Under the pieces are notes generated by a model. It ran no database searches, was not told where the DNA came from, and saw only the letters and a list, made by a program, of their open reading frames with translations. 64,000 bases of DNA from assembly GCA_947561715.1 (NCBI GenBank), contig OX387201.1, positions 18,118,001 to 18,182,000 of the forward strand. Reading direction: 5' to 3'. Below, piece after piece: positions 1 through 64,000 of this stretch (position 1 is its first letter; each line of letters begins with the position of its first letter). The position numbers and the translations under genes are program-made. The stretch is from Ascidia mentula (lineage: Eukaryota; Chordata; Ascidiacea; Phlebobranchia; Ascidiidae).

Positions 1-808
1 GCACGACTTCAGCTGATACTTTTTCGATGGGGTCTGGGGCAACATCACCCGCCAGACTTGACGTTGTGGCGTCGTGCGCTTTCGCCTCTGGCGCCTTCTT
101 ATCTTTGCTTTCCGTGGGGAGGGGCGCGTCGGCTTGTGCGTTCTGCGCGTTATCGTCGGTGTTGCCACCTTTTGCAGCTGCGGCCCGTTTACGGTCTTCT
201 ACGTGCTTCGCGAAGCTGGGCCAATCGCTTTTCGTGTGGCCCATTTCAGCGCAAAATTCACATTTCCTGGGCTGACCGTTATATTTAATTTCAACAAATG
301 TTCTACCGAGGCGTAGACGCTCGGGAATCGGATTCTCCTTTAACACTGAGGCCTTCATGACAATAACTCGTCTGCCTCCATATAGACCGAAGTCATCAAA
401 AAGCTTCCATCCGCGAAGTGTCGGGGCGTATTTCGAAAAATATGCAAGTAGAGATTGCATCGTGGCGCGCGGGGGGACCCTCGTTAAAAAAACCCGTTCC
501 TCGTCCTCGCAGTGCGCGGTTGCGTAAACCGGTTTGCCACTTGCTCTTAACGTCATGGCTAAACTTCGGGCTTTCTCCATAGTCGGGCAAAAAAATTTGA
601 CTCTGCCATTAGGGAATTGAAAAATACCTTCTAGGGTATTTCGCCAGCGAACATTCAATTGGCGTAATAGTAGGTGTATTTCTGGACGTTTCAGGCCCGG
701 ATTAAAGCGGGCGTCCACTTCAAGATTCTCGTCTGTATCGAACGGATCAGTTCCTGGCACAGAAAGAGCCGCCACACTTGGCCCGGCTACAGCTCTGGCA
801 AAATCCAT
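1..808 (-). CDS. LINE-type ORF1-like protein, 5' part, runs off left edge
   Basis: One open frame of 269 codons starts at the ATG at 808 and stays open to the window edge, so the C-terminus is missing. Visible parts are an N-terminal globular region (about residues 40-150, containing RQLNVRW and RVFLTRVPP), a zinc-knuckle-like CEFCAEMGH at residues 183-191, and a charged Ala/Lys/Asp-rich tail. This order (RNA-binding-like fold, then a CCHC-type knuckle after an NGQPRKC stretch) resembles ORF1 proteins of non-LTR retrotransposons and the related ZCCHC3-like proteins. ORF1 proteins bind element RNA in the cytoplasm. The reverse-transcriptase ORF would lie to the left, outside the window. The GC content is higher than in the flanking DNA, which fits a mobile element. 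A domesticated host gene or another class of retroelement cannot be excluded. Confidence 0.6.
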   Translation of the reverse strand, partial: MDFARAVAGPSVAALSVPGTDPFDTDENLEVDARFNPGLKRPEIHLLLRQLNVRWRNTLEGIFQFPNGRVKFFCPTMEKARSLAMTLRASGKPVYATAHCEDEERVFLTRVPPRATMQSLLAYFSKYAPTLRGWKLFDDFGLYGGRRVIVMKASVLKENPIPERLRLGRTFVEIKYNGQPRKCEFCAEMGHTKSDWPSFAKHVEDRKRAAAAKGGNTDDNAQNAQADAPLPTESKDKKAPEAKAHDATTSSLAGDVAPDPIEKVSAEVV

Positions 809-1482
809 CTCGCAACAAAATTGTGTGTCAAATAAACAAAACACACGCTGGCCACTTGCCGCTCACCGCTACTACAAAGCAATATAGTAGCCCTAAAAAG
901 GGCCGGGCTAACTAAACAAGTGACCTCAAGCCTCCTCTGCACTTTCATATAACGGTTAGCAATTCTCGTCTCGAAAGGAGTTCCAAATAATATGGTAAAG
1001 TCCTTTGATCACTGTCCTTCACCAACCAGAATATTAATAAACAGAAACGACTCGTAGAACAGAGTATACCTCGGAAAAGGTAATCTTTAGTAAAAGGCGA
1101 AAGATTTATGCGTGTGAGAAGAAACCAGAGTGTGGAAGACTAAAAGGCTGCTGCCTAATGGTTATTAGTATTTGATGACATCATACTAATATTGATGACA
1201 TCATTAGTCATACGTGTGAGACACCCTAGTTTAACATGATAAACTGATATTAACAAATTCATGTATTTTGGAAAAGAGGTGATTTATGCTTGACTTGTTC
1301 ATTGCTCTGTTATACCTTTATTATGTATATTTTCCTACTATCTTTCAAGTTATTGAAACTATGCACCCCCCCACATCATATCCTTTTTTATGAAACTGCA
1401 TATTTTATTCACACTTCTACATAAAAATCATAGTTTGGAATAAATTTATTGTTCTTCATACTGCGTCATTATTTATTTTCAG
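809..1482. other. Intergenic stretch between the LINE-like ORF and the kinase-like gene
   Basis: No coding exon is supportable here. It should hold the 5' leader of the LINE-like element and the promoter of the kinase-like gene. A short ATG exon near 1252-1270, reading MYFGKE before a weak GTGATT donor, would join the first clear exon of that gene in phase, but this is only a guess. Confidence 0.4.
1164..1210. promoter_or_regulatory. Doubled palindrome with CRE/AP-1-like core
   Basis: ATTAGTA (1164-1170) faces TACTAAT (1184-1190) around TGATGACATCA. A second TGATGACATCA follows at once and ends in ATTAGTCA. The repeated core resembles bZIP (CRE or AP-1) half-sites and lies about 280 bp upstream of the first clear exon of the + strand gene. 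A regulatory role is inferred; it could equally be the end of a small transposon. Confidence 0.3.
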
Positions 1483-4400
1483 TCGGGTGAAATGGAAGCA
1501 ATTTTTTCAAAGGCTTTGGGAATTTATCTGAGTAAAATGAAGGTAAATGCTTTGGTGATTGTTATTATTTCAAGATGGTGATTGTTGTATATTTGTTAAC
1601 AATTAAATGCTATCTGATGGTATGAAAACTTGACGCTTTTTGCAGGAACAAGAATGCACATGCAAAGATGATGTTTTTCAGCAACATTCTTTGGCGAATG
1701 ATGAAGCAAAGCAACATCTTGAGACAGCTTTAGACCCAAAGTTTTCTCAAGTTGTTTGGGGTGAAAAATGCTATTCTTTGCTTTTGTTATATTAATGTGT
1801 ACTGGTTTTAACATGGCAAAAGTCCTCGAACAAAATTAGTAGTTAGAAAAAAATCGTTCAATTATTGTCAGATCAACAAATGCTGAATTTCAATTTGACT
1901 TTGCAAGAAAAAAGAGATGCAATTATCAGTGAGATTGAAAGTGCAAAAAAACAAGAGGTAATCATGATTGCCTGGAGTTATTCTGAATTTGATGTGCACC
2001 TTTGTGCAAAAGTATTGTGTTCTAATACATGGATTGTTTTAGAATGTGATGCACTGCTTACAATCGAATGCTGTTAGCAGCTACAGGGAAAGCATGGTGG
2101 TGAGTTTCCTTGTAATGTTGAATCAATCAATTTACTATATTTGTGGAAACTTGTGGCAACTATTTGAACTCTATTTTAAGCTGAACAAAGGGAAATACAG
2201 AAAAAAAATTATTTTTTATTAGTCAATTTGTTGTGACTATTAGTCAGACAACAAGGATATTATTTGTTCATTTCAGACATTTGTATTTTGCTGTTCCATT
2301 GAACCTGTTTTGTTTGTGATTTAGGAAGCTCTATTTGCAATGGAAGAACCATTTGAAGAATGCCACAAGAAATGTTTGAAGTCTGGAAAAAGAATTCTCT
2401 CTTCGTCGCAACTTTGGGCAAATGCAACGTTGAGGAAACAAATGGAAAGTCAGTTTATTGAAAAGGCAGAGAAGGAAAAATCTTTCTTGGGAAGTTATTT
2501 CAAAGTAATTGTTTTAATTTTTTTAAATACTACACAAACACATTGTTAATCCTAATATCACAGTTAGCAATTAGGATAATTGAAATTGCATGTGGGTTTG
2601 TGCATTAAATTTTCTTGCATAGCAAATATTTTTTTGTGTTGGATAAAAGTTTTATTTTAGAGGAAACACGATGCCACCTACTTTGAAAATGAAAAGAAGT
2701 TAGCAGCGAAATACCATGAACTTATGGATAACGGGGTAAGAAAACTTGAAACTGTTATTTGTTTCACTTCCAGTCATCATTTACATATTCACAGCTCAAA
2801 GCGAAGATTTGTTTATATCTTAATATTTCTTACTAGGTGTAAAACCTAGTTTTTATTGTTAGTTCGTTAATTATTTACTGATGAAATGCACAATGATTTC
2901 GTAATTGATTAAACAACATAAGTGCATGACACTGAAATGTTGTCAACGAAAATCGTTTGCAAAAACTGTGGATCATTCTGAACAAACATAACATCAAGTG
3001 ATTCAATCATATTTTCATACAAGGACAAGCAGAAGTCAATTTGTAATAAACATTTTAAATGCACATTGTTTTAGATTTTGGAATTGGAGAACATCCAAAA
3101 CTTTAAAGCCTTACATGGCCGTGCAGTGAGTCAAGCTTATCAACATCTAAAGTTAAGCAAGAAGTTATCGAAAGAAAACGGTGAAATGTTGAGAGAGAGT
3201 TTGACCCCGTTCAAAGAAAAATACCTCGAGATGTTTGAACTTAATCAGGTAATTACAGCAAAATGGTTTAGGTTTTTTATTACACTGTTTTAACTCATAA
3301 GGTCTCATCAATGCTGCCATGGCAAGATTGTCCACACCACGTTGCACTGATAAGACTTGATAGGTTGAAACAATGGCCATCTGTATGCAGCTCACAAAAT
3401 TCATATTATTGATCTCCATGCTCATTTATTTTATATGCACAAAAGCCATAATATTCAATGAGAGCTGCAGACAGGTGTACACACTGTTTCGACCTGTAAG
3501 GTCTCATCAGTGCATCTGGTGACTGTGGCACAAGGCTACATTTGCTTGGTATATTTATTGCGCCCAATGTGGTTTGTCTACGATCATTTGTAGCTAGTTT
3601 GGTACCCAACATATTGACAATTGACTAAAAGGTGCCACAAAGTGGAAATCTGTGTGCCTGCAAGTCTACCAGTTAGCCCTGAGCCCGGCGGGCCACATGG
3701 ACTAACCTTGTGGACCATAGTTTAGTGACCCCTGGCGTAGAGTTACATGCCCTTAGTTAATCTTTTCCTTTAGTTATCATGGATTTGCAACATTAACTAG
3801 AGGATGTTGTGGCAATATCTGGGTTTTGTTGCAGATCTGCATCTTGTGTCTCTCTTGATTCCAGTGTGAACACACCAGCTATGATAAATTATCATTGAAC
3901 ATTTTACTTGATCTGTTACTCTATTTGTAGGAACTTAAAGCAGCAGAAGCCAGGTTAAAGGTATTGGAGGACCAAAAGCTTGCTTCTAAGAAGGTACAAA
4001 AATGTTTACTGTGAAAAAGAATTTTGCGGTCGGTTTTACTTTGTGTATTCAGTGCTTATTTTAACACACTTAGTTGATGTATTGAAATACCAACAATTTT
4101 GTAATGTGTTGCGAGATCTATGATTGGAAAACAAACATGTGATGCAACTTTATGTTGAAAGAAACGCTTTTGTCAATGCAGTAATTCTGCACACAGCTGA
4201 CAACCATTAAGTTAGATTATGATCAGTTTAACAAATCCATTACTTTAGGCTGTGGATTGTTTTGTTCCTCCGAGCGAACTGACGTTTTCCATGGACAAAA
4301 TTATTGACAACGGAAACTTCAGGCTTGTAAAGAAAGCGTGGAATGACATGCATGGAAATGTAACAGTGCAGTACATTAACATAGAGGACGGAATATCGAC

Positions 4401-5204
4401 CGAACAGCAGATGGAAACGTAAGTTTGCAAATATATTGACACGGTTTGGGATTTTAGTCTCAGTAATTGAGCTGGTACGTTTGTTGCAGGTTGACGGAGG
4501 GCGTCTCACTATCCCGGTTGGCTAATCACGATCACGTGATCCGCGTACTCGGTCACACTCGCCAGGGAAACGAGTTCGGAGTTTTGTTCGAGTACGTGGA
4601 CGGTATGGACATCCTCCCCTTCCTCCAATACACCAGAAAGAAGGATTTCTGGCTCCCTCCCCTGGCCAACCTCCGACTCTGTGCCGATATCGCATCTGCC
4701 ATTCACTTCCTCCACTCCGATCCAATCTTTAGAGTCGGTGACATCACGATTGATGACGTAATGATCACGTGTAGCCTTCGTGCCAAAGTGACGGGGTTTA
4801 AGATTGGTAAATTTATGGAAGGCAACGAAAGTCGTGGGAATGGTGCCGCGTCCCTTGCAAAGATAATCGCATCTATAATTCTCCGGGAGAAGTGGAGTGG
4901 TGATGAGGATTGGGATCGGATTGCGGAGGAGAGCATGGCGTGCGCAGAGACCCAGGAGGAGCGGAAGTTGTGTTGGGCACTGGAGGATGAAATCCGACTC
5001 TGTCAAGGGGAAAGTCCCTCGGTCGCTGAAACACGAAAACGTCTCCTCATGCGCTTGGAATCCTCTAATGACGGAGGTTTCACTTTTTCGGATGAGCGCA
5101 CAACTAGGCTCCTAGAATACCTCCTGGATGCCATGAGAGAGCTCGACTTTTTAAACAATGATCAGAATAAAATTGATGACAATGATGTCCTTCCTATTCT
5201 TTAA
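1483..5204 (+). CDS. Helical/coiled-coil protein with C-terminal pseudokinase-like domain
   Basis: Nine exons join in phase: 1483-1542, 1646-1760, 1872-1957, 2325-2504, 2661-2735, 3075-3248, 3931-3993, 4249-4418 and 4490-5204 (TAA), giving about 545 residues. The true start may lie upstream; the first exon has an internal Met. Residues 1-250 are Lys/Glu/Leu-rich and look helical or coiled-coil. From about residue 265 a kinase fold can be followed: a hinge-like stretch GVLFEYVDGMDIL (338-350), an alpha-E-like LCADIASAIHFLH (371-383), VGDITIDDVMI (390-400) where HRDxxxxN is expected, and VTGFKIGKF (408-416) where DFG is expected. No glycine loop or VAIK lysine is visible near 265-295. This suggests a pseudokinase with a scaffold or regulatory role rather than an active enzyme. 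I recognise no named orthologue. Coiled-coil plus pseudokinase recalls MLKL only in layout. Confidence 0.7.
3283..3318 (-). ncRNA. Decayed hammerhead ribozyme copy
   Basis: On the minus strand the order UUGAUGA (3311-3305), a GACCUUA stem II start, then UAAAA and CAGUG follows the hammerhead family below, but both core blocks are altered. It lies in the sixth intron of the kinase-like gene, antisense to it, and faces the copy at 3341-3391 about 22 bp away like the left end of a shortened inverted-repeat element. Confidence 0.5.
3341..3391 (+). ncRNA. Hammerhead ribozyme copy with a mutated core (CUGAUAA)
   Basis: Stem I pairs 3341-3346 with 3386-3391. The core block at 3347-3353 reads CUGAUAA where the hammerhead requires CUGAUGA; the changed base is the essential G8. 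Stem II is 3354-3366, GAAA is 3367-3370, the stem III loop holds UGGCCA, and a GUA cleavage triplet ends at 3385. This copy is in the sense direction of the host gene's pre-mRNA and should not self-cleave. Confidence 0.7.
3461..3517 (-). ncRNA. Type I hammerhead ribozyme, complete core
   Basis: Read on the minus strand: stem I 5' strand 3516-3511, CUGAUGA 3510-3504, stem II 3503-3491 (GACCU and AGGUC around a UAC loop, 5 bp), GAAA 3490-3487, short stem III 3486-3472 (CAG/CUG around the palindrome GUGUACAC), then UC at 3471-3470, with the predicted cut after 3470 and the stem I 3' strand 3469-3463. Stem I has four inner pairs, one mismatch, then two more pairs. All invariant core residues (CUGAUGA, GAAA, C paired with G of GUC) are present. 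Family knowledge: hammerheads cleave their own RNA by transesterification, and very short stem III forms often work as dimers. It lies in an intron, antisense to the host gene. Confidence 0.82.
3592..3734 (+). repeat. Internal module of the hammerhead repeat, then an hAT-like terminal sequence
   Basis: 3592-3670 carries the internal block of the hammerhead element (GGTACCCAAC, CCACAAAGTGGA, GTGTGCCTGC). It matches 33350-33410 and in part 30500-30530 and 36334-36359. The last part, read on minus from 3734, starts CAGGGGTCACTAAACTATGG, typical of the terminal repeat of hAT DNA transposons. The opposite end and a target duplication were not found. Confidence 0.5.
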
Positions 5205-6840
5205 CCTGTGTGTTTTCGTGAGCCAAAAAATGTTAACTTTACTCTGGTATCGTCATTGCTCCACAGATATCACATCCGAAACTGTTTGATTTAATTAGTT
5301 GAGATATGGGTCATATTCGTGTTTTATTATTTCCCGTGGTTGGGTTTGCCTCCATTATATGTGTTTCCAATATAGCCCACATATGACGTATCACAGATGT
5401 AATCCATTACTGCACTGGAACGACTTTTCAGACCTAAACTCTCTATTGTTTGTTCGGTATTAAATGCGTTGACACTTTATTTTTGTTTATGTAGTGCTGT
5501 TGTGTGCAGTAAAACTATGTGAGTGTGAAGGATTGTTTGTTTTCACAAAAGAAACCCGATCTTGCTGACGGTATTTATGCAAACATGTTATTAATCACCG
5601 ACACAAACCTCAGTCCCATTTATCAAATTTCTAACCGCTGTGTAGATAACGACTTCTCGGGTTGCACTGAAGGCCGCATCTCTGTATTTCTATGGAAAAG
5701 ACTTTCTTAGGTGGGAAATGCCCTTCTCGAACTCTGTCCTGCGTAACAGAGTAAAATTATGTGTAACAATGCAATGGGTCATGCATGGGCGCCAGTGTTT
5801 TGGTTAAATGAGCGCAGATGAACAGGCTGTTGCCAGGGCGATTTTTGGCGTGTTTGGGGCAGTTTTGCTATGGTTTTCAGGGTTATTAGTCAGGCAGTAA
5901 ATTGGTAGAGGGTGCTGTTGAACATGTAGCTGAAAAACTACCCAAATATTGATGTAGATTTTGTGGAAAAATGAATCACAGAAAGTATGGTCAATTTGTG
6001 ATTTTCTGTTAGTCCCGACCCTTGACTAGGAATTCTGGCCAAATTTATAATCGAGATAACTACTTTAACTGCTCCCCCGGGGGCATTTTGACCCTCTGTT
6101 GGCCATTATTTTGGCCAAAAAAGTGTAGGTTTGTTTTGTGAAAAAATGAATCACAGAAAGTTACCTCCATTTGCGATTAAGTGAAGCCACCAACCCTCCT
6201 CTACACAATTCATTAAGAATTAGATGTCTTGTAACTGTTTTTCGTCGTCGCCTGGTATTGATGGAAATTCACCACGTGTTCAGGCTCCACTGTTTTGTTT
6301 TGGTTGTGGAATTCGGTTGCCTTTTGCCAAATTCGTGCGTTCAATTATCATTACGACATCACAACTGCCTTTTGCAAAGTATTTTATTTTACAAACAAAA
6401 CCCATGCATCCATGTATCATTCATAAAATGTTCCTGGTTACATCTGTCAGTATTTGCGCTTGACAGATAACCTGTGTTACTGGGATTGTTTTACATCATA
6501 TAGGAAAAAACCTAAATCGGTTTAATTTGAAACATATCGAAGTTATCATTTATCGAATTGCTGATGAGACATATAATGAAGAACAACTTGAAACATAAAC
6601 ATGCACTTAACGCTTTTAATTGGGAAAAATATCTTGGTTAAATCTTCATCTCAACATTTCCCTAAATGTAAATATAGGCTCGAAAGCTGTTGCAAAAGAA
6701 AGCATTATGAATTACGTGGAAATGTCTCTTTCTTTTTCCGCTACAAAAATAGTCTGCAAAGCGTTGCAATAAAAATATTGACATGCGTTAAACTCATAGC
6801 CTATGGGTAATGAGTCACAGTTATTATTTGATGCTTCTAT
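5205..6840. other. Intergenic stretch with a short direct repeat
   Basis: No coding exon is supportable. It should hold the 3' UTRs of the convergent genes on either side. AATGAATCACAGAAAG occurs at about 5970 and again at about 6146, inside longer similar blocks roughly 180 bp apart, so a small local duplication or repeat is present. Confidence 0.5.
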
Positions 6841-8845
6841 TCAGCAAGTCAGGTATTCATGTCTAACTGATACACGTCCATTCCACGAAATTGGAATCAA
6901 TCGTAACTTCACAGCTTCAACAGGTTTCTCGAAAATGTTGGTCACCTTCGTGTCCTGATCAGTGTTGCCATTGAACTCCTTAATTACGTCGAGACAATGA
7001 TTAGCGAAAAAAAGCGAGGCATATATATGTATATATAAATACCGCAGCCCTAATATAACAACTTACTACAACTTTTCCGTCACTTCCTGTCACTAGTTTC
7101 CAATGGGGATCACCAGGGCTGATGAAAGATATTTTGAACTTTATGGTCCATTCATTATATTTATTCCTTCCTTGTGTAATAACACCTGTAATATTGGTGG
7201 GAGTTTTCAAATCGACCTGAATCCACTGATCAGCGGTATCTGTTGTAAAAAAGTTGGTTAAAGGGAATTTTTTTAACATTTATGACTCAAAATCGTAAAA
7301 CACACGCGTGCCAAGAGCCAAACCCTGTTAAGAAACTTTGATACTCACTTGTTGCTGCAACCCAAGCACCATAATGCACTCCAGGAATATAAGGTCGATC
7401 TAAGCGGCCATTTTTTTCATGATGTAACTCGTCAATGTGGCTGTTTAAATAAGACTATGCAGTTATGGCGCTGTCTTTGATGTAACCGGTTTTTAAACCC
7501 AATTTGCACAAAGAATCTAAAAAGTATTAAATAGGAATTTATTGTTTGTGGATTATAAGATTATGTTGCAACAAGAACAAGCTTCTTTCTGTATTTTAAG
7601 TTTGTAAGCTTACCTTGATTTGCTTGAACGTTTACGCCGAGGATTTTGTTTTTTTCGCCTGCAAATAAATATATATAGCACTACATTAAAGAAGACTCAA
7701 ACCAAATACCACGCATGAGAAATGATCTAGCATATAAGCACAGCAAACCAATTTGCATGCAGTATGAAAACATTTTGAAAAAATCCAACCGTTAATAAAG
7801 CCTAGTAGGAACCACTATACTGTTTCACCCACCTACTATAGAGCAATTTGACAACATTTTGCTCCAAGTTCCATCTTCGAGACAATATCTAATCATGGGA
7901 TTTGTGGAATGGAATCCTTCATTGCATACGCAGGTCTGACTTGATACAACACTGTACGTTGATCGAACCGGAATACACGAGGCGTTTCCGATCGAAGCTG
8001 GTTTGTTGCACAATATCGTCCCTGCCATGCGATATATTGTCATGAATATATTTTATCGCTTTTGCTTTGCATAGTTGTTGGTTTAATTGAATTGAGGACT
8101 TTCAAGAAACCTTTTTAACAGAATGGCTCGGATATAATCTCCACAAATCTTTTTAAAGGAAGGCAAATTTTAGTAGAAAATTAGTGCGTCATGTGAAAAC
8201 CTCGTAGGAATTACGACATTTCCAAGCAAGTTTGCCAAACCACGTATTTAAAATCTACTGTATATATTAAATACATATAATAAACACAGTCAGAATTGTT
8301 AAACCGTTGATAAAGCCTAATAAAAACCACTGCGTTGCTTCACCGACCTACTATAGAGCAATTTGACAACATTTTGCTCCATGTTCCGTTTTCGAGACAA
8401 TATCTAATCATAGGATTAGTGGAATGAAATCCTTCATCGCATGCACAAGTCTGACTTGATCCAACACTGTACGTTGAACGAACCGGAAAACACGAAGCGT
8501 TTCCAAATGATGGTGGTTTGTTGCATGTTATTAAATCTATTAAGAACAAAATACGCTGCATCACACGTAAACAGAGTAATGTTTTATACCTTGAGTAGAT
8601 TTGGAGTGATAGTTTGTTATAATGAACAAGGAAACCCCGAAGTTGACAATGAACAATAGAGCTGTGATGAGAATCGCCAAATGTCCAACTCCGAAACTTA
8701 CACAACGATTTTCATTTGATCCCTTATCTACTGGAGTAGAAGACAGAAATGGATGATGATTGCAAACATCTTTTAACGTAATAGCACCTTTATTGCCTGA
8801 CATCTTCACTGAAAGATGTTTTGGATCTTCGTAAACTTCGTTCAT
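6841..8845 (-). CDS. Type II membrane protein with two Sushi (CCP) domains and one F5/8C discoidin domain
   Basis: Seven exons in phase: 8590-8845, 8348-8536, 7833-8021, 7614-7658, 7349-7474, 7067-7239 and 6841-6978 (TGA). The N-terminus lacks a signal peptide and has a hydrophobic helix at about residues 50-77 (HLAILITALLFIVNFGVSLF), suggesting a cytoplasmic N-terminus and an extracellular remainder. Each of the next two exons encodes one Sushi domain (CNKP, then QTC, then YCL and SNCS). The last four exons encode a discoidin domain with ILGVNV, DSAITA, GRLDRPYIPGVHYGAWVAATN, DQWIQVDL, FNGNTDQDT and a final LTC. Such proteins usually bind cell-surface carbohydrate, lipid or complement-like ligands. 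In this reading TAG (7457-7455) interrupts the discoidin exon where Ser is expected in ITASS. The other acceptors I tried do not restore phase, so this allele may be a pseudogene, or the base may be an error. Confidence 0.72.
7788..8536 (-). repeat. Tandem duplication of a Sushi exon and adjoining intron
   Basis: Exons 8348-8536 and 7833-8021 are both 189 bp with phase-1 ends and sit exactly 515 bp apart. Their roughly 60-residue Sushi domains differ at about seven positions. The similarity continues into the intron on their downstream side (for example CCTACTATAGAGCAATTT and a nearby GATAAAGCCTA-like block), so exon and intron were copied together, fairly recently. Confidence 0.85.
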
Positions 8846-10342
8846 CGTTGAATGTCTTTGTTAATGCCCAGATTTCATCGGCCACCTGTTATTTATTAGT
8901 ACATGCTTATCAGAGGAAAATTAAAAATGATTGGTGGTTATTATATTTTTCACGCCCATGCAAACCTGTGATTCGCACGTCATCGTGTGGGAGTGGATTG
9001 TAATAGGATATTACACAAGAGTCAAATGGCTACAAAACACATGAATCACAGGACTTCGTGTTTACTTCATGCTTTGTTTTTTAAGTTTTTAAAATGCTGA
9101 ATTTCAAACACATTTACTTCAGTCTTTGCTTCGCTGTTCGGTCAGCAAAGTCGTCAGACCAGCTGCACTGATGAGACCTTTTAGGTGAAAACATTGGCCA
9201 TCTGTCTGCAGCTTACACAGATTTACTTCGTTTCGGGAAGTTTTTCTTGAACTAATTTCATATCTGAGCGAAAGATTAAAACGTAAGCACAACTGTCAAT
9301 ATTTTATCCGCACATTGTAATCTGGACAAAACAATTCATGAAATTTCGAAGTCTAAAAACACTGAAACAAATTCAGTGATCAAACTCGATTAATAAGATA
9401 AATCTATTAATCTAAACTAAACTTTGAAACAAATTAATTTCTGGTACTTTTTATTTAAATCAATTGTATTGTAGTTCTACAATTGTTTTGTTGAATTAAT
9501 TTGTTGGTTTGTTTACGAAGGAGAGTGTGACGCATATTGTACACAACAAAACGATTTGAATGTTGCTTAGTCATCAGCAGTCATTTTAAGACACATGTGT
9601 GATTAATTTGCGTCGGCAGTTTGTGGGTAAAAAGAGTTTTTCTCGGTTTGTAACAAACCGTTTGGGAAACGCCATATCGTTTGCCTTACTTTTGCCTTTT
9701 ATAAATGGGGGAGAACAGTTACCTTACCTCAAACCATGGACTGGCTTGAGGTAATTACCCTAATCGTAATATGTGTGTGTACCGTCAAAATACGATTATT
9801 CTGAAATATTTGGAAAACGTGAAGGCAAATGCTATTGTGGCTGATCAATATCGACTCATATTACAAACCAATAGAGCTTACAGATAATGTCGCAAATATA
9901 TCATGATAATCATTTGTAACAGAGATAGCAGTGCGGTGAAGTGAGAGGACCGAACCTGATAAATGTAGTCAAGCGTGAGTCGCCTTCCCTAAACTCGAGT
10001 TAAATAAACGATTAATTGTGGTTACGCATCAGTGCATATCAGGTGTTGCAACCCTTTTAATTGGTTAAAACGGTTGAGCGTTTAATTGGTTTGAAGAAAT
10101 GAATTCAGCAAAGCGACAAGAATAAAAAAATCAATTATACAAAAAACAAACAAGAATCAACTGCTTGTGTGTTGAAACCGTTTGTATTCCGATTCCGATC
10201 GGCCAAAGTAATGACTGAATTTGCGTTGGAACAAATATTGACAAACTCATTTACAATTGCAGAAATTGAAAGCATTTGTTGATAACAGTATTATTACTTT
10301 CCCTTTATCGAAACTAAAATTGTAAGCAAATTGAAAACAAAC
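8846..10342. other. Intergenic stretch upstream of the Sushi gene
   Basis: Apart from the hammerhead copy at 9161-9213 nothing is supportable. It should contain the promoter of the minus-strand Sushi/discoidin gene near 8846-9000, but no clear motif is visible. Confidence 0.4.
9161..9213 (+). ncRNA. Hammerhead ribozyme copy, partly decayed
   Basis: Stem I is perfect over 7 bp (9161-9167 with 9207-9213). CUGAUGA is intact at 9168-9174 and GUC ends at 9206. The stem II/GAAA junction has two changes relative to the family (GGTGAAAAC instead of GGTCGAAAC), which weakens the first stem II pair or the GAAA block. The stem III loop is of the UGGCCA type. It shares an upstream block (GCTGTTCGGTCAGCAAAGTC) with the 36.4 kb copy. 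It lies about 320 bp upstream of the Sushi gene start. Confidence 0.72.
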
Positions 10343-10432
10343 GTCGCTAGCGCGCGACCCATACAAAACAAAACCTGATCGGATTTCGTGCCCAGGATGT
10401 CTTGGGTTCAAATCCCGGTGTGGTCAAAGGAA
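10343..10432 (+). repeat. tRNA-derived SINE-like repeat
   Basis: A B-box-like GGGTTCAAATCCC at about 10404-10416 follows CGTGCCCAGGATGTCTTGGG, a hairpin like a long variable arm, with AACCTGATCGGAT before it. The same order occurs on minus at 61281-61379, and partly at 21620-21708, so this is a dispersed family. A poly-A-rich stretch follows, as expected of a SINE. Confidence 0.65.
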
Positions 10433-11720
10433 AAAAATAATCACGATTTAGTGCTCGTCGGTGTAGGGTTGTCCACATCGTGGGTGACCTCATGATACCA
10501 AACTGTATATTTGATCCAGGATTTTTCAAATCTTTTGCGATGTGGGGCGTGTTTGTTTCAGGAACGTTTGCTTGTTCGGCGGACGCTCGACTCGAAAAGA
10601 TGCCACGAAACATCGAAATATAAAAGGGAAAATATAACGCGGTTGGTTATGTGTTGCGAAATTGGAAGTTGTGTTTGTGGGCGTATGCAGACTGCGGTAC
10701 GCAGATGCTTTGAGCTTTCCTTGCCCTCACGTTTTGTGTTTAATTAACTGTGTGCTATAATTAACTGTGTGCTACAACGTGTTCTGTTTTAGTGCGTGGT
10801 ATACTGTTTTCTTGTGACCTTTTTCAAATTAACTTGTTTTCATATATTATTTTTGCAATGGTTAAAATGCGTTGCGTGTGAGTTTCGATTGTTACTTTTT
10901 AGGTGACAATTTTATGATAACCCTCAATCAAGAGAGGCTGACTGCGGTACATTTATGGTGTGACATTTATTAATCCTGTATCATGCTGATAACTTTAACT
11001 TGCAAAGTGATTGCTTTGTGGATTTCCCGTTGAACCTCAGAGCTGCAACGACCACTAGCTGACGCTACAGAGAGTTGGTAAGAAAGGTTGCACGGTCTCA
11101 GGCGATCAGCAAATAAATCACGGAACACTTATTCCGTAATACTTGCGGCTAAAGCTCCCAAAACCATTTAATGGGTGATATAGTATTTTTTTACCACTTA
11201 CTTAATTAAACCGAGGTTATCTCTGAAGTTGAATAGAGTGAACTTAATCAGCAAAATTTCACAAACAAATATATTTGACGAAACGTACAAGTGTAAAAAA
11301 GCATTGATGAACTTAAAACATTACAAAACGCACAAATGAAGTGATTGGCAAGAATGTTTTTCCCAGTTAGAAACATTTTTTTTGTTTGCTTCAAATTAGG
11401 AACAAAAATCTCCCTGTGTGAAAGTCCATTACAACAGAGTTTGAAAACAAATAACTGCATTTTGTGAAACAAGATTGAAAAATCCCTTTCTGGAAACCAA
11501 AACTAGTTTCTGTAACTCCCACGAATTTTGATACTTACACATTTCAGTCGCGCATCAAACTTATTCGATTTTGGACCAAATCTTGTCCGCATTCTCTGAC
11601 TGTGGTAATACGTTCAAATAATATTAACCCCAAACTTCCTGAAACAATTCTACATGATTTGGTGCAGTATTCACCATTTTTGCCCATTGAAGAAATTGTA
11701 ATACAATTTATGATTGAGCT
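10433..11720. other. Intergenic stretch, nothing supportable
   Basis: Open frames of 74-78 codons on both strands lack splice signals and recognisable motifs. It should contain the 3' UTR of the membrane-protein gene that ends at 11721. Confidence 0.4.
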
Positions 11721-14700
11721 CTAAAAAGGGTCTTCCAGGCATTCGTCGGCACAGTCGACCATTCCAAGTTCTGCTGTGCTTTCATTACTGGTTTTAATAA
11801 TTGTATCCAAACCAGCCGAAGTGGAAGGTCCTAATTCCACTTTATCTTCCCACGTGGGATTCCAACCGTCGTTGTTGGGTGTTTTGGGCGTTGGAGGTTC
11901 GGTGGGAACCAGGTAGCTGCTAAAATACAGAGGGTGGAATTATGAGAAGGGCGCACTGAGAGTATATCAGCCCCATATCGGTAGTTTTAAGTTATAATGT
12001 AAAATGTAATTTAATTCTTATGCACGTTGTAGGGAAAGCAACTGTGATGATGTAGCACTTTCTATGTATTTTGACCATGAAAAACCCACCGTTTGTGAAA
12101 CCGTTGTTACTTATTATTCGGTTATAAATCGTAAAAAATTTATGAGGGCAAAAGAAGTGTCAAATTCCTAACAAACGATTTAGTCGCTTTGGGGTTAATT
12201 GGATGATATGGCGATAAATGTAAGACCAGCGCCCTGCATATATTGGTGTCAGGTGAAACCTAGTTAAAAAATCATCTAATATTCTTGTTTAGGATTCACG
12301 AACGACAGTCCTGACAACAACATATGGGTCGACAAATGGGAAACGGAGAGAATTCCTAGATTCGTTCCGGTCTGACGTGGGACAGCGCAGAGACAATAAA
12401 ACACTGTGTCATACAACTGAAACTAGTGACGTCAATTGATACCGCGATCTGTTGCTGAACAAGATCGATAATTTCTCCCAAACCCGAACGCATTCTGCTT
12501 CGACAACAAACGTAAGCGGTGGGAAGCAAATAATTCGTGAAAGGTCTCATCTGTTAAAGTACACGTGTCGTAGCGATGAGTAGACATAACCGACCTGTTA
12601 CATTGAATTTCCCGGAACGTGTAGGTATCCAGGGCGTCTTTTTCATACAGTTCCCTGTGTGAGCACATGTGTAGAATCTCCCAAACTGTCAGAGAGCCGG
12701 TAATCTGCCATGGGAAAATATGTTGATCTGGTTTGTGGTTTGAACTGAGCGTTGTTGCTACCATGCAACTAATAATCACATAAACCATTAATACTCATTT
12801 GTTTATTTTAAATTTCGTGTTATTAGAAACATGTGAGCATCTTTGTCATTCTTTGACAAATAATATGAACAAGTAGTGCCCAACGCTGCCGATCGTCAGG
12901 TTTAAATAGGATTTTCACGGTGCATTACCACGTATAAACGATCATCGACTGGACTTGTGTACGTTAAAATGCCACCCACATCGAAAAAGCTCAGAAGTGT
13001 AAAATCTGTTTACGCCCTGAACTGTGGTTTTTCAGCTTTTTTAGTCGTGATTAACCTTCCTTTTCGTAAAATTAACGGTTGTGTTCGTTGACAACATTTT
13101 TACTCTTCTTTCCTCAAGAAGCTATGGCGCAACATTACTTAGCGATGTTTTTCAATAGTTTCCGCCAAACTTACTTAGCGAGAACTCCCTAACGTTCATA
13201 AGCGCATATGTTATGTAATTGGGAGATACGAGTTGTGTTGTTAAACTTACGAAGTTAATGCAGGTGAGCATCCACAAATAACATGTTTTCTCCTCGCTCT
13301 CCTTCAGATAACACGATATTGTAGCGTCGTAACATCGGACTGTCTTGGGTATGTGCATTCTGTAGGTCGCGATAATGGCGACAAAAGCTACGACCTCCAG
13401 CAGCAACCTGTGTAAACCAGAAACTTATTTGGACACACACTTAGTGGTAAGGGAGATTTTTAGATGGATATTGCACACAAACACATAAAGGAGATGTTGA
13501 AGGTTTTTAGGTAAAATATCCAAAAAAGGTCCTGAAAAAGGCTTTTGTTGTATTATGTGTATTTAGTTTATCATTTGAATAAGATTTTCTAAAGCTTTAC
13601 GAGCAACTTTGGGCGAATTTAATGTAGAAATATTGATCACTGTTCACTATTTCAGCGTTGAATTGCCGAGACAGTTGCATTCCTAATATCCACTATGTAA
13701 ATAGCTATGTATTGAACAAGTGATAAAAACATATCTTCCCCATATACCTCATTGCAGCACGAATGAAGGCAGATATGAAAGTTGTAAGACAGGGCCACTT
13801 GCATCCTTCCAACGGACAGCTAACGAAGTCTTGTCCAACTTCAAAGGGCGTCCACGGTAACATTAGTATCCACGGTATCGCAGCTGTTAACAGGGTCAGT
13901 GCCCACGCAAGCAATGGTGAGAAAGCACCGTTGTACGCCACACTGAAATGTTAAACGCGCGTTAAACAAATATTCGATCATGTTTTGTATTATGTGGAAT
14001 AGAAATAAAAAAACTAATGTCGAGATCTTCAAACCAGTTTAAACCAGAGCAGAAGCAAGAACTGATTACAACGCCAACACCTTTTTTATGTTTTTTTTTC
14101 TATTAAATTTATCCTTTATCTGATTATGTGGATTTTTGGCCAATCCTGCAACTGCATCTTATCATTATTTAAACATTTTTTACCTTAGGCAAGTTTCTCT
14201 TATCTCATTCGTGTCGTTGGATGGATTCGGTCTGTAAGATCCAAGATCCAGATGCCTAAAAAACATTTTACAGATCACTAAAAGCATGCAAATTTGTTTT
14301 CGGGTAATTGTTTGACCTTGGACAGAAGACCGACATCATGCAAGAATGCACAATATTATTACGCGGATCGAAAGGAACTGAATTTTAAAATCAAAACTTT
14401 TGTTTGTGTAATTTAGGGGGTTTAACTTTAAATTGTCCTGCATGACACTAAGAGCTGCAAATGCTAAAAAATATTGTGTTTTTTAAAGTTGATTTGACAG
14501 ATCAATTACTTTGGGCACCCAAAGACTTTTTAAACATTAGATCTTCTTACTTTATTGATTCTCCAAGTCTGGTTTGATCGCATACGATTTTGGTGACGTC
14601 ATTTGCAAACAGCCTTCCAGCCAAAGCTCCGCATATTATCACACGTATAATGATGAACACCTGTAACAAGCTGTATTTAAAAACAGGCACATTTTATCTT

Positions 14701-15556
14701 TTCCTTACGTATTTTTTGTCATTGCATTGAGGAAGCAAAATATGTTTGCCTTTTTTTTCCCGACGGTTTTATAAAGTCACAAAACAAATATTTTTTAACA
14801 TGCAGAGTGTTTTGCACTAAGAGCGAAGTTAAAAAAAATGCAGCAAGATTTTTTATTACTGTCCGGCTTTATTGAATCGAACCATTAGTGTTTTATAGTG
14901 AACGATGTGATCTTACTTAAAATCCATGTAGCTGCCATGTCTAAATACGATTGTTTGTTTAAAGTGTCAATAGCCAAACCCACTGGTGCCTTGAATAATT
15001 GATGACTGGCCATTGGGTATTCCGTTGTGATAATGCCTTGCGGAATTTTGCCATTGCACTGTTTCCCCGGAAAAGATCATTTGATGATTGCGGTAGCTTA
15101 TAATATTGATCCACCAGATTTAAATTCTCCCTTGCAGTTGAGCAATCAATTATTTTTAGATTTTATTTTTGCTTTTGTTTTCACTTTGATTTAAACATGT
15201 TTTATTATTGCTATTCTAATTGGGATTGTATTGGGATTGAAGATACAGCAGAAGCACAGAGATAAAAAAGGGGATCACTGCAAATCACAGATGTTATAGC
15301 TTTTACTTCACACAGCCCAACCCATATGAAGTAACATTAATAAAGCAATGGGTGTATCTATGTAACACAGAGAAATATATTGACAGGCAACTTATCATTT
15401 AATGTACCATGAACTGTGTGTAACCGACGAGCTGGGACGTGGAAAACATTCCGTTGCGTAACACGTTATTAAACAGAGCAGCTATGATGCAATCTGATGT
15501 TGAAGCTTGTTTGTCTGATCTTGGTCTTCTTTCTTCTAATCGTTCGCGTTGAGCTT
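11721..15556 (-). CDS. Unrecognised multi-pass membrane protein, partial model
   Basis: In transcript order the exons 15408-15556, 14551-14660, 14184-14255, 13748-13942 and 13251-13407 join in phase. They read a cytosolic-looking RERLEERRPRSD segment, a membrane helix (MVFIIIRVIICGALAG), a loop with two Cys and an NDT glycosylation site, a second helix (LLAWALTLLTAAIPWILML), a Cys-containing segment, a third helix (LLEVVAFVAIIATY) and another Cys-rich stretch. The last exon, 11721-11919 (TAG), encodes an acidic Pro/Thr-rich tail ending CADECLEDPF. It needs a two-base carry-over that the 13251 exon does not supply, so at least one exon between 13250 and 11920 is missing from the model. Upstream exons are missing too. 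I compared it mentally with DUOXA, claudins and GPCRs and found no convincing match. Confidence 0.55.
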
Positions 15557-18500
15557 CTACACACGTACAACATTAAAGGACTTATAGATTGTGTTAATAC
15601 GCACCAGGTCAACCCCATGTTAAACCGCTAATATCAAGTTTAATTTTGTTCGCTAAATGACTTTCAGCCTTCCACGTGTAGAGGCTTGATTGCATTCGTT
15701 ACAGATTAACCAAACGCCTCAATAAACTACCTGGGTTCTTATCGCAGCAAATCAGTTGCAAAAAAATTTTTTTGGACATAAAAATATGTTTTACGAAACA
15801 TATAAAATTCGATTATGTTGCGACATAAACGGCGTAGCAGAACAGTGAGCCTTGACATACAGATTTGCCAATAAACGAAGAGTGATAACAAATACTATTT
15901 GACAAATACAAGAAAATAATCAGTTTCACAACTGAAGAACTTAACAAGGCAATCGCATGATCTTGCCAAAAGTGAACAACTAAAAGTAGTTTAGACGATT
16001 ATGAAATAAGTGAGCAACATACCGCGTTAAAAAGTGTGGAAAGCCGAACGATGATCGATAATTATTGTACCTGTTCGAGAGTGCAAAAAAATACGAACTT
16101 AAATTGATTTAGCCGTTACTCTTCTACTGCAACTTGCAAAACCCTAAACTAAACAAATTCCTGTAAGTGAAAATATCAGGTGTTAATGTAAGTGATTGTA
16201 CATTCAGTCAAACACAGAAAGGTCCTAATCGCACTACTTCACCGAACCGTATCTCTGATAGCAAACAATTTGACACGGAAAAATAGCCCGCAAATGTGCG
16301 AAAAGTTCACGCTCATCATTTTCGATTAATCTTTCCATAAGACTTTTTATGTTGAAAACATTAACTTACTCCAATCTGTAATTGTAATTCCTTTACACAA
16401 TGAGACAGCCCCCTGTTGCCACAAACCAAAGTATTTAAAATCCCGTAGTGAAAATAAGGCTTACTGCAAGGTATACCGGAAGTATTACATTCAAAACTAC
16501 GGTTAGCAAACCTTAACGCAAGTTTTACTGACGCCTCTCAACCTGTCCCTGCGACTGCAGGTCGCGCGACCGTTACCATAAGGCGCCCTTGTCACGGAGA
16601 GCGGCTACTCTTATTACCGGCTGCCAATCTCGCACCCAAGGGAAAGAGAAAAGGGCAAAGTGTCACGATCACATATGCCGTTGTCATGCCAACAGCGGCA
16701 CTATTCGTGCCACCAGGTATTGGTGGCACCCTTGATGTTGTTGCGGTTAAATGGCTTGTGGCGTGACCGCATTTGCGTCGATCGTTGGAGGTATCCGCCA
16801 CATTTTCACATTTTGCTTAACTGCATTCCCGGTAAAGCGTTTTGTATAGAAGTATAATTATTTCTTGCCATCTTGAGCAAATTTAACTTGAATGCGCAAT
16901 TCGATTGATTTTTTGTAAAAATGGCCGAAAATCGTAGTAAGATACGTAAGTTTTGCAACGGTTTCCGTTACATTATCATTTGACCAAATTGCAACAGAAT
17001 CACATGTTCTATGTGTCCGGTTACAGTGGGTGAAGTTTGACCAAGTTAGGAGTCGCCTCTAACGCAGATATATCACTTCTGCAGTTCTTCGCATAGTTCG
17101 CTCCCAATGAAATGAATTAGTTGGTATTAAATTTTGCATGCGATCAATATCCATTTTACGTCCGATAAAATCCCTAAGTTGACATATTTTGGCAGCATCC
17201 TTAGAAAGCGAATAGATCTATGAGCAGGGCGTTACTTTACTGGATTTCCGTTATGGATTTTACGTCAGTCAGGGTTCAACAGGAAGTTTATTACAACGGA
17301 AAAACCAAAATAACGTTGGCAATTTAATCTGATACAGTTAGAATGCTCTCGAAATATGTCAATGTTGCCGTATCTACAAAGGTATGGGTTTGCTTTTCAG
17401 TCTTATAAATATTATAGCTGCAACTGATACTATTAATACGATATAAACACATTTATATGGATTTTATACCAGTACATATTCACGGCTAAAGCAACATGCG
17501 AATAGAATGCAAAAAAATTCTCAACATAGGCCGATGAACGACAGGTGGACCCCACAATAAAATGCTCCACAGAAGACGAAGACAATGTTCGAAACCAAGC
17601 TTAACAACCCGACGATTTTCATCTTGCAAAGCCAACCTAAGCTTCTGCGGTCATTCAAGCTGACCTAAATAAGTCAACAAATGTCAAACACTTGCTCGAT
17701 TTAACTTCCTGCCTTACCCACGGCTACAGGCGGTGATCGGCAATTTAACCAAACCACCAATTTATACCTTCCAGGAATCAACACTATATAACTGTCCTCG
17801 ATTGCCCACGTTTACATTCATCTCCTTCTGCGCCGACCGTACGAAAACCATGCTTCATGGCACATGTCACTCTTTACGCAAACCCCAGAATTTCGTGGTG
17901 ACCTTGAAAGCGACACGATTGAAGTTTACAGACGAACAAATCTCTGTGAGCCAACCTGTAATCATGATCACTGAGGCATGAAGCCGACTTTACAACCGAA
18001 TCCAAAACAAAATCGCCGTCGTTATACAACCTGTCAGTCGAATTTAAAGGAATACCAGGGGTAAAATATGTGTTGCTAGTGTGATATCATAGCAGCACTC
18101 TCACCTTTAAAAACTATTAACAGATATGAAGAAGCAAAATATAGTTAATAATATGATGATCGTATACAATAAGTCACATCAAGGAATGATGGTAGTGGTC
18201 GTTCGAATTTTACATTGTACCACCTACATACTTCGTGAACGCTTACTGTTTTCCTCCGCAGAAAATATATTTTCTTAGACGCTGTGTTTAATTTGCGCCC
18301 GCGAACCTGTTTTGATATTGTCTAGGTTTTCCTTTAACACATCCAAGCGTACACAGCCAAGTGGTTTCACATGTTCCAAAACGCTCCAGCCACCGTAAAC
18401 TTTACCCTTGTGGTTTGTTTTCCGATCCCGACATTGTGAACGGAGAGCGATTCGTTCTGTCCCAATCAAAGCGTCTTTGTACTTTCGCTTGTTACGTCAT

Positions 18501-21500
18501 GTCGCGCTCCATGGTGCGTACCAACAACTACAACCCCGGAATGTTTTTACCGCGCGATCGGCGTTACAAAAGCTCAACAGATTCCTTTCTCAGTTAGTGT
18601 TACTTGCAAACTCTGCTAACATTGCAGTAATGAATACTGTACATGTAATTTATGTGCATTTTTTGGTTTTGGCTTTTTCAATAGCAGCTTGTATGCATGC
18701 ATATGAATTATAAAAAAAACTGTTAATGGTAACATATACCACTATTTGCACATAACCTGGTTAACCCTATAATACGCGATATACTTGTAAGAACTAGCGC
18801 AAGTAAACATAGTGAAACAACATAACTGCATGACCTCCTGATTTCTTCTGAAACGCGAATACAAGGAATTCTTCTCCACAATCTCAACTAATTCAAACAC
18901 AGGTTACAGCAATCTACCTTCCTCAAACACGAACGAGGTGAACCATTTTAACAACCTTACTTCATATTACAGCAAAATTAATTTCCAACAATAAGATCCA
19001 AATAGGTTTTAATTTGCGGCAAGCGTTGGTTTACCAGGATTCCTGGTTACGTTTTAATGTCACCGGAACAACATAATGTTCAAGACGCCCTTGCAACGAA
19101 TACTTCGAACCGATAGTCGTGCTTATGTGCACTGTTGCTATGGAATTACGTTCCATTACCAGACTATCTTCAACGGGCGAGTACAACCCTGAGTGCAGTA
19201 CGATAATGGATGATCAGTAAACAGAGTTTAGACACGTACGATATCTTGACCGGTATTTGTCCCCACTCGTGCGACTCGACCCGACCGCTATCGCCGATGA
19301 AAAACGTGTCGTATAACAGAAGCCGGGTTACTGTAACGGCGTTGTACTGGTTTGATAAATTGCAGTTTGACCTTTTGATGATGATGTTCGATGCGTAACT
19401 CTACAGGGTAATGTTCAATGTAGTTACATACGGTAGGAATTTGACACGTACGAGCTTGGATAGAGAATATTTGATGTAAGTTAGAATAGGTTCATTTTGG
19501 TTGTTTTCACATTGCCGACCCCCAATATTTATCTGTGTTGCTTTCTTGCGAGTAATACCTAAATATCATACAAACTAACAAAAAATGAATTTTGAGGTAT
19601 CTACTCAATATAGTTTTATACGTTAACTGGATCGCACAGTCACCTTTATCGTTTGTTTTGATATTTGGACGTGGAAAGATATTCTATTATTACCAGCATT
19701 ACAACGAATTTCCTGTTCGATAGCGGTTATTAATAATTATAACGAATGTCATTTGTTCTCCGCTGCTAAAACGGCACAAAAACCGCAGTTGTTGTGGCGT
19801 TCTACAGCGACCACAAATAAAATCAACCATGTGGCAAAATATTCGACTTAAGATTCAAACTTGAATACATCGGCACAGTCGTGTTATCACCCCAGTAGGA
19901 AACGAGTTTTCGCATCTCGTGTTTACGGTTGGTGGTTTACCGGCTCTCACAGAAGTTTGGAAATACAGAAACAAACTTAAATGCTCAAGAGTTTCAACTA
20001 GCTTTAGATAAAATAGCACTAACCCAAATGATGGTTTTGATAATTGTGCTTTGGTGCATGTTTTATTTAATTATTTTGCGTGGTTCTGGTTTGATTGATG
20101 TGTGATTGGTATCATGTAGATATCCAGCATTATTTTATCAACGATTGCTTTTATTTTGATGTGTGTGTATGTGTGTTTAACACGGGAAAAGGTAAACGTA
20201 AATATTTGTGGGCCTCGGAGAAAGGGCTAAAAGCACCCTAAGCGATGAATCGCGAGTTCAAATTTTCTTTTCTGCAACCTTCACCGTCATAATCCCCTCA
20301 AGCGACTTCCCTGACATTAAAACATGTCATGTTGTGAATACAAAAAGTTCTTCTTGCCTTAGTACGTTAAGTACGGAATGAAAAACACTTAATACATAAT
20401 ATCCTGATGTGGACCATATAGTCTACTTCAGGGTGGCCAGCACTATTGGGGCATAGACTGGCCACCTCTTGTTCAGTTGGTTCATGTGATTAGATCCGAA
20501 AAATATAAGTTTCACGCCCCGGTGATTTAGCCATAAACAAACTCTCGTTTGCTAATTATGTGAAGGTGTGCGATGATCAGAAAGTCTTTTACTCGCGTTG
20601 GTACAAGCTTAGGGAAAGACAAACAAAAGTTTGCGCGTGGTAAAGCCTTCTTGCTCGAAGAGCAAACGAGTATCTAAATCTGTTAGTAGTGTCAGATATT
20701 ACTTAAGGTACCCGTAAGCTACTAGTTGCACGGTTTTTTAATTCGGTTTTACTTTTGACAGTGGAACTTTGCAACCATGAAGTTAACAAAAATCTTACGA
20801 TTTCTGTCCCGCCATTACGCGCAAAACGAAACAGAGTTTTGCATTGAATAAAAAATTTCATCGCTTTTACGATCCACACACGATACCATATATCCCACCT
20901 GTGTGCTCGGGACGCTCAGACTTTTGTTCGACTGTTTGAATAAACGTCATCAATCACAAACCTGAAGGTGACAACAAAGTTGCAGATTTGGTCGAGTCTG
21001 CGGCTGACCGCAGTGCACACAATTTAGAGCATTGTAAGCGACACGTTCTTTAAACAGATAAATTACTTCGGACGAGAGTTATTGCTTATCGAGGTGTCTT
21101 AGTCTAATACAACCTGAAATTTACAACTATCTATTTGCTAAGACTGTCGGCAATACAAGTGGTACAACTCACTGCAATCAAATCAAAGCCGCGACCCCAC
21201 ATATTTTACAGTGTTTATTTATTTGCGAACACCGTCTGTTTGCCAACAGATGTCCCACAACGCTCGTTGTTACCCATCTACCACCTACACAAAAAGATGC
21301 TACGACATAAGAAGAATACGCCTTCATGCTAATAATAACCTCAAAAATCAATGCCTCATTATTTGTTGCCTGAGATTAGATAAAAAGATAAAAGAATCTG
21401 TTGTGAAGTGGTAAAGTATCGCTTTCAACTTGATCTCCTGTCTACTCATTTGCTGTAATGGTGAATACATACAAAAATACAATGCCTATTGGTCGCCAAG

Positions 21501-21619
21501 CGGTACAATATTAATAAAACCTCTTTAGCGACACCTCCCGGTGTTAAATTTTTTTCCGTATGATCACTAGGTAGCACTAGAGAATAATATATATATATCT
21601 GACCACATCAATAAATGCG

Positions 21620-21708
21620 GGTGATTGGCAGCAATGGTCAAGCATCCGACCCATGTACCAAGAAGAAAGAAAAAAACCTGATCGGGGTTCGAATCCCAGA
21701 TCGGTAAA
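21620..21708 (+). repeat. tRNA-derived SINE-like repeat
   Basis: An A-box-like GGCAGCAATGGTCAAGCA at about 21627-21644 is followed by AACCTGATCGG and a perfect B-box GGTTCGAATCC at about 21686-21696, then a short A-rich tail. The 5' half matches the minus-strand unit at 61281-61379. It is a Pol III-type retroposon or its fossil. Confidence 0.65.
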
Positions 21709-22498
21709 AAATGAATTTTATCGACCTTTTTTAGTTTGTGGGCCAGTTTTTGTACTAAATGCTTCACGATTGAATTTAACCTTCACAGATCGTCCCAAAA
21801 TTATTCGCTTGTAAACTTGTAATTTTGCAACTAAATACTTCTATTAATTAGTCTTTTTGATTCGACACTTTTATTACGTGATGTTTTTGTTGTGTCGCGT
21901 TAAATTTAATTGTTTTTTGTCAACAACACCTCCTTTTATTTAATTTGCCTTATTTTGGGTAAAAACTTCGTGACAAAATTTACATTTGCTTTTTCGCGGC
22001 AAAAATCAGACAAGTCTCCAACGATTTGAGAATTGTGTAGTTTATGTGACGTCACTTACCGGCCACGCTTTGCAAATATTCAATCCTCTGCTTCTTGTTC
22101 TCGAACCTTCGTCCGTTTTGGTGAACGGGGCTTGCCAACGAATCAAAAAACTTCATCGTCATATTTCTTGTTCATTCAGCGCCAAGAAACTCGTGGCAAG
22201 CTTGTTTTGTTAAAGTCTTAAAAGGTTATGTCTATAATCTGTAAAGTAAAATAGAATTCCACTGCATCGACCATCTTAAAGAATGCATTTTCGTACATCT
22301 GCTGAATTCAAATTAAGATTGGCATCGTGACGTTCGCCCATGCAATTGGATCTGGATTAAGCCTCTCAATTCAAGATGTCCCAATGAATATTTAATTGCG
22401 TCCGCTCTTGGCACTTGATACGGACTTTGTTATAAGCTACTTGCAATGAAACCTTCAAAACTGTAAACCCTGCACTATTGTTTTCCAAGTACACAAAC

Positions 22499-22682
22499 CT
22501 CGTGTCCACTTTTCAGAAATTGAGCGACATATAGTAATGGTATGTGCCTGGCAAGGGGTTGAACCCTTTTCACCTTAGACAAACTTTCCAAACAGTTAAT
22601 CAGATTCGCAGGGAAATTTGTAAACGCCCACAACCCTTGGCTTACAAACATGTCATTTTTTTGAGAAAAACGCCAGCTGATT
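22499..22682 (-). CDS. Possible isolated claudin-like exon
   Basis: Between an AG acceptor (TCTGAACAG) and a GTTTGT donor lie 61 codons with SWRFSQ, then SQGLW, NLINC and QPLARHIPLLYVAQFL. The spacing resembles the first extracellular loop of claudin-type four-helix proteins (W, then GLW, C, R). The first of the two loop cysteines is absent and no partner exon was found. It may be a gene fragment or chance. Confidence 0.22.
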
Positions 22683-25600
22683 CTGTTCAGAGGTGAAAAC
22701 CAATACAGCACAAAAACTTACCTAGCTTCAATTAATCGATAACAACTTTGTCTTTAACTTAATTTTCTGAATCACATGAGTTCTCCCTACATTTCCTACA
22801 CAAGACACGTTTAAGGAGTATGAGTTTAATATAACTAAATTTATCAAATTACATGACTTTTTTCCTTCCTTTCACTGAAGTAAACACTTTCACAAACGCA
22901 TAACGACACGACATCGAAGCGAATAACAACAACACGACCTCCTGCGCATCCTTTTCTTCGCACTGTTGTAATTCGACACCTCAACGACCGTCGACGCAAA
23001 ACAACAACCACGTGTTTCGTGGAGTAAATACGTTGAAAACACCCCCCTATGACGCAATAGCGCAATTGCGCAAAGCACGACATTCACATGTAAGTACCGC
23101 CTTCCCTTGGATAGCACGTACATATGTGAGGTCACTAATGTTTATCTGAGGATTCAAGCTGTTCCGCATGACTTGCCACTACGTTTGAAGGTTTATCTAG
23201 TGTAAAAGGAGAAAGTTAATGGTCACGTTTTTAGAAACCCCTAAAAACTGTTTATTTTACTGTTTAAAGCGAAATACTTGCACAAATCCAATATAATATA
23301 ATGTGCTTGCGAACACCAAGCCAAACATTCCTACAATCCACTTCATTTATATAACTTGTCACGTTATAATCCACAAACACGCACATGTAAATTTTCCTAT
23401 GATTGACATAAGGGTTCATTGAAATACTTTTGATTTTGTTTAAATTCCCTAGCGAGTCGTCTCTCTGAAGGATTATCGCATCGCTCAAGAGCAGGCAAAG
23501 CCTTTCATTTCCAGCACATTTCATTCAGTTTTTATTGGACAAAGCGCCATAAATTGAATGAATTTCCATTTCGTTTTGTTTCTCGGTCGTTAAATGTCAT
23601 CAGTGATGGTTTCGGGCTGTTTGTTATTTTAAAAAAAGGACAAGAACTTCAAACAACAAAGCGTTCTTAATGACAAAGTATTGCACACAGCGAATCTACT
23701 TCTACAATCACATAATACCACGTATATAAAAACATTGCCAAAGTAAGTTGTGTAACAAAATATATATGTAATAACAAATTGTCAATATTTTGATTCTACA
23801 GATCCGTTACATTGTCAATTTATTTGCCTTGTTGACTTCAACTAAATATCCAATCTTGATGTAAATAAAACCACATCTTGGAAAATTAAGTTTATCAAAC
23901 CATTATTATTAGCAAAGTTCTGTCGATGAAACGGTGTCTATCACACAAAGCAACACGTTTACAAAACAAACAATTTCAGTGCCAGTCTAAACTCATCTGT
24001 TATCTGGCTTGTTTTTTATTTCGTCCACTTTAACAATAATAACACATGACATCCTCGACCACACGAACTGACATAAGCAGACTATACGCCTGCTGGCAGA
24101 GCTTCTTACCACAAACACGTCGGGCTAATTTGATTAAGAGACCATTTGAGTAGACAACGTCATGGCATGACAGCGTTCCAATGTTCCCAACAACGCCATT
24201 AACATCGATTTTCACGACGCACAGTTGATACTGTGAGGCCAGCATTGATTTTTTAGGTTAAGGTGCCTACTTCGTGTGTTTGGGCGAACGGAGAAAAAAA
24301 TATGTTGCTGCCGTTTATCGTAAGAAGGTCGATTGGAATCCCAACCTGATAATAACGGTCATGCGTGAAAAACGTATGCCAGTGATCCATGGGAGGTGTG
24401 TGATTATGGCTGTGCATCACAAAAAGATATTTCATATGACAATATCGATTTTGATTTTGCCATCAAGGGATATCTTGCCTGAAAGCAAACCCACTACCTT
24501 TTAAGCACAAACATAAACCCAACTAACCACATAACATGCACTAGAGACTATCATGAAGCAGGGGGTGAACCGCAGTTTGACATAACTGAATACAGTGAGT
24601 GGCACTAAAGTTTTATGCCGAAAAATCAAGTAAATAAATGCATTTATTGGAGATCATCTACAACCATGTGTTTGACATTCCTCTATCAAGTTGCAGGTCT
24701 CCAATTGTGTTTTTGAGCATACAAGTAAAAGGTAATTATTAAACATGCAAAGTCCTTTTGAACATCCTTGTGCTATAATCGCCAGTTGCATAATTCTTTA
24801 ACTGTTTCTCATCAGGCCATGTTTGCTTCTGGAACAAATCTAACAGCTCATAGTGCAAAAAATTTTCGTGTGGAATCCGCTTTCTATGCATGACACACAA
24901 ACACAGCACACCCAATGTGTGATATTATGATTTGTTACCATTCAAAAATTTGCCATGCTCTGGCCATTTGTTTACAATTGTTGAAAATTCGTTTCCACAG
25001 AGCCCTAGGTACATCGCATTAATAATTGACAGGCTGGGACACTTTTAATTCCCAAATCACAAAGATTTTGTGACCTGCCTGCAATTCAAAAAGTTGCCAA
25101 ACTTAATTTCCGACGTTTTTCTCGGCATCGACAAATTATTTTAGTGCCAGAAAATTACATTTCCCTCGGGAAAAAGTCGCGAAGAAACGTTTAAACTCAC
25201 AACGCGAATCCATAGTAAACATCACAGTCTGACTTTTTTCTCGACATGTTGTGGCTATTAGTTTGTTGGTGTTTGGAAAAGAGAAATGTGCTCGACTGAA
25301 ATTCTTTCTCCCGATCAACAAATGTGATTTCAATTGCCGTTGGATTAATTGAATCTTGCTGGCTGAGCGCCATTACCTAAACTTAAGGTTTACATAGGTT
25401 TTCTCTTATATAACTTGTTTCAGAGCAATAGCTACACTTTTATTTTGTTTGATATGCATATAGTGCACACTGCTTCGACATATATCAATTAACCTGCAGG
25501 ACTGAACACGGTAACTGCACCAGACCTGACTGTGCCCTGTCTCATTGTGATTTATTTGTCAAAAATTTTATTCGTCTGTTATCGTCACCGAGGTTTGTCC

Positions 25601-28588
25601 ATTATTTATTGCTTCTCCACCGCTATTTATTCAGTGCCTGATTTAAATTTAATCTGCGCCTTTTCTTCTAAGCCTTTTCAGCGCACCTGCATCAGTTGTC
25701 GGAAATATGTGTGCGATTGTGTCGGAAATAGAATTTTTAAACAATATGTCAAATACTGTTCCCTTAGTTTTTTCCGAATCTAGCCCTCTGGTTGGCATTG
25801 TTTACTAATCAGCGACACCAATCTCCTATTTAGTATTAAGAATTCAATGAAACTAGCAGAAGTTTCGAATTGAGTCAGCTGATTTATTAGTCAAATACAA
25901 TGCAAAACAGGACAATAGCAATAAGCCGCCTTATTTTACAAAACAAATGTTACATAACATCTCGTTACACAGGATTGATTGTGAAACACAACAGTGCTGC
26001 AAAAGTTAACGTTCCGTGAATTTAATACAAGGAATCCAATTATTTGACAAAGTCACCACTGTTGTTTGCAAAGGTCTTCGCGATGTTAACCTAAATTGTG
26101 TCAAATTTCTCTGTTTCAAAATTAAACCTTGGATTGCAAAAATTTGCATTTAGTAATTACAATAGAGAAGTGATATGGGCATTCAACACAGACCCTCTTC
26201 TCTTTGAAAATTGTTGCACGGAATCGATTGATGAGTGTTCAGTTTTAGGTGTGAAATGTCAAGCTGTCGGGTGTTTATAATAAAAACTGTTATGAGTGTT
26301 GCAGCCCATCAATTGAGTGCGTGAAGAAGAGACATTTACCAGCTTGTCGTCATCATTTGATCCATCAACCGTGGCAAGACAGAGGACATAGAGGCTGCAT
26401 TAGACATATGATTGTTGTAGGTTCCAAATAATCGGGATTCAAGCAATGTGTAACCATGCTAAATGGGTATATTGATTTATTAATTTACTGCATACACAAA
26501 ATTCACGATCGGAATTCAACAGACGTTCGTTTATTGCGTATCAGCTGTCATCATCGCAACGTCTCTTATCAACAAAATCCGACATAACAGCAGATTTATC
26601 ATGCCTTATTAAAATATATTAATGTCGACCAAACATGTTTCTTTTTGGCAAGAGGCAAGCATGGGAAGAGGGGACTTCCTCGCAGAGATATCAGCTCAAG
26701 GTGAAAGAAGTTCCAAAATTTTAACTTTACAAAAAATTTTCAAATTTTGTTTCAATCGATTTTTCCAATCAAATACTCAGAGATGATACGTAATATGATT
26801 GAGGCATTCTGTGATTTTTCTTTTGAGAGTTTATTGAATTTTGTCTGGTTTGTTATGCTGCAAATACTGACAGTTTTGGGGGTAAATTCACACGAGTGGC
26901 GCATTTTGCTATATTACATATGTTTTATTTATTTCAATCATTCTTGGGTGGGCATTTGACCCTATATTAGAATACGGACTTTTACAACCGTGTGCAGAAA
27001 TAAGGCTAATTCCTTTATCATTTTTGCTTAGCAGCCGTTGGCATGACAGCCAATATATCGGAGCAACTTCATGTCACAAACTAATGGTTGTAATTCGTTA
27101 TTATCTACAAAAGAAACAAAATAATACTTCTGCCTGTTTTGTTCATAGGCAGTGAATTTTTGTCTGTCTCAGGAGAATATCAGAGCAATTCTACAAACAG
27201 CATCTGCATAAACTTTACACCATTTATTAAGTAACTTGCAGATTAGGATATATGTACATCAAAACCATGCGTATTAGTATGCGCTATATGTACCAACGCG
27301 AAATTTTCAGTCAAAAAACTGGTTCATGTGGTTGTAAGGATAAAAGTTAGTGAGGCGAAAAAAATGCAAACAACTGAAAATCTTGGTTAACTCTGTCGCT
27401 TTGGCTATTTCTACGCCATGTTGGCGACTGAACGGCCAAGCACAATCAAACAAGGAAAAGCGCGGGCCTTTGAAAACGAGAAAAGAATGGAACAAAAACG
27501 TCACACTTAATTTCTACATTGTTTTGGGAAATACTTAAGTGCGCGGGATGTGTCAGATTGTTACTGTTGACTCCATATGTGGGTAATTATTGTACAAAAT
27601 ATCAAGTAAAATCGTTTTGGGTTGTATAGCGTGGATTTGCATAGAGCTTCGCAAAAGATGTACCTCTTGGCCCAGTGCCAGCGTATACGGCTAGACATTA
27701 CCTTGCGCAATTGAAATATTACACATGCCACGGAGGGGGGCTGCAAGGTTACGAAAGCCGAACACATATTTCTACTGATGCGCACATTGCATTAAATGAA
27801 GTGGTTGCGCTAAAAACGTAGAACTGTCAAAGTTTTTCGTTTTCCTTTTCAGCCGAAGTAAGTGCATGAGGAAAACCAATGCTTTTCTACATGGGTATAG
27901 ATTGTACAGCATCCTACTGCATTTATAGTGGGGGCTCTGGGACTAATAATACCCACGTGGCATCCAAGCGCGCTTTTGTACAAAGTGATGCATAGGCAAG
28001 GTTTGTGGTAAGGGTTTGTGAAGATTAATGGTGAGTTGCATGATGTTTTCACAGTTTTTTTGTGTATAATTTTTTAGGTTAAATTTTAATTTTCAATATT
28101 GAAGTTAGGCTATCGATATCTTTTTATGAGCATGGGTTTGGTAAAGTGAGGATTTCTCTGTTTGGATTAGGATTCATAAAAGATTACTCCTAGCGTGGCC
28201 ATTTACGTAGAAGAATTTTTTGAAGAATTTTTAAAAAGCTTTTGGACGCGGGGAAAGTACTATCTCATTCAAAAACTACAAATTTTGAGACTGTAAAGGA
28301 ATACCGAAAACGTAGCTTAAAAATAGGAATTAATTCACATAAAATCGCTTAAAGGCAGTAAGCAGCGTTCACTATCTAGGAACCATTTAAAGGCAATACA
28401 GGAGAAAGATTGTCATTCGTAGTTATGTTAACCTACATTGCTAACAAAACATGTTCCAAATTTCTACATTAGAATATGTACGTGAGTGCATGGAATGAAA
28501 TCCGCATAAAAAGTGAAGAATGCATTTACAAAAGTTCTTGACCAAATACTGCTTGAAGCTTGTGCTTTTCATGAGCAATTGTGCAGCG

Positions 28589-30413
28589 TTAGAAGTTCTC
28601 AAAATGGTGAAGAAATGTTGCTCCGTCGTACTTGTTCAAAGAACTGCATGTTTTCTCCACAGAATTGGTCATGGGCGGAGGCCCACAGCTGAAAACGCCG
28701 AACTGCTCGACCTGCGCAACACATAAATCATATTTTATTTACGGTTATCGAGATTTATATAATGGCAACATATCACATATATCGTTGAACTTAAAAAATT
28801 CATGTACTTGTGGAGATTCGGTATTTTTTTTTCACAATAACGTTAATATTTGTTTTGTTACGTATTTTAACATTCGACTACCCGTATACATTCCAGGTAT
28901 CTACTGTACATTTTGATCACACTCGCAAATAAAAGCGATTTTTACCTGGCTGTGTTCGTCCGAAAGAGAAACGAAGAATGATTTGAAGTCTGGTCTTCCG
29001 AAATGTGTGACAGCCCTCAAACCGGTAAAGAGGGATTTCCCGGCCACCTTCTGGAAGTGTCTCTCGCAAATATACTGCAAAGTAACATTGTTAACTCTGA
29101 TAAACTACATTTGTGCACCCTAAGGATTTATAAATTAAATGCACATCAGAGATGCATGCACTATGAGAAGAATACATGTTTTAAAAACCCCAAAGAAGCA
29201 GATAACAAAGTAAAACAATTGAACTTTTATCGCCATGCTTCACATAACAGTTGTCAAGTTTCGTTTCAAAGCCAACAAATGCCATGAAATAAGCGATAAA
29301 ATGGATTAAAACTTTTACCAGCATGGTAGTTCGCAAGTCAAATTTTCCAGGGAACTGTGTGATGAAGATATGAGTATCCAGCATTCCCATTTTATCTTTA
29401 GCTTCCACTTCCTGGATAATATCGGTCAACCATTCGTATTGCTTCTGGTCTCTCGTAATCCACATAAAGTACACCTGAAAAATAAGTATTTAGATAGGGA
29501 TCCAGTTGATACGTTTGGGGATTGATTTTCTTGCTGACGTCATCACCACACATTTATAGTCGTAGGCTTTACATCAGCATCCAAACACGCGCTGTCAAAC
29601 TGGCTATTTTTGCAATAAAATGCTGACAAGAATGCATGTCTCGGGCCGATAAAACGTAACCGTGAACAAATGCTACTGCTGCTTGTACATTCTCGAAATT
29701 ATTTCTGGCTGGATCGAAGTTTTTAAAACCGTTTGGAGTAAAATGTAAAGGAGTTGACTTACCCGCTTGCATTGGATCTTAATACCGGACTCTGCAACGT
29801 TGATCAAATCTTTCAGAATGGAGGCAAACGGTGTTACCCCTATCCCACCACCGACCAACACGGATACATCATACTTGTACCAATCTTGGTGGCCTTCCCC
29901 GAACGGACCGTCAAGATAAATCTGGCCAATAGAAATGATATGTTATAGTTTCTCTTTAAAAGAGTTTTTTTTTGGTTCCACTCTCTGACATTATTTTCAA
30001 AATGTTGCGCTCCCGATTTAGAAATAAATACAATTCAAAACAGGCTTTTTATTTATTTTTAATTACACTCCTCAGTAACAGGGGTTGTGAAATTCCTGTT
30101 GCTGCCAGGCATATTGCAATTTAAAATGTACTGTTCTTCTGGCATACAAAATACGTGCTGTAAAGGGGTTGTTTTTGAAACCAGATGTTTAATGCGTGGT
30201 TAAGTGGATGACAATGCACATCACAGTGCGCCAGTTACATACTTTCGGGTAAGGTGAGTCTCTCAGTATTTCAGGATTGTAAATGTTCCTTAAATTCATT
30301 GTCCAAGGTCCGACGGCTCTGATGTGCAGTTTAAGAGTGTCCTCGTGAGGTGCTGACGTCAAAGTGAATGGATGATATTCGCTTGGGGATTGTGCTAAGC
30401 ATGCGATACGAAC
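28589..30413 (-). other. DUOX: DUOX FAD- and NADPH-binding domain (exons 29-33)
   Basis: HPFTLTSAP in exon 29 is the FAD-binding signature. [10 protein letters not shown] and [14 protein letters not shown] in exon 30, [16 protein letters not shown] in exon 31 and FSCGPPPMT in exon 33 form the NADPH site. The protein ends FENF with TAA at 28591-28589, the usual NOX-family C-terminal aromatic. Confidence 0.92.
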
Positions 30414-33400
30414 CTATATAAGAAAAGTATTAGTTTTCGCAGAGTTTTATTAACAGAACATAGTAATGCTTAGTGAGATGTAGACAGCTGTGCACATCGT
30501 ATCAACGTCGATTGCAAAGTCACCACAAAGTGGAATAGTCTCTGCCAGGCGAGTTAGCCGGAAAGACCGTCGTCAGTCACCATATGCACTGATGAGACCT
30601 GATAGGTTGACATAATGTGCACAACTGCCCGCCGCTCACTGATCATCATTGGCTCTTTACTTGTACATAAATAATTCCACATTCCCACATGCCCCACTCA
30701 CCCATTGTCCAGCTCTGTAAGTAAAGTTTGCGGGTCGCTTGAACTCCACGTAAGTTACTTCGGAAGGAAGGAGTTCGGCCTTAACCACTGAGATCTCGTT
30801 CTTGCTTCTGCTCAGGCTGTAAAGCTTATCGAGCGTATAGAGAACTGCAGGACCGAGGAAGAAGTAGTAGAAGAAGGGGTCCTATACGATAATTTACAAG
30901 CTTTACTTGGGTGAATAAAAATACTAGAGAAAAGTAACTACGAATAAACACATTCTTTGTTGATTATCACGAATAATAATAGAAATTTAAATCCTCGTGC
31001 CTCCATGAGTAGAAATAACAGTTCCACATGAAGTTATTGTGTATAATTTTACAAATAATCACCTCATAGATAATAGTGTTAAGGTCAAGTCTAAAGTTAT
31101 AATGTTTTTGTTACCACACACTTTTGCCATTGCACACGTTTCTTACGTGTACTGTGGGCATAACGTAGCCGTCATGGAATGTTTGTCCGGATCAAGCTTA
31201 CCTGAACGAGAAATCCTGCCCCATGAAGAACCATGAACAAGTAAAGCAGAACGTATCCAAAGTTGTGGGTCCACCAAAACCATTTGAACAGAAGACGTCG
31301 CGAGTAATCAGACGCAAACGTAAACCTGCAAAGAAGTGTGAGTTTATTTCCTATGAGGGGAATCAGACGCAAACGTAAACCTGCAAAGAAGTGTGCGTTT
31401 ATATTTCCTATGAGGAGATTTTTCGTCTGAGACTCATTGAACTATAAACCAGTCTATCATTCACCAAGTCAATGACATTGAATAGGTTTGTCAGGCCACG
31501 TATTTTGCATCCCAAAATTTAACTAGTTTTCTTGGTAACCTAGGAAGCATTTTTTATCTTTTATTACTCACATGATAATGACGACGACCGTGAGGAAGAC
31601 ACCCGTGAGTCCCGTGATGGTTTGCCAACACCAATAGTGAAACTTGGGCAGAGTGTCGCTCGTACGCCAGTAGTCACGGAAAAGACAATTAAGATCGCCG
31701 GGTGTTTGTGTGGAGATGGAATAAATGTTCATCGAGTGACCGAGGATATGCATTACTGCGACACAAACACGAAACGTAAAGGTGGCAAAAAATAACAACT
31801 TTCTTAGGTCTGCACTAATCTTTAGTCATTTCAAAGCTCTGCTTTTAAAAGTTTTCTTGGACAAAATCATAATCAATAGTTTTTACATCACTAGAAGAGC
31901 TTTGCATTGACAAAAATAACGTTTTAAACACAATATAACACATATCTTTTAAATATTTATCAAAAACAAACATAAGTTGCCACCAAGCAGTTTTAGGTTG
32001 GTGAGAATAACACAATAATAATTTAACTTACGGATATTTGAAAAACAAAAACAAAAAACAATGTTTTTTTTGCATTTTTGTGTGTTAGGAACTTATGTTT
32101 CAAGAGAATGCTTGTTTATCCCAAAGAGCTTTTGAGCTTTGAGCTTTCTTTAATAAGCTTCAACGGCTTTCATTTATCCCAACCTATCTTATTGTGTTTT
32201 GTCATCTCCTTTTCACGTCCAACAAAATTGTTCATACGTTAAGCAAGTGAAACCCACCAGTGAAAAGCAAGGCAAGCCAGGCGATGATTCTATGCATGGT
32301 GATAGCGGAGTCGAAGGGTATGTAGCGGTGAAGGAAGGTTTCCCTCAGAGCAGTAATGGTATTTCTGCACATTGTGATGAGCAGACAGGAATACGTGAAC
32401 ATCATGGCGGATGCAGCGCCTCTAGTGATCGAAACGCCGTAACCGGCAATACGTCGGAGGCCCACGTGCTCCCTTTCCACGGAGTAATCTGAGTGTGTGC
32501 AGAAAAACATCGCGGTTATTTTGTAAGGGGATGGAAAACTTTAATTAGTAATTAGTCGACTTTGCATACATACACACATAAGGTAAAGTTTCGCATAAGA
32601 GTCAAGTGTACTTACAATAAGCTCTCTCAACGAAAATTCCAGCCAGCACCAGGAGGTATAAGGTAAGCCAGAAGATGTGGAGACGATAGTTTTGCACGTA
32701 ACGTTCTATTGCGTTGAAGGTTTGTTCGATTTTGCTGCTTGATTCGCTCTTCTTGTACACTTTCACCTCGATGTGACTTTTTGTCGTTTCTTTCTTAAGC
32801 TGAGCCCTGCGTGGAGATATTAGAAATGAGAATAATCGAACTAAGATATGCAAACTTTCTATAAGGTGTTGGTATTTTTGTAAATATTTTATTTTAAATT
32901 TTTAGTCTTTCAACACACCATAGTTAGTGAAATCACGTTTTCTTCTGGACAATATTGAAGAGCCATTGTTGCTTCAAACAATTGGTTAAAAATAACAAGT
33001 TCAATCTATAGCTCACTATTACACACAGGTTTACACTTTCAAAATATCGATTATGATCGGAAAAATATTGCAAATTTGGTCTAAAACATGAAATCTCACT
33101 CAGTTAAACAGCAAGCACGCAATCAATCTAACTCCAAAACCAATCGCCTATACAATCTTGTATTTACGGTTTCCACTTTGGCTGTGTGATGGTAACCTTT
33201 TTATGTCGCGATCTGCTTAGCCTAAACAGTTCTTTGTGTTTAAAAAAAGCTAAAACATATCTACTATGTTAAAACATATCTAGCAGTTCCGTTTGGCCAT
33301 AGTGCGCTCCACAGTGGTTCGTCGTCTCTGTTGTTCGGTACCTAGTATAGGGTACCCTGCAGATCGACGTTGACCGAAAGGTACCACAAAGTGGAGACTA

Positions 33401-36400
33401 GTGTGCCTGCTAGTGTGAAAGCTAGCACAGTGTCACTCAACAGCTGCACTGATGAGACCTTACAGGTCGAAACAGTGCGTGTACACACCCTGTCTGCAGC
33501 TTTGCAATATTATGGCTTTTTTTGCACATATATCTACTAGTTTTAATATTTCAGCAGCTGTGTATAGCGTTAGGAAACGTATATGATACACACACCAGCA
33601 CCACTGAATGTCATAATCTACTTACTTGGATGCATAAATTTTTACGGTGTTTCTGGCTCTGTTGATCTTGGTTTCACGGACAGGCGCTGAGTGCATGATT
33701 GTGTTCACTCTTTCCTTTTCCGCACCTGCTGGTCCTGTTAAGAAGTGCTTCAGTTTTAAAGAACGCAGAATTGGCCTCTTGCATGTTTTATGAAGGCAGG
33801 CAATGTCCACCATTTAACAGAAAGTGGGTTTTGGCCGATCAAGTGTTCCACGTGCATTGTTTAGCCTACTTTGAGTCTTTTCATTCGCCTCAAGAGGACA
33901 AAATTCAAAATTTGGAACGAACACCAATGACGTAAATAAAAATGGAAAAGTAAAAAACATAAAGATATAAAGTAAAGTTCCGAAGCATTCCGATTTACAA
34001 AAACAATGGTTAATTTGATTGGTTCTTAAGAAAACCGGGTATTGAAAATGTAAAATGAGTATAATAACAAATCCCCAAGGATCGATCGCTAATCCACACG
34101 AAATTTACCTTTTTTTTTCTCGAGACATTTTTCCACGTAAGCTACAAGAGATAGAAATCATAACGTTTTAAATTAGTCTTTATTTGTGCGTTTAAAAACA
34201 TTTTTCGACCAAACGAACAAGCACAGCCTTCGCCGTACTGATCTATTGGCGACCATCCGCAAAGTTTGGACAAAACCTTATCATGGGGAAAACAATAACC
34301 AGCGTTTTTGCAAAACCAACTTGAGTGAGTGCCTAAGTTATTAAAAAGAGACTGCTAAACCCGAAAATTTCAGAAACAATTGGAATAAAATTGCTTTCTG
34401 ACAAATAGCTTTTGCCTTCCCGCATGTCACATGTTGTACCTGGCATGTGAAGCGAGGCATCGCTCAATTCTGAATGGTAGTTTAGCATGATGGTCTGGAA
34501 GTCCTTGAGCGTTAAATCTTTGTTTCCTCCGCCAACTTGACTCATCATGGTTTCGACCAGTTCATCGATTTGTTCGGTAACCACACTGGCGTTTACCATC
34601 TCCATCATTGATCTGAACGAATAAAAAACGATTATTGCGAAATCTTCATGGTCAAGTTAAACAGTGTCAGACTTGTTTATGGTGGGTGGTATGGCTGTTT
34701 TAAGTGCTTTTTACTTTTAAATCGGTTGAGTAATGATAGAGTGAAACACCACTTCGCACATATACAGTGATATCGTTTCCAAAGAATACTTTAAACCACA
34801 GCAGAAGTGAAATTAAACAATTTTAATGAGACAAAACAGATTTTGACCAATATATATTTTTTTTATTTTTAAAGTTATTAGACGGCTTTCAAACATTTAA
34901 AAATCTAAAGGGATAGAAACCAGCGAAAAATGTTCCCTATGAACGATCGCTCGTGAACAATGCCTTACTTAAGCATTGTTCTGAACTCTTCTCTCGACAG
35001 TTCTCCACTCTTATCCAGGTCGTACATATTAAACATAAGTTGCGCCTTCTGATCAGGAGAGCCTGGAAATTAAATCGTAGTTAGGAAGAGGGTGTGACCT
35101 GCACTGAAAAATGTGAAAACAGCTTCACACGTGTTTCTCGTTCTATAATATAGGCATAGTTTAAGACTCACGGAAGGGTGACAATTTGGACAGCATGAAC
35201 AATGCAGGTTTGTAGATTGTTTCGTTTTATATTTAACTTAAAAGTGCTGGCAAATAAACTGCTGGTTTGCATATATTTTGCGGCACTTGGAATAAATCCT
35301 ACTAACATAAATTGTAACATACGGTCAAATGTTATCACTTGAATGTCACAAAAATATGGTTTTATTTGCAGTTTTTATATTTATAGGATGTTCACTGTCA
35401 AGATTTTTGTCAAGATTTGGTCAAAGATTTTGTTTTATTTACGTTGTGCACATTTATGTTATTACTGCTTATGTCTGTTTGTTAACATTTGGTGAATGAT
35501 GTCGAATTATCAAGTTTGAGCAACAGAGTCACAGATTTATTTTGCGCCAACCTTTAGTAAAGAGAACCATAATGTCGAGGAACTCCCGGAATGAGATTGC
35601 CCCGCTACCGTCAATGTCGGCAATGTTGAACATTTGCTCAACAAACATGCTGTCGGGTTTGAGTTTCAGGTACTCGGCGAATTCCTTTTTGCTCAACTCG
35701 ACGTGGATAAACTTGCGGGCTTCTTTCAGGTCGGTCACTGTGCTTGTGTCGTTTGTTTCCAACTTAACGGTCTGTAAAAAAAAAGTTACGTAAAACCGGT
35801 ACGAACAAAGATAAAAGCATTACAGTGTTGTTACTTTATAACATTCATTCAAAATTTGTTTTCATTCAACTGAATTCAACCGAAAATTTATATTTTTTTA
35901 GTTTGATAAAAAAAATCAGTCAAACTGCCTTTGTTCTTGTATTTTATAAAACAATTATGCTTTGATATAAATTTGGCTTGACGGAAACGAACAAATATTG
36001 CAGGTTCTGTGTGAGCGCAACTTGTTTATACGTACTGCAGCAAGGGCGGCGGTGAAGAACTTCTTTAGCTGTTGATCTCTCATCTCCTTGGTCATGGCTT
36101 GTTCCATCAACTGCTTATGCCCAACTTCTTCTTCACTTATCTCCTTGTTTTGGGAGCGGAAATACTTCTGTGCGCGCATGATGAAACTGTCCCTCTCCTC
36201 GGCGTCGTTGAACGACAACACCTGGGGACAAAATTAACCAATAACGAAACATATTGATAAGCAAGTGGAGCCAATAATGAATTTTGTAAGCTGCATACAG
36301 ATGGCTACTGTTTTGACCTGTAGGTAAGGTTTCGCCTAGTTTAGTGCCCAACGGATGACAGTGATTGTCTTTGCCTTGCTGTTTGTTCGACAAAGTCGTC

Positions 36401-39400
36401 TGATAGTCACACCAGCTGCACTGATAAGGCCCAATTGGTCGAAATAGTGGCCATCTGTATGCAGCATTCACGAAACAATATTGGCCCAAAAGCGAGACTT
36501 TGAATTTAAACAGATGCTATTTTTGCCAGAAATTTAAATTTGATTTAATGGAAGTTCATATTGCCTGATTTTTTGCACGTAATTCTAAGTAACTAATCTA
36601 ATTCATTTCTGAAGCAGCCATTTAATAATAGTAATAACATTTTGCATCAAATTGTTCTTTTTACTCACCATATCCGGGGTCTCTTTTTCAATGCGGATGA
36701 ACATCTCAGTTCTGCCCTTGTTGTAAGTCTTAAAGATTTTCACCTTTTCCGACTTGGTCATGTCGATTAAACGTATTGGTCGGCCAGTCACAGTCTTGAT
36801 GGCGAGATGATGATCTGGTCCAAAAACGATCTGTAAAAAAATAACGACAACTTTTGTACAGAAGCAAATTGTTGACAAACTTGTACCATCAATGACACAT
36901 GAATTTAATTAAGAATAATTCGTTTGCCTAGAAGAAATGTGAATAATTGATACTCGCTACGTTATAGACATCAGATAAAAGTCATGTTTGTTTCGTTTTA
37001 TTAGTCAGGATAATAGCCAGAAATGACAAAGATCGCAAGTTCAAACCCCACTGGGAGTCCAATCTCCCGCATTTGTTCTCAACATCAGTTGACCCAAGTT
37101 CACAACCCTGTCCCACGTCCATAACACCGCAAAAAATCTAATAACACGTTTCCACACCTGAACTTCGCGAGAGGCTGAAGGACTGAGCATTTCGTTGGCA
37201 ATATCTCCAACTTCTCCCTTCTGGGCACTTCGCTTCTTGGTCGCTGCCCGTTTCTTCAGGGAGATTTTGTGTTTCTGAGCTCGATTTCCCAACAGCAACA
37301 TGAAGAGGATCACCACTGAATAAATACAACAGAAACAATGCTCAAATTAATCGTGTCTTAAGCACGACCTGAAGCCTCCTAACTATTTATTCGCGCTGGG
37401 GTTTCAACTGGGATACCACAGATACATATCGCATCAGTGTTCACACGATTTTCCCATAAAATAAATTTATTCCTGTCGATTTGGCAGCTTCAGTAACGAA
37501 TCTTTCATGATGGAAGACATCCACAAACATTTGAAAAAATAAAATTGATACAGACAGGAACAGGGTTTCTAAACGGTGACCCAAATAGGGCCACGAGTTC
37601 GCACTGGGAACGCAAATAACTAATTTTCTCAAAGTAGTTTCATGTATGTGGTTTTTGCTTCGTTTTTAGTCATGGAACGTTTTTAGCCATCTGTGTTTTT
37701 AGTGGATGAGCAAGGGTTCACTAAGGGCCGAGAACCACTGAAAAAGCTCAAGACCAGCACAACTTACGGATGATGAAAATTCCGATGCAAACGAATGTAA
37801 GAATATAGGAGACCTCACTTCCACTGAAATAGTCAAATGTTTCCGGTGCAGTGCAATCCTCCATTTGGGTTTCGTTGAGCTGGTAAGGTTGTGGGCAGTA
37901 TTGATTTAAACCGTTCCCCTCTATGAACACAGGTAAGAGTGACGTTATTGGCTAAACAAGGAAATAGTTTGTGTGACGTCAATCATAGTTCATTGTGCAC
38001 ATGTCAAGATTACCAAGTTGTTTGATATGCACAAATTACAATTATTGATTGGTAGTAAATGAATTTGCCAAAAAAAAGTTTTCGTTGGGGATTCAGTGGA
38101 TTCTTCATTATCATTGCAAACATATGCATATTTTTCTTGTATAATGCCAGGCCCGCTGGCCACAAATCACTTTTGGTTTGATAATGCAGAAAAACATCCC
38201 TTTCTAAATTCAAATATTTATATATCTTACTGCTATTGTCCCATTGGAAGGGGTTGTCTTGAATATCATCATCTTTCATGCTGGGATTTGTGCGTAAAAT
38301 TACCTCACGAATCCCTGTGTTGTTTATTTTGTCGAATTCTTCATCGGTCAGAAGCCTTAAAAATCAAACAGAATTTTTTAAAGGCGCAAAACATACACAA
38401 CGTGGGCAACATTCAAGAAAACTACGAGTTTTAGTTTAAAAATGCCTATTTGCAAAAGCATACAAATTATAGGATATTCACACCAGGGTAGTTTCCAGCC
38501 ACTTACGGTAATCACGAAGCATCATTTTGCGTTATTTTTCGTCATGCAACGCTTCAGAGCAAGTTGTAAAAGCGTCATGATTTTTTTTCTCTGCCATTTA
38601 ACTCATGGAAGTCATAAGCAGAAATGTTGAAAAAATTATATTCTCACCCGTTGCCTCTGTTCTCGTACCAGAATCGATCTCCGTCTCTGATTCTAACGAA
38701 CTGGTCACGAATAACTTCTCGAAACAACTCTCCGGGACCTGCACTTGTGGTTTCAAGCAATCCACCCGTCCAAACATCAACCAAGCTTAAGTCGTTACGA
38801 TGAACGTCTTCAAATGCTTTTAAAAGCTGTAAGATATGCAGGATATTCATTTAACATTTAATCATATAGTATTGCCGTTTCAGCCATAAGCGATAATTAT
38901 TGTAAGTGTATAAAATAGGATAGTAAAGTATTCATGTACAATATTATATGACGTCTAATGAAGTCATTGTATTTTTAAAAGTCGTCTTCGCAGTCTCACC
39001 TCTGGTTTTTCTTGAAAAAGTGTCGGATTAACTTCGTAGAAGGTTGTTCTTGGTGCCATTCCATAACTTTTCCGTGCCGTGTTGTAATCCGGAAGACCGT
39101 GGTCTCTCCCTCTCTGCGAAAAAACAACGGAACCAAATTTAAAAAACATCAGTGTCATTTTCTTAATTGTAGCAGAACCTTGAGCCAATTTACACATACC
39201 ACTGACACAAATAAATTAGAGAAAAAACTTTAATGGTTTAAAACTAAACGCAGCTAGTTTAACAACCACTGTTTCAGAAAGAACTATTTATTAACAAAAC
39301 CGAGAAATGTTTTTGTATTTTTTTATCTAATCTTTTTCACAATCTCACATATTTAGAAAAATATTTTCCGTAGTAATGCTTCTGCCTTCTAACCTTCGCC

Positions 39401-42400
39401 ACCAGAGCCAAAAATTAGTAACTGTCACCATACCTGGATGTTAATTGCCATCAGGTCTCTCCTTGAAAACTCCAAAAATCCGAACACGGATCCTCGAAGG
39501 TCGGGAGTAATGATGTTGTCCTCTCGCTCGCAAAGCTGACTCGCCATTCCCATCAACAGTGTATCGATGTCTGTTTCATTTACCGCTTCCTGGTGTAGTT
39601 AAAATATAAAAAATACTGCGTTTTAATGTACGCCGTCACATTAAAAAAACAGGACAAAAGTATAAATATTGACGTATGTTTCTGCACCAAGCTAAACAAC
39701 TACGTTATCGAGCCCTGAATAGAATCAAGCCCGTTATTCGTGGTCAATGATGTCTTCCGACATTACTTGTCATATTACACTATTTCTTTGGGGCGTAAAA
39801 AGGGTATTGGTTGCAGAACGCAGACATTGTACTTGACATATTTTTCAAAACCCGCGCATTTAGCGTCATTTGCAGAAATAATGATGCTAGAAACATGTAA
39901 CGTTTGGAGATCTGGATAGGTTTATAAAGGTGTAACTGTGCCATAATGATCACTATATTTAGACAGTGCACTCGCACACAGTTTTGACCTTCACGGTGAA
40001 GCTGGTGACCGAATTTGGTCTACTTGGTTGAATACTCGTTAACTGTTTTTGTCACCAGTTCCACTGATGAGACCGCAAAGTTCGAAACGGTGTACACTGT
40101 CTACAGATCATTATAGTCGAGTGCAATTTTTTGCTTACCACTGAATTGAAATAAGTGTTGCAAGTTCGTAATCCCGTCTTATTGACGTGCGCCATCTGCA
40201 CGTCGTGTCGGTCACCGGCTGTGGCCAAAGTGTTCTGGATGAATTTGCAACCCCTAAAAATTTAGAAAATTCATTACATATGGTAATCTCCCATTGCGAA
40301 GCGGGCGACAAATTGTTGAATGTTTCGTGTTAATTTTTGGCATTAAAAATGTTTAGCTACATTTTGTCATTTCAGATGCTCTATGCCGAGAAACTATGTA
40401 TCGAATAACTTACCGTCTGTGACTGAAACATAACCCGTTCAATTATTGTTTAGTGGTAAATGCCAAATATTTAAGCAGAAACCAAGTTTTGCAGGAATGA
40501 TAGTTTTCACTTAGTTATAAATTCGCAGAGTTAACACAAGTCTTCTTCTCCTAACTGAACTAATATTGTTGAAACTTTTCAACTAGATTTTTTTCAACAC
40601 AAAGCCCGTCGGATTAAAGTTGGATTCAGAGTTAACGCTTCACTAACTTACTAAGACGAAACCTTTGCAGTTCCATGGATTTTGCTTTCGTGTTAAAAGT
40701 TCCTAAAAACACAAACATCTTAGACTAAGCAAGTTCTGGAACTATGTTAATTGAACTCCGCCCTACGTGCCATCATACAACCTATCCCACTACGCTGCAA
40801 TGCTACCCCCAAACTTTCAATTTATCAGAAGCGAGCCTTATATGCCGGCAGTAAATGTTGCTTTTGGAACAACTTACTCAGCTCTTCCAGTTCTTCGGAA
40901 TACACCAGGTGGTACAAGGGTGTGACCAAATCTCATGGCAGCAGATTGGAAAATGTGGGTTACTCCAGGATGGATTGCTGACTTGTAGCCTAAAAGTTAT
41001 GTTTGTCAAGGACATTGTCAAAAATAAATATGTAATTAAAGGTTGTGGTAACGAACAGTGATTTAGTCATGAACTTTTGGTTTTTAGACTTGGAAGCGCA
41101 GGTATTGCAGTCCAGCTGGATCAGCCACTTTTTTTCTCACAAGTCGGAGCAAGATTTGAAAAATCAAGCTCCCGGAAATCAGCTAACCAGGCCCAAGAAT
41201 TCAGCGATTTCACGACGTACATTGTGGCCAAGGTACACTGGTGCGCAACACAGTGTATCTTGGCCACAATATAGATTTTTAAATCTCACTTCAAGTTGTC
41301 AGGAAAAAGTTGCTGGGCTGCAATGCCTAGACTGCGAATCCTGTAAACCTAATAATCTCGTTACGAAAGCTGTGATCGTTAAGTAAGGACCTGTGCAGTG
41401 GGGCGATCCTGCCAATCATGCCATTGCATGAAACATTACTGCTTTTGTAGAAAGGTGTTAACTGTCTTGTATTATGTCGTATTGGCGTAACAATACAGGG
41501 TAAATAGGTTATCGACGATACCTGTATATGTTGGGATTTCTTTGCAAACACTAGCATTGTTGGTTGTGTTGCATCCGCCGAGGAAAAGGGGAAGCCAATC
41601 TTTCATCACAATTTTCTGCAAATAAAAAAATAGAAAAACACAATTACATTGCATTTACGTGCCAACATGCTTTTGGTCGTAGATCTCTATACCTAATGAG
41701 AATCAAAACAAATCGGCAAGATATTTTGTTGTTAAATTACACACACAAATGTTGTTGTAATATATAATATCATTTAGCAAATGTCATCACGTGCGCCTTA
41801 TGTGTTTACCTTGCGTTAAACCATCTGACACACACTTTTCAAGCGAAACACTAGCTGCACTTACTTTAACGTACGAACGTAAAAAAAGTAATGCATGTGT
41901 TAAACGTTCACCTGATGCGTCGCAATGTTTAGAACCCTGGCTTCATTGTAAACTTTCTCATCACTCCAATCTCTGTGGGTATCTCGGAGTTCTCTCGCTA
42001 GATAATTGTGATAGCGAAACCACATCACTCCGAATGTCAGCAGGAAAGGGTTTTCGTTTCCGCGAGGATTTCCGATACCTAAACACGAAAATATTTTTGT
42101 GGCATTTATTCCGGTGTGGATTTGCGGGGATTAATTTTTTTTTTTTCAATGCTTTTAAACTAAAAATTTCAAAACGCAAAACAAAGCCTATAACTTTATT
42201 TTAAATTTAATAATTTAGTAGTTTCAATGTCCATTTAGCCGGCAAGATAGTTCTCAAGAATCACACCAAGCTGCACTGATGGACCCTTGCAGGTCAAAAC
42301 AGTGGCCATCTGTCTGCGGCTCCTAATTTCAAATTTTGGCAATGTTTTGCGAAAATATGAGTAAAAACGACCTTGATCAATCAGTTAAAGCTACGAAGAC

Positions 42401-45400
42401 AACTTGACTTATAGATTTTGCCAATCCACTATTATCACTTTAGATGTACTTACGATAAAAGCGCTTTGCTGATTTGAGCACGTGATCTCGGGGTGGTGGG
42501 GGGTTGACAATGGGCAGACCGATGTCGTTTTCGATTGGGAATCTTCCTTCGTCGTGATATGACGCGAGTTCTCCGCGACAATCGGACGGATTTGCCTAAA
42601 AAATATATGCAGGCATAAAGTATGGAAATGCAATGCAAAATGTCAGGCGGTTTTTGTACGATATTGTGAACTTTCGGAACACGACAACCAAACAAAATTT
42701 ACTCCTATTTGCATGTAAATATTTTTTATTTTTATTCATTGTTGCCGTAAGATTTGCCTGAAAAGGATAAAGGGAGAATAGTTTTGGTTTCACTTCTCGT
42801 TAGCAGCCCACGTCATGAAGAGCACGAAAAAGCAAACTGTATTTAAATTTACATTTCGCCACAGTTCAGTTAGTCTTTGTAGCTTGTATCAAAATAGACG
42901 TAATTGTGGTCAAACTAACCCCTCTACTATTCACAAGGTGGTTTTAGCTACGTCATAAATGCGCGGTGAAGTACGAACCTATATTTAGCAAAACATAACC
43001 ACAAGATAGTGGTGTTTTGTGGTTCAGTGGACGCTTGGAACTTTAAATGCAGTGATTTGGGGACGAATAAAAACGCTCGTTCTCTTATTGTCGATTGCAC
43101 GATCAGAACGATAGCAAAATTTTGTTGTCGACATGACTCAACGTGTTCCGCTAAAAGTTGATTGTTCGGCATAATGTTGGACAATGACTCTGCATTATAT
43201 TTCACGGGAAAACTACGATAACAGAATTTTTGTGGTGGTAATGACTCAACGTGTTCCGTTAAATTTGGCTGTTCGGCACAATTTTGGACAATGGCTCGTC
43301 AGTATATTTAACGTCAAAATAGATACTGGGTTTGAAAACACGTTGTTTTTAGATCAGTTATTTCTGAAAACTCTGGGTACGCACAGATTTTTAATAATTT
43401 TTTTGTATGCATAAAATGTACATCAACTTAGAAAAATGTTGTACGTTTGTAAAACATATATCCGAGTCAACATGCACTATTCTCCTTTCAAGCTTTCCGC
43501 TACTTTCAATATTATATTTCTGTTTTATGCCAATATGTTGTAACGCTTTGCAAGAAACAAATTTAGGTCGTCCAATTTCCACAGTAAAAACTTCTCATCT
43601 ACTGCAAGTGTGAAAATGTGCACTAAACTATCATCTAAAATCAAAACACACAAGTTCAAATTACTTGACTGGAGAAAAGGTTGCTGGTAGCTGTTCGCTC
43701 GGGACAATCAGTCTTCAGTAATCTCAGTGCATCTGCCCATGCTTTGCTCACACCGTACGTCAGACCACCGTCGATGAAGGCTGTAATTTCGTTCAGCTGC
43801 AAATAAACCAAATGCATTTTAAAAGAAACTGTTTCTTAACCTACTCATATTTTATTTTTATTTTGAAATATGTTCACATTAAAGTTATGTTTTATTTATA
43901 TGATATTTACGTTGCATTCCTTTTAACAAATATATACAAGTTGTCATTTTCCACCACAATAATAAACACATTTAATTATTTCCCTGTCAAAAGTTGTCGC
44001 CTTTGTTACTTACGAGGACAAATTAAGAGAAATATAGAAAAGTAACGAAGTCGACAGTTTATAACTTGGAAATAAACGTTTCTATTATTATGGTGTAATG
44101 GACTGGGGCAAAAATCGTGCAGGAGAATGGGGTACGATTCCCAGAATTGTCATTTCCTGTTCATAGGATGTGTCAGCACCAACAAAACTGCACCAGAAAC
44201 CTTTTCCATTCAGAAGTGTTTGCGAAACGAATCTTATTCATTATTAGTAGAACGAAAACGAGTTTATGTAGAAATGACAGGACTGATGTTGAGTTTGCTT
44301 GGGCTTTAGAGTTTGATCGTGCTGTTCTCATCAGTACCCCGTCATCAAAACCAATGAGACAGAAGCCTTCACAGAATCCATACCGACCTGTTGCCGTGGA
44401 AAGTTTGGTGAGAATCCGCTGATGCTCTGATCGTATCTGGACCGAAGAAGGGGAATTTCAACCGTCCCTGTTCCTTCCTTGTCGTACAGGGGATCGTCCT
44501 TAGGGATCTTGATGTTGAAATACTCCGGAGGACACCCCGGTCTCTGTGCGTCCAGAATTTCCTCCACCACCTGTTGTCCTGTTTACCGGAATAATATGAA
44601 TGTGGTTTCGGTCGGCTGACCGAAATACGCTTACATTTTTTGCAGCTTACAATTTTTTAGAGGATGGTGGCCGAAACGTAGATATAATGAAATTATTGCC
44701 AGAAGAGCCATATTGCAGCATCAGTAGTAATTTACTTTAAAAGAATTTACTTCAAATAGTTTTTGCAATTAATAAAATTCATGTCATTACCCGCACCTCT
44801 CCTTAACTGAACTATCTGCATTTGGTTAAGTGACATATCGATTCAAGCACCAAATAATTGCATAACGATGGTTTGTTAAGAGAGTCATTCGAGTAAAGTT
44901 AGAGACGGCGAATTTTTTGAATGATTTTTTTTTGGTTTGCCGGACAAGATTTTGGTTCAATTATGCAACTGCGTTTCCAGTTCACCGTATTTTAGAATTT
45001 GGACCAAACCATACCATGCGCTGACACTTACCAAAAAACACGAGCAAAGCGGTTCGTTTGGCTCTGGATCCTTCACCCGTGGCTCCTGCCATCGTTGATT
45101 CGCTGATGTTTCTCGGGTTCGGTCGATCCCAGCCTGAAGGAGCGTAAACACCATCCTGATAATGTGACGGAACTCTCCTCGTGAGCGGAGAATCTGCAAA
45201 ACGAACAAAATTTCAGCGTTTATACAAGAAATCGCCATGTGTACATTCAAATTGCTTTCACCGGGATTCGAACCAACAACTTCTGATTGATCATTAAGTT
45301 GCACTGACAAAAAAAACGAAAGTGGCATCATTTAAAATCGAGCATAAAACACAATTTTCCACTATTGCCTCAAACAAATAGTGCTACTGACGTCACAACC

Positions 45401-48400
45401 TAACACAGTTTGTCCGCTAGGTGTATTAAATATTGACAAGCGGCCAATTACATTTTCCTCAAACATCGCCAATGTTGGCACAAGCCTTTTGTCATGGATT
45501 AATGCTCTATACAAACGTTCTACTTGTTGATTCAACTCTATTAGATGGTTTGTTTAAACTCGCTGTGTCGGGTTTTAAATCGCCCCCTCGTTGGAACGAG
45601 TTTTGCAAAAACACCTAATCCCCTCTAAAAACAGTGGAGAGCAGTCTTGAATGTGGTTTGCATGCTTGTGTTCAAATCATCGCCTCTGGTTTAAATCAAG
45701 AGCAAATAAATATTAGTAACATTTTACAAATTAAATTGTGTAATGACGTGACACGCCGGAACATGGTTCAAGTTTCCTTGTTACAGAAGCCGAAACCGAA
45801 GGCGAAGATTATGTCATGGTAGCTTCGATTGCATAAAAAAACAGCCGAGAAATCCCCGGTGAGTTATTTTGTTAAGTTGGCGAAAACGCAGAAGACCACA
45901 AAATTCGTGCGCAGTAACCACGAATTATTTTTTGCGGTCTGGATACCAACGCGCTTTACCCCAATATGAAAAACTTCAGTCTTTTGTTCGCCTAGCTTAA
46001 CAACAATTTCCCCAAATCTCGCTCTGTGTTCACGCCAAATGATCCAAATCGCGGCATGTGACAATTTCTCAAAGTGGCCCCGAGCAAATCCGGGTATTTG
46101 CGGTAAAGATTGTTGCAGCTTTTTATCTATTTTGTGCTGCTACTGACGTGAAGCCTAAAATTCTCTGAAAGATTACTTGTTTCCATTGTGCGTTTCTTCA
46201 CGGGAGACGGGTATTTTTTAAAAATCACAATGGTCGTAACTCTAGAACGATTTTCCGCTGATCGCGTTTGGCATCAGAGGACGCCGCTCGATTACGAAAA
46301 TACAACGTCCTTGGCTTATCCTACACGCGAACTTCAATTCTTTCAAACAAAGTTTGAAGTTGCGCAGTTTAAGCATAAAACGTCAACAACATAGCAAATT
46401 CAGTACTTAAATATGATGCGTTTGAAAAAGCAATGCTGCTTACCTATTACTCCCCACTCTGGATGTGCTCTGTTGTTGTACCAACCATCGTACGGGATGT
46501 ATTCCTTCTCCGTTTCCTGACCTAAAATATTAGCAACGATCAGCAAAATGTCTGGCTAAAAAATGTGCGTGGATGTTGTTACATTAAACGTAGATTGTAT
46601 TAAATCTACCTCCAGCGGCAAGACTTCATAAGGGCAATGACCCAGACATTTATTCGTGTACCGCAAAAACACCAAAAAGCACAAGAAAAAGGTCATGCTC
46701 ACAACGCTTCAGCATCACGTGATCACGCGAAATTAAGTCAGGTGAAACAGTTACAACAAGTTATTCGTAAACTGCGCGAAAATAAACGCATTACTACTTG
46801 TCGTTGACACAACCACTGTCTTTATGGGTGTGGGGCATCAAGGGTTGCTTGAATACAATGTACTTTGTTTTTGTGCCAGGAGAAAAATGTACTGTGTTAA
46901 TTTTCCTGGCAATAACTTTTATTTTTTTCTCGACGTCCTTAATGCCTTTGGAATGTATGAAAGCCATCTGTTGTAAAACTTGACAGGATTTGTGTTATTA
47001 CCGGGCGCTTGGCAACATTGGTCGCTGCCAATGATCCACACTCACCTTATCCGAAGTATTTGGGCAACAAAAATTTAATGGAAGCAAAGCGAAAGTTGTG
47101 TGAGCCGGTTCATGGCAGCTAGAATTTTTTTGTTTGTCGAAATTCCACGAACTACCACGCAAGTTTGCCGCGAATTTACACACCACAAAAGGGCAAACTG
47201 TTTTTCAAACATCTCAACTATTTCCAGGTATTCAAGCTATAACACAAACACTTTGATTGTTGAAAGCAACTTCGGCGGAGAATTATTTTAAACGTATTGT
47301 ATGGTGCTAACCAGGGATCAGCAACCCTTTGCATACCTAGCGAGATATTAATGATGGAACGCAATGTAATTTAAGAGTTCTTCAATACTTTGCCAGGCGC
47401 ATGACACTGTGTTGTGTCAGGGAGAATGGTTATAAACAGCCCAAATGTCAGGGGATTGTCTGAATTCACCAAATAAACGCAATGAACTGCCGCGACAAAA
47501 CAGATACATTTTCCTGCAGCTAACATTTTATGATGAGCAAACTTGAAGTACTGCGACGTACAAGCAGGATGTTAAGAATAGAGAACATTGTTATGTGATT
47601 GGCGCCAACATCCTTGTTGTAACATCGACTATACATTGGCCCATTTGAAACCGAATTGAAAGAAAGCTCCGAAAGTCCCACAGATAACAAACAGATTTAT
47701 ATTTACTTTCTGGCATTGTTTCGTGGGTGCTTCAATGCCTACGTGTGTGAGAGATGTTGATTCAATCGGGGTGAAGTTAAAAAGAATGACGAAACACCGG
47801 AAACATCCCCATGAGAATTCCAAACCACATGCAAAGTAGATCTGATTGACAATGCTGGTGGAAATGCACCGCAAAATTTTCCGCCAGAACAATGGCAGAA
47901 ATGAGTTTCACAGTCGGGGGTGTAGGGGAGAACTCGTGTTTTCCATTGTCAAACCAAAGCCGTTGCGCCCGAAACCTGGAGATTAAAAACAAACAAGTGC
48001 TGTATCGCAACGGGATTTTCCACACCACGAAAGCACTTTTCAGTTGGCTGGCAACGATGAACGTCAGTTTCGGATTGTTGCGCCCACTGCAGAGGCTGTA
48101 CTCCTCAACCGCTTGTCACAACAAACCCCCCAATCCAAATATAATTTTTAAATGGTGGTTTCCTTCTATTGTCATCCACTGTGTTGTGCGCTTGCGACTG
48201 TGAGTGTAGAATTTCGTGTTTTAGTGATTACGCGTCTCAGTTGGTTTGGCAACAAAAACGGAGTTTAAACTAATTCACAAAGAAATGATAACAAATTGTC
48301 TGCAGCTAATTATGAGGAACAAAAATATTAAAAATCCGTCGCAGTTATCGCAACAACGAAAAAAGGTGTCATTTTGCTGCAACTACAGTTTCTTCCCACA

Positions 48401-50784
48401 GATGAGACCTTCTAGAGTAAAATGAGTTTCGAAATTTGATTTTGTTTTGCATCTGTTGGTTTCAAGAAATTGGAAGTCATGCGGGATTTTTTTTTTTATT
48501 TTTACAGCGCAACGACTACTGGAAAGTATTTATTGCTCATCTGTTCAATGTAATCCGCACCTAATTGCACAGCAAAAAACGGTTTTTGCCAACATTATTT
48601 CGTTTTTATAGTTAGACAGGCCATTTTCTATGTGCGCACTAAACCTAGACTAATGGTATGAGGTTTGAATTTCCTGGTAAATATATCCATACAACGCAGG
48701 TGTAATTTTTCTCACTGTGACATCGCAGATTTTTGTTTGTGCCGCGGTTCGTCTGCAATGTATCAAGACTCCATTCGACAAACAGTTGTTTTCCTTCGAA
48801 CCACAAAAAAAGCAAATTTCGGACCCGAAAAGATGGGCTATGCTTGAAGGAATTCGCTATATATGTTTTGGCGCATGGCAACTGTTGCTGGGAGGAGAAG
48901 TCATGGATGATCTAATTGCTAATGGTACAAAAGTTCACAGTGCCAACGCAACTGACACCCAAATTGTTTTGCGAACCTCGTCAATTAAAGCGAAAGTCGT
49001 TGCAAGCTCGAACAACGGGTCTTTATTAGGAGAATAACGCTCTTTCATCTGAAAATAAACTCTCAAACCACTTTCGTTTGGTGAGAGATAATTTGCTCTG
49101 GCGCAACTTAATGTTTATCTGGTCGTTAAGATTATTAGCGGCCGCTTCGTAAACCAACCACACGAGCGGGTACGCCTCAATCTGATTATTACGGGTTCAC
49201 GCCTGGTGCAACGTTAGCGTGTTTAATTGCCATCACTCGAAACTCCTATTGGAAGCCAAACGAAAAAGACTTTTGACACATAATAATACTAAAATACAGA
49301 CATGCTATTTAACAGTGATGCGTTTGGCCGAATTCGGACACCCGGCCCCGGTCAGATATTAACCAAGATTTAGTATCCAGATAATGCACATAATTTTACC
49401 AGATAGCTGGGAGAGCATTTTTGACATAAAATCACACAAACATTTTGCAAATGACTCGTTTTTCGGGACCCTGCTGTAAAAAAAACGATATTTGCGTAGT
49501 TTTCAATTTAATTTGAGGGATGCAAATTGATATGTGAGATAGATTTAGCAAATACACGCGTTTCTTTCTTGAATTCCCTTGTAAGGCAATAGAAGTTGTG
49601 TTGTGAGCACCAAACATCGCAGGATCCTCTTGTTATTTTGTCCCAGAACTATTTCTCACCAAAAGTCGCCCGCAATGTTAAGATCTCCTTGTGAAAGGCA
49701 ACCAAGCAGAAAGCACATCCCCACCCATTCCGAAATTTTCACCCAAGAACCTTTTATGACACTTTTAAAAAACTTAATCAGGAACCAATGCTGCGTATTT
49801 AGATTTGTTCCATTCTGCGCTGTATGCGCTATATGGAAAACATACTGTTATATAGTTTCGTTGGAGCGAATTCATATCGTTTCATCGTTCAAGTACACGG
49901 TGGACTTTGTTATTTTATGCGAATTGACACCAAGTAAATGTCTCCCATTTGGCCTTGCGATTCTGTAGGGGTGTTTTTGCTGTAAGTTGTGACATCGGCA
50001 ACTTTGTGTCCCATCGTGTGTGACTGTTTGTCTTGACCACAAAGAAAATATTTGAAAAACATTCGTCTCCAAGATTGCCTGCACGGTAATAAAATCCACG
50101 CCAACTTCACAGCGTTTTTAAACAAGTTACTTGTGAGTGGGGTTGGAACGTTCGTAAAACTTCCAAACACAACAAAGGTGGTTTTACAGCAGGCAAGTAT
50201 TCGGACTCAGGTATGTCTTCTTCCGTTTTCTGCGCGGTTTGGCCTTGAGCAGACCGCCGACATTTATCACATCAAAATCGCCGCGTTTGTTTACGCAACT
50301 GAGGCCAAAGCCGCACCCACGTAATCGGATGTGTGGTTTTGCGATCAATCTCTTCTGTGTCAACTATAACGAAAAATCTATGCGAGACAACGTATTCTGG
50401 AGCCGTTTCCGAAGGTTTGGATTTCGGCGCTTTTCGACAGTGAGAAACTTCACGTTGAAATAAAACAGCAAAACTTTTCAGCTCTTAGATGACACAAGTA
50501 TTTTGTAGATGGATTTTCACCAGCAGCTTTATCGAAAACGTTTGGTTCAAGAGACTGCCAGTTGCATGCATACGCATATACACTGCAAACACAAAGTTTT
50601 CACTAATGAACATATTCACCACGTGCGGAAATCAATGCTGTGTTATTTGTGGTATTTGTAAATTGTTATTGGTGAGTTTAAGTCCTGCTAAAACATAACC
50701 TGCGATTGTTTAGCATTGCTTACCTGATGCGGAAAGATAGGTCAACAGTACCAGAAAGGCTGAATGCAGAAGTCGCTTCAACAT
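28589..50784 (-). CDS. DUOX: Dual oxidase (DUOX), complete, 33 coding exons
   Basis: DUOX proteins are plasma-membrane NADPH oxidases that release H2O2, with Ca2+ control through EF-hands. Exons: 50724-50784, 46444-46521, 45032-45193, 44388-44578, 43665-43796, 42454-42595, 41912-42078, 41522-41615, 40878-40989, 40139-40253, 39434-39589, 39000-39113, 38648-38826, 38231-38355, 37768-37920, 37158-37315, 36669-36830, 36036-36221, 35552-35771, 34969-35062, 34440-34612, 34109-34141, 33626-33734, 32616-32806, 32258-32488, 31572-31755, 31202-31325, 30702-30881, 30243-30413, 29763-29921, 29319-29474, 28946-29074, 28589-28711. All phases agree. The 4,764 bases encode 1,587 residues plus TAA; human DUOX1 is about 1,550. 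Order: signal peptide, peroxidase-like domain, first helix, PH-like cytosolic region, two EF-hands, six-helix ferric reductase, FAD and NADPH domains, terminal HHFENF. No frame break was seen, so it looks functional. No head-to-head DUOXA partner is visible. Confidence 0.96.
30473..30639 (+). repeat. Hammerhead-bearing inverted-repeat element, decayed core
   Basis: Terminal inverted repeats of about 36 bp pair 30473-30508 with the right end at 30639; both carry GTGAG and TGTGCACAT blocks. Inside lies the CCACAAAGTGGA module. The right arm holds CUGAUGA at 30589-30595 and a good stem II, but the GAAA block reads GACA and the cleavage triplet is lost. The element fills most of the 288-bp DUOX intron 28 and is antisense to it for the plus-strand hammerhead. 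No clear target duplication is seen. Confidence 0.65.
30702..32806 (-). other. DUOX: DUOX ferric-reductase membrane domain (exons 24-28)
   Basis: Exons 24-28 encode the helices and heme-binding histidines: ENYR-like [37 protein letters not shown], then ITMHRIIAW and [22 protein letters not shown], and [21 protein letters not shown]. The paired His spacing fits the two b-type hemes of NOX enzymes that carry electrons across the membrane. Confidence 0.88.
31306..31417. repeat. DUOX: Tandem duplication doubling the DUOX exon 27 acceptor
   Basis: 31306-31360 (55 bp) is repeated at 31361-31417 (57 bp) with few changes. Each copy contains the first 20 bases of exon 27 and its TTCTTTGCAG acceptor. 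Only the exon-proximal acceptor keeps the frame. Use of the distal copy would add about 55 bp and soon meet TAA. Confidence 0.88.
33350..33535 (+). repeat. Hammerhead-bearing repeat element, right part
   Basis: From GGTACC at about 33350 through CCACAAAGTGGA and GTGTGCCTGC this matches the internal module at 3592-3670. It continues into the complete hammerhead and ends near the GCAATATTATGGC block, which has its mirror image beside the 3.46 kb copy. No left hammerhead arm is recognisable. It lies in DUOX intron 23. Confidence 0.65.
33442..33501 (+). ncRNA. Type I hammerhead ribozyme, complete, best copy
   Basis: Stem I has 7 perfect pairs (33442-33448 with 33495-33501). CUGAUGA is 33449-33455. 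Stem II has 5 perfect pairs (33456-33460 with 33464-33468, loop UAC). GAAA is 33469-33472. Stem III is short (33473-33475 with 33490-33492) around a loop containing the palindrome GUGUACAC. GUC ends at 33494, the predicted cut site. Every invariant hammerhead residue is present. The short stem III and self-complementary loop suggest activity as a dimer, as reported for other metazoan hammerheads. It lies in DUOX intron 23, antisense to DUOX, so it would be made only from a plus-strand transcript. Confidence 0.88.
34440..35771 (-). other. DUOX: DUOX EF-hand Ca2+ switch (exons 19-21)
   Basis: Exon 19 holds a canonical loop [12 protein letters not shown] at about residues 881-892, and exon 20 a second, [12 protein letters not shown], at about 917-928. 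Both keep the acidic and Gly positions needed for Ca2+. Exon 21 encodes the degenerate third helix-loop-helix ([17 protein letters not shown]). Ca2+ binding here relieves autoinhibition in known DUOX enzymes. Confidence 0.88.
36036..37315 (-). other. DUOX: DUOX cytosolic PH-like region (exons 16-18)
   Basis: After the first helix (end of exon 15 into exon 16) comes a Lys/Arg-rich linker ([14 protein letters not shown]). Beta-rich segments follow ([28 protein letters not shown]), then a helical stretch ([21 protein letters not shown]). Their position between the first helix and the EF-hands matches the PH-like domain of DUOX proteins. Confidence 0.75.
36268..36490 (+). repeat. Hammerhead element with both inverted arms
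   Basis: The left arm (about 36280-36333, minus sense) and right arm (36414-36480, plus sense) are inverted copies: GCTGCATACAGATGGC on the left mirrors GCCATCTGTATGCAGC on the right. The right hammerhead has 6-7 stem I pairs and GAAA at 36441-36444, but CUGAUAA instead of CUGAUGA at 36421-36427. The left copy has lost its CUGAUGA block and has AAAA for GAAA. The spacer carries the family block GCCTAGTTTAGTGCCCAAC. It lies in DUOX intron 17. Confidence 0.7.
39960..40112 (+). repeat. Hammerhead element with inverted arms; right core intact
   Basis: The left arm at about 39965-40010 (CACAGTTTTGACC, then CTGGTGACC)is a decayed inverted copy of the right arm. The right hammerhead keeps CUGAUGA 40064-40070, GAAA 40084-40087 and GUC ending 40101. 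Stem III is helped by GUGUACAC, but stem II has a mismatch and stem I pairs poorly. Activity is therefore doubtful. It lies in DUOX intron 10, antisense. Confidence 0.65.
42269..42321 (+). ncRNA. Hammerhead ribozyme copy, decayed core
   Basis: Stem I is good (AGCUGCA with UGCGGCU, one wobble). GUC, a UGGCCA-type stem III and most of stem II are present. The core has lost one A (CUGAUGGAC) and GAAA reads AAAA, so cleavage is not expected. It lies in DUOX intron 6, antisense. Confidence 0.65.
44089..44145 (+). repeat. Degenerate tRNA-like sequence (tRNA-Gln-like)
   Basis: ATGGTGTAATGGAC resembles the D-arm/A-box of tRNA-Gln, and GGGGTACGATTCCC is a near-perfect T-arm/B-box 30 bp on. The anticodon arm does not fold. 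This is a tRNA-derived repeat or pseudogene in DUOX intron 4, antisense to the gene. Confidence 0.45.
45258..45310 (-). repeat. tRNA-derived repeat fragment
   Basis: On minus, AGAAGTTGTTGGTTCGAATC followed by CCGGTG looks like the 3' half of a tRNA with an intact B-box (45261-45274). The 5' half is not clear. It lies in DUOX intron 2. Confidence 0.45.
46522..50723. other. DUOX: DUOX intron 1, 4.2 kb
   Basis: No exon or gene is supportable inside. A weak hammerhead-like remnant occurs at about 48398-48420 (CACAGATGAGACCTTCTAGA). An hAT-like start, CAGGGATCAGCAACCCTTTG, begins at 47312, but no matching right end or 8-bp duplication was found. Open frames of up to 106 codons show no motif. Confidence 0.5.
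50724..50784 (-). other. DUOX: DUOX first coding exon: signal peptide
   Basis: ATG at 50784 starts [20 protein letters not shown], a basic start and hydrophobic core typical of a signal peptide, and a GTAAGC donor follows. The one-base carry-over matches exon 2, 4.2 kb away. This start gives the expected position of the extracellular YDGWYNN motif about 30 residues in. Confidence 0.85.
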
Positions 50785-53700
50785 GTTTTCCTTTTTCCTC
50801 CTTCCACTGCTTGTAGTTTTCACTGAACCAGTCTATAGTGTAACAGGTTTCCTAAACCGATATTCTAAAGCAATTCTGCAACAAAAACGTTTCACATAGT
50901 GATTAAAACAAGTAGAGCGGAGGAAATGAATAATGTAGAATGGCCGGCATACCGGAATTCGACCACTATTTGCTACACGAGAGCACTTCTATGCCGCTTT
51001 GTTGTTATTTGACTAAACTGAGCTATTTAAACCTCACGGCGTGGCATCGCATTAATTTGACGTTGGTGGCTTTGATCGAAAATTTATTCCCAGATAAAAA
51101 TGGTGTGCAACGAGTTCATGATAAAAAACAACAACTTAGTGCATAAAGGTCATGTTGTAATGTTACAAGCTGGGCGCTGACGTTGTGGGTGCCAGAATCG
51201 TCATATTCATTTATATAGGTCACTGCACATGGCGGGGAAATAGTTGGTGACTAGACAGGAAAGAATGATCTGTGCTACATTTTCCTTCCTTGCCTGCTGT
51301 GTTGGCGACCAGCATTTGTTAAGCAGTTTGTTGTAATCATTTCTCATCTACTTAATCAACTACTGGCGTTTCGACACAAAACACATAACACCTCTCGTAA
51401 GCCCGTGCCCAACGACTAAACACCCAATTCTGCGATAAAAATCTTCCGTTACTTCCTGAAGTTTGTGTGTTAAGCAACCAGGATGAGTTACGGTTGAATT
51501 GTCGCGTGCATCGCATTTTTGTGAACGGGGACGCACCACAAGGCAACAAAAAGAATGTTTCTGCGTGATTCTTTTGTCTGTCAATATCCGCACAAAATGA
51601 CGGTTCCCTCTCTTTGAAAATCCACACTGCCCTGTCAGGTTTTATCAACCATAAGAAAATGATATTGTTTGTAGCGTCTTTTTGGAACAAATATCCTATC
51701 CCATGTGAATTAACCACAAGGCAAAACACTCTATTGCGGTGTTTAGACATTCCCAGCACAACAAAAGACTACTTCTGTCCAACGACACAACTGGTTGCCT
51801 TGTAAACTTCAAGTCAATAATGAGACATGCAATGGTACGTTACAAACCTTAGCAACATTAATCGGACCTAATTAGTCAGCAAGTCGAATAACCGATGAAA
51901 ACTCGATACCGCATTCTTGTACAAACGTTCTCAGGATTACTTGTCTTTTAAGCGTTTTGTATAAGACGAAGTTAAGAATGTGATCCCAAAATTGTAAACC
52001 AAATGTAAAGCTAAGTCAACTCTTTGGCAAATTTAACAAAACATTCTTGATATAATTCCAACAAAAAAGTTACGCACAAGAATCAAACACGGGCGTCAAA
52101 TAACGAGTACTTCGGAGAAAAACACATATCAGATCTGCTGATACCAAACTAAGCGTCATAATAAAACTACACCGCAAAACCTTGTTGTCACAAGCATTTA
52201 TCTCCCATAAAAGTTCTTTCTTCGTTGGGCCAACAAGACGTCGGTCACGCTCGAAAAAGCGGTTTTCGTCCGGTTAAAAATCCCATCCTTTGTATGCATC
52301 TTTGCGATAAAATTCTCGCTTGCAAAAAAAGTTACTAACTGATGGAGATTATATTCAATCATTACAAAAATCTGTTTCTCATTTACCGAAAACATTGATG
52401 ACAAATTAAAATCAAAGTTCACCGTCAACTAAAGTGGAAGTTAAAACAACTTAACCAGTTACAACATTCTCCACGCAACTGCACATGCTGCATTTAACGT
52501 TGAAGTTCATTGCCGCAAAATCATTCGTGCCTTACGATGAACATTCCTAGTTACGTCACAGCTAAATAGATAAGGCGCCGCCACTGCCTCCCGTATCGTG
52601 GCAAGGCAACCTTTTTTCTGGTTCGCGCGTGCTGGTTGCAGATCCTTTGCCCAAACGCAGCCACACAAATTTAGAAATCTTTGCAATGGCGTGTGCCGCA
52701 TGCGCCACAATGACTCAAAGTAACTTCTGAACTTGTGCCGCAAATGTTTCAAAAAGATAAAAATTATCCAATCCTCATTAAAAGTGCCTCTAATTCCTTT
52801 CGATAAAAATTATTCCTTCATGTCCTTCTTAATTTTATGACAAAGCAGTAAACGAATTATGCTGACGTCATCAGAAAACAAAAACCTCATACTATTGCGT
52901 TGTACTGCGGTATTAAGTGCCGAAAACTCCATCATACTGTTTAGCCCAACTTCCATTAGCTTGAATGGCCGGTGTTCATTTTACATTCTGCCGCTACTGA
53001 AGGAGAACCCAAGCCTTTGTTTCTTTGACACGAGTAAATACTTCGACTGTTGTTCGCGCGCCACGTGCTCTGGTTTCAATGAACTCGTGGCGTCATTTGG
53101 AAATGCGACAGACAACAACGCAGACACGAGATGCACAACCCAAAACGATTATACGAGCTATATTTGTTCTAAACTATCCACCACGTGCCAAACATTTGTA
53201 TTGCCTTTTTTAGAGGTATTTCATGTAGGCAAAGAAGGTCGAAAATGGCACTTGAAAAACATCATTTTCTAACATTCCTGGTCAAAATCATCTTACGCGC
53301 TGTCGTGCCCCATTCAACAGTCATGCACTGCGTTGTCTATCCCTGATCTGGTGGGAACGGTGAACGAATACTTGCGGCTCTAACAAATCGTCATAACTTC
53401 ATCATGGTAACAAAAAACGCCAAGAGACAACAGTACTCTGCGTTACGGACGATTAGGTTGGTCACGTGGTATCCTGGTCGCGCAGTTTTTACGAGATTTA
53501 CGGACTACGTGGTTGCTCACAGAAGTCAATTTACCTTCTTACCATTAGTAGAATGTTATCGGACCACAAGACACAAAACCTTCCGTTTGGAACGTTTGTA
53601 AATACGCATGTTGCAACATAAAATTTACTGTGTCAATTTTCATCATTTTGCGTGTATCATTCTTGCACGGTTGACTGCGTACAACCAGTAGCGGTAACGA

Positions 53701-56700
53701 TAACGCTACTTATCTTGGCACCACGAAGCTACGCTAAACCGAGTTTTTAAATACTCGAAATCTCAATGACGTTCAGTACCTGAAAAACACCAAGCGTTAA
53801 CCAGGGTGGAACCTGACTCAAGCCACGTTAGGTCGCCACCAAATCCTTCACGTGTCACACTTCGCTGCACGTGGTAAGCTACGCTCTTTCGACCAAGGAG
53901 TCTTTCATCAACGACAACGATACAAAGACTTTGTTTTACCTCAAACGACTGCCTGCAGTAATTGTTTCAGCGCCTTTCGACCATAGCATGGAAATGTAAA
54001 CTGAAGTAGTTCGCAAGTGTTTGATAACGTGCATAACATTCGGCTTTTTTTAAGTTGAAAGAAATACACAGAAAATCTGCCTTAAATTAGTATGACGACA
54101 AGCGATACTACTTTGTTCAAGTAATGGAATGCGTATGACGTACCCGAAAGCATTTAGTTTTCGTGTTTTTTGTGAACAAAGCTAATATTTTAGACGTCAC
54201 AAAATCCTTCTACTTGCTCGCGCGCTTTTGCCCCACAACCGCCGGGGTGCCCAGACAAAAGAAAATCCTTATTATCTGGGCTTTCTGTTGGACTACCTCG
54301 AGTTAAAACGAAAAAAATGGAACTGGTTAGGGCATAGTTGGCACCAACGCTTTTTACTGACTTTGGTGGGTGAGTTTTTGCGCAGTACCAATTGTATTGC
54401 TGCAAAAGGTAGAAAACATGGATGGTAAGCCATTCATTCCTTAAGCAAACCTGCGTCTGATAATCTCCTAAAAATAATCACTAAACAAAATTAACAGACC
54501 CCTGTCAGGGCCGAACGAGCACTTCAATTTTCTTTTCTACAAAGTTACTTGCCGCTATAATTTGCTATAACACAAACTTCTCTGGGCTGCATCGCAACAA
54601 GACGGCAAGATTGACGGGAAGTTCTTCAACTTTGGCGGCGCTAACAAACAAACGCTGGGCCTCAATTGGGGGTGTTGGGGCAGTGGCACAAACGTTGCGT
54701 GTAAACTTTTTTTCACAGAAATTCTGCAGATTTGAAATGCTTAATTTTTTAGGCCCAGCATGCATACGTCGTATTGCAAGTTGATAAACAACAGAGCTCT
54801 AAATTTGCTGCAGACGACTTTCTCCAAACGACAAATTTAAACATTTATAAAAAACACCTCCACACATGAAAATATCTAGCCGTTTTATTCATCGTGGAAT
54901 AAGCTACCTTAATTAGCACGAGTACGAGAATGTGGTTTAACATAAAAGTTGCTGCACTAGAGATCGTACAATTTGCATAAATAGATTTTAACAACGAAAT
55001 TTAGTAGAAGCACGGAAAATGATCATACGACGCCTAAATGACCAATTTGCACAATAGAATCAACACGTTTACTGACAGTAGTCACGCTTACCGTTTATAT
55101 TCTAAGCAGCGGACGCCAAACAATATCGCAGCACTTTCACATCCGATGAATCCACAGCGTAAATATGTGGTTTATTTCCTCGCTGCAAACTCTTATAACC
55201 CTCCGAGAGACACCTTGCCTTTTTCCCGCCTGGGTAAGCACCGAGTGTCAACATTTGACAAGTTTCAAAATCCTTTTGTTTGCTGCCGATTGTAAAAGGG
55301 GAAACCGCCTGACTCACTGGACGCGAGACAAAATGCTGGGGCCAAACTTTTGTGTTTGAAATTTGAACCTAAACGCGGGGGTGTCTAAAATTTAGTGTTT
55401 GAAATTGCCCATGTCGTTGCCCATGCCCCGACAAAGTTTGGCGATTGACGACTTCGCGCTGAATGTTATTTAGGGCAGCGTACTTTAGTTTTGCACTATA
55501 ATAGAAAGTCACAAAAATACTAAGCAATCTGTGTAAAGTATGAAACACCAGACCAACTCTAACTTTCGAAAAAGCTCACTTTAATTCCTAGTCGGCGTAT
55601 GCAGCGTCTGACGAAACAGATTGCTTTTGTGTCTCCTTGGCTCGCACAGCTTCTTTGGTTGAAAAAAGGAAGTTTTGTAAACAAAACCGGTTTAACACAA
55701 ACAGACTTTATACAAAACTTTTTTACAGCTAAACGTATTCGACTTTTCTGCTAAACATAAAAACATTGGATTTAGTGACTTAATACAAAACCTATGCAAC
55801 AAATAGGCACGAAGCTTTCTAACCAATACCTTTGTTACTTGCTTTACACTAAATTATCATTATGTCTGCGCATATCAACGTTCCAAATGAGAACAGTTTG
55901 AGAAAACTCGTAACTGCACGTTTATGGGCTGAATAATGAAACATACGGTTTGTAAATCTCGAAGATCGCTTCCTTTAGAATACGCGCCGTAAATCCGCCC
56001 CCCTTCTGTATCCCGTTATCTTCGTGTGCATCCGGTAGCGGTAACTGGACTGGACGTTGTATCGGGATTGCCTGTGTTTTAAAAACATACGCGAAATCTG
56101 CGACTGAGTTAAGTCACCAAACGGCCACGACCTGAGACAAAGCACGCTTCAGACAATCCTTTAATCAGTTGTTAAAATCGTATCACGGACGTCTTTTACG
56201 TTGAGTGCGACAAAATATAAACGTTGGGCGGCATTTGTTAAAAAATGCGTTTTAGGATGGTTTAGAAATAAATTTCACAACGTCAATTCATATTTAAAAA
56301 TAAACAATAAATTAGTAATGAGTATAACAGTTTTTGTCATGCGTACGCTTAATCATTGATGGGTATGAACTTTATATGGTATATGCGTGATATATGTGTG
56401 ATATCACAACGGGAAATTAAAAATCATATTTAAAAATGAACAAAAAGCATGCTTTTTTGTGTGGCTTGTTTAAAAATTGTTGCAAATTGCAAAATAATAT
56501 TCTCACCGATGGCGAAGGTTAAAAATACTCCGTTTACACAATTGTTATCGACAGAAAATAAGAAAGCGCACAAAAAAGTCTCGTTTTTTGCAAGCAAATG
56601 TTTCCCGAATCGACTTCTGCTTGGGGAGAGGGGCATGCCATTCTAAATCTCGAAAAGCAGTTCTTCCCTAACCGTAGGGCTTCGCGAAGGACACCCCATA

Positions 56701-59700
56701 ATATAAAACATAGCGTCAGTTTCAAGGCAATGTCTGATGTATGTTAAAGGTTTGTTCTACGCGTTTGCATTTAGACCGCTTCAAGTTTCGGCGCGTTTTT
56801 GTCGATTTTGCCGTAAATCGAACGTTGAAGTCAGTGCATAAGGTATTTGCATTGTCACGAAACAGCCAATGCCACGTGAGAAATGGACAGGAGCCTGTGT
56901 CACGTGACTGTAGCCCAGTCAGGAGCACACGGACGCGAGGTGATTTGTGTTGGATCAAGCGTAAAATGCACTCCAGTACTGCGGGCTAAATTAGTCACAA
57001 AACACCGTCTTACAGCCTCGTTTCACGACTGGGTGATTTCATCAAAATGTGAACGTCTGTCATAAATGCACCGCATTCCTTTCCGACCCTGAAATTCCAT
57101 ACAAGAAGCAAGTCAATTTCGGCAAAATCAAATAACACATCAGCTTATATTTCATGAGCACAATGATGACTATAGAATGGTATTGGTTTTCAGTAAATCG
57201 CGTTCCCATTCGTTATGTTTGGTTTAGCTGATGCCTAATATGAGATAGTTTCGCCGTAAACACGTGCGACAGCAAACGTGTAATATCATAACTTCTGCAT
57301 GCCTTCTTCCCATACCTGAACGTTACACAAATTGTTGTATGTTGCAACTCCTCGCAATGGAAAAGATGAACGGGGCAACTTTCCATAGCAATCAACCATA
57401 ATGAACGAGGATAAAATCTCCATGCAACGCTGGAAAGGTTTGCACGAACTTCACGGCTGTTTCCCTGTTGCTACCCATCGGGGTTTCCCTAATTTGGGTA
57501 ATGTTAGGCTAGCGCACCAAAAAGCTTTTCGTTTTCGCGTAAGTGGCTTGCGCGGTCTGCTGGAATTTTACGAGAACTGAACAACGGGGACTTCTGCTGG
57601 TGTCTCTACGAAATTTTTGTAAACACGCGTTTGCAGCAAATTTATGAAAACAATCGGAATGCACAACTTTGGCGTATAAACGATTCATGAAATGACGGTT
57701 TTATTATTACCCCAGTCGTAGTGACAATTACTTGGAGTGTGGTTTGTAGAAACTTTTGAGATGCCTCGAACTACGCAATGAAAGTTTAAAATGAAATCTG
57801 AACAGTTTGGATCACAGTAAATAGTATTCTTTTGGCATTGCTCAAAAGGCCCCACATTCAAAAGATTCGGCCTCCGCGAAGGGTTGTGAACAGTAAAAAA
57901 CAATGGTTAACTTACACTTACAATTCCAACATAAAAATTGCCAACAACAAAGCCCACTCGATTGTTTGTTTGATTGCGTACGCAGTTATAAACACGTAAA
58001 CAAGAGATACTGTAAATACGGTGTTACTAGCAACAAGCTTTCGTCATTTTTGGCGGTCTTGTAAAACAGACAGCTAAACGTGCCAGTAAATAGCCAAGGG
58101 GAAAAGTGACACATTCTTCCTTTTCCGTTTTGTCCCAAATTTGTGCAACTGTGGCTTAAGTGAGGCTGTTGTCGGAATTCAACTTTAGATTTTTTCATTT
58201 TGTTTGGTATTAAATCACAACAAACGTTTTGCTTACAGTTGTCGCAAAATTCTGTCCCGCATTTTATGCTTTATAATATTACAAAAACTTGTTTGTTGAA
58301 AAACACAGAAATACGACCAAAGAATTAAGTAAACACAATCAGGCTTTTGAGGGAAAAAGCCGTTTTGGCGCAAGGATCTGTTTTGGAGTACGCATAAGTT
58401 TGCGTGGATAACCTATTGTTGGCGATAAAAATCCTTCAATATCACGGAAACAATAATGGTTTTCATGAGCCCCCTTTTATATTCAGCGGGATTTACCTTA
58501 AGACTAACCGTGTGGCATATTGCGCCGCCCTCTTTCGTGTGGCCTCGGTAAACATGCAAAGTCATTTAGATTTTGAATTAAGATTGTGTTACAAGTAATA
58601 AGTCTAAGTGGTGATTCAGAATGCGTATTATTGTTGCCAAATGTGAAATGCAAAATACGCCTTTCCGATAAAAAGCCCGACAGAGTCATTAGAATTTTAT
58701 GTTAAAAGTTTAAACCGAATTTACGTTTAATTGAAATCTAACTACTTTTTTGAAGCCGCTTGACGTTATGACTAAATCAGGAATGTTCGGTTTTTTGTTT
58801 TGTCGACTTTAACCAGACTGTGTTTGTCGAGCTAACATCGCCCGAAACTCCAGCACGGCCGCAACACAAGTTTCACTTTAACTGTTTGGAAAGCAAACAG
58901 GTCTGTGTTTTGTCTGTCGCAGTCAGTTGTCCTTCGCTCGCGTTGACGTCACACCGTTTATCGCAATTTCCCCGACAATTCTTTGCACGTCTTCAAAGCA
59001 CTACTTTCCATACTGTACTTGATTGGGAGTGAAAAAACATACATAAGACCACAATATATTTTTTCCTATATTTTCTACAATGCTATCAACGCATTTGGTG
59101 TCAGACGTTTTTTAAACCTTACTGTATATAGCATTTCATGCCCTTGTTATATAAGTTACGACAGCGTGGCAAATATCAGCACGGATGCATGTAAGGAAAG
59201 CTTACCAAATCACCTTGTTAACATATACATACGTGTTGGGGTGATCCCTCCAACAAGGCGTAAATTGAATGCATTACGATATCGTCACATTCTTGTGTTT
59301 GAGAAAAATCAGCTTTTTTATTTAAGGCAAACAAGTATGGCGCAAATCTGAAATTAGTTTGTAGTCACAGTCATAAGTTTCGGCAAAGTACTGCCTGTCT
59401 TGATGCAATACAGATAGCGACAACAGACCTACGTACGCGCGTTAAAAATAGCGTAGGGTAAAATATGTCACAAATTTCCCAAGAACTAAGATTAATTGTG
59501 TCGGCATGTGGATATAGGATTGCGAAAGGGTGAAAATAAAACAGGCCAACAATAGGCTACACAGAGAGGGTGGTGTTTGCCGAGCTGTTAACATACTTGC
59601 TTTGCACTTACCTAAAATGGTCATGATAGAATTGGATGACGGTTGTTTAATGTACGTCATCAAGGAACCAGGATATATCAGATGTTAGTTGCGCCCAAAC

Positions 59701-61191
59701 TTGCCTTGGTTTGTCGACTTTAACAATGCTTTTGAGTGTTCGTCTGTTTGGTGGTTATGTTGTAATCACGGCTCCACTTTTAACCTTTGAGGGGCATTTA
59801 GTTTACCGCATAGCAATAAAGGAAATCTGTTAAACGCGCATACGTTTTTTGGGGGCTTTGCTTTGACCTTCACTGTGGCCATAAAACCTTCAATGCAACC
59901 CATCACATATCAGCGCAATCGGCTTGGATCACAACTAAAGACGTGTTTCTCTGTAATGCAATAATAATTCCCACATTCTACAACCTTCAAGGTTTTATTG
60001 GAATAATCCTTGTTTTTATATTCATTCCTTATTTGTGCCACAGATTCAAGCGTTTTGATATGTTGTCAAAAGTGCTATTTGCATAACGGGATAACCACAA
60101 ATACCACAATACTACTTCCCTATCCACTGTATAAGGATTCAGATCAGTATTATAGGTTATTTTTGTTGTTGAATTTTTTGATGGTTAGTCACCACGTTTA
60201 TTAAAGGATCTCGTGTGCTATGTAAAAGATCGTATATATACCGTCGCTTCAAAAATAGCTTCTGCGACTATTATGGGTTTTACGGACGAGCGCTGCCAAA
60301 CGTCGATGTTTATTTTTACCAACCGTAGTGGTCTCATGATGCCTCCAACATGCTGTGAGATAATCAGGATCCCACGCATGTAAACAGTATCCAGTTTGTC
60401 GAATAAGTCCGCTGCCAGCTTTAAATAAATAATCCCTAACGTCACGTTTGTCGGCGGGTACTGCATAATCTTCCTTCCTGTTTTCCGATTGTTGACCATC
60501 TGGGGTTGCGCGTTACGCGTTTATGTTTAGATATGTGCGAACGATTTAGATGAGCGAGAAAAGTTCGTCACTTTGAATTTCTGGTGCAGAAAAACTGACA
60601 GGGTTTTGAGATAAACCAAGTGGTAAAACACGAATGAATGTTGTGTAACGAATATGTCCGAACACAAACAAATACCAGACGTAAAAACTTTAGAAAAAGC
60701 AAAACAACTTTTAGTGTTTTGCACATTTGTGAATCAAATCGTGCGTAAAGATTTACAAACCATGGATTTCTGGTCGACGCAAAACAAGTCTCGTTTATCT
60801 TAATTGATCAAAACTCGCATGGCGAGAAATTGTCACATCTACCTGCCACAAAACTCTGGTGCATGATTTTCGCTGTCGCAGTTTGGCAGAAAATGATCCA
60901 TCTTGGCTGCAATGCAACTTATGTTTGACACGCAAACTGAGATCGACTTGGGTTTGAGGAGAAGATACCTTGGCATACGAATCACGTTCGTAAGTTTGCA
61001 GAATGTTAAACGCGCAACTACACGTGCGTTCACCTTAATATTAGTTGTAATTCCCGCAGCATATTTTTTTCCAGTATTGCCTTATTCGCACAGGAGTATG
61101 GGTCTAATGAGTGACGCTGAGGACGATGCGAAGGACAAGGAAAACGACCAAACAAACTTCATGAATATAGTTTATACATAGATATTTTTTT
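50785..61191. other. 10 kb without a supportable gene
   Basis: This holds the DUOX promoter side and a long stretch whose open frames (up to 137 codons, at 52859-53272 on + and 51352-51759 on -) have no recognisable motif, splice context or neighbours. No tRNA, repeat array or long inverted repeat was noticed. Confidence 0.4.
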
Positions 61192-61280
61192 CACTACACC
61201 GGGATTCGAACCCCGGTTATCGTGGATACCAGATTTTCTACATCGTATTTGAGTCGGGCGCCTTGACCGGTCATCCAATT
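61192..61280 (-). tRNA. tRNA-Leu(CAA)-like unit with an intron, probably a pseudogene or SINE head
   Basis: On minus, GACCGGTCAAGGCGCC resembles the tRNA-Leu D-arm. CTCAAAT gives a CAA anticodon followed by a roughly 13-base insert where tRNA-Leu(CAA) introns sit. TATCCACGATA forms a long variable arm, and the T-arm GGGGTTCGAATCCC is perfect. The 3' acceptor strand (TGTAGTG) has no complementary 5' partner. A working tRNA is therefore unlikely unless the 5' end is misread. Confidence 0.45.
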
Positions 61281-61379
61281 GACTTTATTTGACCGCACTG
61301 GTATTTGAACCCAGGATGTCCTGGGCACGAATACCGATCAGGTTTTCTTCTTGGTATATGGCTTGACCAACGCTGCCAA
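61281..61379 (-). repeat. tRNA-derived SINE-like repeat
   Basis: It begins on minus with TTGGCAGCGTTGGTCAAGCC (61379 downward), then AAAACCTGATCGGTATTCGT, a perfect 7-bp hairpin CCCAGGA/TCCTGGG and a B-box GGGTTCAAATACC. It shares its 5' part with 21620-21708 and its 3' part with 10343-10432. It lies head-to-tail before the tRNA-Leu-like unit. Confidence 0.65.
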
Positions 61380-61621
61380 TTGACTCTTATGTGACGTATT
61401 TTAATATTTTTGCTCTTTAGCGCTCATGGCGGAGACCGAAACAAAATTAAAAATTACCAAGTCAGCGCAGCGTGACTTTATTTGTTAGTATGGTTCAGGC
61501 AGTTTTACTTTGAGATGAATCGACTTTCGGTTATGTCGGACTGTAACACCAGTATTCTAGAAAGATCTCTCTAATTACCGAGTAAATATTCCACCAACAC
61601 ACACACGGTTCCATTACTAAC

Positions 61622-61627
61622 TTTATT
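61622..61627 (-). terminator. Polyadenylation signal of the EGF/lectin gene
   Basis: AATAAA on minus, about 29 bases after the TGA at 61656, fits the 3' processing signal of the gene below. Confidence 0.55.
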
Positions 61628-61655
61628 TCTAAATGCAGGTGACAGTTTCCCGAAT

Positions 61656-64000
61656 TCAGAAACCGTATGATTCGCAATAATCGCCCGTATAACCATAACC
61701 ACAACTGCATTGTCTTCCATTCAAATTGTTCACACATATTCCCGAGTTTTCACAATCACCGAGAGTTTTTGAATCGTCTGGAATAAAAATACTCAAAATA
61801 TTATTGCAAGCACAGCCACTAGAACACACATAAAAATTTTATATATAGAATATTTTCTTTTTCAACAGTTTCTTCAAGACTTCACAATGGCTAAGCAGTA
61901 AATTGAATTAACGCTTTGAAACGGTGGCGCGTTTATTTGGACGCAAAAACTACTACTAAACATTAAAATAACTATTAAGGTAAGGTCTGCACTAACCAAA
62001 GTGGGCGATCCAGTGCAGGTTAACCCTCCTTTGCTTCCAACGTGTTTCAGGTCGATCCGTTCTCCAAACCCTAACTCTAAACCCCCAAGGGAAAACCCCC
62101 ATCACTTTGGTGTCGAAAGTTTCTGGGTTGTCAGCTGACCCGCTGGCTGAAGCTGTGATGTTGAAAGCAAGAGAACTTTGGCATTCGGCGTAAGCAACGC
62201 TGACTGTTTTGTAGTAGGGAGGGACAAGTCTCAGCGGTCGAACAGTACGAAGTCCAGAAAGTTTAAGAGCTGGTTTGAAAGTTTGAAAACTGTGTTAGTT
62301 GTTGGAGCGATACGTGTACCAAGTATGTCTAAAACAGAGGTGCAGTGTAATTGCTAGTACTAAAAAACGTCTTTCAAAAAATGCATGTCCTAAAGCAGTT
62401 CGAATATTTGCACAACAATGACGATGCAGATAAATACACTTAAGGTACAATAAAGCAATATAATATAAGCTCAATATAGCGTATAGTGTTGAGTGCGTGC
62501 CTATTTTCAACCAAAGGAGTACTAAATTTAGCACCTGTTCCCTATGTTGTAAACCCCTGGTCTAAAATCTTTTTCAAATTCACATTGTTTCACTTTGTAA
62601 AAGCAAGTTTTGCGTATATTTTGACATTTTATAATATTTTACTGTTTACGTCGGTTCAAACACTGGGCCTGCAAATTAATAAAAGCAAATCGTTAGACAC
62701 GCTCGATCCACTCACATATTTCGCAATTTTTTCCAGCCCGTAGTTCAGGACATGTGCAGTTGTAATCGTTCCCAAACTCGAAGCAAGTCCCGCCATTGCA
62801 AGGGTTCGGGTAACAAAACCGCAGAGCTAAAACCGAACAAATGATTTAGACCAAATACTAGTATTTAACTTAAATTAATAAGGATAAAAACAAGATATAA
62901 ACAGGAACTTGTGCGACGTGCAACATTATTTTTAAATTGAACATAATATAATATACAAAATATGGACATAGTAATGTAATAAACTTCAGATTATAATTCC
63001 TTTTCTGATTGTAGTACATATAAAAATCCACTCAGGACAAAAATCCCTCCCAGGCTACCATTACAACTTTCCACACGAACATGTGACAAGCGACTTACCA
63101 GTCTCACAAAATTCTCCGACGAACCCACGCTGGCAGTTACATTTCCTTCCATGTTCTTCGCTGTTGTAGCAGTTTATTGAGTGTTGACATGGAAACGTGG
63201 TAAACGATCGACTCCCTGTGAAAATAAAAAAAAAATATTTTCTAATTTAGAGTTTTTTACGCTTTCATGAATATCGTTTTATTAAAAACACTTTGTACGC
63301 GTGGGCTGAAAATATGAAACGTATAATATGTTGATGAAGTTACTTCGAGTTATAAAAAAAATGCGCTGAACAAATAAAAAAATCTTAGTTTGCGTGGCAC
63401 CCTCGGAATTTACTATTTTCTTAGTTTTTCATGTAATGTGAGATCTTTATTTCAAATGTATAATAAGGAATCATAAAATTGCATTTCATGGATTTAAATC
63501 ATCTATTTCAACGCTTCCCAACCAGTGGGCCGCGAAGCCATTTCAGGTGGGTCGCGAAGTATTTCTAAATGTAACAGTTTTTAATTAGATCACGTAAATT
63601 GCATGTGTATACGTTGTTTTTTTTCCCAATAAATTGTTTTTTATTCGTTTGGTCATATCACATTGTGGGTCGCATAATAAAACTTGCATTAAAAGTGGGT
63701 CGCGAACTTAAAAAGTTTGCGAAGCACTGATCTATTTGATCTGTTACAATTTGTTCTCATTAAATATTTTCAAACTCACCGAATACTGAAGTCCAACGTA
63801 ATTTTACTTCAGTCTGGTCCCATCCGTCCCCGGGTCTGTCTGTCCTCTGCACGAGTGCACGGAAACCCCACGGGTAAATCCCGAGAATTGTGTAGTTGAA
63901 TCTATCCGCGTAATACCTCGACCTCGTGATTGTGGCTCTGACGGAGGTGGCCGTTCCCGTGTAGCAACGACTGTACCTCACTGCTACCGTTTGTCCGTAC
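61656..64000 (-). CDS. Secreted or surface protein alternating H-type-lectin-like and EGF domains, 3' part
   Basis: Five exons, all phase 1: 63780-64000 (continues right), 63099-63215, 62716-62826, 61997-62269 and 61656-61777 (TGA). Exons 1 and 4 encode related beta-rich domains: YGQTVAVRY then GIYPWGFRALVQRTDRP and LRWTSVFG; YYKTVSVAY then GVFPWGFRVRVWRTDRP and LHWIAHFG. The order V-x-V strand, GF strand, then W near the end fits the H-type lectin fold (discoidin II and snail agglutinins bind GalNAc). Exons 2, 3 and 5 encode EGF domains; the one in exon 3 has six Cys (CYPNPCNGGTC, CTC, then C), and the one in exon 2 shows five. Carbohydrate binding at the cell surface or in the hemolymph is inferred. 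N-terminal exons and any signal peptide lie outside the window. Confidence 0.72.
63501..63737. mobile_element. hAT-type MITE with 8-bp target duplication
   Basis: The element (63509-63729, 221 bp) starts CAACGCTTCCCAACCAGTGG and ends in the inverse of CAGTGCTTCGCAAAC, an imperfect terminal inverted repeat typical of hAT elements, with GTGGGTCGCG repeats inside both ends. The flanks carry the perfect 8-bp duplication ATCTATTT (63501-63508 and 63730-63737), the hAT target size. It has no coding capacity. It lies in an intron of the EGF/lectin gene. Confidence 0.88.

Follow-up and report, generated by a model that had tools for sequence, protein, structure and literature searches.

Non-LTR retrozymes of animals carry type I hammerhead ribozymes in short tandem repeats, with RNAs of approximately 170–400 nt, a GC content below 50%, and target duplications longer than 4 bp; they co-exist with Penelope-like elements (PLEs), which were proposed as their carriers (Cervera and de la Pena, 2020, PMC7229834). 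The newt satellite and the amphibian retrozymes likewise have a type I hammerhead with a weak stem III, for which a dimeric form is likely (PMC7229834, PMC6155905). In PLEs, a hammerhead lies near the end of the copy, as in Anolis Poseidon (PMC11167929), and the 31-bp tail of Adineta Penelope is optional on one inverted pLTR (PMC3846280). For tunicates, the literature found was limited to a locus count, namely nine type I hammerhead loci in Didemnum vexillum (PMC8704543). The available main texts of PMC7229834, PMC7761336, PMC6155905, and PMC4918200 did not mention tunicate retrozymes.

The element described here was found in a window of 64,000 nt (the whole stretch of DNA that was analysed), placed on chromosome 5 of the ascidian Ascidia mentula. 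It is probably an animal-type non-LTR retrozyme of an ascidian, present here as a young copy in the genome and moved by Penelope-like machinery via circular RNA. With the animal retrozymes of PMC7229834 it shared the type I hammerhead, the short tandem repeats, a GC content of less than 50%, target duplications of more than 4 bp, and co-existing PLEs. It differed from them in its tunicate host, in its minimal hammerhead without evident loop I–loop II contact, in its head-to-head arrays with a PLE-type tail, and in its circles, which are predicted; the mussel retrozymes also lack most of the loop 1–loop 2 contact (PMC7229834). With PLEs it shared the hammerhead near the copy end (PLE1, PLE2, and Anolis Poseidon, PMC11167929), end classes approximately 26–42 nt apart (the same three and Adineta Penelope, PMC3846280), and head-to-head copies with a tail on one arm and target duplications. 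Unlike PLEs, its 291-bp unit had no reverse transcriptase or endonuclease, and stem III had 4 bp and a loop, whereas helix III is said to be missing from PLE hammerheads. The likeness to the newt satellite and amphibian retrozymes in hammerhead type, weak stem III, and probable dimeric form was taken from descriptions, and the unit lengths differed. Didemnum vexillum, known here by count alone, shared the presence of type I hammerheads in a tunicate genome. Animal retrozymes are already described; the new parts are the PLE-type ends and the variants shared within arrays and arms.

Direct reading and a rule-based scan showed a complete type I hammerhead motif on the plus strand at positions 33442–33501 of the window. 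Stem I (7 bp) consisted of 33442–33448 (AGCTGCA) and 33495–33501 (TGCAGCT). It was followed by the core CTGATGA (33449–33455), a 5-bp stem II (33456–33460, GACCT, and 33464–33468, AGGTC, around the loop TAC), the core GAAA (from 33469), and a 4-bp stem III (33472–33475, ACAG, and 33490–33493, CTGT) enclosing TGCGTGTACACACC. C17 was located at 33494, and the sequence predicts cleavage after this C. CUGAUGA, GAAA, and NUH formed a three-way junction with its open end at stem I, and visual inspection past the 7 bp of stem I revealed no loop I–loop II contact. The stem III loop contained the self-complementary GTGTACAC (33479–33486, plus strand), which, by direct reading and the dimer fold, allows an intermolecular stem III.

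A strict rule (stems of 7, 5, and 4 bp) matched the window once and none of 200 dinucleotide shuffles, and a loose rule (4, 3, and 3 bp) matched the window twice and 4 of the 200 shuffles. Hammerhead-like similarity with at most 8 substitutions in 35 nt was present at nine places in the window. The structural rule was passed by only two of them, 33442 on the plus strand and 3466–3514 on the minus strand; the latter, also structurally complete according to the rule scan, represented a related subfamily and had a stem I of only 4 bp. The "nine or so related copies" of the preliminary description were thus found as similar sequences, and only two of them as structures. An older head-to-head hammerhead copy was observed at 36270–36485, where it formed a 49-nt inverted repeat with arms 80% complementary. 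In the genome (195.84 Mb, 79 contigs), the core pattern CTGATGAG-N8-20-CGAAAC occurred 2454 times, compared with 2 occurrences of the reversed-pattern controls. The exact 53-nt ribozyme of this family, designated family A, occurred 158 times in the genome and not in the controls, and a BLAST search with 33380–33560 gave at least 47 places of 95–100% identity. The hammerhead motif at 33442–33501 was therefore confirmed as real, and the preliminary description, which had proposed a multicopy type I hammerhead very unlikely to be a chance match, was supported overall.

The covariance check proposed in that description had a different outcome, since no Rfam family reached its gathering score in the window. 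The sub-threshold matches were Hammerhead_3 (25.8 bits, E 0.0023, cut-off 48.5) and the RAGATH-1 hammerhead (27.2 bits, E 0.016, cut-off 56.3). RF00163 gave no match over the whole genome and likewise none in its 14 control genomes. Six further loci with PLE or retrozyme motifs also did not reach the Rfam gathering score, and the loci of a second family, family B, gave weak matches below the cut-off. As the PLE and family B loci were missed too, the Rfam models were read as insensitive to such forms, and the result was not taken as a refutation. A type III reading, derived from the Hammerhead_3 match, needs an upstream GTGTC with T at unit position 230; it was rejected because this T was absent from the array unit. 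Among 17 distinct copies, 91.9% of the stem cells were paired, and none of the 16 pairs had changed on both sides, which was no better than with shuffled partners. The stem pattern of these copies is conservation, not covariation.

The minimum-energy RNA fold of the 60-mer was the hammerhead (-19.2 kcal/mol), with a mixed ensemble in which the stem I pair probabilities were 0.18–0.60. Two strands of family A paired into a double hammerhead whose stem III was lengthened through GUGUACAC, at -50.6 kcal/mol compared with -38.4 kcal/mol for a pair of monomers. In family B, the best monomer fold was not a hammerhead, and the best dimer fold was a hammerhead through UGGCCA (-47.7 vs. -34.8 kcal/mol). 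The dimeric working form suggested previously is thus plausible in silico. The A2 copy of the window gave no hammerhead fold, either single or as a dimer, and stem I was not formed in the predicted 291-nt circle.

The hammerhead was part of a retrozyme copy at 33282–33533 (plus strand, 252 bp), which covered 0.87 of a 291-bp unit. This copy was 5'-truncated at unit position 79 and had a long 3' end at position 39 past the cleavage site. It was 99.2% identical to a unit of an array on C70, with two differences, one of which (193A>G) was common to many copies. The target-site duplication of 10 bp, ATATCTACTA, was located at 33257–33266 (left copy) and 33530–33539 (right copy, overlapping the ATAT end of the element), and a filler of 15 nt (33267–33281) separated the left copy from the 5' truncation point. 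On the plus strand, the segment from the cleavage site to the "short" 3' end, where one arm terminates in head-to-head insertions at other loci, was 33495–33505; the "tail" of approximately 26–28 nt, which copies lack unless they have the long 3' end, was 33506–33533.

The unit formed head-to-tail and head-to-head arrays with a period of 291 bp and up to 7.65 units. In the array at C70:2551–2555 kb, 4.42 plus units were located head to head with 7.65 minus units. The unit length was within the approximately 150–450 bp of tandem retrozyme repeats, each unit had a hammerhead, and the GC content of the unit (L015) was 47.8%, below the 50% limit of retrozymes. No frame with reverse transcriptase and GIY-YIG, as in a PLE, was present in the unit, the frame from the hammerhead ATG being one of 70 codons. 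In the L015 unit, this open frame started at the ATG within CTGATGAG and continued past the long 3' end; perhaps it arose by chance or is a relic of a PLE frame start. The unit lengths of 291 and 285 bp were both multiples of three.

Family B had a unit of 285 bp, and its 29-mer occurred 705 times in the genome. When one unit of each family was compared, the hammerhead stretch was identical at 33 of 35 positions, and one further same-strand BLAST block of 14 nt was found. Families A and B both existed as pure multimers. Hammerheads of a third type, with the loop TGACA or variants of it, were observed at nine places, 31–201 kb apart, in C1:1183600–1765413 (L045–L051, L055–L057), with a minus-strand copy head to head at a distance of 79 bp at eight of the nine places, as if these places had been copied within a larger duplicated segment.

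The ribozyme had been described as lying in a DUOX intron. A DUOX NAD-binding exon frame was present at 29676–29942 on the minus strand (dual oxidase 1, 7d3e, E 1.2e-20; PF08030). Two further open minus-strand frames with DUOX-like exons, recognised by eye and without a Pfam match, were located downstream (32605–32901) and upstream (34336–34656) of the ribozyme-bearing intron, the limits given being stop-to-stop limits and not splice sites. As these two frames flank the ribozyme, it lies in what looks like a DUOX intron, and this part of the description stood. The ribozyme on the plus strand was, however, antisense to DUOX on the minus strand, so that action on the DUOX pre-mRNA is not expected, and a role in DUOX splicing was rejected since the DUOX gene is on the opposite strand. 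The ribozyme reached this site recently, as part of a dispersed mobile element that inserted here, and is not a property of the DUOX intron. A 42-nt direct repeat (98% identical, 55 nt from start to start) was also observed at 31306–31402, overlapping a DUOX-like minus-strand frame.

Shared flanks of at least 9 nt (9–15 nt) were present at 16 of 26 insertions, compared with 0.9% of 650 mispaired flanks, and a shared 9-nt flank was absent at 10 of the 26; the inner limits of L084 and L089 were wrong in this count. Target duplications in these 16 insertions were therefore longer than the 4 bp that define those of retrozymes. By eye, the 3' ends of family A past the cleavage site fell mainly into two classes, "short" (approximately 10–13 nt) and "long" (approximately 36–39 nt; GCACATA to GCACATATAT). 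The automatic values were 11–19 and 37–50, a wider spread because AT-rich flanks extend the alignments by chance. In family B, the two classes ended at 13–17 and 43–55 nt.

One long and one short arm were found in 11 of 12 head-to-head insertions of family A, in both of subfamily A2, in all six of family B, in three of three of PLE1, and in the one of PLE2. The total was 23 of 24, which has a probability of about 1.5 in a million if the ends are independent with equal odds. In the family A exception (C72:9794k), one end was long and the other was inside the hammerhead. At L084 (C73:6092k), the second arm was only approximately 20 nt and yet had the short site as its end, and ACTAACCAA lay on either side of the insertion; with this short opposite arm, the number of family A pairs was 12. 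The scored loci were non-random, being the best BLAST matches and, for the most part, the places that came first in the list for C1, and the count covered head-to-head insertions with both outer ends (L103, with one outer end, was left out). Repeat views and duplicates (L013, L024, L029, L040, L041, L042, L052, L053, L071, L102, and the C70:2552k views), L099 (a single arm with the same flank as L100), the TGACA-type pairs (L045–L051, L056, L057), and two old window pairs were also left out. Among 17 single-direction insertions of family A, counted apart from the pairs, 14 ends were long, two were short (L010 and the triplicate L093–L095), and one was elsewhere, namely that of the single-direction array L088 (C2:19215k), which ended at unit position 101. 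The tail was thus on one arm of head-to-head copies with a target duplication, as in PLEs, and the pattern resembles the published Penelope "tail". These copy ends suggest that Penelope-like retroelements copy the element from small RNA circles.

Autonomous PLEs were present in the same genome, as is the case for retrozymes, and GIY-YIG gave 121 matches. Five of them were arranged in tandem in a head-to-head array with a period of 2870 bp at C67:6134–6147 kb, and the frames of this array (C67:6132500–6149500, L073–L077) were 892, 885, 559, 892, and 892 aa. A second PLE family had frames of 801 aa. Both frame types had RVT_1 and GIY-YIG domains, found for the 892-aa type within the 617 aa examined. 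At 9 of 14 further loci, the GIY-YIG match was followed 174–291 bp downstream (501 bp in one case) by a loose hammerhead pattern. Several different hammerhead-like motifs were observed after GIY-YIG frames (L108–L121, L061–L080), some of them with very short palindromes in stem III (ACGT and AGCT, read by eye), which is consistent with dimeric action.

The presence of these PLEs raises the alternative that the repeat is a deletion derivative of one PLE, with tandem pLTRs and no coding frame, and not an independently evolving retrozyme. The end classes and the head-to-head layout are as in PLE1 and PLE2, the pLTRs of PLEs also hold a hammerhead and the frame start (PMC3846280, PMC11167929), and the 70-codon frame passes the long end; all of this would fit such an origin. 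However, no PLE with the retrozyme hammerhead in its own pLTR was found at the 34 GIY-YIG loci examined (some overlapping, out of 121 matches), so that no PLE partner is named. A blastn search with the 291-bp unit (E 0.01) in L061–L082 gave nothing besides an old hammerhead copy in L080, and the pure multimers of both families also argue against derivation from a PLE, which we consider unlikely but worth keeping in view.

Some variants were shared within arrays and between arms. 55T>A was present in all three units of the C72:13402k array and in no other examined locus. At C1:18857k, 65A, 75A, and 193G were present in all covering units of both arms. 235C>T was present in both arms at C72:9794k and in no other examined locus, and 280A>G, common to both arms of C67:6335k, recurred among the examined loci only in L084. 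Such sharing would follow if a single RNA had served the array and both arms, the simplest case being a circle read more than once round; the shared variants may also stem from the transcript of an array that was homogeneous beforehand. Private differences on one arm only, which may be later mutations, were found at C2:17310k (259A>G), C70:14387k (249A>G), and C1:1562k (163G>A, 170A>G).

For the retrozyme moved by Penelope-like machinery, we infer transcription, cleavage, circles, and the identity of the moving enzyme as follows. The 291-bp unit would be transcribed from multi-unit copies, and the type I hammerhead, probably paired via the palindromic stem III, would cut the RNA into 291-nt monomers, which a host ligase would close into circles. 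A Penelope-like reverse transcriptase would copy the circle, often for more than one round, at a staggered break, with one strand starting approximately 36–39 nt past the cleavage site and the other approximately 10–13 nt past it. Copies made in this way would be dispersed and 5'-truncated, arranged in tandem or head to head, and accompanied by target duplications. For inverted Penelope copies, self-priming of the cDNA has been proposed (PMC3846280); for these arms it is less likely, because two long ends would be expected.

A stronger form of this mechanism, which we advance only tentatively and which may well prove wrong, is that both arms are made together by the Penelope-like enzyme from one circular RNA, that the far-site start on one DNA strand and the near-site start on the other are obligatory, and that the hammerhead monomer circle is the true template of retrozymes and PLEs. 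Purified Anolis PLE uses two adjacent internal start sites and cleaves both strands (PMC11167929). That study also found that mutating the hammerhead left insertion in vitro unaffected, regarded unprocessed RNA as the principal substrate, and saw the ribozyme cleave only when protein was supplied. RNA-seq reads did not terminate at the cleavage position, and the start sites were alike on both strands in vitro. These results argue against a need for circles and against the strand rule.

Mobilisation by a LINE, through target-primed reverse transcription and twin priming, would also give target duplications and variable 5' truncation, and LINE-like 15-bp duplications were reported for Nematostella repeats (PMC4918200). 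In the Ascidia insertions, however, both outer ends were near the 3' end of the element and at two sites, as in PLEs. Twin priming inverts the inner 5' part, and only one end is the 3' end of the element. A LINE is therefore an improbable agent. Ordinary satellite DNA, spread by unequal exchange and carrying a functionless relic hammerhead, would account for a short unit in tandem arrays, but these arrays were short, dispersed, and often inverted, had target duplications at their flanks and two end classes, and had the hammerhead as the best conserved stretch between the compared A and B units, which makes a satellite very improbable. A chance match to the hammerhead rule, for which the unreached Rfam gathering scores and the lack of covariation could be cited, is practically negligible in view of the shuffles (0 of 200), the genome-wide count (2454 vs. 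2), and the conservation between families.

The enzyme that moves animal retrozymes was unsettled in the 2020 papers, in which PLEs were named as likely candidates (PMC7229834). With the retrozyme of Ascidia mentula, a compact chromosome-level chordate genome offers young retrozyme arrays, open PLE frames, and a common end signature, which makes the question of the enzyme directly testable. The Ascidia arrays supply natural templates for assays with PLE proteins, and the finding adds a tunicate element and a proposed mechanism to the animal retrozymes.
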